Positions 1-59,558 of a stretch of DNA of 59,558 bases are shown in pieces. Both the position numbers and the translations under genes were made by a program. Each line of letters opens with the position of its first letter. The first letter of the stretch is position 1. Below the pieces are notes generated by a model. That model made no database searches. It worked only from the letters and a program-made list of their open reading frames with translations, and was not told the origin of the DNA. This stretch comes from Agathobacter ruminis. GTDB taxonomy: Bacteria; Bacillota; Clostridia; Lachnospirales; Lachnospiraceae. The stretch is from NCBI RefSeq assembly GCF_002735305.1, contig NZ_PDYG01000087.1:1-59558 (forward strand), in the 5' to 3' direction.

Positions 1-60
1 CGTAAAGAAGTAAATCAGATTTTACAAAAGTATGGAATACCAGAGATTGGACCGTTTTAA
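1..60 (+). CDS. C-terminal end of an unidentified protein (partial)
   Basis: Frame 1 is open from the window edge to a TAA at 58-60 and encodes 19 residues ending in YGIPEIGPF. The stop is followed eight bases later by a strong rho-independent terminator, so this is very probably the true end of a gene. Too little remains to name the product. Confidence 0.6.
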   Translation, partial: RKEVNQILQKYGIPEIGPF

Positions 61-67
61 TCTGTAG

Positions 68-113
68 GAGCTTCGCCGGATGATTGATGAATCATCTGGC
101 GAGGCTCTTTTTT
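68..113 (+). terminator. Rho-independent terminator of the upstream gene
   Basis: An 18-bp stem (68-85 with 90-107, two G-U type mismatches) closes on a four-base loop and is followed by six T residues at 108-113. It ends the partial gene and separates it from thyA. Confidence 0.9.
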
Positions 114-163
114 GTGAAATTTCTCCGAAATTCCTATAGCATAAAAAGCGCTCCGCTATGGAT

Positions 164-197
164 GCGCCGAGCGCGATAGGAAAACCGCGCTCGGCGC
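164..197. repeat. GC-rich perfect 12-bp inverted repeat
   Basis: GCGCCGAGCGCG at 164-175 is perfectly complementary to 186-197 around a 10-base A-rich loop. A short extra pairing (ATG near 162, CAT near 201) lies outside a small bulge. The arms are far richer in GC than the flanks and no T-run follows on either strand, so this is not an obvious terminator. It may be a small dispersed palindromic element or a structured part of the thyA leader. No other copy was noticed in this window. Confidence 0.6.
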
Positions 198-329
198 GAG
201 CATGTTTATAACAAAAACAGACTGTGAACTGGCGGCGATAAATGAAAAAATTTTACTTTTCATATGGGAGAGGATTGAGTAAAATAATAAGATAGAGTGT
301 CGAGAAATCGAGGATAAAGGAGATGGAGC

Positions 330-1178
330 ATGAGTTACGCAGATAAGATTTTTGTGGATATGTGTCGCGATATATTGGAGCATGGGACAAGCACGGAGGG
401 AGAGAAGGTGCGCCCTCATTGGGAGGACGGTACACCGGCTTATACAATCAAGCAGTTCGGTGTGGTAAACCGCTATGATTTATCCAAGGAGTTCCCGGCG
501 ATTACTTTGCGTAAGACGGCAATTAAGACATGTACGGAAGAGATGCTGTGGATCTGGCAGCGCAAGTCAAATAATATTCATGATTTGAAGAGTACGGTAT
601 GGGATGAGTGGGCTGATGAGAGCGGATCCATCGGAAAGGCGTACGGATATCAGCTGGGCGTGAAGCATCAATATAAGGAAGGAATGTTTGATCAGGTCGA
701 TCGTGTGATTTATGATTTGAAAAACAATCCGTTTTCACGCAGAATTATGACCAATATCTATGTGCATCAGGATTTGCATGAGATGCATTTGTATCCGTGT
801 GCATACAGTATGACTTTTAATGTGACACAAAAGAAGGGGCATGACAAGCTGACATTGAATGCAATCCTGAATCAGCGTTCACAGGATGTGCTTGCTGCAA
901 ACAACTGGAATGTATGTCAGTATGCGGTGCTTGTACATATGCTTGCACAGGTGTGCGATATGGAAGTCGGAGAGTTGGTACATGTGATTGCGGATGCACA
1001 TATTTACGACCGTCATGTGCCGATTATTGAGGAACTGATTCAAAGAGAGCAGCATCCTGCTCCGAAATTTGAACTGAATCCGGATATTAAGGACTTTTAT
1101 CAATTTACGACGGATGATATCAAGGTGACGGATTATATTACCGGTGAACAGGTAAAAAATATTCCGATTGCAATATAG
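330..1178 (+). CDS. thyA: Thymidylate synthase
   Basis: Converts dUMP to dTMP with methylenetetrahydrofolate, giving dihydrofolate; a cytoplasmic homodimer in this family. The 282-residue protein carries the catalytic Cys157 in LYPCAYSM, the phosphate-binding QRSQD and the late DAHIYDRH motif. The residue after the catalytic Cys is Ala rather than the His of the E. coli PCH motif, and the usual LG-PFN stretch reads AANNWNV. I recall both as typical of a clostridial ThyA branch, so the enzyme is probably normal. The start follows AAAGGAGATGGAGC. folA begins 11 bases downstream, which fits the need to recycle dihydrofolate. Confidence 0.95.
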   Translation: MSYADKIFVDMCRDILEHGTSTEGEKVRPHWEDGTPAYTIKQFGVVNRYDLSKEFPAITLRKTAIKTCTEEMLWIWQRKSNNIHDLKSTVWDEWADESGSIGKAYGYQLGVKHQYKEGMFDQVDRVIYDLKNNPFSRRIMTNIYVHQDLHEMHLYPCAYSMTFNVTQKKGHDKLTLNAILNQRSQDVLAANNWNVCQYAVLVHMLAQVCDMEVGELVHVIADAHIYDRHVPIIEELIQREQHPAPKFELNPDIKDFYQFTTDDIKVTDYITGEQVKNIPIAI

Positions 1179-1189
1179 GGAGGAACAGG

Positions 1190-1681
1190 ATGAATTTAAT
1201 CGTAGCTGTAGACAAAAACTGGGCGATTGGAAAGAATAACGAATTGCTGGTACGCATTCCGGCAGATCAGAAATTCTTCCGTGAGACCACGACCGGTAAG
1301 GTCGTCGTCATGGGGCGGAAGACCTTAGAGAGCTTTCCGAACGGCCTTCCGCTGAAAAACAGAACCAACATTGTTTTGACACATAATCAGGATTATGAGG
1401 TAAAAGGAGCAATCGTTGTTCATTCCATGGAAGAACTTCATGAGGAATTAAAGAAATATAATGATGAAGATATCTATGTAATCGGCGGAGAAAAAATTTA
1501 TGAGCAAATGCTGGATGAATGCGAGTATGCGCATGTGACGAAAATCGATTACGCATATGATGCCGATGCATATTTCCCGAATCTGGATGAAAGAGAAGAA
1601 TGGGAACTGATTGGAGACAGTGAAGAACAAACTTATTTTGATTTAGAGTTTTACTTTTACCTGTATAGACGCAAGAAGTAG
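1190..1681 (+). CDS. folA: Dihydrofolate reductase
   Basis: Reduces dihydrofolate to tetrahydrofolate with NADPH and is the partner of thyA. The 163 residues show the family pattern: an N-terminal strand then NWAIGKNNELL, VVMGRKTLESFP for NADPH binding, and the late IYVIGGEKIYEQML strand-loop. Length is normal for a bacterial chromosomal enzyme. GGGAGGAACAGG precedes the ATG, and the gene lies 11 bases after thyA in one transcription unit. Confidence 0.95.
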   Translation: MNLIVAVDKNWAIGKNNELLVRIPADQKFFRETTTGKVVVMGRKTLESFPNGLPLKNRTNIVLTHNQDYEVKGAIVVHSMEELHEELKKYNDEDIYVIGGEKIYEQMLDECEYAHVTKIDYAYDADAYFPNLDEREEWELIGDSEEQTYFDLEFYFYLYRRKK

Positions 1682-1699
1682 TTTTAGAAAGAAGAGAAA

Positions 1700-3421
1700 A
1701 TGGATATTACAGGAAGAAAATTATTTGTAAAGGCATTACAGGAGGAAGGCGTAGACACCATATTCGCCTATCCGGGAGGAACCGTAACAGATCTGTTTGA
1801 TGAATTATATAAGACGGATGCGATTGATTTGGTACTGCCGCGCCATGAGCAGGGACTGATTCATGAAGCGGAAGGATACGCAAAATCAACGGGAAAAGTC
1901 GGAGTCTGCCTTGTGACAAGCGGACCGGGCGCAACCAATATTGTAACAGGTCTGGCAGATGCACATTATGACAATGTGCCGTTAGTCTGTTTTACGGGTC
2001 AGGTGCCGCGTGCCCTGATCGGCAATGACGCATTTCAGGAAGTGGATATTGTAGGAATTACGCGTTCCATCACGAAATACAGTGTGACGGTGCATGACCG
2101 CGCACAGCTTGGCAAAATTATCAAGATGGCATTTCATATTGCAAGAACCGGAAAGCCGGGTCCTGTATTGATTGACCTGCCGAAAGATATTCAGACTGCA
2201 AGCGGTTCTGCGGATTATCCGGACAAGGTGGAGATTCGCGGATACAAAATCAATGAAGGCGTCCATGTCGGACAGCTGAAAAAAGCATACAAATTATTAA
2301 AATCTGCAAAGAAGCCGTTGATTCTTGCCGGCGGTGGCATTCATATTGCCGGCGCATATGAGGAATTGAAGACCTTTGCGGAAAAGATTCATGTTCCTGT
2401 TGTAACCACCGTGATGGGAAAAGGCGCAATCGCCAGTAATCACGAACTTTATATCGGCAATTGCGGCATGCACGGCCGTTACAGTGCCAATAAGGCGGTC
2501 AGTGAATGTGATGTACTCTTTTCTATCGGTACGCGATTCAACGATCGCATCACCGGCGATTTGAATGAGTTTGCGCCGAAAGCGAAAATCGTACATATCG
2601 ATATTGATACCGCATCCATTTCGAGAAATGTTGTGGTCGATATTCCGATTGTTGCGGATGCAAAAATCGCACTTGATAAATTAAATGAATGGGCGGAAGC
2701 AAAAAATACATCTGCATGGCAAAAACAAATTGAAGAATGGGAGCAGGAAAATCCGCTTGAGATGCGCCGCGATAAGGGGCTTTCTCCGCAGATGATCATG
2801 GAGGAAATCAATCGTCAGTATCCGACCGGTATTTATGTGACGGATGTCGGACAGCATCAGATGTGGGCAAGCCAGTATCTGCAATTGACACAGCCAAGAC
2901 AGTTCCTGACTTCCGGAGGCCTTGGAACGATGGGATTCGGTCTTCCGGCTGCCATCGGTGCCAAGATTGCAAACAGAGACCGCGAAGTGGTTTGCATTTC
3001 CGGAGACGGCGGACTGCAGATGAATATCCAGGAGCTTGCGACAGCTGTTGTACAGTCGGCAGATGTGACGGTTTGTGTATTGAACAATTATTATCTGGGC
3101 ATGGTGCGCCAGATGCAGCAGCTGTTTTACGGAAAGAGATATTCTGCAACCTGTCTGCGCAGACGATTGACCTGTCCGCCGGACTGTAAAGGACCGAATG
3201 ACAAATGTCCGAAGTATGTACCGGATTTTGTGAAACTGGTGGAAAGCTATGGCGGATTCGGCATTCGTGTTGAGACTGCGGAAGAACTCGAAGCAGCTTT
3301 TGCCGAGGCAAAACAGCACAAGGGTGTGCCACGGTTGATTGAATGCATGATTTCGACAGATGAGCTGGTATTGCCGATGGTGAAAGGCGGCAATCCGATG
3401 AGTGAAATGATATTGAAATAG
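1700..3421 (+). CDS. ilvB: Acetolactate synthase, catalytic (large) subunit
   Basis: Thiamine-diphosphate enzyme that condenses two pyruvates, or pyruvate with 2-oxobutyrate, at the start of branched-chain amino-acid synthesis. The 573 residues contain the N-terminal pyrimidine-binding domain (YPGGTVTDLFDEL, catalytic Glu in RHEQG), the central domain and the C-terminal diphosphate domain with GDGGLQMNIQELATA. Unusual: between FYGKRYSAT and PDFVKL there is an insertion with four cysteines (485, 492, 496, 503; spacing C-x6-C-x3-C-x6-C) where characterised enzymes have a short linker. Only 18 bases separate it from folA, so no leader attenuator fits. ilvN follows immediately. Confidence 0.95.
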   Translation: MDITGRKLFVKALQEEGVDTIFAYPGGTVTDLFDELYKTDAIDLVLPRHEQGLIHEAEGYAKSTGKVGVCLVTSGPGATNIVTGLADAHYDNVPLVCFTGQVPRALIGNDAFQEVDIVGITRSITKYSVTVHDRAQLGKIIKMAFHIARTGKPGPVLIDLPKDIQTASGSADYPDKVEIRGYKINEGVHVGQLKKAYKLLKSAKKPLILAGGGIHIAGAYEELKTFAEKIHVPVVTTVMGKGAIASNHELYIGNCGMHGRYSANKAVSECDVLFSIGTRFNDRITGDLNEFAPKAKIVHIDIDTASISRNVVVDIPIVADAKIALDKLNEWAEAKNTSAWQKQIEEWEQENPLEMRRDKGLSPQMIMEEINRQYPTGIYVTDVGQHQMWASQYLQLTQPRQFLTSGGLGTMGFGLPAAIGAKIANRDREVVCISGDGGLQMNIQELATAVVQSADVTVCVLNNYYLGMVRQMQQLFYGKRYSATCLRRRLTCPPDCKGPNDKCPKYVPDFVKLVESYGGFGIRVETAEELEAAFAEAKQHKGVPRLIECMISTDELVLPMVKGGNPMSEMILK

Positions 3422-3430
3422 GAGGCAGTG

Positions 3431-3937
3431 ATGGCAGAAATGAAAAGTCGCTGGATCGCTTTATATGTAGAGAATCAGGTGGGCGTTCTGGCAAAAGTGT
3501 CCGGACTGTTCTCCGGAAAAAGTTATAACCTTCAGTCACTTACCGTTGGAGAAACGGAGGATAAGACAATATCCCGAATGACCATCGGGGTTAAGAGCGA
3601 TGATATTACCTTTGAGCAGATCAAAAAGCAGTTAAACCGCATGGTGGAAGTCATCAAGGTGATTGATTTGACAGATGTGCCTTTGCATATGAAAGAAATC
3701 CTCTTTGCAAAGATCAGCAAGGTTTCGGAAGAACAGATTACACAACTGTTTCAGGTCGCTCAGGTATTCGGTGTGGAAGTGGTGGACATCAATCAGGACA
3801 GTGTGATACTGGAAAGCCATTTGACCGAAAAGAGAAATGATGATCTGATTGCATTGCTGAAAACGAAATTCAAGCTGATTTCCGTGGTGCGTGGAGGCCC
3901 TGTGGCCATCGAAGCAATCAGTACAGGCAATCGATAA
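3431..3937 (+). CDS. ilvN: Acetolactate synthase, regulatory (small) subunit
   Basis: Binds IlvB, activates it and confers valine feedback in this family. The 168-residue protein has an N-terminal ACT domain (WIALYVENQVGVLAKVSGLFS, SYNLQSLTVG) and the C-terminal half seen in about 160-170 residue small subunits. An in-frame GTG lies three bases earlier, but GGAGG at 3421-3425 is correctly spaced only for the ATG at 3431. Nine bases separate it from the ilvB stop. Confidence 0.93.
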   Translation: MAEMKSRWIALYVENQVGVLAKVSGLFSGKSYNLQSLTVGETEDKTISRMTIGVKSDDITFEQIKKQLNRMVEVIKVIDLTDVPLHMKEILFAKISKVSEEQITQLFQVAQVFGVEVVDINQDSVILESHLTEKRNDDLIALLKTKFKLISVVRGGPVAIEAISTGNR

Positions 3938-3952
3938 AAAAATAGATTTCGC

Positions 3953-3981
3953 TTGTATAAATGGGAAAAATTAACTATAAT
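3953..3981 (+). promoter_or_regulatory. Sigma-A-type promoter for the signalling cluster
   Basis: TTGTAT at 3953-3958 and TATAAT at 3976-3981 are separated by 17 bases, in the gap between ilvN and the first kinase gene. The position suits a transcript starting near 3988 that reads into the histidine kinase at 4032. Confidence 0.65.
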
Positions 3982-4031
3982 TAAGGTTGGAACTCTATTG
4001 TTTTTCGACGAAAAAACGGTGGGAGGGAAAC

Positions 4032-5474
4032 ATGGATTTTGAGGAAATCTCGCGCTTTTCCATAGAGCATTCGAATGATTTGATCTTGTATTTTGATGAG
4101 ACCGGGTCTGTTTTTTATGCGAATCATGCTGCAGATGCGGCATTAGAATACGGAAAAGACATCAAATTGACATCCGTGACAGAAATCTTTCCATCTTTGT
4201 TTTCGTGGCAATCGGGCCAGCTGGTTTGCATGGAACCACTCGACGGCAGGGAAATTGAGACAGAAGCATATCGCAGGAATCGAACCTGTTTCCCTGTTTC
4301 CACGCGCATGTATCAAATGGATGAGGATCATTGCATTGTGATTGCCTGTGATATAACAGAGCGGATTCAGATGAAGAAGCGCGTTCTGGAAGTGGATCAG
4401 CAGATTGAAGATGCGTTGAAAGTCAAATCGGAGTTTACGGCTAATGTGACGCATGAGCTTCGGACACCGGTCAATGGCATTTCCGGGAATACAAGGGAAT
4501 TGCTGGAACTGGAGACGGATCCGGCCAAAATCCGTCGTCTGAATCTGATTGAGCGCGGATGCCAGGATATGCATAATATCATCAATAATGTGTTGGATTT
4601 TTCCAAACTCGAAGCCGGCAAATTTACATTGGAACTGCGAGAGTTTGTATTTCGCGATATGATTGATTATGCGGTTTCCAATCACCGCACAAAAATCAAT
4701 GAAAAAGGATTGGAATTTTTACTGACGATCTCTCCGGACATTCCGGAACGCATCATCGGAGATGAGTTGCGGATTGTTCAGATATTAAATAATTTGTTGT
4801 CGAATGCGGTAAAATTCACATCAGCAGGCAAGATTATTCTTGAAGTGGTGAAGACTGCACAAATCGACAGCCGCATAGAATTATTCTTTCTTGTGATTGA
4901 CTCCGGAATCGGAATCGCAAAGGAGGATCAGGATAAATTATTTCAGAGTTTCTCACAGGTGGATGCGTCGATTTCGCGCAAATTCGGTGGCACCGGCCTG
5001 GGACTGAATATTACCAAGCAATTGGTTGAGATGATGGGTGGAAGCATTCATCTCGAAAGTGAGCAGGGCAAAGGTTCCATGTTCTCATTTCAAATCTGGG
5101 TCGAACTGCCAAAGGATGAGATTGAGGAACCGGACAAGACGATTTCGAATAACCGCGAAAATATCAAGCATGCAACGCTTGATGACTTCGGAATCAAAGA
5201 TGACCTGTGGCACTTTGGAACAGAAGAAAATCTTACAGAACTGGATAAAAAAATGACCAAGCTTGTTCTCTGCCTGGAGATGGGAAATTGGGAAAAAGCG
5301 GAATCATTTGCAGATACCATTAAACAAATGACTGCACAGGCGCCAAAAGAAATCAAATCGATTGCGCTTCGTGTGAAGATGGCTGTACAAAAAGAAGATT
5401 ATGAACATGCAATGGCATATCATAAAGATTTGGCGGAGTTGTTGAAATCACAAAAGGCAGGTATCGAGGAATGA
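4032..5474 (+). CDS. PAS-domain sensor histidine kinase with C-terminal HPt-like tail
   Basis: Soluble kinase of 480 residues with no membrane segment. Order: PAS domain (about 1-115), HisKA with phospho-accepting His141 in THELRTP, HATPase with N box NLLSNAVKFT, G1 DSGIGIA and G2 GGTGLGLNI, then about 95 residues of helical tail. The tail resembles an HPt bundle, but Asp replaces His in the position of the usual HTLKG-like helix (ADTIKQM), so it probably cannot carry phosphate. A TTG 45 bases upstream is in frame, but the GGTGGGAGGG site places the start at ATG 4032. Its stop overlaps the next start (ATGA). First gene of a five-gene phosphorelay cluster; the ligand is unknown. Confidence 0.9.
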   Translation: MDFEEISRFSIEHSNDLILYFDETGSVFYANHAADAALEYGKDIKLTSVTEIFPSLFSWQSGQLVCMEPLDGREIETEAYRRNRTCFPVSTRMYQMDEDHCIVIACDITERIQMKKRVLEVDQQIEDALKVKSEFTANVTHELRTPVNGISGNTRELLELETDPAKIRRLNLIERGCQDMHNIINNVLDFSKLEAGKFTLELREFVFRDMIDYAVSNHRTKINEKGLEFLLTISPDIPERIIGDELRIVQILNNLLSNAVKFTSAGKIILEVVKTAQIDSRIELFFLVIDSGIGIAKEDQDKLFQSFSQVDASISRKFGGTGLGLNITKQLVEMMGGSIHLESEQGKGSMFSFQIWVELPKDEIEEPDKTISNNRENIKHATLDDFGIKDDLWHFGTEENLTELDKKMTKLVLCLEMGNWEKAESFADTIKQMTAQAPKEIKSIALRVKMAVQKEDYEHAMAYHKDLAELLKSQKAGIEE

Positions 5475-6532
5475 ACCAGGAGAATGCAGTTTGGATTCTG
5501 ATTGTGGACGATGTCGAGACGAATCGTTTCGCACTTCGGGATATGATGAAAGAGATGGGATATCAGCCGATTCTTACAGAGAATGGGGAACAGGCAATGA
5601 AGATTGTGGAAAAATTTCCACTATCTTTGATTATCACTGATATCGCCATGCCGGTGATGGATGGACATGAATTATGTGCGCTCATCAAAAAGAATCCGGC
5701 GACAAGAGAAATACCGGTGATTTTTATCTCAGCTTATGACAATCCATCCGATATTGTCAAAGGATTTGAGGTGGGCGGTGCGGATTATATTACCAAACCG
5801 TTTATTCCGGAAGTCGTAAAAGCACGCGTTGAAGTCCACTTGAAAGCCGCTGAGACCGGGAAAAAATTGCAGGATTTGAATCGCAAACTTCAGCATTCAA
5901 TTACTGCACAGATGGAGCAGAATGAGCGGGAAAAGAAGAATGTGCTCTATGCGTTGATCCGTGTCGCAAGAGAAAATGCGAATTATGATGAAGCGCATAT
6001 GGAGCGTCTGAGTAAAAACTGCCGGATTCTGGCGGAGGCATTACAGCTTTCTCCTCTGTTTGATTCGGTGATATCGGATTCCTACATTGATATGATTGAA
6101 CTGTCGGCACCGTTATGTGACATCGGAAATGTTTCGATTCCGTCAACCCTGTTACAAAAGCAGGATGCGCTTACGGATGAAGAAATTCAGATTATGCAAA
6201 GCCATACAGTTCAGGGAGCCCGGATTTTGCGTGATATAGAAGGCAACGGAGAATTTAATAATTTTATTCACATGTCCAGGGAAATTGCAAATTTTCACCA
6301 TGAGAATTATGACGGTTCAGGCTATCCAACAGGGAAAAAAGGGGATGAGATTCCGTTGGCTGCCCAAATCGTTGCTGTGGTCGGAGAATTCTGTGCATTG
6401 ACTGAGACAAGAAGCTATCGCGATGCTTATTCTTTGGAAGAAGCGCTTGCGATTATGGATGTGGATGCAGAGATTAAGTTTAATCCGAATATATATAAGG
6501 TGGCAAAGAAAATTTATCGTCAATTTGTATAG
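5471..6532 (+). CDS. Receiver protein with degenerate HD-GYP domain
   Basis: 353 residues: a receiver domain (VDD near residue 13, phospho-acceptor Asp57 in ITDIAMPVMDG, Lys in ITKPF), a coiled-coil linker (about 130-165) and an HD-GYP-like domain. HD-GYP enzymes hydrolyse cyclic di-GMP using a bimetal site. Here the hallmark HD is Cys216-Asp217 (APLCDIGN for xxxxHDIGK) and the late metal-binding Asp is Gly305 (VVGEFCALT for xADVxDALT), although HHENYDGSGYP at 276 is intact. With two metal ligands lost, it is more likely a binding or signalling pseudoenzyme than a phosphodiesterase. It overlaps the kinase by four bases and is presumably its partner. Confidence 0.88.
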   Translation: MNQENAVWILIVDDVETNRFALRDMMKEMGYQPILTENGEQAMKIVEKFPLSLIITDIAMPVMDGHELCALIKKNPATREIPVIFISAYDNPSDIVKGFEVGGADYITKPFIPEVVKARVEVHLKAAETGKKLQDLNRKLQHSITAQMEQNEREKKNVLYALIRVARENANYDEAHMERLSKNCRILAEALQLSPLFDSVISDSYIDMIELSAPLCDIGNVSIPSTLLQKQDALTDEEIQIMQSHTVQGARILRDIEGNGEFNNFIHMSREIANFHHENYDGSGYPTGKKGDEIPLAAQIVAVVGEFCALTETRSYRDAYSLEEALAIMDVDAEIKFNPNIYKVAKKIYRQFV

Positions 6533-6568
6533 TCGATTTTTTCATACAGAAAAGGAGATGAAAATAAA

Positions 6569-6961
6569 ATGAAAATATTATTAGCTGAAGATGATTTTGT
6601 GACACGAAAATTTATGACAAATTTCCTGTCCAAATATGGAGACTGTGATGTGACCGTTGACGGAATGGAGGCTGTGGATGCCTTTATGATGTCTCTTGAA
6701 GAAAATGAACCATACGATCTGGTATGTCTGGACATCATGATGCCGGTCATGGACGGATATCAGGCACTGATGGGAATTCGTAATCTCGAGAAGGAGCATG
6801 GTATTTCCGTCGAGGACGGTACCAAGGTAATTATGACAACCGCTTTGACCGATGAGAAGAATGTCAAGATGGCCTTTGAACTTGGATGTACCATTTACTC
6901 CGGCAAACCGATTGATCAGGAACGATTCGAGCAAGCGTTAAAAAAGATTGGTCTGATATAA
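6569..6961 (+). CDS. Stand-alone CheY-like receiver
   Basis: A single receiver domain of 130 residues: acidic pair AEDD near residue 7, phospho-acceptor Asp in VCLDIMMPVMDGY, Thr in MTTALT and Lys in SGKPID. There is no output domain. AAAAGGAGATG lies a good distance upstream of the ATG. Sitting between an HD-GYP-like protein and two hybrid kinases, it is well placed to shuttle phosphate or act by protein contact. The partner cannot be read from sequence. Confidence 0.9.
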   Translation: MKILLAEDDFVTRKFMTNFLSKYGDCDVTVDGMEAVDAFMMSLEENEPYDLVCLDIMMPVMDGYQALMGIRNLEKEHGISVEDGTKVIMTTALTDEKNVKMAFELGCTIYSGKPIDQERFEQALKKIGLI

Positions 6962-6975
6962 TGATGGATGAACCT

Positions 6976-7009
6976 ACCGCCTGTTGCGATTCGCGATGGG
7001 CGGTGTTTT
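6976..7009 (+). terminator. Hairpin between receiver and hybrid kinase genes (weak terminator or attenuator)
   Basis: ACCGCC at 6976-6981 pairs with GGCGGT at 6999-7004, with a second inner stem (TGCG/CGCG), followed by only four T residues. It may reduce read-through into the larger kinase genes rather than stop it fully. Confidence 0.5.
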
Positions 7010-7029
7010 GAAGAAAAAACTATTATGTA

Positions 7030-9783
7030 TTGGGGCGCATAGTGGATAAGATAGCACAAGAAAAACAAGATAAAATTATAGAGATGGTCATTGTGGTGAT
7101 TATTTCCCTGCATTTGCTTGCAATTATGGGAATCGCTCTTTTCTATGAATGGCCGTCATGGATTCCTATGTTTCTGGGATTCGCAATGGTGATGATCTGG
7201 TTTGTGAATCTTGGACAATTCGGTTCTGCCAATTTTCGGGTTGTATTCACAACTTTGTTTATGGATGCGGCAGTCATTATTTATTCCATTTTTGAACAAA
7301 ATATGATATTGGTTTTGATTCCGCTGACGGCAGTGACGGTGACGATGGCGCTTTATGCCTATACACCGATTATTATCATGTCACTGATTACGATTGTGGT
7401 GACCTTTGTGATTCATGCATTCATTTTGCAGACGATTGATTTTTCAAATCCTGCAGAATTGTTCCATACACAGATTTCGACCATCAATGCGTTGATTATC
7501 TGCGGAATTGTTTATTTGTGGGTTCGTCTCCGAAAAATGTATGAGCGTTATATGCGTCAGTTTATTCAGGAGATGGAACGCGCAGAAAAGGGAAAGGATG
7601 ATTTCCTCGCAAATGTCAGCCACGAAATTCGTACACCGGTCAATACGATTTCCGGTCTGGTGGACAGCATTATGCAGGAAGACAATCCCGAAAAAATGAA
7701 AGAAGAATTGGCAAAGATCAGTCAGGCAGGACGCAGTCTGATGTTTGTTGTAACAGATATTCTGGATTTTTCGGAATTGCAACAGGGCGAAATTTATCTT
7801 GCAGAAGAAACCTATAATATTTCTTCGACCATCAACGATCTGGTAAATATGTCGGCAGGCCAGCAAAACAACAAGAAGGTGGAACTGATTGTCAATTATG
7901 CAGCAGATCTGCCGCGTGGTCTGATCGGAGATGAGAAGCGTCTGCGCCGTGCAATTATCAATATCGTCAACAATGCATTCAAATTCACAGAAGAAGGCTG
8001 TGTGATTATTGATATTTTCTGGCGCGAAGAGGCATATGGAATCAATCTGCTCATCTCCATTCGTGATACCGGAATCGGAATGAAGACAGAGGAACTGGAG
8101 AACCTGTTCAATACCTATAATCAGGCAGATGCCGGCCGTTCGCGCAATGTCGGCGGCATCGGACTTGGACTTGCAATCAGCCGTGCAATCATCCAAAAGA
8201 TGGGCGGTACCATCTCTGTATACAGCAATTATGAAAAGGGAACCGAAATCCGTCTGGTTGTGCCGCAGAAGGTCGTGGACTCAAGACCGATTATTACCAT
8301 CCGCAATGCGGAAATGGTACATGTAGGCATCTATTTTAATATGGAGCATTATGAGGGCGAGACCAGAGATGCATATCTCGAATCCATCCTCAATATGAAG
8401 GATCAGCTGAATGTGAAATGCCAGTTCTGCCGCAATCTAGCAGAATTAAAGAGAAGACAGTCGGAGAATCAGTTTACGCATCTGTTTATCAGCAGTGTGG
8501 AATATCGTGAAGATACGGAATATTTCGATATGCTTTCCAAGAAGATGAAAGTGATCGTGGTACTCGACGGAGAATATTCGCGTGAGATTTCCAATCAAAA
8601 TATTTATCAGATTTATAAACCGTTCCAGTTGATGCCGATTGCACAGGCAATCAACAATGAGTTGGAGAATGATGCGCTTACAAATGCGACAAAACAAATC
8701 GTGAAATACATCTGTCCGGATGTCAAAGTGCTTGTGGTGGATGACAATGAATTGAATATTCAGGTTATCATGGAAATTTTAAAGCGCTATCAGATTCGCG
8801 TGGAATATGCATTAAGCGGAACAGAGGCTTTAAAAGCAATCACTTCAAGAGATTTTGATTTTGTTTTTATGGATCATATGATGCCGGAAATGGATGGTGT
8901 GGAGACTCTGCATCGCCTGCGCGAATTGCCGGGAAGATATTACAAATCGGTACCGGTTGTAGCGCTGACGGCAAATGCGGTGGCCGGCGCCAGAGAGATG
9001 CTGTTGCGGGAAGGCTTTGATGATTTCCTCGAAAAGCCGGTTGAAATTTCCGTGCTCAATCGACTGCTCCTTCGTATCCTGAATCCAAACAAGATTGTGG
9101 AGGTCGGAGAGGAAGCGGCTGTTGTGGAAAAAAAACCGAAGGTCACACCGCAGCCGGTTGCGGAAGAGACCGAATCGACCGGAACCTATTCGCTTAAAAA
9201 TCTCGACCGCGAGAAGGGATATGTATATTGCGGTGGAGAGGATGCCTTTGAGGATATTCTGCAAATCTATGCCAATAAGGGTGCGAAAAATTATCAGCCA
9301 CTGCAGGACCTGTATGAAAAGAAAGACTGGGCGAATTATATCATTGCCATTCATGGTGTCAAAAGTTCCATGAAAGCCATCGGTGCAAATGAACTTTCCG
9401 AACAGGCACGTCTGCTTGAGATGGCCGGAAAAGAAGATAATATTAATTATATTATTGAGAATCATGCAAAAGTATATCGCATGTTTTATGATTTGATTCA
9501 TGATCTGATGCACCATTACGGAATCGAGGATCCGGAGGAAAAACCACAGCAGGAAGTTGCTGTGAATCTGCCGGAATTATCAGATGCCCAGATGGCAATT
9601 CTGAAGAAGAATCTGGAGGATGCAACCTTTGAATTAAACGGGGATAAGATGCTTGAAGTGATTAAGCCGGCGCGGGGAATGGCATATCACGGCAAGAGTC
9701 TCGATCCTGTCATCCGGCAGATGGAGCAGAAAATCAAAATGTCGGATTTGATGTCGGCATATGACTTATTTTCAAATAGCTAA
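7030..9783 (+). CDS. Membrane hybrid histidine kinase with receiver and HPt domains
   Basis: 917 residues from a TTG start; a GTG at 7042 is an equally plausible start, since neither has a strong ribosome site. Order: about six membrane helices (18-165) with no large external domain, HisKA with His198 in VSHEIRTP, HATPase (NIVNNAFKFT, DTGIGM, GGIGLGLAI), a receiver-like fold without the acidic pair (about 429-540), a true receiver (VVDDNELN at about 568, FMDHMMPEMDG, EKPV), an HPt domain with His775 in AIHGVKSSMKAIGA, and a final helical tail resembling the tail of the kinase at 4032. This single protein holds a full His-Asp-His relay. The sensed signal is probably within or near the membrane. 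Confidence 0.9.
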   Translation: MGRIVDKIAQEKQDKIIEMVIVVIISLHLLAIMGIALFYEWPSWIPMFLGFAMVMIWFVNLGQFGSANFRVVFTTLFMDAAVIIYSIFEQNMILVLIPLTAVTVTMALYAYTPIIIMSLITIVVTFVIHAFILQTIDFSNPAELFHTQISTINALIICGIVYLWVRLRKMYERYMRQFIQEMERAEKGKDDFLANVSHEIRTPVNTISGLVDSIMQEDNPEKMKEELAKISQAGRSLMFVVTDILDFSELQQGEIYLAEETYNISSTINDLVNMSAGQQNNKKVELIVNYAADLPRGLIGDEKRLRRAIINIVNNAFKFTEEGCVIIDIFWREEAYGINLLISIRDTGIGMKTEELENLFNTYNQADAGRSRNVGGIGLGLAISRAIIQKMGGTISVYSNYEKGTEIRLVVPQKVVDSRPIITIRNAEMVHVGIYFNMEHYEGETRDAYLESILNMKDQLNVKCQFCRNLAELKRRQSENQFTHLFISSVEYREDTEYFDMLSKKMKVIVVLDGEYSREISNQNIYQIYKPFQLMPIAQAINNELENDALTNATKQIVKYICPDVKVLVVDDNELNIQVIMEILKRYQIRVEYALSGTEALKAITSRDFDFVFMDHMMPEMDGVETLHRLRELPGRYYKSVPVVALTANAVAGAREMLLREGFDDFLEKPVEISVLNRLLLRILNPNKIVEVGEEAAVVEKKPKVTPQPVAEETESTGTYSLKNLDREKGYVYCGGEDAFEDILQIYANKGAKNYQPLQDLYEKKDWANYIIAIHGVKSSMKAIGANELSEQARLLEMAGKEDNINYIIENHAKVYRMFYDLIHDLMHHYGIEDPEEKPQQEVAVNLPELSDAQMAILKKNLEDATFELNGDKMLEVIKPARGMAYHGKSLDPVIRQMEQKIKMSDLMSAYDLFSNS

Positions 9784-9794
9784 GGGAATGAATT

Positions 9795-12485
9795 ATGGGA
9801 AGTACAATTCGCAAACTGAAGGGTAAATTCATAAAGGGAATCAAAGCCTGGTACTGGGATGCTGAAAATCTGAAACAACGGTTGTTTCAGGTGGTTATCC
9901 AGATAGGGGCAATTGTGGCTTTCATCAGCCTGTTCGAGACATTTCTTGTGACTGACTCCGTATATCTGTGGGTGATGTGCCTGGTTCTGTTCGGGCTGAT
10001 TTTACTTTCCCTCTGGATGTGTCTGGTCAGAAAAAAGACAAGGCTGATATCGACATTGCTTGCGATTCTGCTCAATATCATTTTGTTTCCGAGTCTGTTT
10101 TTGTTCGGAGGCGGATTACAGGGTGGTGCGACAATCTGGTTTTTGCTCGGATATTTCTATATCTTTTTGATGTATGACGGATGGAAATTCTGGAGCTCAC
10201 TGCTGGTGACCATTGTAGTGGATGTCGGCGTATATGGATATGCTTTTCATCATCCGACGGCGCTGGCCGCACCGAAAAATCTTCCATCCGCTTATATGGA
10301 TTCCCTGTTCAGTGTCCTGGTGGTGGGAATCGCAACCGGAGTTCTGCTCAGAGTGGAAATGCGTTTGTATGATGAAGAACGCAAGATTTCAATGAAACGA
10401 AATCAAGAACTCGAGCGTCAGGCAAGAGCACGCAGCTCCTTCTTCGCAGGAATGAGCCATGAGATTCGTACTCCGGTCAATTCCATCATCGGATTGAATG
10501 AACTGATTTTGCGCGAGAATCCGAGTGAGCAGATTGTGGAATATGCGAGCAATATTGAGGACTCATCCGAGATGCTGATGGCACTGCTCGGGGATGTATT
10601 GGATTTTGCAAAGCTTGAGTCTCATAAACTCGAAATTGTGCCGATGGAATACAGCACGAAGAATCTGTTTATGAACCTTTACAATATGGTAAAGACACAG
10701 GCTGCTAAGAAAAACCTGGAATTAAAAATGAATGTGGATACGCTGTTCCCGGCGGTATTATTCGGGGATGAAAAGCGAATCGTACAGATTCTTTTGAATT
10801 TGCTGAACAATGCAGTGAAATATACAGAAAAGGGAAGCATTGAGCTCGAAGCAACCGGAGAAAAACTGGAAAATGGTACCTACCAGATGCGCATCTCGGT
10901 TTCCGACACCGGAATCGGCATCAAAAAAGAGAATCTTGCGACAATCTATGATTCTTTCCGGAAGAGTGCAAAAGAGACGCAGGGCTGGTTTGAAGGAAAC
11001 GGACTGGGGCTGTCAATTGTCAAAGAACTCGTGGAATTGATGGACGGAACCATCAAACTCGACAGTGTCTATACCAAAGGCTCCGTGTTTACAGTGACAT
11101 TGCCGCAGAAAGTGGTGGAGCATACTCCTGTTGGTGTGATTCGTTTCGGAGAGACTGCAGGAAAACATAATTATGAATATCACCAGAAGTTTGAAGCACC
11201 GGAGGCACGCATTCTGATTGTCGATGACAATCGCATGAATTCCATGGTGACGAGCCGACTCCTGGCTGCAACGCGTATGCAGATTTATTCCGCGATGAGT
11301 GGAAAGGAATGTCTCGAACTGACGCGGCGTAAATTTTTCCATGTCATTTTGATGGATTATATGATGCCGGATATGGACGGTGTGGAGACGATGCGTGAGA
11401 TTCGCCGTCAGGAAAACGGATTGTGTAAAGAATCCCCAATCATTGCAGTCACGACAATGACAAGGGAAGAAGCAGAGGCTGCAGATGTGGAAGTGGGATT
11501 TGACGGCTATCTTGAAAAGCCGATTCGTTCGGAAGTCCTTGAGAGCGAAATTCTCAATCATCTGCCACAGGAAATTGTCATTTATAAAAAAGAAAAGATT
11601 GATAATTCTTTGACCGACAAAAATGGTGCAAGTGTGCGCCGACGCAAAAAGGTCCGCATTACAACAGACTGCGTCAGCGATCTGCCGAAAGAGATGGTCG
11701 AAAAATACGGCATCCATGTCATGAATCTGTATATTCGGACCGACAAAGGCAGATTCATCGATTCTGTGGAGATTGATTCAGATAATATGTCTGATTATAT
11801 CCGCAATGAAAAAGTTCATATGGACAGCTGCTCGGTGGAAGAATTTGAGACCTTCTTTGCAGATAATCTGATGGAGGCAATTGATGTCATTCATATTTCG
11901 ATGGCGAGCAATGCCGGCGTGACATATTCCCGCGCGTTGGAAGCAGCAAGGGGATTTGATTATGTACATGTATATGATTCGGAAAATATTTCGGCAGGAG
12001 AAGCCTTGCTGGTATTGGAGGCAGCACGCCTTGCCAGCTTTGGAAAGAGTGTGGACGAAATCATAGAGGCACTGGATCATTATAAACCGGTTGTCGACAA
12101 TGGATTTGTGATGCATGATCTCGATCAGTTCAGCATGCAGGGATATACCAAGCGCTCACTGGCACATTTGGCCAGAACCTTCCATTTGCATCCTGTGATG
12201 AAAATGAAGCGGAAGACCATCGCGGTGAGCTCGTTTATGACAGGTGAGAAAGAGCACCTGTGGCGTAAATATATTTCGATGCGTTTGCATAAGACCAGGC
12301 GCATCGATCCGCGCGTCATCATTGTATCATTTGCAGGCTGTACTTCGTTCCAGCGCAATTATGTAATGGAGGAGATTTCCAAGAGAATCAACTTCGAGTC
12401 TGTGATTGTATGCAAGAGTTCTTTCTCAAGTGCGGTTGCCAGCGGAGAGGGAACATTCGGAATTGCATTTTTTGAAAAAATATAG
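9795..12485 (+). CDS. Membrane hybrid histidine kinase-receiver fused to a DegV domain
   Basis: 896 residues. Order: about six membrane helices (20-190), HisKA with His222 in MSHEIRTP, HATPase (NLLNNAVKYT, DTGIGI, GNGLGLSI), receiver (VDDNRMN, Asp521 in MDYMMPDMDG, EKPI at about 570), a short linker, then a complete DegV domain (about 617-896). The DegV part begins RITTDCVSDLPKEMVEKYG and has SMASNAGVTYSRA, matching the family SSxxSGTYxSA ligand loop, and the central VYDSENISAGEALLVLEAARLA. DegV proteins bind a fatty acid, and FakB members present it to a kinase. The fusion suggests lipid-responsive signalling or receiver control of lipid binding; both are inference. AAGGGA lies seven bases before the ATG. 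Last gene of the cluster, ending in a bidirectional terminator. Confidence 0.9.
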   Translation: MGSTIRKLKGKFIKGIKAWYWDAENLKQRLFQVVIQIGAIVAFISLFETFLVTDSVYLWVMCLVLFGLILLSLWMCLVRKKTRLISTLLAILLNIILFPSLFLFGGGLQGGATIWFLLGYFYIFLMYDGWKFWSSLLVTIVVDVGVYGYAFHHPTALAAPKNLPSAYMDSLFSVLVVGIATGVLLRVEMRLYDEERKISMKRNQELERQARARSSFFAGMSHEIRTPVNSIIGLNELILRENPSEQIVEYASNIEDSSEMLMALLGDVLDFAKLESHKLEIVPMEYSTKNLFMNLYNMVKTQAAKKNLELKMNVDTLFPAVLFGDEKRIVQILLNLLNNAVKYTEKGSIELEATGEKLENGTYQMRISVSDTGIGIKKENLATIYDSFRKSAKETQGWFEGNGLGLSIVKELVELMDGTIKLDSVYTKGSVFTVTLPQKVVEHTPVGVIRFGETAGKHNYEYHQKFEAPEARILIVDDNRMNSMVTSRLLAATRMQIYSAMSGKECLELTRRKFFHVILMDYMMPDMDGVETMREIRRQENGLCKESPIIAVTTMTREEAEAADVEVGFDGYLEKPIRSEVLESEILNHLPQEIVIYKKEKIDNSLTDKNGASVRRRKKVRITTDCVSDLPKEMVEKYGIHVMNLYIRTDKGRFIDSVEIDSDNMSDYIRNEKVHMDSCSVEEFETFFADNLMEAIDVIHISMASNAGVTYSRALEAARGFDYVHVYDSENISAGEALLVLEAARLASFGKSVDEIIEALDHYKPVVDNGFVMHDLDQFSMQGYTKRSLAHLARTFHLHPVMKMKRKTIAVSSFMTGEKEHLWRKYISMRLHKTRRIDPRVIIVSFAGCTSFQRNYVMEEISKRINFESVIVCKSSFSSAVASGEGTFGIAFFEKI

Positions 12486-12487
12486 CG

Positions 12488-12519
12488 CAAAAAAAGAGAG
12501 GCATTTGCCTCTCTTTTTT
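12488..12519. terminator. Bidirectional terminator between convergent genes
   Basis: GAGAGGC at 12496-12502 pairs with 12507-12513 around ATTT, flanked by five or more A on the left and six T on the right. It serves the kinase-DegV gene (+) and the DtxR-type gene (-), whose stop overlaps the T-run. Confidence 0.9.
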
Positions 12520-12889
12520 ATGCTCTTGAACGATTTAAATATGATTTTAGTGCCGCAAATGTTTCGGCGCTAATAACATGTTCGATGCGACAGGCATCTT
12601 CTTCGGCTACAGTCGGATCAACGCCGATTTCGGTGAAAAATTTGGTGATGAATTCGTGGCGCTCATAAATGCTTTCTGCGATATCTTTTCCACTGTCGGT
12701 CAGATAAATAAAGCCTGCGTCGGTTACGGTGATATGACCTTTTTCTCGAAGATTTTTCATTGCAATACTGACGGAAGATTTCTTGAATCCCAGTTCGTTT
12801 GCAACATCAACGGAACGAACAACGGGGAGACGGCGGCTTAAAACCAATATGGTCTCCAGATAATTTTCTGCGGATTCATTATTTTGCAT
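12518..12889 (-). CDS. DtxR/MntR-family metal-dependent repressor
   Basis: 123 residues: an N-terminal winged helix (RSVDVANELGFKKSSVSIAMKNL, then the wing) followed by a short dimerisation and metal-binding region. The segment EEDACRIEHVIS aligns with the DtxR iron-site segment that supplies Cys102, Glu105 and His106, and HEF at the start of the dimer helix supplies another His, so Fe or Mn sensing is likely. There is no SH3-like third domain. GGAGG on the minus strand is eight bases from the ATG at 12889; a TTG 15 bases upstream overlaps that site and is rejected. Divergent from the ABC exporter, which is the likely target. Confidence 0.85.
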   Translation of the reverse strand: MQNNESAENYLETILVLSRRLPVVRSVDVANELGFKKSSVSIAMKNLREKGHITVTDAGFIYLTDSGKDIAESIYERHEFITKFFTEIGVDPTVAEEDACRIEHVISAETFAALKSYLNRSRA

Positions 12890-12941
12890 GTACAGTTCCT
12901 CCAAATATTATTAGAATTTGTACTCTGATTTCTCTATCAAA

Positions 12942-12956
12942 CTAAAGTTATTTTAG
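12942..12956. promoter_or_regulatory. Candidate operator between the DtxR-type gene and the ABC exporter
   Basis: CTAAA-GTTAT-TTTAG is a perfect 5-5-5 inverted repeat in the divergent intergenic region. Its size and AT-rich arms resemble metal-repressor boxes, but it does not match the DtxR or MntR consensus closely. On the minus strand it overlaps a possible extended -10 (TGCTAAAAT), which would fit autoregulation. Confidence 0.35.
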
Positions 12957-12992
12957 CATAACTCGAACCATTAGAAAAGTTTTTTTGCTTTT

Positions 12993-13021
12993 TTGACGAA
13001 GTGCGTTTGTTCCTATATACT
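12993..13021 (+). promoter_or_regulatory. Promoter of the heterodimeric ABC exporter
   Basis: TTGACG at 12993-12998 and TATACT at 13016-13021 with a 17-base spacer. The likely start of transcription is a few bases before the AGGAGG site at 13031, giving a very short leader. Confidence 0.75.
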
Positions 13022-13040
13022 ATTAGCGTTAGGAGGCTAT

Positions 13041-14765
13041 ATGAGGAAATTATTGTGTTATTTGAAGCAGGAGAGAAAAGAGGCGATTCTTGCGCCGCTT
13101 TTTAAGTTGCTGGAGGCTTTGCTGGAATTGTTTGTGCCGCTTGTCATGGCAAAAATTATCGATGATGGCATTGCGGCTAAAGATACCGGAATGGTATTGC
13201 AATATGGAGGTCTGCTGGTATTGCTTGCAGCAATCGGACTGGCTTTTTCCATAACGGCACAATATTATGCGGCAAAAGCTGCAGTTGGTATGGGCGCCGG
13301 TTTAAGAAGCGCACTGTTTCGAAAAATCGAATCGTTTTCGTTCTCAGATTTGGATGATCTGGGCACTTCAACTTTAATTACAAGACTGACAAGTGATATC
13401 AATCAGGTTCAGTCCGGAGTGAATCTGGTACTGCGCCTGTTTTTGCGGTCGCCGTTTATTGTATTTGGTGCAATGATCATGGCATTTACCGTCGATGTGA
13501 AAGCCGCGCTGATCTTTGTGGTGACGATTCCGGTTTTGTCTGTAATCGTGTTTACGGTAATGCTGGTCAGCATTCCATTGTTTCGCAAGGTTCAGGCGGC
13601 ACTGGATCGGATTTTGCTGCGCACCAAAGAGAATCTGGCCGGAGCGCGTGTCATTCGCGCCTTTGCAAAAGAGGATGAGGAGAATGCAAATTTTGCAAAT
13701 GAAAATGAATATCTGATTCGGCTGCAGCTCTTTGTCGGACGCATTTCCGCATTGATGAATCCGCTGACATATATTGTAATCAATTTCGCAGTCCTTGCAG
13801 TCATCATGGCGGGCGGCCGGGAGGTATATCTGGGCCATCTTACACAGGGCAAGGTCATTGCGCTGGTCAATTATATGGCATCGATTCTCGTGGAACTTGT
13901 AAAACTGGCCAACTTGATTATTACCATCAACAAATCGCTGGCATGTGCAAAACGAATCGAGGAGGTTCTGGTGCGCACGGAGAGCATGACGGAAGGTGAT
14001 ATCATGCAGGCACAGCCATCCGAATATCATGTTGAATTCTGTGATGTGACCATGCAATATCCGGGAAGTGCAAAGCCGGCGCTGACCAATATATCATTGC
14101 AGGTGAAACGAGGAGAGACCATTGGTATCATCGGCGGAACCGGCTCCGGTAAATCAACGCTGGTCAATTTGATTCCGCGTTTTTATGATGCATATTCCGG
14201 CACGGTTCGTGTGAATCATGTGGATGTCAGAGAATATACTTATGCGCATCTGCGTGAACAGATCGGAGTCGTTTTGCAAAAGGCGGTACTCTTTTCCGGA
14301 ACGATTCGTGAGAATCTATTGTGGGGAAATGAGCAGGCAAGTGATGAGGAACTTATGGCCGCGTCTGAAGTGGCGCAGGCCGGCGATATTCTCGCGCAGA
14401 AAGGACTTGATGGTAGAGTCGAAGAAGGCGGCAAAAATCTGTCAGGCGGACAGAAACAGCGTCTGACCATTGCGCGCGCGCTGGTGCGCAATCCGGATAT
14501 CCTGATTCTCGATGACAGTGCATCGGCACTCGATTTTGCGACGGATGCGGCATTGCGTAAGGCCATTGCACAGCAGGGAAAAAAGCGAACCGTCTTTTTG
14601 GTTTCGCAGAGAACCTCTTCCATTATGCACGCGGACCGCATCATTGTACTCGACGATGGCGCGATTGCCGGAATCGGCACGCATGAGCAACTTCTGAAAG
14701 AGTGTGCCGTATATCAGGAGATTTATATGTCTCAGTTCAAAAAGGAGGGCAGTCATGAAAAATAA
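13041..14765 (+). CDS. Heterodimeric ABC exporter, subunit with degenerate ATPase site
   Basis: 574 residues: six membrane helices (about 15-300) then a nucleotide-binding domain. Walker A is GGTGSGKST and the signature is LSGGQKQR, but the residue after Walker B is Asp (LILDDSAS) instead of catalytic Glu, and the H-loop His is Gln (LVSQRTS). This is the usual pattern of the non-consensus half in BmrCD/TM287-288 type transporters. AGGAGG is four bases before ATG 13041. The next gene overlaps by 11 bases and encodes the other half. Probably drug, peptide or lipid export; the divergent metal repressor raises the possibility of a metal-linked substrate. Confidence 0.9.
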   Translation: MRKLLCYLKQERKEAILAPLFKLLEALLELFVPLVMAKIIDDGIAAKDTGMVLQYGGLLVLLAAIGLAFSITAQYYAAKAAVGMGAGLRSALFRKIESFSFSDLDDLGTSTLITRLTSDINQVQSGVNLVLRLFLRSPFIVFGAMIMAFTVDVKAALIFVVTIPVLSVIVFTVMLVSIPLFRKVQAALDRILLRTKENLAGARVIRAFAKEDEENANFANENEYLIRLQLFVGRISALMNPLTYIVINFAVLAVIMAGGREVYLGHLTQGKVIALVNYMASILVELVKLANLIITINKSLACAKRIEEVLVRTESMTEGDIMQAQPSEYHVEFCDVTMQYPGSAKPALTNISLQVKRGETIGIIGGTGSGKSTLVNLIPRFYDAYSGTVRVNHVDVREYTYAHLREQIGVVLQKAVLFSGTIRENLLWGNEQASDEELMAASEVAQAGDILAQKGLDGRVEEGGKNLSGGQKQRLTIARALVRNPDILILDDSASALDFATDAALRKAIAQQGKKRTVFLVSQRTSSIMHADRIIVLDDGAIAGIGTHEQLLKECAVYQEIYMSQFKKEGSHEK

Positions 14766-16500
14766 AAAGCAAAAAGAAACCCTCCGGAAAATCTTTCATT
14801 ATATGAGACGCTATCTGTGGCTGTTTTTCCTGTCTGTGCTGTGCGCGGTTGCAGTCGTGGCACTGACGCTGCTTTTCCCAATCCTGACCGGAAAGGCAAT
14901 CGATTTGATTGTTGCAAAAGGACAGGTTGATTTTGAACGGTTGCGGATGCTGGTTCTGCAAACCGGGGCAGTGGTGCTTTTGACGGCAATTTTGCAGTGG
15001 ATTTTGAATATGATCAACAATACGATGACCTATCGGATTGTGCGGGATATCCGCAGAGATGCATTTTACAATATGGGACGGCTGCCGCTTGGGTATATCG
15101 ACAGCCATTCTCATGGGGATATGGTCAGCCGCATTATCGCGGATGTGGATACATTTGCGGATGGATTGCTGATGGGAATGACACAGTTGGTCACCGGACT
15201 GATGACCATCCTTGGAACCATCGGATTCATGATTATGATTGACTGGCGGGTGACGCTGGTGGTGATTCTGGTTACCCCGCTGTCAATGTTTGTTGCATCC
15301 TTTATTGCAAAGCGGACCTTTTCCATGTTTCAGCTGCAGTCACAGATGCGAGGCAAACAGACCGCTTTGATTCAGGAGACAATAGCAAATCAAAAGACGG
15401 TGATTGCATTTGGACGTGAGCAGAAGCAGTGTGAACAATTTGATGAAATCAATGAGAATCTGCGCAAATGTTCTTTGCGTGCCACCTTTTTTTCAAGCAC
15501 CGTCAATCCGAGTACGCGCTTTATCAACAGTCTGGTCTACGCGGGCGTCGGAGTTTGCGGCGCAATTCTGGCAATGAGCGGCGGAATTTCGGTTGGACAG
15601 CTTCAGGCATTTTTAAGCTACGCGAGCCAGTATACAAAGCCGTTTAATGAGATTTCCGGTGTGGTGACGGAAATGCAAAATGCAATTGCCTGTGCAGGAA
15701 GAATTTTTGAATTGATTGAGGCAGAGCCGGAGACTCCGGAGAGTCCGGATTGTCCGGCACTGGAAGCTGTCAAAGGGCATGTAATTGCAGATCATGTCAG
15801 TTTCTCTTACCATCCGGATCAACCGCTCATCGAAGATTTTTGTCTGGATGTGACAGAGGGAAGCCGGATCGCGATTGTCGGGCCGACGGGATGCGGCAAG
15901 ACGACGCTGATCAATCTGCTGATGCGTTTTTATGAAACGGACAAAGGTGCATTCTTTATTGACGGACAGGCGAGCCGCAATGTTTCAAGGCACAGCCTGC
16001 GCACTTCCTTTGGTATGGTATTGCAGGAGACCTGGCTTCGACATGGTACGATTCGCGAGAATATCATAATGGGAAAACCGGATGCGACGGATGAAGAGGT
16101 GATTGAGGCTGCAAAGGCATCACATGCACACAGTTTCATTCAGCGCCTGCCAAAAGGCTATGATACGATTATCGGAGAGGACGGCGGCAGTCTGTCACAG
16201 GGACAGAAACAGTTGCTGTGTATCACGCGCGTAATGCTGGCGCTGCCACCGATGCTGATTCTCGACGAAGCGACTTCTTCGATTGATACACGAACCGAAA
16301 TGCGGATTCAAAAGGCCTTTATGGCGATGAGTCGCGGCAGGACCTGCTTCATCGTGGCACACCGTCTGTCGACCATTGAGGATGCGGATCTGATTCTGGT
16401 CATGAAGGATGGAAAAATCATAGAACAGGGGAATCACGAAACTCTTTTACTGCAACACGGTTTCTATGAACAGCTTTATAATAGCCAATTCGCACATTGA
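14755..16500 (+). CDS. Heterodimeric ABC exporter, subunit with catalytic ATPase site
   Basis: 581 residues: six membrane helices (about 15-310) and a nucleotide-binding domain with GPTGCGKTT, intact Walker B plus catalytic Glu (LILDEATSS) and the H-loop His (IVAHRLST). Its signature is LSQGQKQL rather than LSGGQ. Combined with the first subunit, one complete and one degenerate ATP site would form, as in known heterodimers. AAAGGAGGG precedes ATG 14755, inside the end of the previous gene, pointing to coupled translation. No clear terminator hairpin was seen directly after the gene. Confidence 0.92.
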   Translation: MKNKKQKETLRKIFHYMRRYLWLFFLSVLCAVAVVALTLLFPILTGKAIDLIVAKGQVDFERLRMLVLQTGAVVLLTAILQWILNMINNTMTYRIVRDIRRDAFYNMGRLPLGYIDSHSHGDMVSRIIADVDTFADGLLMGMTQLVTGLMTILGTIGFMIMIDWRVTLVVILVTPLSMFVASFIAKRTFSMFQLQSQMRGKQTALIQETIANQKTVIAFGREQKQCEQFDEINENLRKCSLRATFFSSTVNPSTRFINSLVYAGVGVCGAILAMSGGISVGQLQAFLSYASQYTKPFNEISGVVTEMQNAIACAGRIFELIEAEPETPESPDCPALEAVKGHVIADHVSFSYHPDQPLIEDFCLDVTEGSRIAIVGPTGCGKTTLINLLMRFYETDKGAFFIDGQASRNVSRHSLRTSFGMVLQETWLRHGTIRENIIMGKPDATDEEVIEAAKASHAHSFIQRLPKGYDTIIGEDGGSLSQGQKQLLCITRVMLALPPMLILDEATSSIDTRTEMRIQKAFMAMSRGRTCFIVAHRLSTIEDADLILVMKDGKIIEQGNHETLLLQHGFYEQLYNSQFAH

Positions 16501-16597
16501 GGTACCATATTTTGTTGTGCGAATATATGTTTGGCACAAGATAACAAAATTGTCAAAAAAGGCTTTTTTTTCTTTATCTCTTGTAGTACTATAGTAT

Positions 16598-16614
16598 CAC
16601 GACTTGTAGTCGTG
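16598..16614 (+). promoter_or_regulatory. Small hairpin just before the ribosome site of the orphan gene
   Basis: CACGACT-TGT-AGTCGTG forms a 7-bp stem with a three-base loop, ending eight bases before the GGGAGG of the 97-residue gene. It could be an operator or a 5' leader hairpin. TATAGT at 16590-16595 is a possible -10 without a clear -35. Confidence 0.45.
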
Positions 16615-16632
16615 CATCGAGAGGGAGGCAAT

Positions 16633-16926
16633 ATGGATAAAACAAAAAGAGGCGGGCAGATTGTGATTGAGTGCCCTAGTACCATCTTTCATCTGTATGT
16701 GAATAATCAGGAAGAAATATCTAAGATTGATATTTTCATGCGCAATATCCGTTCGGTAAAGCGTTTGGGAATCAATGATATTTATAATTGGTGCAATCGT
16801 CAGAATATCGCATATAAGACGACATTCCATTATCACAAGGAATCATCAATCTGGCGTAATATGCAATCCTATTATCATTATTCGAGACAGAAATTGAAAT
16901 ATCGTGCAAAATTAAGTACAATATAA
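16633..16926 (+). CDS. Small basic protein of unknown function
   Basis: 97 residues from ATG 16633, with GGGAGG at 16622-16627. No family is recognised. The protein is basic and aromatic-rich, especially in its last third (YHYSRQKLKYRAKL), has two cysteines and no membrane segment or signal peptide. It has its own hairpin upstream and its own terminator downstream, so it appears to be a single-gene unit. A longer in-frame reading begins at TTG 16531 but would cross the leader hairpin and ignore the good ribosome site. Confidence 0.6.
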   Translation: MDKTKRGGQIVIECPSTIFHLYVNNQEEISKIDIFMRNIRSVKRLGINDIYNWCNRQNIAYKTTFHYHKESSIWRNMQSYYHYSRQKLKYRAKLSTI

Positions 16927-16954
16927 AAAGAGTGTCGTATGACACTCTTTTTTT
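16925..16954 (+). terminator. Terminator of the orphan small gene
   Basis: AGAGTGTC at 16929-16936 pairs with GACACTCT at 16941-16948 around GTAT, extended by A and T runs on the two sides. It overlaps the stop codon. Confidence 0.85.
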
Positions 16955-16985
16955 CATGTCAAAAAACAGAGAGGACGAAAAGAAT

Positions 16986-18008
16986 ATGCGTTATCCGAAA
17001 TTTTTACAAGAGCATGGAACCATCGGTTTTGTCGCGCCGTCATTTGGCTGTGTGATGGAGCCGTATCATACATTATTTCAAAATGCATTGTGCCGGTTTG
17101 AACAGATGGGCTATCAGACCAAACTCGGACCGAATGTCTATGCGGACTGCGGGATCGGAATCAGCAATACACCGAAAGCCTGTGCCGACGAATTGATGGA
17201 AGCGTATGAGGATGCGCAAAGCGATATTCTGATTTCCTGTGGGGGAGGCGAATTGATGTGCGAGGTGCTGAGTGAGCTGGATTTCTCTCGTATCAAAAAC
17301 GCAGAGCCGAAGTGGTATCTCGGTTATTCCGACAATACCAATTTTACGTTTTTGTCTACGACGATGCTCGACACGGCAGCTGTCTATGGACCGTGCGCAA
17401 GTGAATTCGGCCAGGAACCTCTGCATGATGCGATGCGAAATGCTCTTGCCGTAATGACCGGAAAGCAATTGCATTTCAAGGGATATGACAAATGGGAACT
17501 GGAACAGCTCAAGGATGCACAGCATCCGCTGGTCGGCTATCATTTAACGGAAGAGTCCAGACCGGTGCTGTATCAATATCACAATCCTGTTTCCGGACGT
17601 CTGGCAGGAGGCTGCCTGGATTGCCTGGCCAATCTGGTCGGCACACGTTTTGACTGCGTGGCGGAATTTAATGAGCGCTATCGGGAAGACGGAATCATCT
17701 GGTTTCTGGAATCCTGTGATCTGAATGTGATGTCGATCCGCCGCGCACTCTGGAATTTGAAAGAGGCCGGCTGGTTCTCGAATGCAAAAGCTTTCCTGAT
17801 TGGACGCCCGGGCTGTTACGGACAGGAAATGATGGGACTGGATCAGTATTCTGCCGTGACTGGCATCTTAGGAGACCTGAATGTTCCTATACTGATGGAT
17901 CTGGATATCGGGCATCTGCCACCGCAGATTCCGATGCTTAGCGGAGCCTGCGCGACCGTGTCTATCACTGACGGAAAATTCGAAATTCAATACACTTTAA
18001 AACCTTAA
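16986..18008 (+). CDS. S66-family carboxypeptidase (LD-carboxypeptidase/MccF-like)
   Basis: 340 residues. The S66 catalytic triad is visible: Ser in LGYSDNTNF, Glu in WFLESCDLNV and His in DIGHLPPQ. The family includes LD-carboxypeptidases of peptidoglycan recycling and MccF enzymes that cleave microcin C-like compounds. The length and GRPG segment fit either, so the substrate stays open. Upstream in-frame starts (16932, 16956) lie in or next to the terminator hairpin and lack ribosome sites; ATG 16986 has GAGG about 11 bases upstream. The last base of its stop is the first base of the large inverted-repeat element. Confidence 0.85.
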   Translation: MRYPKFLQEHGTIGFVAPSFGCVMEPYHTLFQNALCRFEQMGYQTKLGPNVYADCGIGISNTPKACADELMEAYEDAQSDILISCGGGELMCEVLSELDFSRIKNAEPKWYLGYSDNTNFTFLSTTMLDTAAVYGPCASEFGQEPLHDAMRNALAVMTGKQLHFKGYDKWELEQLKDAQHPLVGYHLTEESRPVLYQYHNPVSGRLAGGCLDCLANLVGTRFDCVAEFNERYREDGIIWFLESCDLNVMSIRRALWNLKEAGWFSNAKAFLIGRPGCYGQEMMGLDQYSAVTGILGDLNVPILMDLDIGHLPPQIPMLSGACATVSITDGKFEIQYTLKP

Positions 18009-18438
18009 TGTTACCATTCACAGTCTGTTTTATGATAAACATCCTCGCCCCATAGCCCCGGTAACCCTTCACTTTGCAAGAATATTTTGGTTTTCTAATA
18101 TACAAAGGCTCGCATCTTGATTGACATATGTCTTTTGAATGCCTGTACAATTTTGAAAAAAGTTTTATGGTTGGCGGACACCCAAAACTTTCGGATATGT
18201 ACTTCTCATCTAAAGGATACCCGGGTGAATTGGAGTGAGCCCTAGTGAAATAAACAACAAACTAGGTGTCCGCCACTTCATAAACCTTTTTTCAAAATGG
18301 TTCATTCATCAAAAGACACATGTGTAATGCTCGCCTTTTGCATATTGAAAACCTTAAATATTCGCAAAATGGTGAAGGGTTACTGGGGCTATGGGGCGAG
18401 GATGTTACAGCATTATCACAAACTGTGAATGGTAACAT
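18008..18438. repeat. 431-bp non-coding palindromic element (MITE-like), copy 1
   Basis: The outer ends are perfect 17-bp inverted repeats (18008-18024 and 18422-18438). The arms stay complementary, imperfectly, for about 170 bp each, down to GGCGGACACC at 18173-18182 and its complement at 18265-18274. A core of 82 bases at 18183-18264 contains CTAAAGGATACCCGGGT. No credible open reading frame lies inside, and there is no transposase. It fills most of the 503-base gap between the S66 peptidase and plsX. A related copy lies at the window's right end. Most likely a non-autonomous mobile or palindromic repeat; a structured RNA is the alternative. Confidence 0.85.
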
Positions 18439-18450
18439 CATAACATGGCA

Positions 18451-18479
18451 TTGATTTATAAACGCATTTATAGTATATT
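18451..18479 (+). promoter_or_regulatory. Promoter of plsX-acpP
   Basis: TTGATT at 18451-18456 and TATATT at 18474-18479, spacer 17 bases, directly after the palindromic element and about 20 bases before the GGGAGGTG ribosome site. Confidence 0.65.
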
Positions 18480-18511
18480 TTCATGTAGATGTGTGATAGG
18501 GAGGTGTAATC

Positions 18512-19534
18512 ATGCCTGAAACAATTAGAATCTGCGTAGATGCGATGGGAGGCGACAATGCTCCGGCTGCACCGGTACAGGGGGCAGTGGATGCAGTCAG
18601 ACTTCGCAATGACATTAAGATTTTCCTGGTGGGACAGGAAGATGTGGTTAGCGCAGAATTGGCAAAATACGAATATCCGAATGATCAGATTGAGGTGGTG
18701 AATGCGACCGAGATTATCGAGATGGCTGAGCATCCGGTGAATGCCATTCGAAAGAAAAAAGATTCTTCGATGGTAGTGGGAATGAAAATGGTAAGAGATA
18801 AGCAGGCTGATGCATTTATTTCTGCCGGAAGTACCGGAGCAACTCTCGTGGGAGGACAGACAATTGTCGGACGTATTCCGGGGGTAAAGAGACCGCCGCT
18901 TGCACCGCTTTTGCCGACGGAGAACGGAGTATCGCTTCTGATTGACTGCGGTGCCAATGTGGATGCGAGACCGGGACATCTTGTGACATTTGCAAAGATG
19001 GGTTCCATTTATATGAAACATATTGTGGGCATTGAGAATCCGCGTGTCGCAATTGTAAATATCGGAACCGAAGAAGAAAAAGGAAATGCGCTTGTAAAAG
19101 AGACATATCCATTATTAAAAGAATGTAAGGACATTAATTTTGTCGGAAGTATAGAATCGCGTGAAATCCCGCATGGAGCTGCAGATGTCATTGTCTGTGA
19201 GGCATTTACGGGAAATGTCATTTTAAAGCTTTATGAAGGATTGAGCCAGACCCTGATTTCAGTGATTAAGGGCGGTTTGATGAGTACTTTAAAATCCAAG
19301 ATCGGTGCGGCACTTGCATTGCCGGCTTTGAAAAAGACCATCAAATCTTTTGACGCATCCACCTATGGCGGAGCACCGCTTCTGGGATTGAACGGATTGG
19401 TAGTCAAGACACATGGTAATTCCAAGAATACCGAAATCAAGAATGCGATTTTCCAATGTGTTGCATTTTCGGAAAATCAAATCAATCAAAAGATGAAAGA
19501 GTTGCTTACTGCCGATGACGGGGCAGAAGAATAA
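18512..19534 (+). CDS. plsX: Phosphate acyltransferase PlsX
   Basis: Makes acyl-phosphate from acyl-ACP and phosphate, the donor used by PlsY in phosphatidic acid synthesis; a peripheral cytoplasmic enzyme. 340 residues, starting RICVDAMGGDNAPAAPVQG, with GSTGATLVGGQ, a conserved ALLP-like segment (PLLPTENG), DCGANVDARP and the C-terminal YGGAPLLGLNG. GGGAGGTG precedes the ATG. Followed by acpP, and plsY occurs later in the window at 44685. Confidence 0.96.
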   Translation: MPETIRICVDAMGGDNAPAAPVQGAVDAVRLRNDIKIFLVGQEDVVSAELAKYEYPNDQIEVVNATEIIEMAEHPVNAIRKKKDSSMVVGMKMVRDKQADAFISAGSTGATLVGGQTIVGRIPGVKRPPLAPLLPTENGVSLLIDCGANVDARPGHLVTFAKMGSIYMKHIVGIENPRVAIVNIGTEEEKGNALVKETYPLLKECKDINFVGSIESREIPHGAADVIVCEAFTGNVILKLYEGLSQTLISVIKGGLMSTLKSKIGAALALPALKKTIKSFDASTYGGAPLLGLNGLVVKTHGNSKNTEIKNAIFQCVAFSENQINQKMKELLTADDGAEE

Positions 19535-19562
19535 TAAATCAGTATAAAGAGAGGTTAAAATT

Positions 19563-19793
19563 ATGGAACTTGAAAAATTAAAGAAGATTATTGCCGACAC
19601 CATGAATACGGACGAAAACGAGATTACACTGGATACCACATTTACAGATGACCTCGGTGCAGATTCGCTGGATGTATTCCAGATTATTATGGGAATTGAA
19701 GAGGAATTCGGAATTGAAATTCCAAACGAAGAAGCAGAGAAGATTTCTACTGTCGGAGATGCGGTAGAAGCAATCAAATCCGCAATCTCATAA
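19563..19793 (+). CDS. acpP: Acyl carrier protein
   Basis: 76-residue acidic helical carrier. The Ser in GADSLDVFQIIM is the site for the 4'-phosphopantetheine arm. It shuttles acyl chains in fatty-acid synthesis and is the PlsX substrate carrier. GAGAGG lies before the ATG, and the gene sits 28 bases after plsX. Confidence 0.97.
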   Translation: MELEKLKKIIADTMNTDENEITLDTTFTDDLGADSLDVFQIIMGIEEEFGIEIPNEEAEKISTVGDAVEAIKSAIS

Positions 19794-19810
19794 ACATAGA
19801 ATGATTTTGC

Positions 19811-19844
19811 AGACTCTCGCGGCGAAAATGCCCGAGAGTCTTTT
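19811..19844 (+). terminator. Hairpin after acpP (terminator or attenuator before rnc)
   Basis: AGACTCTCG at 19811-19819 pairs perfectly with 19833-19841, followed by a run of only four T. It may partly separate the abundant acpP message from rnc-smc-ftsY. Confidence 0.65.
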
Positions 19845-19867
19845 GCGCGTTATTTGGAGGAACAATT

Positions 19868-20554
19868 ATGAACGAAGCAGAATTGCAGGAGACCATTGGA
19901 TATCATTTTCAAAATCAGGGACTGCTGAGACAGGCGTTGACACATAGCTCATATGCCAACGAAAAACATATGAAAAAAGGTATGGACAATGAGCGCCTGG
20001 AATTTTTGGGAGATGCGGTACTCGAGTTGATTTCGAGTGAATTTTTATATTTGAATTATCCGGATTTGCCGGAAGGAGAGTTGACGCGATTACGCGCAAG
20101 CATTGTCTGTGAGCCGACACTTGCACTTTGCACCAAGCAGATGGACCTGGGCAAATATCTCTATCTTGGAAAAGGGGAGAACCAGACCGGGGGCAGACTG
20201 CGCAAATCAGTCTTGTCGGATGCACTCGAAGCGGTAATCGGAGCCATCTATTTGGATGGTGGTTTTGCTAATGCAAAAGAATTTGTGTTAAAATACATCC
20301 TGACGGATATTGAGCATAAAAAACTCTTTTATGATAGCAAGACCATCCTGCAGGAAGTTGTGCAGGGAATGCATAAGGTTCTATCTTATGAATTGATTGC
20401 TGAGAGCGGACCGGATCATGATAAGCACTTTCAGGTGGCTGCCCTGATTGACGGAAAAGAGATTTCCAGGGGCGAAGGCCATACCAAAAAAGGTGCGGAA
20501 CAGGAAGCCGCTTATGCAGCGCTTCTTCAATTAAAAGCAGAATCAGGGGATTAG
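19868..20554 (+). CDS. rnc: Ribonuclease III
   Basis: Cuts double-stranded RNA in rRNA maturation and antisense decay. 228 residues: catalytic domain with the signature NERLEFLGDAVL and the later metal-binding region around SDALEAVIGAIYLDGG, then a C-terminal dsRNA-binding domain (YELIAESGPDHDKHF, KKGAEQEAAYAAL). GGAGG is a few bases before the ATG. smc follows three bases after the stop. Confidence 0.96.
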   Translation: MNEAELQETIGYHFQNQGLLRQALTHSSYANEKHMKKGMDNERLEFLGDAVLELISSEFLYLNYPDLPEGELTRLRASIVCEPTLALCTKQMDLGKYLYLGKGENQTGGRLRKSVLSDALEAVIGAIYLDGGFANAKEFVLKYILTDIEHKKLFYDSKTILQEVVQGMHKVLSYELIAESGPDHDKHFQVAALIDGKEISRGEGHTKKGAEQEAAYAALLQLKAESGD

Positions 20555-20557
20555 TGA

Positions 20558-23500
20558 ATGTATTTAAAATGTTTGGAAGTGCATGGGTTTAAATCCTTTG
20601 CAAACAAGATTGTATTCGATTTTCACAACGGAATAACCGGAATTGTCGGACCAAACGGATCCGGAAAAAGTAATGTAGCAGATGCCGTGAGATGGGTATT
20701 GGGCGAACAGAGTGCAAAGCAGCTGCGTGGTGCTTCCATGCAGGATGTTATCTTTGCGGGAACCGAAAACCGCAATCCGCAAAGCTATGCTTATGTTGCC
20801 ATTACACTGGACAATTCCGATCATCAGCTGGCACTTGACTACGAGGAAGTGACCATTGCCCGCCGTGTATATCGCTCGGGAGAGAGTGAATATCTGATTA
20901 ACGGCAATGTCTGCCGTATGAAAGATGTCAAAGAACTTTTTTATGATACAGGTATCGGAAAAGAAGGATATTCCATCATCGGACAGGGTCAGATTGATCG
21001 TATTTTGAGTAATAAACCGGAAGAACGCCGTGAACTGTTTGATGAGGCTGCCGGTATTGTCAAATTTAAACAGAGAAAGAATGAGACACAGAAACAGCTC
21101 GAGAATGAGCGCGAGAATCTGGTTCGTGTCAATGATATTTTAGCCGAGCTGGAGCGCCAGGTCGGCCCGTTGGAGCGCCAGTCGGAAAAGGCAAAAACCT
21201 ATCTGAAAAAGCGTGAAGAATTAAAAACCTATGATATCAATATGTTCCTACTGGAATCCGCAAGAATTCGCGGCATGCAGGAGCAGACCGACAGTAATTT
21301 TGCAATTGCGGACAAAGAACTGGCAGAGGTCAAGGAACAACATGAAACAATCAAAGGTGAATATGAGAATTTAAAAGAAGAGATTGCATTGCTCGAAAGC
21401 AATATTACGCGCGTGCAGGAAGAAATCAATCAGTCTTCTGTCACCAAGCAAAGACTGGAAAACCAGATTGAATTGTTGCAGGAACAGATTCATACCGCGG
21501 AAATGACCGACGAGCATCTCTCCGGTCGCTTGCAGGCAATTGATGCAGATAAGGCAGAGCGTGAAAAGGAAAAGAGCGAATACGAGAGCAAACGGGCAGC
21601 ATTTGATGAAAAGAATGCGCTGATTGCAGAACGCAAGCAGACCGCACAGGAAGAACTGGCTGCCATTCAGCAGGAAATTGCCAGATGCAATACCGGCATC
21701 GAAAACGGACAGGCGGAGATGATTCGCCTTTTGAACAACAAGGCATCCATCAAAGCGCGTCAGCAGAAAATGGATACCATGCTCGAGCAGACCAATATCC
21801 AGAAAGCACAGCTGAATCAGCGCCTGCTTTCCCGCAAGAGCCGTGAGGCTGAGCAGGAAACCTATTTTGCACAGACTGAGCAGGAATTTCAGGAGATTGC
21901 AAAGCGGCTGGAGGAAAAGAAGGCCGAAGAGAAAAAACTGTCGGAAAAGGACAAAGAGTGGAAGACCAAGGCGCAGGAAAATGCACAGGAAATTCAAACC
22001 GTTCGACTTGAGCAAAACAAGATTGAGACGCGTCTGGAATCGCTGCGCAATATTGCGGAGCGCTATGAAGGCTATGGCAACAGTACGCGCCGTGTCATGG
22101 AACAGAAAGACTCGAACCCGGGTGTATTGGGCGTCGTGTCGGATCTGATTTCCACCGACAAAAAATATGAGACTGCGATTGAGACCGCGCTTGGCGGAAA
22201 TATTCAAAATATTGTTACGGAAGATGAACAGTGTGCAAAGAAAATGATTGCATTCTTAAAGGAAAACCGTCTCGGACGTGCGACCTTCCTTCCGTTGACT
22301 TCCGTGCGCGCAAGTCATAATGACAAAAATAAAGACTCGTTGAAGGAGCCGGGCGTACTCGGCATCGCAAGCGAACTGGTAAAATGCGATGACAAATATC
22401 GTGAAGTTGCAGCCTATCTGCTTGGCAGAGTGCTTGTGGTGGATACCGTTGAGCACGCGCTTGCACTCGCAAAGAAAAATCATTACAGCCAGCATATGGT
22501 TACGCTCGAAGGTGAATATTTAAGTCCGGGTGGTTCCTTGACCGGTGGTGCCTTTAAGAACAATTCCAATTTGCTTGGCCGCAAACGCGAACTCGATGAT
22601 ATGAAAAAGCGTCTGGCTGATTTGCAAAAGGAAGGAGAAAAGCTTCTGGCACGCAAAGATGAGATTGAGATGGCCAGAGCACTCGGGGAAGAGGAACTGA
22701 ATGAGGTGCGTATCGCACTCCAAAAACTCCTGCTTGAGGAAAATACGGCAAAATTAAATTTTGAACAGGCCAAAAAGCGTAAAGAAGAAAGCGACCAGGC
22801 CTATGAATCGCTGCGCAACGAGACTGCCGAACTGGATGGAAACATTCGCGAAATTACTGCCGAAAAGCAAAAAATCGAGGATGAGGAAGCCTATGCAAAG
22901 CGCAGAGAATCTGAGATTGCGGAAGAAAAAGAAGAATTTGCACGCATTATCAAGGAGCAAAGCGCACTCGAGGAAGCCGCAACTTCCAAATTATCCGAAA
23001 TCTCTCTTGAAGAGGCCAATATTGTACAGCGCGTAGGATTTGTGAATGAAAATATTGAGCGTTTGAATCGTGAAATTGCAAAACTGGATACCGAGCGTGA
23101 AGATTTGATCGAGGGAGCCAAAACCGCAAAATCCGATGTAGAGCAGAAACGCAAGAATATCGAGGAGATTCAGCAGACAATTGCAAGCGGCAATGACATT
23201 TTTGCACAATTAAGTGATAGTCTGAGAAAAGCCCGCGCGGATAAAGAAGAAAAAACTGAAATTTACAGTGGATTTTTCCAAAAGCAGGAAGATATCAGCA
23301 AGCGTGAGACCGACCTGGAAAAAGAAATTGTCCGTCTGTCTACGCAACAGGAAAAATTAAAAGAAGCATTGGATTATCAGACGAATTACATCTGGGAAAC
23401 CTATGAATTGTCTCCACATGCGGCAGAAGAATTGCGCAATGAGGAATATGATGATTTGGCTGCATTGAAAAAGCTGATTTCCCGTATTCGTGATGAGATT

Positions 23501-24118
23501 CGTTCTCTCGGAGATGTCAATGTCAATGCAATTGAAGAATATAAAGAAGTATCCGAGCGATATGAATTTTTAAAGAATCAGCATGACGATCTGATCATTG
23601 CGGAGGAGCGTCTGGTTGATATCATCGAAGAACTTGACGAAGGAATGCGCAAGCAGTTCACCGAAAAGTTTGCGGATATCCAGAAAGAATTTGACAAGAC
23701 CTTTAAACATCTGTTTGGAGGTGGCCATGGAACACTCGAATTGCAGGAGGATGAGGATATCCTTGAGGCAGGCATTCGCGTCATCGCACAGCCGCCGGGA
23801 AAGAAACTGCAGAATATGATGCAGCTGTCCGGTGGAGAGAAGGCATTGACTGCGATTGCATTGTTGTTTGCAATTCAGGCATTGAAACCGTCTCCGTTCT
23901 GTCTGCTCGATGAGATTGAGGCGGCACTCGATGATTCGAATGTCGTTCGCTATGCCGGCTATCTGAAGAAGCTGACAAAGGATACACAGTTTATTGTCAT
24001 TACGCACCGCCGTGGTACGATGAATGCGGCAGACCGACTGTATGGTATTACCATGCAGGAGAAGGGTGTATCAACATTGGTATCCGTAAACCTGATCGAA
24101 AATGATTTGGAGGAGTAA
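20558..24118 (+). CDS. smc: Chromosome partition protein SMC
   Basis: Condensin ATPase, 1186 residues, the usual size. N-terminal head with FKSFANK and Walker A GPNGSGKSN, long coiled coil, hinge at about 520-640 (GVLGVVSDLI onward), returning coiled coil, then C-terminal head with signature LSGGEKALTAIALL and Walker B CLLDEIEAALDD. Works with ScpA and ScpB, not in this window. Placed between rnc and ftsY as in many Firmicutes, with spacing of 3 and 5 bases. Confidence 0.97.
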   Translation: MYLKCLEVHGFKSFANKIVFDFHNGITGIVGPNGSGKSNVADAVRWVLGEQSAKQLRGASMQDVIFAGTENRNPQSYAYVAITLDNSDHQLALDYEEVTIARRVYRSGESEYLINGNVCRMKDVKELFYDTGIGKEGYSIIGQGQIDRILSNKPEERRELFDEAAGIVKFKQRKNETQKQLENERENLVRVNDILAELERQVGPLERQSEKAKTYLKKREELKTYDINMFLLESARIRGMQEQTDSNFAIADKELAEVKEQHETIKGEYENLKEEIALLESNITRVQEEINQSSVTKQRLENQIELLQEQIHTAEMTDEHLSGRLQAIDADKAEREKEKSEYESKRAAFDEKNALIAERKQTAQEELAAIQQEIARCNTGIENGQAEMIRLLNNKASIKARQQKMDTMLEQTNIQKAQLNQRLLSRKSREAEQETYFAQTEQEFQEIAKRLEEKKAEEKKLSEKDKEWKTKAQENAQEIQTVRLEQNKIETRLESLRNIAERYEGYGNSTRRVMEQKDSNPGVLGVVSDLISTDKKYETAIETALGGNIQNIVTEDEQCAKKMIAFLKENRLGRATFLPLTSVRASHNDKNKDSLKEPGVLGIASELVKCDDKYREVAAYLLGRVLVVDTVEHALALAKKNHYSQHMVTLEGEYLSPGGSLTGGAFKNNSNLLGRKRELDDMKKRLADLQKEGEKLLARKDEIEMARALGEEELNEVRIALQKLLLEENTAKLNFEQAKKRKEESDQAYESLRNETAELDGNIREITAEKQKIEDEEAYAKRRESEIAEEKEEFARIIKEQSALEEAATSKLSEISLEEANIVQRVGFVNENIERLNREIAKLDTEREDLIEGAKTAKSDVEQKRKNIEEIQQTIASGNDIFAQLSDSLRKARADKEEKTEIYSGFFQKQEDISKRETDLEKEIVRLSTQQEKLKEALDYQTNYIWETYELSPHAAEELRNEEYDDLAALKKLISRIRDEIRSLGDVNVNAIEEYKEVSERYEFLKNQHDDLIIAEERLVDIIEELDEGMRKQFTEKFADIQKEFDKTFKHLFGGGHGTLELQEDEDILEAGIRVIAQPPGKKLQNMMQLSGGEKALTAIALLFAIQALKPSPFCLLDEIEAALDDSNVVRYAGYLKKLTKDTQFIVITHRRGTMNAADRLYGITMQEKGVSTLVSVNLIENDLEE

Positions 24119-24123
24119 CCATC

Positions 24124-25056
24124 ATGGCAGAAGAAAAGAAAAAAGGATTTTTCGGCCGACTGGTTCAGGGGCTGACCAAAACCAGAGATAATATTGTATC
24201 CGGACTGGACAGTATTTTCAGCGGCTTTTCAAAAATCGATGATGACTTTTATGAAGAACTCGAAGAGATTCTGATTATGGGAGATCTGGGCGTTCGCGCA
24301 ACTGAGGAAATCCTGGATTCTCTCCGCGAGAAAGTCAAGGAACAACATATCAAAGAGCCGGCAGAGTGCAAACAGCTCCTGATTGACAGCATCAAGGAGC
24401 AAATGCAGGTTGAGAAGGCGGCATATCGCTTTGAAACGGAAAAATCGGTCGTACTGGTCGTAGGCGTCAATGGCGTGGGCAAGACCACCACAATTGGCAA
24501 ACTGGCCGGAAAACTGACCGCAGAAGGCAAGAAAGTCATTCTGGCAGGCGCCGATACCTTCCGCGCTGCAGCCGGAGAACAGCTGAAAGAATGGGCAAAC
24601 CGTGGTGGCGTACAGATGGTTGGCGGCACCGAAGGCGCAGATCCGGGTTCGGTGGTCTTTGATGCGATTGCAGCAGCAAAAGCCAGATCGGCGGACGTCC
24701 TGCTGGTGGATACTGCAGGTCGCCTTCATAACAAGAAAAATCTGATGAATGAGCTTGGCAAAATCAATAAGATTCTTGAGAATGAATATCCGGATGCATT
24801 CCGTGAGACACTTGTTGTCCTGGATGCGACAACCGGACAGAATGCGCTGGCACAGGCCAGAGAATTCTCGGAAGTGACCAATATCACAGGAATTGTATTG
24901 ACCAAGATGGACGGAACCGCAAAAGGAGGAATCGCGGTTGCGATTCAATCCGAACTGTCGGTACCGGTAAAATATATCGGAGTCGGAGAGACCATTGATG
25001 ATTTGGAAAAATTTGATTCCGATGCATTTGTAGAGGCGTTGTTTTCACAGAATTAG
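24124..25056 (+). CDS. ftsY: Signal recognition particle receptor FtsY
   Basis: GTPase that docks SRP-ribosome complexes at the membrane. 310 residues with a short basic/amphipathic N-terminus (GFFGRLVQGLTKTRDN), the four-helix N domain, and the NG GTPase domain: GVNGVGKTTT, DTFRAAA, DTAGRL, TKMDGTAKGG. There is no long acidic A domain, as usual in Firmicutes. Its partner Ffh is encoded at 28619. Confidence 0.97.
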   Translation: MAEEKKKGFFGRLVQGLTKTRDNIVSGLDSIFSGFSKIDDDFYEELEEILIMGDLGVRATEEILDSLREKVKEQHIKEPAECKQLLIDSIKEQMQVEKAAYRFETEKSVVLVVGVNGVGKTTTIGKLAGKLTAEGKKVILAGADTFRAAAGEQLKEWANRGGVQMVGGTEGADPGSVVFDAIAAAKARSADVLLVDTAGRLHNKKNLMNELGKINKILENEYPDAFRETLVVLDATTGQNALAQAREFSEVTNITGIVLTKMDGTAKGGIAVAIQSELSVPVKYIGVGETIDDLEKFDSDAFVEALFSQN

Positions 25057-25070
25057 TCAGAGGTATAAAG

Positions 25071-26282
25071 ATGTTAACATTGGACAAGTTTGAAGAAGCA
25101 AGTGAAAAGGTCAAAGAAGTCACACTTGAGACCAAATTGATTTACAGTGATTTCTTAAGTGAGCAAAGCGGAAATAAAGTATATTTGAAACCGGAAAATA
25201 TGCAATTTACCGGTGCGTATAAGGTGCGCGGCGCCTATTACAAAATCAGCACGCTTTCCGAGGAAGAGCGCGCGAGAGGACTGATTACCGCATCTGCGGG
25301 CAATCATGCACAGGGCGTTGCCTATGCAGCAAAATGCTACGGCTGCAAAGCAGTCATTGTCATGCCGACCACGACTCCGCTCATCAAAGTCAATCGCACC
25401 AAAAATTACGGAGCGGAAGTGGTATTATACGGAGATGTCTATGATGAAGCCTGTGCTTATGCACTAGAGCTGGCAGCAAAAGAAGGCTATACCTTTATCC
25501 ATCCGTTTGACGATCCTGCGGTTGCAACCGGACAGGGAACCATTGCGATGGAAATCTTCAAAGAATTACCGCTTGTGGAATATATTCTTGTTCCAATCGG
25601 AGGCGGTGGACTGGCAACAGGTGTTTCTACCCTTGCCAAATTGCTGAATCCAAAGATTAAAGTGATCGGTGTGGAACCTGCCGGAGCTGCATGCATGAGT
25701 GCTTCGTTCCGTGCGGGAAAAGTGACGACCTTAGATGGCGTCAATACCATTGCGGACGGTACGGCGGTCAAGACACCGGGCGAAAAGATTTTCCCGTATA
25801 TCCAAAAGAATCTGGATGAGATTATCACCGTGGATGATGATGAACTGATTACTGCATTTTTGGACATGGTGGAAAATCATAAGATGATTGTTGAAAATTC
25901 CGGATTGCTGACAGTTGCGGCTTTAAAGCATCTGAATGTCCGCGATAAGCGTGTGGTATCGATCTTGAGCGGCGGAAATATGGATGTGATCACCATGAGT
26001 TCGGTGGTACAGCAGGGATTAATTTTCCGCGATCGTATTTTCACCGTTTCGGTATTACTGCCGGATAAGCCGGGTGAACTGGCAAAGGTGTCTGACATTC
26101 TTGCAAAGGAGCAGGGCAATGTCATTAAGCTTGAACATAACCAGTTTGTGACGACCAACAGAAGTGCTGCAGTTGAACTGCGAATCACCTTGGAAAGCTT
26201 CGGAACCGAACATAAGGAACAGATTCTGGATGCCCTGGAAAAGAAGGGCTACAAGCCGAAAGTGGTACGCACATCGATTTAA
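25071..26282 (+). CDS. ilvA: Threonine ammonia-lyase with ACT-like C-terminus
   Basis: PLP enzyme turning threonine into 2-oxobutyrate and ammonia. 403 residues; the PLP lysine is in TGAYKVRGA, with [11 protein letters not shown] and the PLP-phosphate loop GGGGLATGV. The C-terminal 75 residues form one ACT-like domain ([17 protein letters not shown]). This single-ACT form occurs both in biosynthetic and in catabolic (TdcB-like) enzymes. Isoleucine synthesis is favoured by ilvBN in the same window, but they are 22 kb apart. It starts 14 bases after ftsY. Confidence 0.9.
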
Positions 26283-26293
26283 CAGGAGTGAAT

Positions 26294-26800
26294 ATGGAAG
26301 ATTTATTTCGTGTAGGCGTCATTACCACAACGCATGGTGTGAAGGGGGAAGTGAAAGTATTCCCGACGACAGACGATCCGATGCGTTTTAAGAAAATCAA
26401 AAAAGTTTTGCTGGATAACGGCAAAGAAAAAAGAGAACTTGAGATCGTTCAGGCCCGCTTTTTCAAAAATCTGGTGATTTTGAAATTCAAAGGGATTGAC
26501 AATATCAATGATGTCGAGAAATATCGGAATGCGGAATTATATGTGGACCGGGATCATGCAATTCCATTACAGGAAAATGAATATTATGTGGCGGATTTGA
26601 TCGGACTTTCTGCGATGACGGACGAGGGGGAGACTCTGGGTGAAATCGTGGATGTCATGCAGACCGGTGCCAATGATGTCTATGTGATTGAGACTGAGGA
26701 TGGCAAGGAAATTTTGATACCGGCAATCCGTGACTGTGTGAAATCAGTGGATCTGGATGAGAAAATAATTACCATTCATCTGCTGCCGGGCCTGATTTGA
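26294..26800 (+). CDS. rimM: Ribosome maturation factor RimM
   Basis: Assists 30S head assembly by binding S19. 168 residues: N-terminal beta-barrel ([20 protein letters not shown]) and C-terminal PRC-barrel ([33 protein letters not shown]). A GTG six bases upstream overlaps the AGGAG site, so ATG 26294 is chosen. It is separated from its usual neighbours rpsP and trmD by glmM, ylxM and ffh. Confidence 0.94.
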
Positions 26801-26856
26801 TAGAGGATGCAAATATCAATCATTGAAACATAAATACTGTAAAAAGGAGATTACAG

Positions 26857-28185
26857 ATGAAATATTTTGGAACAGATGGATTCCGTGGGAAAGTAAATGA
26901 AGTCCTGACGGTGGACCATGCAATCAAAATCGGAAAATTTTTGGGGTATTATTATTCAGGGAAAACAGAGAATGCGCGATGCGTCATCGGAAAAGATACG
27001 CGTCGTTCCGGATATATGTTTGAATATGCGCTGGTTGCCGGACTGACTTCAACCGGCTGTGATGTGGATCTGCTTCATGTTACGACGACACCGAGTGTGT
27101 CCTATATTACCAGAACCGAAAAATATGATTTTGGTATTATGATTACGGCCAGCCACAATCCGTTTTATGATAACGGAATTAAAATCATCGACGGAAACGG
27201 AATGAAGATGGACGAAGAAATTCTCCAGCAGTGCGAGGATTACATTGACGGTATTACAACCGTGGAACTTGCTGAAAATGAAGCGGTAGGAAGAGCGCAG
27301 GATTATATGCAGGGCAGAAATCATTATATGAATTATCTGACGACCACATTAAATGAATCCATGCGCGGCTACAAGATTGGTCTCGACTGTGCAAACGGTG
27401 CTTCCTTTATGATTGCAAAGAGCGTATTTGATATGCTTGGTGCAGATACCTTTGTCATCAACAATCAGCCGGATGGATTTAATATCAATCGCAACTGTGG
27501 TTCAACCCATATTGAAGAACTGCAGAAATATGTTCGTCAGAATCGGCTGGACATCGGCTTTTCGTTTGACGGAGATGCCGATCGCTGTCTGGCTGTCGAC
27601 GAAAACGGCAATATTGTCGACGGAGATATGATTATTTATATTCTTGGCTGCTATTTGAAAGAGCAGGGAGCCTTGAAGGACAATACGGTTGTCACAACCA
27701 TTATGTCCAACCTTGGCATCACAAAAGCGCTCGAGCGTCAGGGCATTGCGAATGTACAGACCGCAGTCGGAGACAAGTATGTTTCCGAAGAGATGAATGC
27801 GCATGGTTATAATATCGGCGGAGAACAGTCCGGCCATGTTATCATCAGCAAATATGCGACCACAGGAGACGGTGTATTGACCGCACTTCAGGTGATGAGC
27901 GTGCTGATCAAAAAGAAATGTCCATTGTCTGCCCTGGTCAGTGATGTGACTTTGTATCCGCAGGTGTTGATTAATGTGACGGTTCCGAATCCGGATGCCG
28001 CACTGGCTGCGCAAAGTGTCAAAGACTGTGTCAAAGATTGTGAGCAGAAGATGGGAGACAAAGGCCGCGTCGTGCTCAGAAAGAGCGGTACGGAACCTCT
28101 GGTTCGCGTCATGGTGGAATGTGAAGATGATGCTCTTTGCAAGCAATATGCAAACGAAATCAAGAATGCGGTTGTGAACGCGTAG
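26857..28185 (+). CDS. glmM: Phosphoglucosamine mutase
   Basis: Interconverts glucosamine-6-phosphate and glucosamine-1-phosphate for peptidoglycan precursors. 442 residues; begins KYFGTDGFRGKVNE, phospho-Ser in ITASHNPFYDNGIK, metal loop DGDADRC, sugar loop GGEQSGH and C-terminal phosphate loop RKSGTEPLVR. The GTDGxRG and GGEQSGH motifs favour GlmM over phosphomannomutase. AAAAGGAGATTACAG precedes the ATG. Confidence 0.93.
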   Translation: MKYFGTDGFRGKVNEVLTVDHAIKIGKFLGYYYSGKTENARCVIGKDTRRSGYMFEYALVAGLTSTGCDVDLLHVTTTPSVSYITRTEKYDFGIMITASHNPFYDNGIKIIDGNGMKMDEEILQQCEDYIDGITTVELAENEAVGRAQDYMQGRNHYMNYLTTTLNESMRGYKIGLDCANGASFMIAKSVFDMLGADTFVINNQPDGFNINRNCGSTHIEELQKYVRQNRLDIGFSFDGDADRCLAVDENGNIVDGDMIIYILGCYLKEQGALKDNTVVTTIMSNLGITKALERQGIANVQTAVGDKYVSEEMNAHGYNIGGEQSGHVIISKYATTGDGVLTALQVMSVLIKKKCPLSALVSDVTLYPQVLINVTVPNPDAALAAQSVKDCVKDCEQKMGDKGRVVLRKSGTEPLVRVMVECEDDALCKQYANEIKNAVVNA

Positions 28186-28204
28186 AGGTGTCAAGAAAAA
28201 ATAC

Positions 28205-28233
28205 TTGACAGCATATTGCCGCTATGGTAATAT
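28205..28233 (+). promoter_or_regulatory. Strong promoter for ylxM-ffh
   Basis: TTGACA at 28205-28210 and TAATAT at 28228-28233, spacer 17 bases: one mismatch from consensus overall. It lies between glmM and ylxM, giving a leader of only about 10 bases. Confidence 0.85.
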
Positions 28234-28248
28234 ACTCAAGGTGTAATC

Positions 28249-28608
28249 ATGGATAAGAAGATACAGCAAGCGTATTTATACGATTTTTATGGCGAAATTT
28301 TAAATGAGCATCAGCGTAAAATATACGAAGATGTGGTCTATAATGATTTATCACTTTCCGAAATCGCAGAAGAGGAAGGAATCTCGCGTCAGGGCGTATC
28401 CGATATCATTCGGCGTGTGGATCAGAAACTGCTCGGATATGAGCAAAAGCTCCATTTGCTGGAACGGTTTCTTGCCATCAAAAGTGAGATGACACAGATG
28501 CATCAGCAACTTGAAAAATTGCTTGCCGATCAGCAACTGAATCAGTCGCAAAAAGAGTCGGTTACCTGCATTTCGCAACTGGCTTCTAAGATTTTGGAAC
28601 AATTATAA
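28249..28608 (+). CDS. ylxM: YlxM/UPF0122 helix-turn-helix protein
   Basis: 119-residue sigma-region-4-like protein ([24 protein letters not shown]). The family is encoded next to ffh and has been linked to SRP function, possibly by stimulating Ffh-FtsY GTP hydrolysis. The gene is 10 bases before ffh. The C-terminal third is a coiled coil. Confidence 0.92.
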
Positions 28609-28618
28609 AGGATGATTT

Positions 28619-29986
28619 ATGGCTTTTGACAGTTTATCGGAAAAACTGCAAAATGTATTTAAAAATCTGCGCGGCAAAGGCAGACTTTCAGAGGCGGATG
28701 TAAAAGCTGCTTTAAAAGAAGTTAAGATGGCTTTGCTCGAAGCGGATGTTAATTTTAAAGTTGTTAAGCAGTTTGTAAAATCAGTTGAAGAGCGTGCAAT
28801 CGGCCAGGATGTCATGAACGGTTTGAATCCGGGACAGATGGTAATCAAGATTGTAAATGAGGAAATGGTTTCCCTCATGGGCTCTGAGACCGTTGAGATT
28901 GCCTTTCGGCCCGGAAAAGAATTGACCGTCATCATGATGGTTGGTTTGCAGGGTGCCGGTAAAACGACAACCACAGCAAAACTTGCCGGAAAATTTAAGA
29001 GCAAAGGCAAAAAGACATTGCTTGCCGCCTGCGATATTTATCGTCCGGCCGCAATTGAGCAGTTAAAAATCAATGGAGAAAAACAGGGCGTTCCGGTCTT
29101 CGAAATGGGAGACAAAGTCAGACCTTCCGAAATCGCAAAAGCTGCGATGGAAGAAGCAAAGCGTACGGAATGCAATGTTTTGATTATCGATACTGCCGGT
29201 CGTCTTCATATCGATGAAGAGATGATGGCGGAATTGATTGAAATAAAAGAAGCATGTTCGGTATTCCAGACCATTCTTGTGGTGGATGCGATGACCGGAC
29301 AGGATGCGGTGAATGTTTCAAGTACATTCGATGATAAAATTGGAATCGACGGTGTCATCCTGACCAAGCTTGACGGTGATACCCGTGGCGGTGCGGCACT
29401 TTCCATTCGTGCGGTTACCGGTAAGCCGATTCTTTATGCCGGCATGGGCGAGAAATTGTCGGATCTGGAACAGTTTTATCCGGACCGAATGGCTTCCAGA
29501 ATCCTCGGAATGGGCGATGTGCTTTCGTTAATCGAAAAGGCACAAGAGAACATCGATGAGGAGAAGGCGCGTCAGTTGGAACAAAAGATGCGCAAAAACG
29601 AATTTGACTTTGAGATGTATCTTGATTCGATGAGTCAGATGAAAAAGATGGGCGGTCTTTCCAGCATCATGGGAATGATGCCGGGGATGATGGGCGGCAT
29701 GGGAGGCATGGCCAAAGGCAAGATGCCGGATATCGATACAGATGCGGCTGAGAAACAGATGGCGCGCACGGAAGCGATTATCTATTCCATGACACCGAAG
29801 GAACGTCAGAATCCAAACCTGCTCAATCCGAGCCGCAAGATTCGTATTGCAAAAGGCGCAGGAGTGGACATTGCGGATGTCAATCGTCTGATCAAACAAT
29901 TTGAGCAGATGAAAAAGATGATGAAGCAGATGGGCGGATTCGGGAAAAAAGGTAAAAGAGGTTTGTTCAAAGGACTACCTTTTTAA
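28619..29986 (+). CDS. ffh: Signal recognition particle protein Ffh
   Basis: SRP54 homologue that binds signal peptides and 4.5S/6S RNA. 455 residues: N domain, GTPase domain (GLQGAGKTTTTAKLAG, DTAGRLHID, TKLDGDTRGG) and the methionine-rich M domain from about residue 330 (MGMMPGMMGG, then LNPSRKIRIAKGAG for RNA binding). AAAGGATG is upstream. The SRP RNA gene was not found in this window. Confidence 0.97.
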   Translation: MAFDSLSEKLQNVFKNLRGKGRLSEADVKAALKEVKMALLEADVNFKVVKQFVKSVEERAIGQDVMNGLNPGQMVIKIVNEEMVSLMGSETVEIAFRPGKELTVIMMVGLQGAGKTTTTAKLAGKFKSKGKKTLLAACDIYRPAAIEQLKINGEKQGVPVFEMGDKVRPSEIAKAAMEEAKRTECNVLIIDTAGRLHIDEEMMAELIEIKEACSVFQTILVVDAMTGQDAVNVSSTFDDKIGIDGVILTKLDGDTRGGAALSIRAVTGKPILYAGMGEKLSDLEQFYPDRMASRILGMGDVLSLIEKAQENIDEEKARQLEQKMRKNEFDFEMYLDSMSQMKKMGGLSSIMGMMPGMMGGMGGMAKGKMPDIDTDAAEKQMARTEAIIYSMTPKERQNPNLLNPSRKIRIAKGAGVDIADVNRLIKQFEQMKKMMKQMGGFGKKGKRGLFKGLPF

Positions 29987-30031
29987 TAAAAAAGTAAACA
30001 ATTAATTATTTATTTCTAGGAGGAAACAAAA

Positions 30032-30277
30032 ATGGCAGTAAAAATCAGATTAAGAAGAATGGGACAGAAGAAGGCTCCTTTCTATAGAATCGTAGTAGCA
30101 GACGCTCGCGCACCTCGCGATGGTCGTTGCATCGAGGAAATCGGAACTTATGATCCAACCAAGGATCCTTCAGAATATCATGTAAATGAAGAGCTTGCTA
30201 AGAAGTGGTTATCAAACGGAGCACAGCCTACTGAGACTGTAGCAAGAATTTTTAAGGCAGCTGGAATCGAAAAATAG
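30032..30277 (+). CDS. rpsP: 30S ribosomal protein S16
   Basis: 81 residues with the family start [20 protein letters not shown] and the GTYDP motif. A strong AGGAGG precedes the ATG. Codon choice (GCT, CGC, CTT, GTA) fits high expression. khpA follows 24 bases after. Confidence 0.97.
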
Positions 30278-30301
30278 TTCTGATAAAACGAGGTGATTAT
30301 C

Positions 30302-30532
30302 ATGAAGGAATTAGTTGAGGTAATTGCTAAAGCGCTCGTTGATAACCCGGATGAAGTCACTGTTACAGAGACTGAAAACGGTAGAACTATCGTTTTGGAA
30401 TTATCTGTTGCACCGTCTGATATGGGGAAAGTAATCGGAAAGCAGGGTCGCATTGCTAAGGCAATTCGTTCTGTTGTTAAGGCTGCTTCTACTCGAGAAG
30501 ACAAAAAAGTCGTTGTTGAGATTGTTCAATAG
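30302..30532 (+). CDS. khpA: KH-domain RNA-binding protein KhpA
   Basis: 76 residues, one KH domain with the RNA-contacting GxxG loop in VIGKQGRIAKAIR. KhpA acts with KhpB/Jag in cell-elongation control and RNA binding in other Firmicutes. A GTG nine bases upstream falls inside the ribosome site AACGAGGTG, so ATG 30302 is used. A terminator follows. Confidence 0.94.
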   Translation: MKELVEVIAKALVDNPDEVTVTETENGRTIVLELSVAPSDMGKVIGKQGRIAKAIRSVVKAASTREDKKVVVEIVQ

Positions 30533-30540
30533 CAGATATG

Positions 30541-30571
30541 GGGCTGTGTCATTTGACATGGCCCTTTTTTT
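30541..30571 (+). terminator. Terminator after khpA
   Basis: GGGCtGTGTCA at 30541-30551 pairs with the segment ending GCCC at 30564 around a TTT loop, then seven T. trmD begins 25 bases later. Confidence 0.9.
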
Positions 30572-30595
30572 CACGAATCAAACGGGAGCGTATTT

Positions 30596-31975
30596 ATGAA
30601 TTTTACAATTTTGACATTATTTCCGGAAATGGTAAATGCGGGATTGCACGAAAGTATTATCGGGCGTGCAATCGAGAATCAAACAATATCCGTAAATGCT
30701 GTGAATATCCGTGATTTTTCTGAGGACAAACACAAGCGGGTGGATGATTATACTTATGGTGGAGGCGCCGGAATGCTGATGCAGGCGGAGCCTGTTTATC
30801 GTGCGATCCAATCGGTTCGGACAGAACAAAAAAAGTGCAGAGTCATTTATGTGACACCACAGGGACTGCCTTTTCACCAGCGCATGGCGCAGGATTTTGC
30901 AAAGGAGGAGGAACTGATCTTTCTCTGCGGTCATTATGAAGGCATCGATGAGCGCGTGCTCGAAGAATGTGTGACGGATTATGTCTCCATCGGAGATTAT
31001 GTATTGACCGGCGGTGAGTTGGCCGCCATGGTGATGATTGATGCAATTGCAAGACTCGTTCCGGGTGTTCTACATAATGAGATTTCGGCAGAAACGGAGA
31101 GCTTTCAGGGTGATTTGCTGGAATATCCGCAATATTCGCGTCCTCGCGTCTGGCATGACAGGGAAGTACCGCAGGTGCTTTTGTCCGGAAATACGAGAGA
31201 TATCCGTGCATGGCGACTGGAACAGTCGATGAAACGCACGAAAAGCCGAAGACCGGACCTGTACGAAAAATACGAAAAATTACAGGAAATCAGCAAAAAA
31301 CTATCCCGCAAAAAAATCTATCATATGGATATGATAGAGGGAATTTCACGTGGGTATCTGTCTCTTGTCGAAGAGGATGAAAGCGGATGCGTTTTGATTT
31401 CTTCGGATGAAAGATATTATTATCATGCATGCTATGAGCCGCAGACAGAAACATTTATAGTACCTAAGACCCTTGACAAAAATGCAATTTTTGTGGAACA
31501 TAGTACATATTGTGCATTTGGAGAGGACTGCAAAGAATATTTGATTGGTGCTCTGACAAGGCGCGAGAAGCTTCCGATACGCGGACTGTATTGCGAAGAT
31601 GGGAAAAAGGGTTCGGCAGGTATTTCGATTGTGCCATATGAGAAGGCGCATGAAGCACTGATTGCGAAATGGGGATTGAATCCCGGGGATATGACACTTG
31701 CCTTTGTTGCCTGCTATCAGGATATCCCATCCGCTGTGATTGCATTACAGCGGGATGGCAGTATCGGGCAGTTATATGTGGAACCGTCACTGCGGCGCAA
31801 ACATATTGCGATGGCACTGGTTACCTATCTGTGCAATAAGATGCTCGAAAACGGTCAGGTTCCGTTTGTCTATCTTCCAAAAGAACAGTCTGATATGCAG
31901 GAACTTTATAAAAAAACAGGATTTTATGTATCGGCAGACAGTATCTGCATGATACAACCACAGGAGGGCTTATGA
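30596..31975 (+). CDS. trmD: tRNA (guanine37-N1)-methyltransferase TrmD fused to a GNAT-type domain
   Basis: Methylates G37 of tRNAs to prevent frameshifting. Residues 1 to about 243 are a complete TrmD: ILTLFPEM start, YGGGAGMLM, CGHYEGIDER, the SAM-knot segment SIGDYVLTGGELA, and LLEYPQYSRP. TrmD is normally about 240-250 residues. Here about 215 more follow, ending in a GNAT-like acetyltransferase fold (TLAFVACYQDIPSAVIAL, then QLYVEPSLRRKHIAMALVTYL and LYKKTGFYV). The reading frame is continuous with no stop or ribosome site at the junction. The acetyl acceptor is unknown. The stop overlaps the following lipoprotein start by four bases. Confidence 0.93.
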   Translation: MNFTILTLFPEMVNAGLHESIIGRAIENQTISVNAVNIRDFSEDKHKRVDDYTYGGGAGMLMQAEPVYRAIQSVRTEQKKCRVIYVTPQGLPFHQRMAQDFAKEEELIFLCGHYEGIDERVLEECVTDYVSIGDYVLTGGELAAMVMIDAIARLVPGVLHNEISAETESFQGDLLEYPQYSRPRVWHDREVPQVLLSGNTRDIRAWRLEQSMKRTKSRRPDLYEKYEKLQEISKKLSRKKIYHMDMIEGISRGYLSLVEEDESGCVLISSDERYYYHACYEPQTETFIVPKTLDKNAIFVEHSTYCAFGEDCKEYLIGALTRREKLPIRGLYCEDGKKGSAGISIVPYEKAHEALIAKWGLNPGDMTLAFVACYQDIPSAVIALQRDGSIGQLYVEPSLRRKHIAMALVTYLCNKMLENGQVPFVYLPKEQSDMQELYKKTGFYVSADSICMIQPQEGL

Positions 31976-33321
31976 AAAGAAAAGCATTAGGAACACTTGT
32001 ACTTGCCACCGTTGGTGTTGCAGTACTTGCCACCGGTTGCGGTGAAAAGAAGAAATTGCCGACAGTCAAAGAGTTATATGATGCAAACAAGAATCTTGCA
32101 GAGAATATCGGCGACAAAAAGGTCGACGGAAAACTGACTGCAGAACTTGGCGCAACCGTAAACGGAGATACCCTTGCAACACTTGGTATTACAGCCGGAA
32201 CCAAGGTTGGCTTATCCGTGAATATGGATCTTTCCGCAGCAAACGGAATCACTTATGTAAAGGGAACCTACAGTGTGGAAGCTGGCGCTCAGTCACAGAG
32301 CGATTCAGTAGAGAACTGGACCGACAAGGAACATTCTTATACACTTGATTCCGCTACAAATACCTGGTCCGTATCGGACAAGTCCGCAGAAGATGAGATC
32401 AATGATCTGACTTCTAAAATGGGTATGGGCGATATCGAAAAATACATCGATGATCTGCAGAAGGAAATCGATGACAAAAAGAATGAGAATGCCACTTTAG
32501 AGCTCGAAGATGATGTATATGTACTGACCTACAAGCTTCCATTGTCTGAACTGGCAGATGTGGATGGCGCTGCAGATTATGCAAAGCAGGCCAATATGGA
32601 TCTTAGCTCATTAAAAGGAAATATTGTAATGTCCGCAAAATTTGACAGCGAGACATTATTTGCAACCTATTTTGATTTGTCGATGGATTCGGAAGCAATG
32701 CAGTCAATCGAGTCTGCGGCAGCTTCTCTCGTGGATGTAAAGATTTCCGCATGCAAGATTTCTTTCTCCGCGAATTATGGCTCAGGCAGCCTTACCATTC
32801 CGGATGATGTCAAGAATGCAGGAACCGAGCCGGTTGCAACAGAAACACAGGAACCGGTTGTCCCTACAACAGAAACAGAAACCGAAACTTTGGGCGGCGG
32901 AACTGCTCCTGCGGACGGATCTTTGTTATCAAAAGTATTTGGGGACACCATTACCGATGAAGCAAGCTTTCTTACTATTCTTGGCGCTGATAAGGATACA
33001 GATGTAGCATTTACTACTGCAACAGGAGAAAACTGGACATTATCTTCCGCTACCATCACCAAGGATTTATATTATGTGCTTGCAAATTATACAGAAACCA
33101 AGTCCATTGTCACAGATTGCGAGACCATGCTTCAGGCCGGAGAGAATGAGGATGCTGCCATGATGCTGATTGCAGCAATGACTGCAATGGGTATGCAGGG
33201 CTCCGATACAACCAATGATCTGACAGAACTTTCCACTTATATCGTCAGCAATTGCAAGGTGATCGATGCAACCAATCTCACCACTGCAATGTCAAACTAT
33301 GCGAGTTCACTTAGCCAGTAA
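31972..33321 (+). CDS. Predicted lipoprotein of unknown function
   Basis: 449 residues. A signal peptide (MKRKALGTLVLATVGVAVLA) ends in a lipobox-like TGC, with Cys23 the probable lipidated residue. Then come a soluble domain (about 30-265), a low-complexity Thr/Glu linker (about 285-310, TETETETLGGG) and a C-terminal domain rich in Ala and Met. Probably anchored outside the membrane. It overlaps the end of trmD (ATGA), so it is translationally coupled, though no functional link is evident. No family recognised. Confidence 0.8.
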   Translation: MKRKALGTLVLATVGVAVLATGCGEKKKLPTVKELYDANKNLAENIGDKKVDGKLTAELGATVNGDTLATLGITAGTKVGLSVNMDLSAANGITYVKGTYSVEAGAQSQSDSVENWTDKEHSYTLDSATNTWSVSDKSAEDEINDLTSKMGMGDIEKYIDDLQKEIDDKKNENATLELEDDVYVLTYKLPLSELADVDGAADYAKQANMDLSSLKGNIVMSAKFDSETLFATYFDLSMDSEAMQSIESAAASLVDVKISACKISFSANYGSGSLTIPDDVKNAGTEPVATETQEPVVPTTETETETLGGGTAPADGSLLSKVFGDTITDEASFLTILGADKDTDVAFTTATGENWTLSSATITKDLYYVLANYTETKSIVTDCETMLQAGENEDAAMMLIAAMTAMGMQGSDTTNDLTELSTYIVSNCKVIDATNLTTAMSNYASSLSQ

Positions 33322-33328
33322 AAAACAC

Positions 33329-33357
33329 TTGCTATAATACAAAAGGCATGTTATAAT
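33329..33357 (+). promoter_or_regulatory. Promoter of rplS
   Basis: TTGCTA at 33329-33334 and a consensus TATAAT at 33352-33357, 17-base spacer, starting seven bases after the lipoprotein stop. Confidence 0.8.
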
Positions 33358-33363
33358 ATCGTG

Positions 33364-33440
33364 GTTGTGAATAGACAAGAAGGCGATGTTCCTCTGTTGC
33401 GAATCATAGTAGCATTAAGAATGTCAAAACATTAGGAGGT
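33364..33440 (+). ncRNA. Possible L19 mRNA leader
   Basis: About 75 transcribed bases separate the rplS promoter from its AGGAGG site. Firmicute rplS genes often carry an autoregulatory L19 leader in this position. I could not draw a convincing fold by eye, only the near-repeat GTTGTGAATA / GTTGCGAATC, so the call rests mainly on position. Confidence 0.35.
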
Positions 33441-33446
33441 CACAAA

Positions 33447-33800
33447 ATGAACGCAAACGAAATTATCAAGAACATTGAAGCTGAGCAGTTGAAAGAGAAT
33501 GCTCCTGAGTTTTCCGTAGGTGATACTGTTAAGGTATACGGAAAAATCAAAGAAGGAAACCGTGAAAGAATTCAGGTTTTCGAAGGAACAGTTATCAAGA
33601 AGCAGGGCGGAAGCAACCGTACTACTTTCACCGTTCGTAAGTTATCAAACGGTGTTGGTGTAGAAAAAACCTGGCCACTTCACTCTCCAAACGTAGAGAA
33701 GGTTGAAGTTGTTCGTCATGGTAAGGTTCGCCGTGCTAAGTTATATTACTTACGCGACCGTGTAGGTAAGGCTGCAAAGGTTAAAGAACTTGTAAAATAA
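33447..33800 (+). CDS. rplS: 50S ribosomal protein L19
   Basis: 117 residues matching L19: [47 protein letters not shown] and the basic C-terminal [23 protein letters not shown] precedes the ATG. Codon usage (CGT, GTT, CTT, AAG) is that of a highly expressed gene. Own promoter and terminator. Confidence 0.97.
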
Positions 33801-33810
33801 GAACTGCGTA

Positions 33811-33843
33811 AAAGATCCTGTCATTTTGACAGGATCTTTTTTT
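33811..33843 (+). terminator. Terminator of rplS
   Basis: AAAGATCCTGTCA at 33811-33823 pairs with TGACAGGATCTTT around a two- to three-base T loop, with T residues continuing to 33843. Confidence 0.92.
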
Positions 33844-33887
33844 GTCTCAGTCGGCTGTGAATGGGAACAGGTTTTTTGGATGGTCTA

Positions 33888-33917
33888 TTGAAATGGGGTA
33901 GGGGGATAGAATATAAT
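33888..33917 (+). promoter_or_regulatory. Promoter upstream of the signal-peptidase homologue
   Basis: TTGAAA at 33888-33893 and TATAAT at 33912-33917, 18-base spacer. AAAGGAAG follows at about 33933. Confidence 0.7.
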
Positions 33918-33952
33918 AGATAGGATAAAGGTAAAGGAAGTAATTGGGTTTT

Positions 33953-34540
33953 ATGAGACGCAGAAGAAAGAGTGGATTAAATTTCGGAAAGCAAAGAAAA
34001 AAATTTAACATGGGACTGTTCAAGGAAATCATGTCATGGGTAGTGGAATTGCTGGCCGTGATGTTGGTTGCAATGCTCCTGGTTTATTTATTTTGCTATC
34101 GCACAAAGGTTGTGGGAAATGCGATGGAGCCAAGCCTGCTGAATGGTGAGGATGTGTTCGTCAATCGCTTCAGTTATACATTTACGAAACCAAAAGCGGG
34201 AGATGTGATTGTATTTTTGCCGAACGGCAACGAAAAATCTCATTATTATGTGCGCCGTGTCGTTGGAACACCGGGCGATACGATTCAAATTCGTGACGGT
34301 GCGGTTTATATCAATAATCAGTTTTACGAGGAAGAGACGGAGGTTGCTTCCATCGAAAATGCAGGCATTGCCGCAGAACCGATTGAACTGGGCACGGATG
34401 AGTATTTTGTGCTGGGAGACAACCGCAACAACAGTGAGGACAGCCGATATGCCAATATCGGTGTCATCAAGAAATCCTATATAGAAGGAAAGGCGTGGTA
34501 TCGGTTCTCGTCTTTAGGAAATATGGGATTTGTCCGATAA
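33953..34540 (+). CDS. Signal peptidase I homologue lacking both catalytic residues
   Basis: 195 residues: a basic N-terminus (RRRRKSGLNFGKQRKKF), one membrane helix (about 30-50) and an S26 peptidase fold outside. Box B reads GNAMEPSL where active enzymes have GxSMxPT, so the nucleophile Ser is Ala57. Box D reads YYVRRVVGTPGD where they have YIKRxxGxPGD, so the general-base Lys is Arg101. The rest, including VLGDNRNNSEDSR, is well kept. The protein is therefore probably not a protease. A TTG at 33944 is an alternative start. It occupies the normal lepB slot between rplS and rbgA. Confidence 0.85.
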   Translation: MRRRRKSGLNFGKQRKKFNMGLFKEIMSWVVELLAVMLVAMLLVYLFCYRTKVVGNAMEPSLLNGEDVFVNRFSYTFTKPKAGDVIVFLPNGNEKSHYYVRRVVGTPGDTIQIRDGAVYINNQFYEEETEVASIENAGIAAEPIELGTDEYFVLGDNRNNSEDSRYANIGVIKKSYIEGKAWYRFSSLGNMGFVR

Positions 34541-34576
34541 TATATACAATAATAAAGCGAAAGAGTAATCAATTTT

Positions 34577-35431
34577 ATGAATGAGACAAAGACAAATTTT
34601 AACTGGTATCCCGGACATATGACAAAGGCAAAGCGCCAAATGCAGGAAGATATCAAATTGATCGATCTGGTGGTGGAACTGGTAGATGCCAGACTGCCGC
34701 AGTCCAGTCGAAATCCAGATATTGACGAGCTTGGAAAGAATAAATTCCGTCTGATTCTGATGAACAAAAATGATTTGGCGGATCCAAAGGCAACGGAAGG
34801 CTGGACCAGGTATTTTGAAGAAAAGGGATATGCAGTCGTCTGTCTGGATGCGCGCAGCAAGAATTATATGAATCAGATTCATAATGTCATTATGGATGTG
34901 TGTAAAGAAAAAATCGAGCGCGACAGAAAGCGCGGCATCAAGAATCGCCCGGTTCGAGCGATGGTAGTCGGTATTCCGAATGTCGGGAAAAGTACTTTCA
35001 TTAATTCTTTCGCCGGCAAAGCGGTTGCAAAGACCGGAAACAAGCCGGGTGTTACGAAGGGGAAACAGTGGATTCGCCTGAATAAGAATGTCGAATTGCT
35101 GGATACACCGGGAATTTTATGGCCGAAATTTGAGGATCAGACCGTCGGACTGCGTCTGGCCCTGGTAGGTTCGATTAATGATGATATTCTCAATATCGAT
35201 GAATTGGCTATGGAACTGATTCGCTATCTGAAGGCGAACTATCCGGGTGCTTTGGCTGCACGCTATGACATCGAGGAAGAAAATGAGGATGCACAGGTTC
35301 TGCTTGCAATTGCCAAACAGCGCAATTGTATCAAGAACGGCGGTGAGCTGGATTATGCAAAAGCTGCCATTCTGGTACTGGATGAATTTCGCAGCGGCAA
35401 ATTGGGTAGAATATCATTGGAGATGGCATAG
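34577..35431 (+). CDS. rbgA: Ribosome biogenesis GTPase RbgA (YlqF)
   Basis: Late 50S assembly GTPase. 284 residues, circularly permuted motif order: G4 NKNDL before G1 GIPNVGKST, then G3 DTPG. The start NWYPGHMTKAKRQM is diagnostic. rnhB follows two bases after the stop, as in Bacillus subtilis. Confidence 0.96.
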   Translation: MNETKTNFNWYPGHMTKAKRQMQEDIKLIDLVVELVDARLPQSSRNPDIDELGKNKFRLILMNKNDLADPKATEGWTRYFEEKGYAVVCLDARSKNYMNQIHNVIMDVCKEKIERDRKRGIKNRPVRAMVVGIPNVGKSTFINSFAGKAVAKTGNKPGVTKGKQWIRLNKNVELLDTPGILWPKFEDQTVGLRLALVGSINDDILNIDELAMELIRYLKANYPGALAARYDIEEENEDAQVLLAIAKQRNCIKNGGELDYAKAAILVLDEFRSGKLGRISLEMA

Positions 35432-35433
35432 AA

Positions 35434-36192
35434 ATGGAAGAAAAAATCGGCAGCATCAAAGCTTTGTTAAAAGAGACGGAAGATGCAAATCTGGGTGCAT
35501 TTATCCAAATGTATCAGGATGATGAAAGAAGTGGAGTTCAAAAAATTGTGGAATCGGCGCGTAAACGGTTGAACAAACTTGAGGCGGAAAAGGTGCGGAT
35601 TGAGCAATTAAAATTTTACGAAAAGAAATATCAGGATTATGAATTCATTTGCGGAATCGATGAGGTTGGCCGTGGCCCGTTGGCAGGCCCTGTTATGGCA
35701 GGCGCCGTTATTTTGCCAAAGGATTGTGACATCCTTTATATCAATGATTCCAAAAAATTATCGGAAGCAAAGCGCGAGGCGCTTTATGAAGAAATTATGG
35801 AGAAAGCGGTTGCGGTCGCAATCGGCGTCAATACGCCGGAGCGTATCGATGAAATCAATATCTTACAGGCGACTTATGAAGCAATGCGTGAAGCAATTTC
35901 TAATCTGTCGCAACAGCCGGATCTGCTGCTCAATGATGCAGTGACCATTCCGGAGGTGACCATTCGACAGATTCCGATTATAAAGGGAGATGCGAAGAGC
36001 ATTTCTATCGGCGCGGCAAGCATTGTCGCAAAAGTGACGAGAGATCGCCTGATGGTGGAATATGACAAGATGTATCCGCAATACGGATTTGCATCCAATA
36101 AGGGCTATGGTTCGGCCGAACATATTGAAGCATTAAAAAAATACGGTCCGACACCAATTCACAGACGTAGTTTTATCAAGAACTTTTTGTAA
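35434..36192 (+). CDS. rnhB: Ribonuclease HII
   Basis: Removes RNA from RNA-DNA hybrids and misincorporated ribonucleotides. 252 residues; the catalytic core starts at about residue 70 with ICGIDEVGRGPLAGPV (Asp-Glu pair), and DSKKLS and the late SIGAASIVAKVTRD are present. The N-terminal 70 residues are a helical extension also seen in other Firmicutes. Confidence 0.96.
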   Translation: MEEKIGSIKALLKETEDANLGAFIQMYQDDERSGVQKIVESARKRLNKLEAEKVRIEQLKFYEKKYQDYEFICGIDEVGRGPLAGPVMAGAVILPKDCDILYINDSKKLSEAKREALYEEIMEKAVAVAIGVNTPERIDEINILQATYEAMREAISNLSQQPDLLLNDAVTIPEVTIRQIPIIKGDAKSISIGAASIVAKVTRDRLMVEYDKMYPQYGFASNKGYGSAEHIEALKKYGPTPIHRRSFIKNFL

Positions 36193-36209
36193 TCATTGGA
36201 GGATTGGAA

Positions 36210-37955
36210 ATGCAATTGTCCAACTTGTTGGGAATGTATCACAATTCAACATCGCAACCGACACCGGTCTCATCCCAAATGGGCACACAGAAGCTGGTGT
36301 CGAATCTTTCCGAATTGACACAGGGAAATATCTTCGAAGGAACAGTCAATTCCATCAAGGGCGGCAGAGTGCTTCTAGGCCTCTCAAACGGGCAGACACT
36401 GTCTGCGCGACTGGACGCATCCATTTCCCTGACACAGGGTCAGTCTCTGTTTTTTCAGGTAAAATCCAATGACGGAAATACGATAGCCATTCGCCCGTTT
36501 ACACTGAACGGCAATCAGGTTAATCTGACGATGATGAATGCGCTTTCCCAGGCGAATCTTCCGTTGGACGAGACCAATTTGACAATGGTGAATTCCATGA
36601 TGGAAAAGGCAATGCCGGTCAATCGTGATTCGCTGGTGCAGATGGCACGTGTGCTTTCCAACAATCCAACGGCCAATGTTGAGACGTTGGTTGAGATGAC
36701 AAATCTGAAATTGCCTACGACACCGGAGATGATTTCGCAATTTGAAAATTATGCGAATGACAGACAGGCCATCACCAATGAGCTGAATCAATTTATGGAA
36801 GCGCTTCCGGATGTGGTTGCAAACGAAAATCTGCCGGGGCAGGCGCTGGCCGGAATGGCCGGAGATGTGCTGCAGATCCTCAGCGAAAATCTTTCGACAG
36901 AAAATCTGCCGATGGAAAATCCGGCAGTAAATATATTGACCGAAAATCCTGCTGTTGAAACAGCTGGTCTGGAAAATGCGGCTATGGAAGCAGCAACTGC
37001 GGAAACTGTGGCTGCAGAAACTGTGGCTGCGGAAACCGACACTTTGGGAAATGGTTTGAACGAGACTGTGGCTTTACAGGATGTTGCGGAATCGGCAAAC
37101 CCTGAGCAGGTGAATCCGCAAAACCAATACCCTGGCGGATCACTCGGCGCTGTCTTCTCACAAAATGAGATTTCTAATTTGACCAATAATTTATACGAGG
37201 CAGATTTGTTGCCGAATAATATGACTTTGGAACCGAATCAAAATGCGATGCAATTGCTGCAGGAAATCGCAAAAGGAATGAGCGAATTAACAGATGCGGA
37301 CCGAAGTACATTGCTCAAGCTGCTTGGATCGAGTGAAATCAAGACACTTGCAAGGGAAGCAATGAAACAGCAATGGTTGCTAAAACCACAGGATCTCGCA
37401 GGAAAGGAATCCGATCAGGTTTCGAGACTGTATGATCATTTGAAGAATCAGCTGAACCGGATTGAGTCGGCAGTTCGTGCAACCGGGCAGGAGGCGCCGG
37501 CATTGACACAGATGGCAAATGAGATTCGCAATAATGTGGATTTTATGAATCAGGTCAATCAGACATATCAATATGTTCAGATTCCGTTACAGATGAACGG
37601 ACAAAATGTGGCCGGAGAACTATATGTATATGCCAACAAAAAGGCGGCAGGAGACGATGATGAACTGAGTGCCTTTTTGCACCTTGACATGGAACATTTG
37701 GGATCGACCGATGTCTCGGTAAAAATGCGAAACCGTAAGGTAGACACCAAATTCTATTTTGACAATGAAGCAAGCTATGATCTTGTGATGGAACATGCCG
37801 ATGAACTGTCGGAACGGTTGCGTCGCAAAGGATACGACTGCAATATCAGTGTGGTCAATGAGGCAAACAAAATTGATTTTGTGGAAGATTTCATGAAACA
37901 GGATACAAAATCAATCGGACTGGTACATCGTTATTCCTTTGATATGAGGGCATAA
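36210..37955 (+). CDS. FliK-like protein (YlqG-type)
   Basis: 581 residues. The C-terminal third resembles the flagellar hook-length-control domain (YVQIPLQMNGQNVAGELYVY, then LHLDMEHLGSTDVSV). The N-terminal half is Asn/Gln/Leu-rich. The middle is low complexity, including two 15-base repeats at 37002-37031 that encode ETVAA twice. No signal peptide. Bacillus subtilis has ylqG (FliK-like) and ylqH (FlhB-like) after rnhB, the same order as here. It lies outside any flagellar operon, so its role in motility is unproven. GGAGG at 36198 sets the start at ATG 36210, not the TTG at 36204. Confidence 0.75.
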   Translation: MQLSNLLGMYHNSTSQPTPVSSQMGTQKLVSNLSELTQGNIFEGTVNSIKGGRVLLGLSNGQTLSARLDASISLTQGQSLFFQVKSNDGNTIAIRPFTLNGNQVNLTMMNALSQANLPLDETNLTMVNSMMEKAMPVNRDSLVQMARVLSNNPTANVETLVEMTNLKLPTTPEMISQFENYANDRQAITNELNQFMEALPDVVANENLPGQALAGMAGDVLQILSENLSTENLPMENPAVNILTENPAVETAGLENAAMEAATAETVAAETVAAETDTLGNGLNETVALQDVAESANPEQVNPQNQYPGGSLGAVFSQNEISNLTNNLYEADLLPNNMTLEPNQNAMQLLQEIAKGMSELTDADRSTLLKLLGSSEIKTLAREAMKQQWLLKPQDLAGKESDQVSRLYDHLKNQLNRIESAVRATGQEAPALTQMANEIRNNVDFMNQVNQTYQYVQIPLQMNGQNVAGELYVYANKKAAGDDDELSAFLHLDMEHLGSTDVSVKMRNRKVDTKFYFDNEASYDLVMEHADELSERLRRKGYDCNISVVNEANKIDFVEDFMKQDTKSIGLVHRYSFDMRA

Positions 37956-37957
37956 TT

Positions 37958-38248
37958 ATGGCATTGGAAGAACAAAAAGCAAACGACAAAACCGCCGTCG
38001 CGATTGCATACGAGCCGGGCGAGACTGCGCCAAAGATTCTTGCAACGGGAAAGGGTGCTGTCGCCGAAAAAATCATAGAGACGGCAAAAGAGGCGGATGT
38101 TCCGCTATATAAAGACAACAAACTGGCAGATACCCTGTCACGGCTGAAAATCGGTGATATGATTCCGCCGGAACTGTATGAGGTGGTCGCAGAAATTTTG
38201 GTATTTGTGGATGATATGGACAAACTGAAAAGCAAAATCAATTATTGA
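37958..38248 (+). CDS. FlhB C-terminal-domain homologue (YlqH/FlhX-type)
   Basis: 96 residues matching only the cytoplasmic end of the flagellar export gate FlhB: TAVAIAYEPGETAPKILATGKGAVAEKI, VPLYKDNKLADTL, and IPPELYEVVAEIL. It begins just after the point where FlhB has its self-cleaving NPTH, which is absent. Related short proteins can substitute for the cleaved FlhB fragment in other bacteria. It follows the FliK-like gene by two bases; in flagellar export FliK contacts this FlhB domain, so the two probably interact. Confidence 0.85.
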   Translation: MALEEQKANDKTAVAIAYEPGETAPKILATGKGAVAEKIIETAKEADVPLYKDNKLADTLSRLKIGDMIPPELYEVVAEILVFVDDMDKLKSKINY

Positions 38249-38275
38249 GAAAGTCTGTGACAGGATGGGAGTAAT

Positions 38276-38626
38276 ATGGAGAATTTACGCCAAAAAGGGA
38301 CCGGCAAGGAACAGGTGGCGGCAGAATATCTGGAAGCAAACGGTTACCGGATTTTGCATCGCAATTACAGAAGCCGGTTCGGGGAAATCGACCTGGTGGC
38401 AAAAGACGGGGAATATCTATGTTTTGTAGAAGTGAAATATCGCGACAGTGATCGCCACGGATTTCCGGAGGAAGCGGTTCATTATGCAAAACAAAAAAAG
38501 ATTATCAAAGCCGCCAATTATTATTTGATGAAAGAAGTCGGAACCGTTGATTGCGAGATGAGATTTGATGTTGTTGCAATTATCGGGGAACAAATCCGCT
38601 TGATCAAAAATGCATTTGAAGCCTGA
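38276..38626 (+). CDS. UPF0102 (YraN) family nuclease-fold protein
   Basis: 116 residues with the family pattern: GKEQVAAEYLEANGYRIL, NYRSRFGEIDLVAKDG and FVEVKYR (the Glu, Asp and ExK of a PD-(D/E)xK nuclease fold). The function is not established; the family may act on branched DNA. Commonly near rnhB in Firmicutes. Confidence 0.92.
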   Translation: MENLRQKGTGKEQVAAEYLEANGYRILHRNYRSRFGEIDLVAKDGEYLCFVEVKYRDSDRHGFPEEAVHYAKQKKIIKAANYYLMKEVGTVDCEMRFDVVAIIGEQIRLIKNAFEA

Positions 38627-38700
38627 AACAAAAATTAAGAAAATCCTAAGAATTTATTCTGCGCATCTTAAAGGATTATCGGCATAAATTTGATAAAGTA

Positions 38701-38722
38701 GGTATATGATAATGCATATACC
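38701..38722. promoter_or_regulatory. Candidate operator of the GntR-type regulator
   Basis: GGTATATG-ATAATG-CATATACC is a perfect 8-6-8 inverted repeat 38 bases before the regulator's start codon. Its size suits a dimeric GntR/YtrA protein and its position suits autorepression of the regulator-ABC operon. Confidence 0.6.
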
Positions 38723-38759
38723 TATTATTTTATGCAAATCTGTTGGAAGGAGCGCGGTT

Positions 38760-39149
38760 ATGGTACAACTCAATTTCAGAGGTTCAAAACCGATTCGTCT
38801 GCAAATTGAAGAAGGAATCATCAGGCTGATTGAGACCGGTGCAGTCCTGCGGGATGAAAAAATGCCGGCGATACGAGAACTGGCGGCAACGATGACACTG
38901 AATCCGAGAATGATTGAGCAAAGTTATCAGCATCTGCAGCAGCTTGGCTATCTGTATGAGGATGGCGGCGACTATTATGTTGCCGTAAGCATCAATGAAC
39001 AATACCGCGCGAAACTTTTGCGGGAATTTGATCAGCTGGTGGAAGAATTGGAACGGGAATCGGTGAGCAGAGATGAATTGTGCAGCCGGCTATTGGAGGA
39101 CAGGAAAGAGGTAGAAACCAACGATGATAGAAGTGAATCATGTCATTAA
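38760..39149 (+). CDS. GntR-family regulator, YtrA type
   Basis: 129 residues: GntR winged helix (FRGSKPIRLQIEEGIIRLI, then MPAIRELAATMTLNPRMIEQSYQHLQQLGYLY) and a short helical tail instead of a ligand-binding domain, as in YtrA proteins that control ABC operons. ATG 38760 has AAGGA nine bases upstream; an in-frame start at 38706 would lie inside the inverted repeat and is rejected. It overlaps the ATPase gene by 26 bases. Confidence 0.88.
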   Translation: MVQLNFRGSKPIRLQIEEGIIRLIETGAVLRDEKMPAIRELAATMTLNPRMIEQSYQHLQQLGYLYEDGGDYYVAVSINEQYRAKLLREFDQLVEELERESVSRDELCSRLLEDRKEVETNDDRSESCH

Positions 39150-40029
39150 ATCTTTTGATGGAATCAGGGCTCTTGACGGGGTTGATATGCATGTGAATCA
39201 GGGCGATGTATATGGTCTGGTCGGACCAAACGGGGCCGGAAAAAGTACAATCATCCGTCATTTGACGGGCATTTATCGTCAGGATGCCGGTGAGATTTTT
39301 ATAAACGGGGAAGAAATATTTGAAAATGCACAGATGAAGGGGAAAATTGCCTATATTCCGGATGAAATTTTTTATTTCATGCAGGCAAATACCATGGAAA
39401 TGATGCGATATTACAGGGGATTGTATGCCAGTTTTGATTTGAAAACATTTTATCGCATGCAGGAATTTTTTCCGAATATCGATGTAAAACGCAATATCCG
39501 CAATCTATCGAAAGGAATGCAGAAGCAGGTGGCATTCTGGCTGTCAATCTGTGTTCATCCGGAGATTATGATACTCGACGAGCCGGTGGACGGTCTTGAT
39601 CCTGTTATGCGTCGCCAGATTTGGAATATTTTATTGTCCGAAGTGGAAGAGCGCAATATGACGGTTGTGATTTCTTCACACAACTTAAGAGAACTTGAGG
39701 ATGTTTGCGATCATGTCGGCATCATGAACAAGGGAAAGGTCATGATAGAACGCTCCCTTTCGGATTTGCAGGATAATATTTTCAAAATCCAGGTGGCATG
39801 TTTCGGTGGCATTCCGCATTTGTCGGAGAATTTTAAAATCTTACATATGTCAAATACAGGTCGCGTCCATACGTTGATTGTGCGCGGTGACCGTGATGTT
39901 GCGGTCCAGGAAATACTGGCAGATAAGGGAGAAAAGACAATTGTCGATATTCTGCCGTTGACTTTGGAGGAAATCTTTATCTATGAAATGGGAGGAGCAG
40001 ATTATGAAGTCAAAGAAATCTTATTTTAA
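39124..40029 (+). CDS. ABC transporter ATP-binding protein
   Basis: 301 residues: Walker A GPNGAGKST, signature LSKGMQKQV (variant of LSGGQ), Walker B MILDEP, H-loop SSHNL. The signature variant with SKGM is usual in YtrB-like exporters. Overlaps both the GntR gene and the permease gene, implying tightly coupled translation. Probably part of an envelope-stress or peptide-antibiotic response system. Confidence 0.9.
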   Translation: MIEVNHVIKSFDGIRALDGVDMHVNQGDVYGLVGPNGAGKSTIIRHLTGIYRQDAGEIFINGEEIFENAQMKGKIAYIPDEIFYFMQANTMEMMRYYRGLYASFDLKTFYRMQEFFPNIDVKRNIRNLSKGMQKQVAFWLSICVHPEIMILDEPVDGLDPVMRRQIWNILLSEVEERNMTVVISSHNLRELEDVCDHVGIMNKGKVMIERSLSDLQDNIFKIQVACFGGIPHLSENFKILHMSNTGRVHTLIVRGDRDVAVQEILADKGEKTIVDILPLTLEEIFIYEMGGADYEVKEILF

Positions 40030-41953
40030 TCCGACCATTTTCAAAAAGAATATTGCCTCCTATTGGCCTGTCTGGGGCAGCTTTTTGGCAATTATTGTCA
40101 TGCTGATGCCGATTCATATCGGTCTGCTGTTTACCATGGCAGAATACAGGGAGACAGAACAATTGCGCCGTGCAGCGATGATTGAGGCTGTTTACGATTG
40201 CCTGCATCCGGGATTCATGATTTCTCTTTGTACAGTCTGGAGTCTTTTGTCTGCAATTGTGGTATTCCAATATCTAAATCATGCACGAAATGCATATATG
40301 ATGCATGCGTTTCCCGTGACAAGAAAAGAATTACTGATTACCAATGTGGTGTCCGGACTTACGATGATGATCGGACCGGAGCTCATTGTCTTTATTGCCA
40401 GCGTGCTGCTTTGTGCGGGCTATCATGTGCCGGTTATGCTCCCGCTGTTACAATGGTTTATAAGCGCGGTGATCATCTCTGTTTTTTTATTTTCACTGGC
40501 GACTTTTTGTGTCTTTATGGCCGGCAACAGCATTGCTGTCGTGTTTTATTATCTGTTTTTTAATATTGCCTATGAGATTATCTATTATGTATTGTCCCTG
40601 TTTCGGATGGTATTTGCATATGGACTTCCTCTCAGTTCGTTTGATTTTTCCGCGCAGAAACCGATGGATTTCCTTTCACCGATCGTATTTATGTGGCAGA
40701 AACTCTCTGCGAGAGCCGTATATTCGGCAGGAGATCTGGAGTATACCATGAGCTCCATCCAATATGAAGGTTTGGGATATATTATCGGATTTCTTTTGAT
40801 TGCCTTATGCTTTTTTGTGCTCAGCTGGTTTATGTACAAGAAACGCAAAATCGAATATGCAGGAGATATGGTTGCAATTCCGTTTATGCGTCCGGTCATG
40901 CGATGGACCATCGGAATCGGATTTGGTGCGACCTTTGCAATTACGCTGTTTATTGTATTGCTGGAAGTGGATATCTGCCTGAATTATCCGACGATTTTTG
41001 CAATTTTCATGGTAGGCGGCATGCTGGCTTTTTGTATTACGCAGATGCTGATCGCCCGCTCGTTTCGCATATTCAAAAAGCGTTTATGCGTAGAAATGCT
41101 TGGATTTGCAGGGGCTTTGGTGCTGGCATTTCTTGGCGCGCGTGGCATGGCAGGCATTCAGGAACGGTATATTCCTTCTGTCGATAACATCGAACAGGCT
41201 ACATGTTTGCTCGATTACACTTTGTGCTATGACAATGAGGATGAAGGCTTGCAATTTGTGGTGGACTTACAAAAATATATTCTCGATCACAAATCTGTAT
41301 TGCAGGATCGCGTGGCCGAAAATATAGCGACGGATAGTGAAGAATATTACGTGAATCTGGAATATCGCCTGAAGAACGGCAACAGGATATCGCGTCAGTA
41401 TTCTTTGAACATGCAATCGCAGGAAGCCGCATATGTGCTCGAGATGATTCGTACAGAGGAAAGCAAGACTGAGAATCTGATGCAAAATGGGCTGGGGATG
41501 AAGACCCTTTCCCGCAGTAATCTGACCGGTGCTGTCTTTCAGGATTATCTTGAGGATGAGGGGGAAACAGTAGGATTCCGAGGCGAAAACGATGAATTTG
41601 CCAAACAACTCTATGATGCGGTAATCCGGGATTATGAAGAAGGAAATATGCAACCGTATATATATTGGGGATTTCAACTGGATGGAAATGTTCCGATGGA
41701 AAGCACCTATGCCGATTCGATTGAATTTAACTTCCTGATTCCAAAGCCGCAATATGAGAAAATTAAGGAGTCAATCTGGGAACTTCAGGTGGATTATGAT
41801 TATGAATTCGGTCTGCAGGCGGATGGGTCATGCATTGCCACCAAGAACATCACATTCGGCCCAAGGTGTACCAATATCATCAACTGCCTTGAAGTATATG
41901 GATTCATCCGCGACGAGAACGATTTGACAATCTCCGGTGAAATCGGCCAATAA
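40004..41953 (+). CDS. ABC transporter permease (ABC-2-like, large)
   Basis: 649 residues. About eight to ten membrane helices in the first two thirds (through about residue 400), then a mostly soluble acidic C-terminal domain of about 245 residues (from PSVDNIEQATCLLDY onward) that probably lies outside the membrane. No closer family is recognised. ATG 40004 has GGAGG eight bases upstream; another ATG at 39983 lacks one. Ends the GntR-ABC operon. Confidence 0.8.
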   Translation: MKSKKSYFNPTIFKKNIASYWPVWGSFLAIIVMLMPIHIGLLFTMAEYRETEQLRRAAMIEAVYDCLHPGFMISLCTVWSLLSAIVVFQYLNHARNAYMMHAFPVTRKELLITNVVSGLTMMIGPELIVFIASVLLCAGYHVPVMLPLLQWFISAVIISVFLFSLATFCVFMAGNSIAVVFYYLFFNIAYEIIYYVLSLFRMVFAYGLPLSSFDFSAQKPMDFLSPIVFMWQKLSARAVYSAGDLEYTMSSIQYEGLGYIIGFLLIALCFFVLSWFMYKKRKIEYAGDMVAIPFMRPVMRWTIGIGFGATFAITLFIVLLEVDICLNYPTIFAIFMVGGMLAFCITQMLIARSFRIFKKRLCVEMLGFAGALVLAFLGARGMAGIQERYIPSVDNIEQATCLLDYTLCYDNEDEGLQFVVDLQKYILDHKSVLQDRVAENIATDSEEYYVNLEYRLKNGNRISRQYSLNMQSQEAAYVLEMIRTEESKTENLMQNGLGMKTLSRSNLTGAVFQDYLEDEGETVGFRGENDEFAKQLYDAVIRDYEEGNMQPYIYWGFQLDGNVPMESTYADSIEFNFLIPKPQYEKIKESIWELQVDYDYEFGLQADGSCIATKNITFGPRCTNIINCLEVYGFIRDENDLTISGEIGQ

Positions 41954-41959
41954 ACCAAT

Positions 41960-41991
41960 GAAAATGAGCTCTTTTAAAGGAGCTCATTTTC
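41960..41991 (+). terminator. Terminator of the GntR-ABC operon
   Basis: GAAAATGAGCTC pairs with GAGCTCATTTTC across a short AT-rich loop. It is almost a perfect palindrome and would work on either strand. Confidence 0.85.
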
Positions 41992-41994
41992 GCT

Positions 41995-42000
41995 TATAAT
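41995..42000 (+). promoter_or_regulatory. -10 element giving an apparently leaderless message
   Basis: A consensus TATAAT ends seven bases before the ATG of the DUF512 gene, so transcription would begin at or next to that ATG. Only a weak -35 (TTTTAA near 41972) is present, inside the terminator hairpin. Confidence 0.55.
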
Positions 42001-42007
42001 AATAGAT

Positions 42008-43351
42008 ATGAGTAAGAAAGTAACAGAACAAAAAGACAGAAGTCATATTATAAAAGAAGTGAAGCCGGGAAGCATCGCAGAAGAGCTGGAGCTGGTCCCG
42101 GGTGATAAGCTGCTGTCCATCAACGGACATGAGCTCGAAGATATTTTTGATTATCATTATTTTGCAAATGATGAATATCTTGAAGTCCTTGTCGAGAAAG
42201 AAGACGGGGAAACATGGGAACTGGAAATCGAAAAGGACTATGACGAAGACCTGGGCATTATTTTTGAAAACGGCCTGATGGATGATTATAAGTCCTGCTC
42301 GAACAAGTGCGTATTTTGTTTCATCGATCAAATGCCGCCGGGGATGCGTGAGACACTCTATTTCAAAGATGATGATTCCCGCCTTTCCTTTTTGCAGGGC
42401 AATTATATTACTCTGACCAATATGAAAGACCATGATCTGGAGAGAATCATTCGCTATCATCTTGCACCGATTAATATTTCGGTTCATACCACCAATCCTC
42501 AATTGCGTTGTGAAATGCTGCATAACCGCTTCGCCGGTGATGCGTTAAAAAAGATAGATATTCTTTATGAACATGAAATTGAGATGAACGGTCAGGTCGT
42601 TTTGTGCAAAGGAATCAATGATGGCGCGGAATTGGATCGCACAATCGGTGACCTGGAAAAATATATTCCTTATATGCAAAGCCTCTCGATTGTTCCCGTT
42701 GGCCTGACAAAGTATCGGGAAGGCCTGGCAAAACTCGAACCGTTTGAAAAAGAAGATGCAAAAAATGTGATTGCCATCATCGAAAAATGGCAGAAAATCT
42801 GCATGGAAAAGCATGGCATTCATTTCGTGCAGGCATCTGATGAATGGTATTTGACCGCAGGGCTTCCGATGCCGGAGCCGGAGCGATATGACGGATATAT
42901 CCAGTTGGAAAACGGCGTTGGCATGATGCGTCTTCTCGAAGAAGAATTCAAAGAAGCGCTGGCAAATGAGACGATGCACGACGACAGACCACACAAACTG
43001 ACGGTGGCAACAGGCAGACTGGCAGCGCCGCTACTGCAAAAGCTGTGCGGATGGTTCTGTGAGAAACATCCGAATTACGAGATCGATGTCGTGGACATTC
43101 GCAATGATTTTTTTGGAGAGCGGATCACCGTATCCGGTCTGATTACAGCGCAGGATCTGGTCGCACAATTAAAAGAGCGCGATTTGGGAGAACGGTTGCT
43201 GATCCCGTGCAATATGCTGCGCATTGATGAAGAAGTATTTTTGGACGACTGGACGCTTGATGATGTCAAAGAAGCTTTACAAATTGAGATATCTATTGTA
43301 AAATCAAGCGGTCTGGATTTGTTACAGGCATTAACAGAATCACGAAAATGA
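42008..43351 (+). CDS. DUF512 protein: PDZ plus radical-SAM-like domains
   Basis: 447 residues. An N-terminal PDZ-like domain (IIKEVKPGSIAEELELVPGD), then a radical-SAM-type cluster motif CSNKCVFCF (C-x3-C-x2-C) with NISVHTTNPQLR, followed by the DUF512 region. The family is widespread next to der in Firmicutes; its reaction is unknown to me. There is no ribosome site at a usable distance (nearest AAAGGAG is about 25 bases away) and no good downstream start, because later starts would cut the PDZ domain. Confidence 0.88.
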   Translation: MSKKVTEQKDRSHIIKEVKPGSIAEELELVPGDKLLSINGHELEDIFDYHYFANDEYLEVLVEKEDGETWELEIEKDYDEDLGIIFENGLMDDYKSCSNKCVFCFIDQMPPGMRETLYFKDDDSRLSFLQGNYITLTNMKDHDLERIIRYHLAPINISVHTTNPQLRCEMLHNRFAGDALKKIDILYEHEIEMNGQVVLCKGINDGAELDRTIGDLEKYIPYMQSLSIVPVGLTKYREGLAKLEPFEKEDAKNVIAIIEKWQKICMEKHGIHFVQASDEWYLTAGLPMPEPERYDGYIQLENGVGMMRLLEEEFKEALANETMHDDRPHKLTVATGRLAAPLLQKLCGWFCEKHPNYEIDVVDIRNDFFGERITVSGLITAQDLVAQLKERDLGERLLIPCNMLRIDEEVFLDDWTLDDVKEALQIEISIVKSSGLDLLQALTESRK

Positions 43352-43359
43352 GGTAAGAA

Positions 43360-44685
43360 ATGAGTAAACCAATTGTAGCAGTGGTTGGACGACCAAATGT
43401 CGGAAAGTCTACATTGTTTAATACATTAGCGGGAGAGCGCATCTCCATTGTGCAGGATACTCCGGGCGTGACGCGTGATCGTATCTATGCGGAGGTTTCC
43501 TGGCTGAATTATAATTTTACACTGATTGATACCGGCGGAATCGAACCGGATTCCAAAGATGTCATCCTTTCTCAAATGAGAGAGCAGGCGCAGATCGCAA
43601 TCGATACGGCAGATGTCATTATGTTTCTGGTGGATGTCCGCCAGGGACTGCAGGATGCGGACGGAAAAGTGGCTGATATGCTGCGCCGTTCCAACAAGCC
43701 GGTTGTCCTTGTGGTAAACAAGGTGGATGACTTTGATAAATATATGCCGGATGTATATGAATTTTACAATCTTGGAATCGGTGAGCCGTTCCCGGTATCC
43801 GCATCATCCAAACTCGGACTCGGCGACATGCTCGATGAAGTGGTGAAACACTTCCCACCGGAGTCAAACGAAGAAGAAGAGGATGACAGACCGCGTGTGG
43901 CAATCATCGGTAAGCCGAATGTCGGCAAGAGCTCTCTGGTCAACAAACTTGCGCAAAAGGATCGCGTGATTGTATCCAATATTGCCGGAACGACAAGAGA
44001 TGCAATTGATACCGAAATCCGTTATAACGGAAAAGATTATATTCTGATTGATACGGCAGGAATTCGCCGCAAGAACAAAATCAAAGAAGAAATCGAACGA
44101 TTCAGTATCATTCGTGCCGTGACCGCAGTGGAACGCGCCGATGTGGTATTGCTTGTTATCGATGCGACGGAGGGTGTCACCGAACAGGATGCAAAGATCG
44201 CCGGAATCGCACACGAGCGTGGAAAAGGAATCATCATCTGTGTCAACAAGTGGGATGCAGTCGAAAAGAACAACGATTCCGTTAAGGAATATACACAAAA
44301 AATCCGACAGATTTTAAGCTTTATGCCTTATGCGGAGATTCTCTTTATCTCTGCATTGACGGGACAGCGTCTGCCAAAGATTTTTGAGACAATGGATGCG
44401 GTAATTGAGAATAACAGCATGCGTGTCGGTACCGGTGTGTTGAACGAAATTGTTGCGGAAGCGGTTGCAATGCAGCAGCCTCCGACGGATAAGGGCAAAC
44501 GCTTAAAGATTTATTATATTACGCAGGTCGCTGTAAAGCCGCCTACATTTGTCATTTTTGTCAATGACAAGAATTTGATGCATTTCTCATATACAAGATA
44601 TCTCGAGAATCGAATTCGTGATACCTTTGGATTTGCAGGAACATCATTGAAATTTATCGTAAGAGAGAGGAAAGACGAAGGATAA
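43360..44685 (+). CDS. der: Ribosome assembly GTPase Der (EngA)
   Basis: Two tandem GTPase domains: GRPNVGKST / DTGG / NKVD and GKPNVGKSS / DTAG / NKWD, then a KH-like C-terminal domain. 441 residues, full length. Needed for 50S assembly. Its stop overlaps the plsY start by one base. Confidence 0.97.
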
Positions 44686-45341
44686 TGGTTGTATTATATC
44701 GAGTGATTGCTGTTGTAATCGGATATATTTTTGGTTTGTTTCAAACCGGATATATTTATGGAAAACGAAAAGGAATTGATATTCGTGAACATGGAAGCGG
44801 CAATTCCGGAACGACCAATACTCTTCGTACACTGGGAATTAAAGCCGGATTGATTACTTTTGCAGGAGACTGCTTAAAGGCAATTGTTGCAATGGCTGTG
44901 GTATGGGCGATTTTTCACGGCATCGCGGAAGACTGGATCAAAGTATTATGTTTATATGCCGGATTTGGTGCGGTATTGGGACACAATTTCCCGGTTTATC
45001 TGAAATTTAAAGGCGGAAAGGGAATCGCCTGTACAGCCGGAGTGGTCATTGGAATTTGTCCGCTCGCCGTTCCGGTGTGCTTTTTGGCATTTATCCTGAT
45101 TGTCCTGATCACCAGATATGTTTCTCTTGGATCGATTGTCGGAGTACTTTTGTTTTTGTTGCAAATCTTTGTATTTTACCGCAATGGAATCCTTGGTGTT
45201 TCCGGCAATTATGCAAATGAATTTGTGATTATTACCATCTGCTTTACGCTTATGGCAATTATCCGTCATCGCACGAATATTGTTCGCCTGCTGAACGGAA
45301 CCGAAAACAAAATTCATTTTTCAAAATCAGATCAATCGTAA
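44685..45341 (+). CDS. plsY: Glycerol-3-phosphate acyltransferase PlsY
   Basis: Membrane enzyme that transfers the acyl group of acyl-phosphate (made by PlsX) to glycerol-3-phosphate. 218 residues, about five helices, with GSGNSGTTNTLR, GHNFPVYLKFKGGKGIA and the third cytoplasmic motif. gpsA, which makes its substrate, follows 18 bases later. Confidence 0.96.
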   Translation: MVVLYRVIAVVIGYIFGLFQTGYIYGKRKGIDIREHGSGNSGTTNTLRTLGIKAGLITFAGDCLKAIVAMAVVWAIFHGIAEDWIKVLCLYAGFGAVLGHNFPVYLKFKGGKGIACTAGVVIGICPLAVPVCFLAFILIVLITRYVSLGSIVGVLLFLLQIFVFYRNGILGVSGNYANEFVIITICFTLMAIIRHRTNIVRLLNGTENKIHFSKSDQS

Positions 45342-45359
45342 TTAGGAGGCATAATCAAC

Positions 45360-46370
45360 ATGTATAAAATCGGAATGATCGGTGCCGGAAGCTGGGGCAT
45401 CGCACTTTCAAAAGTTTTGGCCGATAACGGACATCATGTCGTTGTCTGGTCGATTGTGGAAGAGGAAATTCAAATGCTTCGTGAGCATCATGAGCATTTG
45501 GACAAACTGCCGGGCGTCAAATTGCCGGACAGTATAGAATTTACAACCGATATTTCGCAGGCAATCCGTGAGATGGATTTGATTGTACTTGCAGTACCTT
45601 CCGTATTTACCAGAAGCACGGCAAAGCGCATGGCGGAATATGTTGCAAAAGGACAGATTATTGTCTGCGTTGCAAAGGGAATTGAAGAGGATACACTGAT
45701 GACATTAAGTGATATTGTCGAGCAGGAAATCCCGGCTGCAACGGTTGCTGTAATGTGTGGACCTTCCCACGCGGAAGAAGTCGGAATCGGACTCCCTACT
45801 ACTGTGGTTGCAGGTGCGCATAAGAGAGAAACCGCTGAAAAAATTCAGGATATTTTTATGAATTCCGTTTTCCGTGTCTATACCAGCCCGGATGTGCTTG
45901 GTATGGAACTGGGCGGTTCATTGAAGAATGTGATTGCGCTTGCTGCAGGAATGGCAGACGGACTCGGATATGGAGACAATACCAAGGCGGCATTGATCAC
46001 ACGCGGAATCGCTGAGCTGACCAGACTCGCCACCAAGATGGGCGCCTGCGAAGAAACACTTTCAGGATTGACCGGCATCGGCGATTTGATTGTAACCTGC
46101 CAAAGCCGTCACAGTCGCAACCGAAAAGCGGGAATGCTGATGGGACAGGGCATGACCATGGAAGAGGCCACCAAAGAAGTCAAGATGGTAGTGGAAGGCA
46201 TTTATTCTGCAAAAGCCGCACTTGCGCTCGCAAAGAAATATCAGGTTTCCATGCCGATTATCGAAGGCGTGAACCGTGTGCTTTTCGAAAACGAAAAGGC
46301 TTCATCTGTTGTGGAATCCTTGATGATGCGCGACAAGAAGTCAGAGCATAGCACACTGGAATGGGAATAA
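45360..46370 (+). CDS. gpsA: Glycerol-3-phosphate dehydrogenase (NAD(P)+)
   Basis: Reduces dihydroxyacetone phosphate to glycerol-3-phosphate for phospholipids. 336 residues: Rossmann GAGSWGIAL, MCGPSHAEEV, catalytic Lys region GGSLKNVIALAAG and GDNTKAALITRG. AGGAGG precedes the ATG. Directly supplies plsY. Confidence 0.97.
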   Translation: MYKIGMIGAGSWGIALSKVLADNGHHVVVWSIVEEEIQMLREHHEHLDKLPGVKLPDSIEFTTDISQAIREMDLIVLAVPSVFTRSTAKRMAEYVAKGQIIVCVAKGIEEDTLMTLSDIVEQEIPAATVAVMCGPSHAEEVGIGLPTTVVAGAHKRETAEKIQDIFMNSVFRVYTSPDVLGMELGGSLKNVIALAAGMADGLGYGDNTKAALITRGIAELTRLATKMGACEETLSGLTGIGDLIVTCQSRHSRNRKAGMLMGQGMTMEEATKEVKMVVEGIYSAKAALALAKKYQVSMPIIEGVNRVLFENEKASSVVESLMMRDKKSEHSTLEWE

Positions 46371-46385
46371 GGATAAGGAAAAAAG

Positions 46386-46823
46386 ATGGAACAGACAATT
46401 CGAATCAAATATCTGAGCAATCAGATTGAAAAATTGGATTATATTGATGGAAAGAGCGACTGGATTGATTTGCGTGCGGCTGAAGATGTAGTAATGAAAG
46501 CCGGAGAATTCAAACTGATTCCGCTCGGCATCGCGATGGAACTGCCACAGGGCTATGAGGCACATGTGGTTCCGCGCAGCTCAACATTCAAAACCTGGGG
46601 ATTGATCCAGGTAAACAGCATGGGAATCATTGACTGCTCTTATTGTGGAGATCAGGATCAGTGGTTCGTACCGATGTATGCAACGCGTGACACCGAAATC
46701 CATATCAACGACCGTATTGCGCAATTCCGTATTATGGAAAATCAGCCGAAGATCCGTTTTGAAATGACGGAGCATCTTGGCAACAGCAATCGCGGAGGAT
46801 TCGGAAGCACCGGCAGATCATAA
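46386..46823 (+). CDS. dut: Deoxyuridine triphosphatase
   Basis: Hydrolyses dUTP to dUMP, protecting DNA and feeding ThyA. 145 residues with the five dUTPase motifs in order: [26 protein letters not shown] (the metal-binding Asp is the last), RIAQFRIM and the C-terminal arm RGGFGSTG. Motif 3 has CSYCG where DxDYRG is common. Confidence 0.92.
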
Positions 46824-46849
46824 ATTTTTCTATGGGGAGGTTTTTAATT

Positions 46850-47491
46850 ATGGAAGAAAGAAAAATTAAATTCTATTCGAAACAGGGCAACAATCTTGCA
46901 ATGCATGCCATTCCGGGACATTTCGCGACCAGTCACTCCCATATCAATTATTATATTGATGTGACCAGTATCGGAACCCGTATCAATGAGGCAAAAGCTG
47001 CAGCAAGAGCTTTTCAGCAAAAGATTCCGATGACCAAAGCTGTGGATACCATTGTATGTATGGACAAGACAGAGGTAATCGGAGCGTTTCTTGCGGAAGA
47101 ACTCGAGAAGAACGGTTATCGCAATTATAATATGCACGAGACGACTTATGTGGTTTCTCCGGAAATCAATGCGAACAATCAAATGCTGTTTCGAGACAAC
47201 AACAAAATGGCCATCCAGGGCAAGCATATCGTCCTGATGTTTGCAACCACTTCAACAGGTGATACCATTCGCCGTGCGCTCGAATGCATTCAGTACTATG
47301 GAGGAATTGTGGAGATGGTATGCTCCGTATTCTCGACCGTGGACAATGTCGAAGGATATGAGATTGACTATCTTTTTGACGAGAATGATATTCCGGGATA
47401 TGAAGCATATCCGGTACATGAATGTCCGTTCTGCAAAAAGGGTCATCCGATTGAAGCGATGGTAAACGGCTACGGATATTCAAAGCTTTAG
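46850..47491 (+). CDS. Phosphoribosyltransferase-like protein
   Basis: 213 residues with an orotate-type phosphoribosyltransferase fold. The PRPP loop reads VLMFATTSTGDT, keeping TSTGDT but lacking the acidic pair that usually precedes it. The C-terminus has a CPFCKKGHP knuckle that may bind zinc. GGGGAGG is nine bases before ATG 46850; a TTG at 46832 overlaps that site. Substrate unknown; it could be a regulator rather than an enzyme. Confidence 0.78.
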   Translation: MEERKIKFYSKQGNNLAMHAIPGHFATSHSHINYYIDVTSIGTRINEAKAAARAFQQKIPMTKAVDTIVCMDKTEVIGAFLAEELEKNGYRNYNMHETTYVVSPEINANNQMLFRDNNKMAIQGKHIVLMFATTSTGDTIRRALECIQYYGGIVEMVCSVFSTVDNVEGYEIDYLFDENDIPGYEAYPVHECPFCKKGHPIEAMVNGYGYSKL

Positions 47492-47581
47492 TACCAAAGT
47501 ACGGTGGTTCGTCAAAATAACAAATGTGATGCCAAAATATTATCTATTTTGACAATTCTAACAAAATGCCTCTTAGGGTAT

Positions 47582-47607
47582 TATAATTTCAGAGAAGCCG
47601 AAAGGCT
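47582..47607 (+). promoter_or_regulatory. -10 element and leader hairpin before the sugar ABC ATPase
   Basis: TATAAT at 47582-47587 has no good -35 at 16-18 bases, although TTGACA occurs at 47549-47554, 27 bases away. AGCC-GAAA-GGCT at 47596-47607 is a small tetraloop hairpin in the leader before AGGAGG. An activator-dependent promoter is possible. The rest of the 150-base gap shows nothing else clear. Confidence 0.5.
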
Positions 47608-47641
47608 ATGAAATTGATAATACTTTAGGAGGTATTTTATA

Positions 47642-48754
47642 ATGGCAAGTTTATCATTGAAAAACATTTGCAAAGTTTATCCAAACGGATTTGAGGCAGT
47701 TAAGGACTTCAACCTTGAAGTAGAAGATAAGGAATTCATCATCTTCGTAGGACCTTCAGGATGTGGTAAGTCTACTACACTTCGTATGATTGCCGGTTTG
47801 GAAGAGATTTCTTCCGGTGAATTGATCATCGACGGAAAGCTGATGAATGACGTAGAGCCAAAGGATCGTGATATCGCAATGGTATTCCAGAACTACGCTC
47901 TGTATCCTCATATGACCGTTTTTGATAATATGGCATTCGGATTAAAGTTACGTAAGGTTCCGAAGGATGAAATTAAGGCAAAGGTTGAAGAGGCAGCTCG
48001 CATCCTTGACCTTGAGAAATTATTGGATCGTAAGCCAAAGGCTCTTTCCGGTGGACAGAGACAGCGTGTAGCTATGGGTCGTGCAATCGTTCGTAATCCT
48101 AAGGTATTCCTTATGGATGAGCCTTTATCAAACCTTGATGCTAAGCTTCGTGTACAGATGAGATCTGAGATTTCTTCATTACATAACAGACTTGGTGCTA
48201 CCATCATCTATGTAACCCATGATCAGACCGAGGCTATGACACTTGGTACCAGAATCGTTGTATTAAAAGATGGTGTAATCATGCAGGTTGATTCTCCTCA
48301 GAAGTTATACAATGAGCCGAACAACTTATTCGTAGCAGGATTCATCGGATCACCTCAGATGAACTTCGTTGATGCAGAAGTTGTAGCAGAAGGTTCCGGA
48401 GCAGCTCTTAAGTTTGCTGATTTCAAGGTAACTCTTCCAAGCGAAAAGGCTAAGAAGCTTGTTGACGGCGGATATGTTGGAAAGACCGTTGTTATGGGTA
48501 TTCGTCCGGAAGACATCTATGATGATGCAGACAGCCTTGAGAAATTCTCTGAGAGCATCGTAAGCTCTGAAGTAACCGGATACGAATTGCTTGGTGCAGA
48601 AGTATTATTGTATTACACAATCGCAGGTGCAAACATGACCGCTCGTGTAAATTCTGATACTCCGGCTCGTTATGGCGATCAGGTTAAGCTTGCTCTTGAT
48701 GTTTCTAAGATTCATGTATTTGATAAGGAAACAGAGCAGACAATTACCAACTAG
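47642..48754 (+). CDS. msmK: Sugar ABC transporter ATP-binding protein (MsmX/UgpC type)
   Basis: 370 residues: Walker A GPSGCGKST, Q-loop FQNYALYPHMTV, signature LSGGQRQRVAMGRA, Walker B VFLMDEPLSNLDAK, H-loop VTHDQTEA, and the C-terminal TOBE/OB region. Such ATPases often serve several sugar importers at once, and no permease or binding protein is nearby, which fits a shared ATPase. Codon usage (CTT, GTT, GCT, CGT) is like that of the ribosomal genes and unlike its neighbours, suggesting strong expression. Confidence 0.92.
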   Translation: MASLSLKNICKVYPNGFEAVKDFNLEVEDKEFIIFVGPSGCGKSTTLRMIAGLEEISSGELIIDGKLMNDVEPKDRDIAMVFQNYALYPHMTVFDNMAFGLKLRKVPKDEIKAKVEEAARILDLEKLLDRKPKALSGGQRQRVAMGRAIVRNPKVFLMDEPLSNLDAKLRVQMRSEISSLHNRLGATIIYVTHDQTEAMTLGTRIVVLKDGVIMQVDSPQKLYNEPNNLFVAGFIGSPQMNFVDAEVVAEGSGAALKFADFKVTLPSEKAKKLVDGGYVGKTVVMGIRPEDIYDDADSLEKFSESIVSSEVTGYELLGAEVLLYYTIAGANMTARVNSDTPARYGDQVKLALDVSKIHVFDKETEQTITN

Positions 48755-48803
48755 GATTTGACTTTTAAGTCCCGGTTCGATAAAATTAAACAGTGGTAAA
48801 TAT

Positions 48804-48836
48804 AAAACCGGGTGTGATATTTACACCCGGTTTTTA
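48804..48836 (+). terminator. Terminator of the sugar ABC ATPase gene
   Basis: AAAACCGGGTGT at 48804-48815 pairs perfectly with 48823-48834 around a seven-base loop, ending in a T-run. Confidence 0.93.
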
Positions 48837-48865
48837 AATGTTATAAAATGACGGGAGAATCAGCC

Positions 48866-49951
48866 TTGGTATCCAATCAAAAATTTGAATTCACATTATC
48901 AGAAATTCATGAAATCACCAGTCTTTCCTGCTATCTCTTCACTGCGGAGGGAATGCTGATAGCATCGGTTGGCGAGGAATCGGCAGATGCGGAAACGGCA
49001 TTTTTGAAGCTGAAGCAGCAGGAGTTTGAACAGGAGCAGGAAGCACAGTTTCATTGCTTTTTGATCGCAATCGAAGAGGAAACAGAATATGTCCTGCTTT
49101 TATCCGGAGAACCGTATCAGGATACGATTGGCAGGATGGCTGCGGCACAGGTTCGCACCCTGGCAATGGCTTCGGCACAACAGTATGACCGTGCCGGCTT
49201 CATGCAAAATGTGATTCTGGCCAATATGCTTCCGATTGAGGTGATTACCAGAGGCAAGAAATTACATGTGGAAAATGCAAGGCGTGTGGTTTATATTATT
49301 GATACTGCGAAGAAAAACCACGAGCTGGTATTGGCTACGGTAAAGAATCTGTCCAATATCAAGAACAAAGATTTTGTATTTCGACTGGATGAATCATCTG
49401 TCATCCTGGTCAAGGAACTTCCGGAATGTGATAATGAGACAGAAGAGGATCGTTTCCTTCAGGAGACGGCATCTCAGCTGGTTGACAATATTCATATGGA
49501 GGTTATGGTCAAGGCGAGAGTCGGATATGGCAACCCGGTGGAAAAACTGATTGATGTTGCAAAATCATATCAGGAAGCCAGAATGGCACTGGAGGTTGGC
49601 CGTGTATTCTATGCACAACAGGATACGATTTCCTATGGCAGACTCGGTATCGGCCGTCTGATTTATCAGCTTCCGCAGAGTTTATGTGAAATGTTTATCC
49701 GAGAAGTCTTTGGTGAGACGGTCCCGGATATTTTAGAGGATGAAGAGGCGATGAATACCATCAATCGCTTTTTCGAAAATTCATTGAATATTTCAGAGAC
49801 GGCAAGACAATTGTATTTGCATCGCAATACACTGGTATACCGTCTGGAACGAATTGAAAAAGCCATCGGCCTTGATATTCGTAATTTTGAAGATGCCATG
49901 ACATTCCGCATTGCGGTAATGGTATTGGCACATATGAAGGAGAATGTTTAA
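48866..49951 (+). CDS. CdaR/PucR-type transcriptional regulator
   Basis: About 361 residues. An N-terminal sensory region, a central GGDEF-like fold as in CdaR-type proteins (ARVGYGNPVEKLIDVAKSYQEARMALEVGR) and a C-terminal PucR helix-turn-helix (LNISETARQLYLHRNTLVYRLERIEKAIGLD). TTG 48866 has GGGAGA seven bases upstream; an ATG at 48848 is in frame but has no ribosome site. The location after a sugar ATPase hints at control of carbohydrate uptake. parE begins three bases after its stop. Confidence 0.85.
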   Translation: MVSNQKFEFTLSEIHEITSLSCYLFTAEGMLIASVGEESADAETAFLKLKQQEFEQEQEAQFHCFLIAIEEETEYVLLLSGEPYQDTIGRMAAAQVRTLAMASAQQYDRAGFMQNVILANMLPIEVITRGKKLHVENARRVVYIIDTAKKNHELVLATVKNLSNIKNKDFVFRLDESSVILVKELPECDNETEEDRFLQETASQLVDNIHMEVMVKARVGYGNPVEKLIDVAKSYQEARMALEVGRVFYAQQDTISYGRLGIGRLIYQLPQSLCEMFIREVFGETVPDILEDEEAMNTINRFFENSLNISETARQLYLHRNTLVYRLERIEKAIGLDIRNFEDAMTFRIAVMVLAHMKENV

Positions 49952-49954
49952 TTT

Positions 49955-51907
49955 ATGGCAACAAAGTATGATGCGAGCAGTATTTCCATATTAGAAGGTC
50001 TTGAGGCGGTGCGCAAGCGTCCGGGAATGTACATCGGAAGCGTAACGACCAAGGGACTGAATCATTTGATTTATGAAATCGTGGACAATGCGGTGGATGA
50101 GCACCTGGCAGGCGAATGCGACACAATCTGGGTGACTTTGGAAGCGGATGGCTCCTGTACGGTAGAAGATAACGGACGCGGTATTCCGGTGGGAATGCAT
50201 GCAAAGGGCGTATCTGCTGCACGTATTGTATTTTCAACATTGCATGCGGGTGGTAAATTTGACAATACCGTTTATAAAACAAGCGGTGGTTTGCACGGTG
50301 TTGGTTCTTCGGTTGTAAATGCACTTTCCACACGCATGGATATCGAAATTTCCCGTGACGGCCTGATTCATCATGATGGATATGAGCGCGGTGTGCCGGT
50401 GGTTAAGCTGGAGAAAGGACTGCTTCCGACACTGGGAAAAACCAAAAAGCATGGCACGAAAATTAATTTTCTTCCGGATCCGGAAATCTTTGAAAAGACC
50501 AGATTCCGTGAGGATGATGTCAAGAGCCGTATGCATGAAACGGCATATTTAAATCCTAATTTGACAATTATCTATGAAGATCGACGCGAAGATAACGAAA
50601 AGCGTCCGGATGGACAGCCGGAGCATATCGAATTTCACGAGCCGGAGGGCATTGTCGGATTCGTCAAAGATATCAACAAAAAGCAAAAACTTGCCGGACT
50701 TCATGATGTCATTTCATTTCATGGTGTGGCTGAGGGGATTGAAGTGGATGTTGCATTTCAGTATACCGATGAATTCCATGAGACAATTTTAGGCTTTTGT
50801 AATAATATTTTTAACTCTGAGGGCGGCGCGCATCTGACCGGATTTAAGACTGCTTTTACAGCAGTTATCAATTCTTATGCGCGTGAACTCGGAATTCTTA
50901 AGGACAAGGATCCAAACTTCAACGGAGCAGAAGTGCGAAGCGGCATGACGGCCGTTGTCTCCGTAAAACATCCGGATCCTCGTTTTGAAGGACAGACAAA
51001 GACCAAACTGGATAATCAGGATGCGGCCAAAGCGGTATCAAAGGTAACCAATGACAAGATTCCACTTTATTTCGATCGAAATCTGGAAGTGTTAAAGGCT
51101 GTGATTGCCTGCGCAGAAAAAGCGTCAAAGATTAGAAAAGCAGAGGAACGCGCGCGCACCAATTTGCTGACCAAACAAAAATATTCCTTTGATTCCAACG
51201 GCAAACTTGCCAATTGTGAAAGTCGTGATGCTTCCAAGTGCGAAATTTTTATCGTCGAGGGAGATTCTGCGGGCGGTTCTGCAAAGACGGCACGCAATCG
51301 TATGTATCAGGCAATTTTGCCGATACGCGGTAAAATATTAAATGTCGAGAAAGCAAGTATTGATAAAGTGTTGGCCAATGCGGAAATCAAGACGATGATC
51401 AATGCATTTGGCTGCGGATTTTCTGAAGGCTATGGCAATGATTTTGATATTTCCAAATTGCGTTATGACAAGATTGTTATTATGGCCGATGCGGACGTCG
51501 ACGGTGCGCATATTTCGACCTTGCTGCTGACTCTGTTTTACCGCTTTATGCCGGATTTGATCAATGAGGGACATGTCTATGTGGCAATGCCTCCGCTCTA
51601 TAAAGTACAGCCGGCAAAGGGTGATGAGATTTATCTGTATGATGATGCGGCTCTGGAAAAATACCGCAGAAGACATGAGGGTGAAAAATTTACACTCCAG
51701 CGTTACAAAGGTCTTGGAGAAATGGATGCGGAACAGCTGTGGGAGACCACTTTGAATCCGCAAACCCGTATGATGAAGCGCATCGAGATTGAAGATGCGA
51801 TGATGGCAAGTGATATGACTTCCCTTTTGATGGGAAATGATGTCGTGCAGCGCCGCGAATTTATTTATGAGCATGCATATGATGCAGAGCTCGATTATAA
51901 TGCATAA
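49955..51907 (+). CDS. parE: Type IIA DNA topoisomerase, ATPase subunit (ParE/GyrB-like)
   Basis: 650 residues: GHKL ATPase (EIVDNAVDEHLAG, DNGRGIPVG, TSGGLHGVGSSVVNALS), transducer, TOPRIM domain with EGDSAGGSAK and metal-binding DADVDGAH, and the C-terminal YKGLGEMDAEQLWETT. Full length. ParE and GyrB cannot be separated firmly by eye. It is called ParE because the partner lacks the gyrase GyrA box and because the genome replication-origin context of gyrBA is absent. Confidence 0.85.
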   Translation: MATKYDASSISILEGLEAVRKRPGMYIGSVTTKGLNHLIYEIVDNAVDEHLAGECDTIWVTLEADGSCTVEDNGRGIPVGMHAKGVSAARIVFSTLHAGGKFDNTVYKTSGGLHGVGSSVVNALSTRMDIEISRDGLIHHDGYERGVPVVKLEKGLLPTLGKTKKHGTKINFLPDPEIFEKTRFREDDVKSRMHETAYLNPNLTIIYEDRREDNEKRPDGQPEHIEFHEPEGIVGFVKDINKKQKLAGLHDVISFHGVAEGIEVDVAFQYTDEFHETILGFCNNIFNSEGGAHLTGFKTAFTAVINSYARELGILKDKDPNFNGAEVRSGMTAVVSVKHPDPRFEGQTKTKLDNQDAAKAVSKVTNDKIPLYFDRNLEVLKAVIACAEKASKIRKAEERARTNLLTKQKYSFDSNGKLANCESRDASKCEIFIVEGDSAGGSAKTARNRMYQAILPIRGKILNVEKASIDKVLANAEIKTMINAFGCGFSEGYGNDFDISKLRYDKIVIMADADVDGAHISTLLLTLFYRFMPDLINEGHVYVAMPPLYKVQPAKGDEIYLYDDAALEKYRRRHEGEKFTLQRYKGLGEMDAEQLWETTLNPQTRMMKRIEIEDAMMASDMTSLLMGNDVVQRREFIYEHAYDAELDYNA

Positions 51908-51931
51908 AAAACAAGAAAGAAGAGTATTTGA

Positions 51932-54166
51932 ATGTCTGATCAGAATATTATTCAAACAGAATATTCCGAACATTTGCAGAAATCATTTTTGGATTATGCG
52001 ATGTCTGTCATTGTTGCGCGTGCATTTCCGGATGTGCGTGATGGATTAAAGCCGGTACAGCGGCGCACTTTATATGATATGTATGAACTGGGTGTGCGCT
52101 ATGACAGACCATATAAGAAGAGTGCACGTATTGTCGGTGATACCATGGGTAAATATCACCCGCACGGTGATTCTTCCATCTATGGAGCACTCGTTGTTCT
52201 GGCGCAGGATTTCAAAGAGGGCCAGGCACTGATTGACGGGCATGGTAACTTCGGTTCCATTGAGGGAGATGGCGCAGCGGCAATGCGTTATACGGAAGCA
52301 CGTCTGCAAAAAATCACGCAGGAGGCATATCTTGGCGATCTCGACAAGGATGTTGTTGATTTTATACCGAATTATGATGAAACCGAAAAAGAGCCTGTGG
52401 TACTGCCGGTACGTGTGCCGAATCTGTTGATCAACGGATCGGAAGGAATCGGTGTCGGAATGGTGACCAGCATTCCGCCGCACAATCTTGGCGAATGCAT
52501 CGACGGCGTGATTGCCTATATGAAGAATCCGGATATTACCAATGCTGAAATGATGGAATATATTCCGGGACCGGATTTTCCTACAGGCGGAATCATTGCA
52601 AACAAGGATGAATTGCTCAGCATTTATGAAACCGGACAGGGAAAAATCAAGGTGCGCGGCAAAGTGGAGCTTGAAAAGGCAAAAGGTGGCAAAGAGCGTC
52701 TTGTCATTACAGAGATTCCGTATACCATGATCGGTGCCAATATCGGTAAATTTTTGAATGATGTGGCTTCTTTAGTTGAGACACGCAAGACTTCCGATAT
52801 TGTTGATATTACGAACCAGTCTTCCAAGGAAGGCATTCGCATCGTGCTTGAGTTAAAGCGCGGTGCTGATGTGGAAGCATTAAAGAATCTGTTATACAAA
52901 AAGACCAAACTCGAAGATACATTTGGTGTGAATATGCTTGCGGTGGCGGACGGAAAGCCGGAAACCTTGTCTTTGGTGCAGATTATCCGTCACCATGTCA
53001 ATTTTCAATTCGATGTCAATACCAGAAAATATAAGACGCTTCTGAGCAAAGAAATGGACAAAAAAGAAATCCAGGAAGGCTTGATTGAAGCTTGTAATGT
53101 CATCGATTTGATCATTGAGGTGTTGCGCGGCAGCAAGGAAGTGAAGCAGGCGAAGGCCTGTCTGACCGAAGGAATCACGGACGGAATTGCCTTCAAGTCA
53201 AAAGAGTCCGAAAAAATGGCGAAGCAATTGCATTTCACACAAAATCAGGCACAGGCGATTCTCGACATGAGACTGCACCGCCTGGTTGGTCTCGAGATTG
53301 AGGCACTCATGGCAGACCACAACGAGACACTTGCAAAGATTGCGGAATATCAGGATTATCTGTCAAACCGTGCATCTATGGCAAAGCATATCATGAAGGA
53401 ATTAAAGGCGTACAAGAAAGAGTATGAGCGCGCCAGACGAACCGAAATCGATAACCTTGCGGAAGCGGTTGTGGAAGAAAAACCGATTGAAGTGAAAGAT
53501 GTTGTCTTCCTGATGGACCGCTTTGGATATGCAAAGACCATCGATCTTGCAACTTATGAAAGAAACAAAGAAGCTGCCGATGCGGAAAATAAATATGTCT
53601 TTGTCTGCAAAAATGTCGGAAAGATTTGTATCTTTACCGATCATGGCAATATGCACAGCATAAAGACACTGGATTTGCCATTTGGAAAATTCCGTGACAA
53701 GGGAGTTCCGATTGACAATCTCTCCAATTATGACAGCAAACAGGAACGCTTTATCTATGTCTGTGATCTCGATGCGATTGCGGGACAAAAGATGATATTT
53801 GCGACGAAGACTGCGATGATTAAGCAGGTTGACGGCACGGAATTTGTGGCATCAAAACGCACCATTGCCGCGACCAAACTGGCAGATGATGATTTGGTAT
53901 TGAATGTCAGCCCATTGACAGAAGGAATGACCATGGTGATGCGCTCCGCAAAGGAAGCATTCCTGAGAATTGCCTGTGATACCATTCCGGAAAAGAAAAA
54001 AACTGCAATTGGAGTCAGAGGTATGAAGCTGGATGCACAGGATGAATTGCAGGCAGTATATTTCCTTACAGAGGGTGACAACCGTGTGGTTGAAGTGAAG
54101 GGAAAAGAGGTTTCCCTGAATCGTCTTCATATCGGAAATCGTGATACGAAAGGTGTTAAGAGATAA
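51932..54166 (+). CDS. parC: Type IIA DNA topoisomerase, cleavage subunit (ParC/GyrA-like)
   Basis: 744 residues. The active-site Tyr is in AAMRYTEARL. The quinolone-region helix is YHPHGDSSIYGALV: Ser and Ile at the usual positions, with no sign of classical resistance changes apart from the natural variation. The C-terminal domain is shorter than in GyrA and I see no QRRGGRG GyrA box, consistent with topoisomerase IV. It follows parE by 24 bases. folC starts directly at the base after its stop. Confidence 0.85.
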   Translation: MSDQNIIQTEYSEHLQKSFLDYAMSVIVARAFPDVRDGLKPVQRRTLYDMYELGVRYDRPYKKSARIVGDTMGKYHPHGDSSIYGALVVLAQDFKEGQALIDGHGNFGSIEGDGAAAMRYTEARLQKITQEAYLGDLDKDVVDFIPNYDETEKEPVVLPVRVPNLLINGSEGIGVGMVTSIPPHNLGECIDGVIAYMKNPDITNAEMMEYIPGPDFPTGGIIANKDELLSIYETGQGKIKVRGKVELEKAKGGKERLVITEIPYTMIGANIGKFLNDVASLVETRKTSDIVDITNQSSKEGIRIVLELKRGADVEALKNLLYKKTKLEDTFGVNMLAVADGKPETLSLVQIIRHHVNFQFDVNTRKYKTLLSKEMDKKEIQEGLIEACNVIDLIIEVLRGSKEVKQAKACLTEGITDGIAFKSKESEKMAKQLHFTQNQAQAILDMRLHRLVGLEIEALMADHNETLAKIAEYQDYLSNRASMAKHIMKELKAYKKEYERARRTEIDNLAEAVVEEKPIEVKDVVFLMDRFGYAKTIDLATYERNKEAADAENKYVFVCKNVGKICIFTDHGNMHSIKTLDLPFGKFRDKGVPIDNLSNYDSKQERFIYVCDLDAIAGQKMIFATKTAMIKQVDGTEFVASKRTIAATKLADDDLVLNVSPLTEGMTMVMRSAKEAFLRIACDTIPEKKKTAIGVRGMKLDAQDELQAVYFLTEGDNRVVEVKGKEVSLNRLHIGNRDTKGVKR

Positions 54167-55474
54167 GTGACTACAGAACTCTTACAATTCTTGGATACAA
54201 TCAAAAACAAAGGCTCTGTGCTAGGCCTTTCAAATATGAAACATTTGATGGAGGCTCTGGGCAACGTACAATTGGCGTTGCCCATTATCCATATTGCGGG
54301 AACGAACGGAAAAGGTTCCGTGGGAGCTTATCTGTCTTCCCTTTACCGCCGGATGGGACTGACGGTAGGCAGATATACTTCACCGGCAGTTTTTTCGCCG
54401 CTGGAAGTATTTACATTGAATGATATTCCGATGTCTGCCGATGAATATGAGACTCTTATGGAGCAGATTCGCTGTGTATGCAGCGAACTGCCGGAAGCAC
54501 AGTGGCCAACCATATTTGAAGCGGAAACAGCAATTGCCTTTTTGTGGTTTGCAAAGAAAAAGCCTGATATCATATTGATGGAATGCGGTATGGGCGGAGC
54601 GGAAGATGCGACGAATGTGCTGGATACACCGATTGCATCGGTTATCACATCCATCAGCCTGGATCATATCCGCTTTTTGGGAAATACCTGTGAAGAAATT
54701 GCTTCCGTAAAAGCGGGAATCATCAAGTCACATTGTCCTGTTTTTTCTGCTCCGCAGACAGAAGGTGTCAAATCGGTTTTGTCCAAATATGCAGACGAAA
54801 AAGATGCAGAAATTACATTTGTTGATACGCATGATATCCGGCTCGAATCAGAAAAGCCTGGGCAGTTATGCTTTTCATGGAAACAGATTACATTTGAGAC
54901 AAAAATGGCAGGCCATTATCAACTGATTAACTGTGCATTGGCTTTGGAGACATTTCTGGGGACCATCGATCGGATTGCACCGGATTGTCTGGCAAAAGAT
55001 GCGGCATATACTGCAAAGCTTCAGGAAGCGATTGCAAATACATCATGGCCCGGCCGTTTTGAAGTGATTTCCGAAAATCCGTTGGTGATTCTGGACGGCG
55101 CACATAATGAAGGGGCGGCATTGGAATTGGCAGAAAGCTTACGGCACAGTTTTGGCCAATCAAAGATCGTTATGGTTATGGGTGTGTTGAGCGACAAGGC
55201 TCATGCGAAGATGTTGTCGATTTTGCTACCGTTTGCATCCGAACTCATTACGCTGACTCCACCGGACAATCCAAGGGCATTCTCCGGGATGGAATTATAT
55301 CAGGAAGCAAAACAACTGAATCAAATGCCAATGCGTGTGGCCGACAGTGTCCGGGAAGCAATTCAGATGGCGCTTGAGCAGAATCAACCGATTCTGTTTT
55401 GTGGGTCTTTATCGTATTTGGGAGCTGTAAGAAAGGAATGGAATGATGGAATTAAAAGTAGGATTAACAAATGA
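54167..55474 (+). CDS. folC: Folylpolyglutamate synthase/dihydrofolate synthase
   Basis: Adds glutamate to dihydropteroate and to folates. 435 residues, GTG start adjoining the parC stop. P-loop AGTNGKGSV, TSPAV, the central EAETAIAFLWF, SLDHIRFLG, and DGAHNEGA in the C-terminal domain. First gene of the folate block; its final 29 bases overlap the thioesterase gene. Confidence 0.93.
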   Translation: MTTELLQFLDTIKNKGSVLGLSNMKHLMEALGNVQLALPIIHIAGTNGKGSVGAYLSSLYRRMGLTVGRYTSPAVFSPLEVFTLNDIPMSADEYETLMEQIRCVCSELPEAQWPTIFEAETAIAFLWFAKKKPDIILMECGMGGAEDATNVLDTPIASVITSISLDHIRFLGNTCEEIASVKAGIIKSHCPVFSAPQTEGVKSVLSKYADEKDAEITFVDTHDIRLESEKPGQLCFSWKQITFETKMAGHYQLINCALALETFLGTIDRIAPDCLAKDAAYTAKLQEAIANTSWPGRFEVISENPLVILDGAHNEGAALELAESLRHSFGQSKIVMVMGVLSDKAHAKMLSILLPFASELITLTPPDNPRAFSGMELYQEAKQLNQMPMRVADSVREAIQMALEQNQPILFCGSLSYLGAVRKEWNDGIKSRINK

Positions 55475-55832
55475 AGTGAGTGAAGAAGTGACGCATAATC
55501 GTACAGCAGAATCCATGGGAAGCGGTCTGCTCCCGGTATATGCAACACCTGCAATGATTGCCCTGATGGAAAATTGCTGCTGTTACAGTGTGGCGCCTTA
55601 TTTGGAACCGGGGCAGGGGACGGTCGGAATTGCTGTAAACATTCGTCATGTTTCTGCAACGGTTGAAGGACGTAAGGTACGTGTCTGCTCAGAATTAAAG
55701 GCGATTGATGGACGTAAACTGACCTTTTCGGTTACGGCATATGATGAAGCCGGAGTGATCGGAGAAGGGGAACATGAGCGCTTCGTGATTGACAGCGCCA
55801 GATTTATGGAAAAAGCAAAGGGGAAAGCATAA
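55446..55832 (+). CDS. Hotdog-fold thioesterase (FlK-like)
   Basis: 128 residues. Resembles the fluoroacetyl-CoA thioesterase family: YATPAMIALMEN (Thr and Glu of the proposed triad) and GIAVNIRHVSAT (His). Family members of this size hydrolyse assorted acyl-CoA or aryl-CoA esters. The substrate here is unknown, and its place inside a folate operon is unexplained. A second ATG three bases upstream is also possible; AAGGA spacing favours 55446. Confidence 0.82.
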   Translation: MELKVGLTNEVSEEVTHNRTAESMGSGLLPVYATPAMIALMENCCCYSVAPYLEPGQGTVGIAVNIRHVSATVEGRKVRVCSELKAIDGRKLTFSVTAYDEAGVIGEGEHERFVIDSARFMEKAKGKA

Positions 55833-56644
55833 TGAAAATCGGGAAACATGAATTTGATTTGAAACATGACTGCTATATCATGGGAATTTTAAATGTAACA
55901 CCGGATTCCTTTTCGGATGGCGGAAAATGGAATGACATCGATCGGGCATTATATCATGTCGAAGAAATGATTGCAGAACATGCTGCCATCATTGATGTTG
56001 GCGGAGAATCTACCAGACCTGGCTACGAACGAATCTCCGATGAAGAGGAAATTTCTCGTGTCGCACCTATCATTGAAAAGATTAAGACACGATTTGATAT
56101 TCCGATTTCGATTGATACATATAAGAGCCGTGTTGCTGAAGCGGCTGTTGCTGCCGGCGCTGATATGCTCAATGATATCTGGGGATTTCGCGCAGATGAA
56201 CAGATGGCTGCTCTGGCTGCGCGCGAGAATATCCCATGCTGTCTGATGCATAACCGTCAGGAACCGGCAGTGTCTGATTTTGTCGCAACCATGAAAAATG
56301 ATTTGATGAAATCATTGGAAATTGCAAAATCTGCCGGGGTGAAGGATGAGCAGATAATTCTGGATCCGGGGGTTGGTTTTGGCAAGACCTTTGAGCAAAA
56401 TCTGCTGGCAGTGAAACATCTTGACAGTCTGCTGGAACTTGGATATCCGGTCTTGCTGGCAACATCGCGCAAATCGGTTGTCGGTTTGGCTTTGGATCTG
56501 CCGAAAGATCAGCGCGTGGAAGGAACCGTTGCGACGACGGTGATGGGCGTGGAGCGCGGAGCCTGCATGTTCCGTGTTCATGATGTGAAAGAAAATTATC
56601 GCGCAATGCGTATGGCACAAGCAATTTTCAATGCGATGGAGTAA
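55832..56644 (+). CDS. folP: Dihydropteroate synthase
   Basis: Joins p-aminobenzoate to the pterin diphosphate; target of sulfonamides. 270 residues: GILNVTPDSFSDGG, DVGGESTRPG, SIDTYKSRVAEAAV, DPGVGFGKT and ATSRKS. The start ATG overlaps the previous stop by one base. Confidence 0.95.
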   Translation: MKIGKHEFDLKHDCYIMGILNVTPDSFSDGGKWNDIDRALYHVEEMIAEHAAIIDVGGESTRPGYERISDEEEISRVAPIIEKIKTRFDIPISIDTYKSRVAEAAVAAGADMLNDIWGFRADEQMAALAARENIPCCLMHNRQEPAVSDFVATMKNDLMKSLEIAKSAGVKDEQIILDPGVGFGKTFEQNLLAVKHLDSLLELGYPVLLATSRKSVVGLALDLPKDQRVEGTVATTVMGVERGACMFRVHDVKENYRAMRMAQAIFNAME

Positions 56645-56646
56645 AA

Positions 56647-57462
56647 ATGAATCAGGATTATATTAATGTGGAAGGCCTCCAGATATATGCATATCATGGA
56701 GTATTTGAAGAGGAAAAACAAAAGGGGCAGACATTTTTGATCAATGCAAAAGTGTATTATGATATGTCTGCGCCTGCGCAGGAAGATCAGATTCAGGCGG
56801 CACTCAATTATGCAGACCTGTGTGTTTTTATGGATGCATTTTTACGCAGTGAACATTTTGATCTGATTGAGGCAGCGGCAGATGCAGTTGCCAATGCAGT
56901 CTTACTTCATTTTGCACAGGCAACCCGAATCGTCCTCTGCCTGCGTAAGCCGTCAGCACCAATCGGGCTGCCGTTTGAAGATGTCTCAGTGACAGTGGAG
57001 CGCGGTTGGCACAGGGTATTTTTGGCAATCGGTTCGAACATGGGAGACCGCAGAGCTTATCTTGACTCGGTGCAGGAGGCACTGAAAGTGCCGCAGGTGC
57101 GCGGAGTCCGTGTTTCTGGCTATATAGAGACCGAACCATATGGAGGTGTGGAGCAGGACCGATTCTTAAATGGTGCGATAGAATTGTGGACGACAGACTC
57201 TCCGAAGGAGTTGCTGGAGCGATGCCATGCAATCGAGCATGCTGCGCACAGAACACGCGAAATCCATTGGGGTCCGCGGACACTTGATGTCGATATTCTG
57301 TTTTATGATTCCCTGATTTATGACGATTCGGATCTGATTATTCCGCATATCGATATCAAAAACCGGAATTTTGTGCTGCGCCCGATGACGGAACTGGCGC
57401 CGGGATTTGTACATCCTGTTTATCATAAGACAATGCGTGATTTATTGGAAGAATTGGAGTAG
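56647..57462 (+). CDS. folBK: Dihydroneopterin aldolase-HPPK fusion (FolB-FolK)
   Basis: 271 residues covering two consecutive folate steps. Residues 1 to about 118 are FolB (YAYHGVFEEEKQKGQ, LNYADL, catalytic Lys in RKPSAPIGL). From about 120 on is FolK (FLAIGSNMGDRRAYL, then HRTREIHWGPRTLDVDILFYD). Such bifunctional forms are known in Firmicutes. Two bases after folP. GTP cyclohydrolase (folE) is not in this window. Confidence 0.94.
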   Translation: MNQDYINVEGLQIYAYHGVFEEEKQKGQTFLINAKVYYDMSAPAQEDQIQAALNYADLCVFMDAFLRSEHFDLIEAAADAVANAVLLHFAQATRIVLCLRKPSAPIGLPFEDVSVTVERGWHRVFLAIGSNMGDRRAYLDSVQEALKVPQVRGVRVSGYIETEPYGGVEQDRFLNGAIELWTTDSPKELLERCHAIEHAAHRTREIHWGPRTLDVDILFYDSLIYDDSDLIIPHIDIKNRNFVLRPMTELAPGFVHPVYHKTMRDLLEELE

Positions 57463-57470
57463 AATGAAAG

Positions 57471-58118
57471 ATGTATCGAGTGATTCTTTTTGATTTGGAT
57501 GGTACATTGATTGATTCGTCAGATGGAATTATCAAATCGGTTTTATATACTTTACAATTTTATGGAATAGAAGAAAGCGATACAGACGGACTCAGACGTT
57601 TTATCGGTCCGCCGCTTTCGGAAAGTTTTGAAAAATTTTATGCTTTTTCAAAGGAACAGGCACGCGAAGCGGTTGATAAATTCCGTGAAAGATATAATGT
57701 GAAGGGCTATCTGGAATGCGAATTATATCCGGATACAAAACAGGTGCTGACGCAGCTGAAAGAAGACGGATTCCTTCTCGGGGTTGCAACCTCCAAACCG
57801 GAGATTACCGCACGGCGCATCCTGGAACAGAAAGGAATTGCAGATTTGTTCGACGAAATCTGTGGGGCAACCATGGATGGAAGAATTGAAAAAAAGGCGG
57901 ACGTATTACAGGAACTGTTGCGTCGTCATCCGGAATATGTAAAAGAAGAGATGGTGTTGATCGGGGATACGGCTTTTGATGTGCATGGTGCAAATGCATT
58001 GGGAATTGATTCTGCGGCCGTTGGCTTCGGGTTCGGAAATGTTCAGGAAATGAGATTAGCCGGAGCGGTAGAAATATTTGATTCAATGCAAGAATTAAAA
58101 GAATATTTTATAAAATAG
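57471..58118 (+). CDS. HAD-superfamily phosphatase (phosphoglycolate phosphatase-like)
   Basis: 215 residues: nucleophile motif LFDLDGTLIDSS, Thr in VATSKPE, Lys in the KKADV region, acidic motif IGDTAFDVHGA. The cap domain type fits Gph/PpaX-like enzymes. Substrate open; in this place it could remove phosphate from a folate or pyrophosphate intermediate, but that is only context. Confidence 0.88.
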   Translation: MYRVILFDLDGTLIDSSDGIIKSVLYTLQFYGIEESDTDGLRRFIGPPLSESFEKFYAFSKEQAREAVDKFRERYNVKGYLECELYPDTKQVLTQLKEDGFLLGVATSKPEITARRILEQKGIADLFDEICGATMDGRIEKKADVLQELLRRHPEYVKEEMVLIGDTAFDVHGANALGIDSAAVGFGFGNVQEMRLAGAVEIFDSMQELKEYFIK

Positions 58119-58127
58119 GGGGCTTTT

Positions 58128-58985
58128 ATGGAACAGTTTAAATTGAAAAATTCGATTCCGATTCTGGTATGGCTGGCAATTTATCCTGCGCTGTTATACT
58201 ATGCAATTATGTATATCCTGTCGACATTATGTGCTTTTTTTGCAAGAAACATATTAAATGTGGAATTAACAGAGAGTGTAAAGGCAGTTGTCCTGCTGGT
58301 CTCATCGGTTGCCACTATTCCGTTTATGTTTTCAGTCTATGCGAATGACCGAAATGCCGGACTTGGCATCGGCGGCTATCTGCGTGAGCATAAACCTTCT
58401 GTTTCCAAACAAAAGATTAAGATTGCATTATTTGCCGCAGTAATTGTGATTGTGATGGGATTTGCGTTGAATAACCTGATTGGAATGACTCCACTGATTC
58501 GCTGGTCAGAAGGATACCGGAATGCGAATGCGAATCTGTATAGCGGATCGCTGGTGGTGATTTTGATGCGTAGTGCGTTTTTTGTTCCTATCCTTGAAGA
58601 ACTGACATTCCGTGGAATTGTCCAGTTTCGTATGTCCGTGCGCCTGCATCGTATTTGGGCAATCCTAATTGCAGCATTATTATTTGCGGTGATGCATATG
58701 AATGTCGTGCAATCCACCTATGCCTTTTTCCTGGGCATTGTACTGGGAATCATCTGCGATCATGTCGGCCATATTTATCCGGCTGTCATCGGTCATATGG
58801 CCGTGAATGCAGTTACGGTATTGCGTGTGCAATTCCAATGGCTTCCGAGTCTGTCAGACGGAAGTGTAAGCGCATGGCTGATTTCTCTTGGCATACTATG
58901 CTTTGGAATTGCGATGCTGTTGTTATTTGTTAAGATTCCGATTGATTCGAATCAGAATCAGATTCATTCTGAGCAGACGCATTGA
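58128..58985 (+). CDS. CPBP-family intramembrane metalloprotease
   Basis: 285 residues with about eight membrane helices. Motif 1 is ILEELTFRG (EExxxR), motif 2 contains FAVMHMN and motif 3 is VIGHMAVN, the expected metal ligands of CAAX-protease/bacteriocin-processing enzymes. GGGGG precedes the ATG. Its 3' end overlaps the convergent small membrane gene by 56 bases. Confidence 0.88.
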   Translation: MEQFKLKNSIPILVWLAIYPALLYYAIMYILSTLCAFFARNILNVELTESVKAVVLLVSSVATIPFMFSVYANDRNAGLGIGGYLREHKPSVSKQKIKIALFAAVIVIVMGFALNNLIGMTPLIRWSEGYRNANANLYSGSLVVILMRSAFFVPILEELTFRGIVQFRMSVRLHRIWAILIAALLFAVMHMNVVQSTYAFFLGIVLGIICDHVGHIYPAVIGHMAVNAVTVLRVQFQWLPSLSDGSVSAWLISLGILCFGIAMLLLFVKIPIDSNQNQIHSEQTH

Positions 58986-59217
58986 TGTCTGCTGCACCGG
59001 ATGCCTCTTTATTATCGTCGCGGTGTCCGGTGATCATCTGATACAGGAAAATATAAAACCAGATCAAAATCGGAATGACGATAGTCAGTCCAACGGCTCC
59101 CTTAAACATCATCATGGAATGTGTATGATCAACAATTGCTACAATCAATGTGGCAACATACATCGCAACCAGAATAATAATTCCTATCCATGCAAGAATT
59201 CTCTTCATATTTCTCAA
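58930..59217 (-). CDS. Small membrane protein of unknown function
   Basis: 95 residues with two membrane helices (about 7-28 and 40-62) and a polar, Ser/Asp/Asn-rich tail (QNESDSDSNQSES). On the minus strand GGAGG lies nine bases before a TTG at 59217; an ATG three codons later is 18 bases away, so TTG is preferred with some doubt. No family recognised. Its last 56 bases overlap the end of the protease gene on the other strand. Confidence 0.65.
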   Translation of the reverse strand: MRNMKRILAWIGIIILVAMYVATLIVAIVDHTHSMMMFKGAVGLTIVIPILIWFYIFLYQMITGHRDDNKEASGAADINASAQNESDSDSNQSES

Positions 59218-59344
59218 TTCTCTATTCCTCCATTATCCTTATACGAAAATCTTTCCTTCTAATATATCATTCCCCTTCACGGGATTCCACCCCCAATTTT
59301 CACCCGCTGTTCCGATGCCCATTCCGGCCCCCACATGGCATTTG

Positions 59345-59558
59345 AAAACATAATCCTCAGCCCATAAACTCGGTACCCCCTTCACGTTTTTGCGAATATT
59401 TTAGTTTTTCAATATGCAAAAGGCGAGCATCAGACATGTGTCTTTTGGTGAATGAACCATTTTGAAAATAGTTTATGAAGTGGCGGACACCTAGTTTGTT
59501 GATATTATGTACTCCTCAATCTAAGGGATACCCGGGTTCAGACTCCGTTTGCATAGCG
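59345..59558. repeat. Palindromic element, copy 2 (cut by the window end)
   Basis: From about 59345 the sequence matches the reverse complement of the right arm of the element at 18008-18438. From about 59416 to the arm end it is nearly identical (CAATATGCAAAAGGCGAGCA, ACATGTGTCTTTTG, GAAGTGGCGGACACC). The core CTAAGGGATACCCGGGT follows in the same orientation as copy 1's + strand. The second arm would lie beyond the window. The 75 or so bases before it (59270-59344) hold nothing I can identify. Confidence 0.8.

Follow-up and report, generated by a model that had tools for sequence, protein, structure and literature searches.

A hybrid histidine kinase of Agathobacter ruminis carries a DegV domain without FakB hallmark residues and is paired with an HPt kinase

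A membrane hybrid histidine kinase of Agathobacter ruminis ends in a DegV domain that keeps none of five residues associated with FakB function, and its gene lies directly behind that of a second hybrid kinase, which carries the single HPt domain of the pair. We see about an even chance that this DegV fold, freed from fatty-acid kinase, regulates a phosphorelay of two kinases and one HPt, probably by sensing a ligand. The window, that is, the whole stretch of DNA that was analysed, comprises 59,558 nucleotides (contig NZ_PDYG01000087.1). Positions are those of the window, and labels beginning with L and G are our own for loci and genomes.

Domains of the fusion protein

The initial annotation of this DNA described one 896-residue frame with six membrane helices, a kinase, a receiver (Asp521) and a full-length DegV domain. 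The features of the gene are as follows.

9795-12485, + strand: hybrid histidine kinase with a C-terminal DegV domain, 896 aa (ORF, Pfam)
9864-10364, + strand: membrane region, residues 24-190, with four clear and two weaker helices (hydropathy, structure-model helices)
10428-10622, + strand: HisKA dimerisation domain, residues 212-276, with phospho-acceptor His222 at 10458-10460 (Pfam)
10764-11111, + strand: HATPase_c, residues 324-439 (Pfam; G-box residues invariant)
11211-11549, + strand: receiver (Response_reg), residues 473-585, with phospho-acceptor Asp521 at 11355-11357 (Pfam)
11649-12476, + strand: DegV domain of the signalling clade, residues 619-894, with 0/5 FakB hallmarks (Pfam, predicted fold, residues, tree)

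The single open frame at 9795-12485 encodes 896 residues and has zero internal stops. The domain search that had been proposed as a check placed HisKA, HATPase_c, Response_reg and DegV all above their Pfam curated cut-offs, and the frame with its kinase, receiver and full-length DegV domain was thereby confirmed. The DegV match (PF02645) scored 128.3 bits against a cut-off of 27 (E 4.5e-37) and covered positions 1-279 of the 280-position profile. The DegV domain model TIGR00762 scored 135.8 bits against a cut-off of 99.7 for the DegV part, and was the only NCBIfam model to pass its cut-off among the 25 matches listed. The features of a hybrid histidine kinase are present, namely the HisKA His, the HATPase boxes and the receiver Asp and Lys. 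His222, the ATPase G-box glycines, Asp478, Asp521 and Lys575 are invariant in 20/20 aligned sequences, including the protein itself.

The six membrane helices were recovered in part. Hydropathy gave clear helices at residues 33-51, 60-78, 84-102 and 171-189, and two weak ones, at residues 112-126 and 129-152, were found in the structure model only; a membrane part of six helices, two of them weak, is plausible from the model. For the DegV part the EDD / DegV fold, which is the fold of FakB / DegV proteins, is predicted, and is well predicted throughout. The full-length structure model has a pTM of 0.37, and the domain arrangement cannot be read from it.

Distribution of relatives

Full-length relatives occur in 25/60 genomes of the genus, including the window's own, with 32 rows in single frames. 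Relatives in the genus other than the protein itself are 35-61% identical. Profile A2 was built from the DegV part for wider surveys, which had the window's own phylum as their scope. At E ≤1e-40 it matched in 155/397 family-level genomes, and the weaker matches listed were mostly standalone. Among the best 104 rows listed, 96 lie in frames of at least 400 residues, in at least 69/397 family-level genomes; these 96 frames were counted by length, and domains were read in part of them. In 392 order-level genomes, a set that overlaps the family-level one, high-scoring long frames were found in family f1 and one other, f17, and in 398 phylum-level genomes they were found in three f1 genomes only. 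A 580-residue frame outside the order, in G840, was considered as a fusion and rejected; when the locus was read, it proved to hold a standalone DegV gene within a long open frame. The named genomes yielded five loci, one of them near (L028; SVFB01000050.1, Lachnospiraceae bacterium SIG321; 66% DegV identity) and the other four at 24-31%.

The fusion is real, and there is no joining error. The two-gene artefact that the initial annotation had raised is ruled out by the 32 full-length rows in the genus, and the survey for relatives that it had proposed found DegV domains in long frames across the family-level sample. A chance fusion, frameshift or assembly error was rejected, its probability being negligible beside full-length relatives in 25/60 genus genomes and 96 frames, picked by length, in at least 69/397 family-level genomes.

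Loss of FakB hallmark residues

The usual role assigned to DegV proteins is that of a fatty-acid carrier for FakA. Five FakB2 residues, Thr61, Ser93, Arg170, Arg202 and His266, were reportedly named by Broussard et al. in 2016 as those that define function. We take Thr61, Ser93 and His266 to hold the fatty-acid head, Arg170 to act on the acyl-phosphate and Arg202 to make the FakA contact. These roles find support in the title of entry 4x9x and in excerpts of PMC8892158, which give corresponding roles for FakB1 Thr62, Ser95, His270, Arg173 and Arg205 and term both FakB1 arginines (Arg173 and Arg205) completely conserved; the FakB1 positions were equated with the FakB2 hallmarks by our own mapping. 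The hallmark columns were anchored on B. subtilis DegV motifs in the alignment, which was ungapped by eye from a shared proline (Pro800) to position 202.

The fusion protein keeps 0/5 hallmarks. The head-group network is absent, with Met676 in place of Thr61, Gly708 in place of Ser93 and Ala882 in place of His266, and so are the arginines for the acyl-phosphate (Arg170, here Tyr784) and for FakA contact (Arg202, here Thr816). The claim of the initial annotation that the ligand-loop residues of DegV are kept was not borne out.

The same positions were read in 80 signalling DegV rows, which are the rows with gene context, the window's own included and L088 left out. Thr61 was kept in 7/80, Ser93 in 51/80, Arg170 in 29/80, Arg202 in 1/80 and His266 in 1/80, and position 266 was Asn in 73/80. 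None of the five was kept in 19/80 rows, and the maximum kept in any row was three. L088 (223 bits by profile) keeps all five residues, has no kinase adjoining and was moved by hand to the standalone rows; were it counted, Arg202 and His266 would each stand at 2/81. Among 36 standalone DegV rows, Thr61 was kept in 32, Ser93 in 36, Arg170 in 36, Arg202 in 32 (plus three with Lys) and His266 in 34; the fetched standalone loci L032, L107, L113 and L125 failed the filters and are not in the 36. The five standalone DegV copies of the window's own genome have His266 in 4/5 and Tyr in the fifth, and three standalone high scorers of the phylum-level sample (L129, L130 and L132) keep all five FakB residues.

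With the head-group, acyl-phosphate and FakA-contact residues gone, the fusion does not consist of a FakB-type carrier attached to a kinase, and FakB function was rejected for the DegV part on the state of the hallmarks here and the losses across the 80 rows. Given the loss of Thr61, Ser93 and His266, the domain may bind no fatty acid whatever. A different set of residues (Thr649, Phe654, Glu659, His799, Phe867 and Ser876) is conserved in at least 52/61 signalling rows and not in standalone DegV; these residues may belong to a new ligand site or to an interface.

A single clade of signalling DegV domains

In a maximum-likelihood tree of 97 DegV domains, the 61 signalling rows are separated from the others by a branch that has 100/100 support and was recovered in 200/200 bootstrap trees. 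The signalling label had been assigned by profile score, with the exception of L088, which was placed by hand as standalone; the tree agrees. Four loci in which a standalone DegV lies directly behind a kinase-receiver-HPt gene (L084-L087) are on the signalling side, and none of them keeps Arg202 or His266. The fused forms in the tree belong to a 57-row group that excludes these four loci, and this fits an evolutionary path from operon neighbour to fusion; the tree is unrooted, and the path is a suggestion drawn from the sequences.

A partner kinase and one HPt per gene pair

The gene directly upstream of the fusion encodes a second hybrid kinase.

7030-9783, + strand: partner, a membrane hybrid kinase with the layout HisKA-HATPase-receiver-HPt, 917 aa, ending 12 bases before the DegV gene (Pfam, custom models)
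9202-9498, + strand: HPt of the partner, phospho-acceptor His present (custom model; Pfam Hpt below cut-off)

Pfam Hpt matched the partner at E 0.0016 and 19.1 bits, below the cut-off of 24.6; domain calls other than Pfam were made with custom models built from few sequences of these loci. The HPt partner kinase, the change in HPt position and the nearby chemosensory and cyclic-di-GMP genes were all absent from the initial annotation.

An HPt was found in the directly upstream gene at 20/20 loci (the window and L034-L052, of which L035 is a piece cut at the contig start). A broader scan of 81 stretches gave 81 DegV rows (two in L147, and none in L092, which fell under the threshold), or 80 without L088. 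At L079, L080, L083, L090 and L164, no kinase or receiver gene could be read upstream, which leaves 75 loci. Of these 75, 51 have an HPt in the upstream gene alone, 21 have one in the DegV gene alone, 3 have none in either gene and 0 have one in both; the 51:21 ratio is no natural frequency, because the context loci were picked partly by frame length. Exactly one of the two adjoining genes thus carries an HPt in 72/75 loci, and the three with neither are a split gene (L082), a second tandem copy (L147) and a locus cut at the contig end (L171). The gap between the two genes is at most 50 bases in 72/75, and the genes overlap or touch in 42/75. The HPt His is conserved in 82/84 HPt sequences.

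The HPt pattern gives a Fisher's p of ~1e-15 with relatedness ignored. On the tree, the HPt of the DegV gene requires 4 changes and that of the upstream gene 5; when the three loci with neither are removed, each requires 3. Well-supported branches provide 2 independent pairs, in which the upstream gene changed in the opposite direction in 1.9/2 on average and never in the same one; with 2 such pairs, or 4 on all branches, a sign test cannot reach significance. On the sequence evidence, a two-kinase, one-HPt relay module is well supported.

Layout variants

The DegV domain occurs in several other arrangements among the relatives.

L033:7595-11803 (own genome, contig C122): kinase-receiver gene overlapping a DegV-HPt gene, then a receiver-GGDEF gene
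L073: kinase-receiver-DegV-HPt, about 1,150 residues
L075:808-5544: DegV, Cache sensor, kinase, receiver and HPt in one chain of 1,578 residues
L091: DegV N-terminal to the kinase, with HPt
L076: DegV-HPt
L084-L087: DegV alone behind the partner gene
L147:5751-11140: two tandem DegV hybrid kinases behind one partner
L080:2290-4878 and L090:2451-5063: DegV proteins with a HATPase domain

The window's own genome therefore holds a second signalling DegV, that of L033, in an alternative layout. The second copy in L147 has a His at position 266 but no Arg202. In L080 and L090 the domain scan detected no HisKA, receiver or HPt and no adjoining partner kinase, and two GGDEF-domain genes lie behind the DegV gene of L080. 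What is constant across layouts is a partner, a DegV domain and one HPt, and the DegV gene's own kinase is missing in some; this argues for DegV as a regulatory relay input rather than the effector of one receiver.

Neighbouring genes

Three further signalling genes precede the pair in the window.

3987-5474, + strand: histidine kinase with a weak PAS match (Pfam HisKA and HATPase_c over cut-off, PAS_9 below)
5471-6532, + strand: receiver plus HD-type (HD-GYP-like) protein (Pfam Response_reg, HD_5 and HD over cut-off)
6569-6961, + strand: single receiver-domain protein of CheY-like length (Pfam)

The gene row thus reads weak-PAS kinase, receiver-HD, single receiver, partner, DegV kinase. By its sequence, the 5471-6532 product is a probable cyclic-di-GMP phosphodiesterase; it contains the stretch HHENYDGSGYP, which we take to be the HD-GYP-type motif. 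The C-terminal part of the kinase at 3987-5474 resembles by eye an HPt without its His, and no Pfam Hpt match was found there. Behind the fusion gene, an iron-dependent-repressor-type regulator (12518-12904, - strand) lies beside two ABC-exporter-like genes (12993-16500, + strand), the first recognised by Pfam and the second by eye. FakA is encoded in the same genome, and the gene at 18512-19534 looks PlsX-like by eye.

Many genus relatives have CheB, CheY-like receiver, CheA, CheW and MCP genes upstream and sometimes a GGDEF-EAL gene behind, with neighbours called by Pfam for L036 and L037 and by custom models for the rest. A REC-HDGYP gene was called by custom model in the window and, among L034-L052, in L034, L038, L043 and L046. 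By custom models, at least one cyclic-di-GMP or chemosensory gene was counted within 7 kb at 20/21 loci of the genus (own included), in 43/80 signalling rows and in 5/18 standalone controls. A kinase or receiver gene adjoins 75/80 signalling rows versus 0/18 controls and lies within 7 kb of 78/80 versus 1/18; the stretches compared were 4-20 kb for signalling rows, many of them the shorter ones, and 12-20 kb for controls. The 19 control loci were reduced to 18 because L191 had no DegV by custom model. L173 (G840) was not intended for this set, and the standalone DegV G010:C8:74521-75357 was kept out of it because a DegV kinase lies ~12 kb away on its contig. Beyond the genus, gene context does no more than suggest a link to cyclic-di-GMP.

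Proposed mechanism and alternatives

The phosphate flow, ligand binding, direction of control and cyclic-di-GMP output that we infer can be put as follows. The fusion kinase (kinase-receiver-DegV) and its upstream partner (kinase-receiver-HPt), both in the membrane, would act together in a two-gene phosphorelay. The single HPt of the pair would take the phosphoryl group from the receivers and pass it to stand-alone response regulators encoded nearby, which here would be the receiver-HD-GYP-like protein and the single receiver, and in some relatives receiver-GGDEF, CheY- and CheB-like proteins. DegV, without the FakA contact and the head-group network, would be a cytoplasmic regulatory input beneath the membrane, beside the receiver. 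Its ligand would most likely be lipid-like or amphipathic and be bound near the membrane, and this putative binding would shift the kinase/phosphatase balance and with it the amount of phosphate that reaches the HPt. The separate regulators phosphorylated by the HPt would in turn set a cyclic-di-GMP or chemosensory output. A more specific form of this proposal, which we put forward tentatively and at somewhat less than even chances, is a new class of intracellular lipid sensor, in which a FakB-type fold with Arg202 lost and His266 replaced (mostly by Asn) would recognise a lipid whose head group is different and perhaps neutral, and would gate the two-kinase, one-HPt relay behind the cyclic-di-GMP or chemosensory output of Lachnospirales. 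It would be a Gram-positive counterpart in kind to RpfC-RpfG.

The main rival is a protein-protein module, in which DegV would have no small ligand and would keep both kinases and the HPt together through a surface for docking or dimerisation. The loss or drift of the hallmark ligand residues would suit such a surface, as would the tolerance of the domain for many positions and splits, and the new clade-conserved residues from Thr649 to Ser876 could be the interface. However, Asn at 266 in 73/80 rows together with Ser93 kept in 51/80 is odd for a dead pocket, and the DegV fold is well predicted throughout; we judge docking unlikely, if still a serious candidate. The initial annotation had offered a choice between a kinase that senses a lipid through DegV and a receiver that controls lipid binding. 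The latter, in which receiver phosphorylation would control the binding or release of lipid by DegV as an effector, draws on the position of DegV behind the receiver in the fusion protein, and a place behind the receiver is the usual effector position in response regulators. It is weakened because DegV in relatives is also separate, N-terminal to the kinase (L075, L091) or fused only to HPt, and is found without a receiver in the same protein in L084-L087, L076 and L033. The loss of Arg202 in 79/80 rows also speaks against an ordinary hand-over to FakA, despite FakA in the genome, and we find this reading improbable.

A true FakB, that is, a membrane-tethered fatty-acid carrier that still feeds FakA/PlsX while the kinase reports its load, would agree with the DegV family match and predicted fold, with FakA in the genome and with the PlsX-like gene recognised by eye. 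The absence of all five hallmarks here, and the 29/80, 1/80 and 1/80 rows that keep Arg170, Arg202 and His266, make it very improbable. Sensing through DegV therefore stays the best reading, although the argument from kept ligand residues on which the initial annotation had based it was wrong.

Comparison with known systems

FakB/DegV proteins (PF02645, TIGR00762) share family, by profile, and predicted fold with the domain described here, which differs from them in being fused to or beside hybrid kinases, in its lost hallmark residues and in its separate clade. Hybrid kinases of the BarA/TorS/ArcB type have a similar HisKA-HATPase-receiver(-HPt) layout, and equivalogs of this type are among the best NCBIfam matches for both kinases, far below the equivalog cut-offs (25 matches listed). 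They are unlike the present pair, in which the HPt is common to two genes and changes place, and we know of no DegV domain in them.

RpfC-RpfG, the DSF fatty-acid quorum-sensing system of Xanthomonas, appears to be the nearest system in kind; the likeness is one of domain layout only, and membership is not claimed. According to excerpts of PMC5391125, its membrane hybrid kinase, which has a receiver and an HPt, is activated by a fatty acid and works with a receiver-type HD-GYP protein; RpfC binds DSF through a 22-residue N-terminal stretch, and those excerpts describe no DegV. This layout is matched by the window genes at 7030-9783 (HPt by custom model, Pfam below cut-off) and 5471-6532: the partner is a hybrid kinase with receiver and HPt, and a receiver-HD-GYP-type gene is nearby. 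A fatty-acid-like signal is only possible. Unlike RpfC-RpfG, two kinases are paired here, and the nearby regulators of relatives are often GGDEF or chemosensory proteins. The FakA/FakB pathway has also been tied to a two-component system in the case of SaeRS, which fatty-acid kinase affects indirectly through the free fatty-acid pool; there, unlike here, the abstract of PMC5539427 mentions no DegV domain in the kinase. In excerpts of PMC12688256, DegV appears only as a gene within a deleted region.

The initial annotation knew of no characterised protein with this architecture, and in agreement with it no description of a DegV-kinase fusion was found in open-access full texts, among the matches listed. 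The fold and the kinase domains of the protein are each of known kinds; their combination is conserved and undescribed, and the residue signature is changed. That signature (no Arg202, mostly Asn at 266) sets the signalling DegV branch apart by sequence, and the gene pairs provide an example of a shared HPt domain that moves within an operon. This clade is a whole DegV branch that has left the role of FakA carrier and become part of a kinase module, and it offers a directly testable lipid-sensing candidate in Lachnospiraceae-type bacteria.
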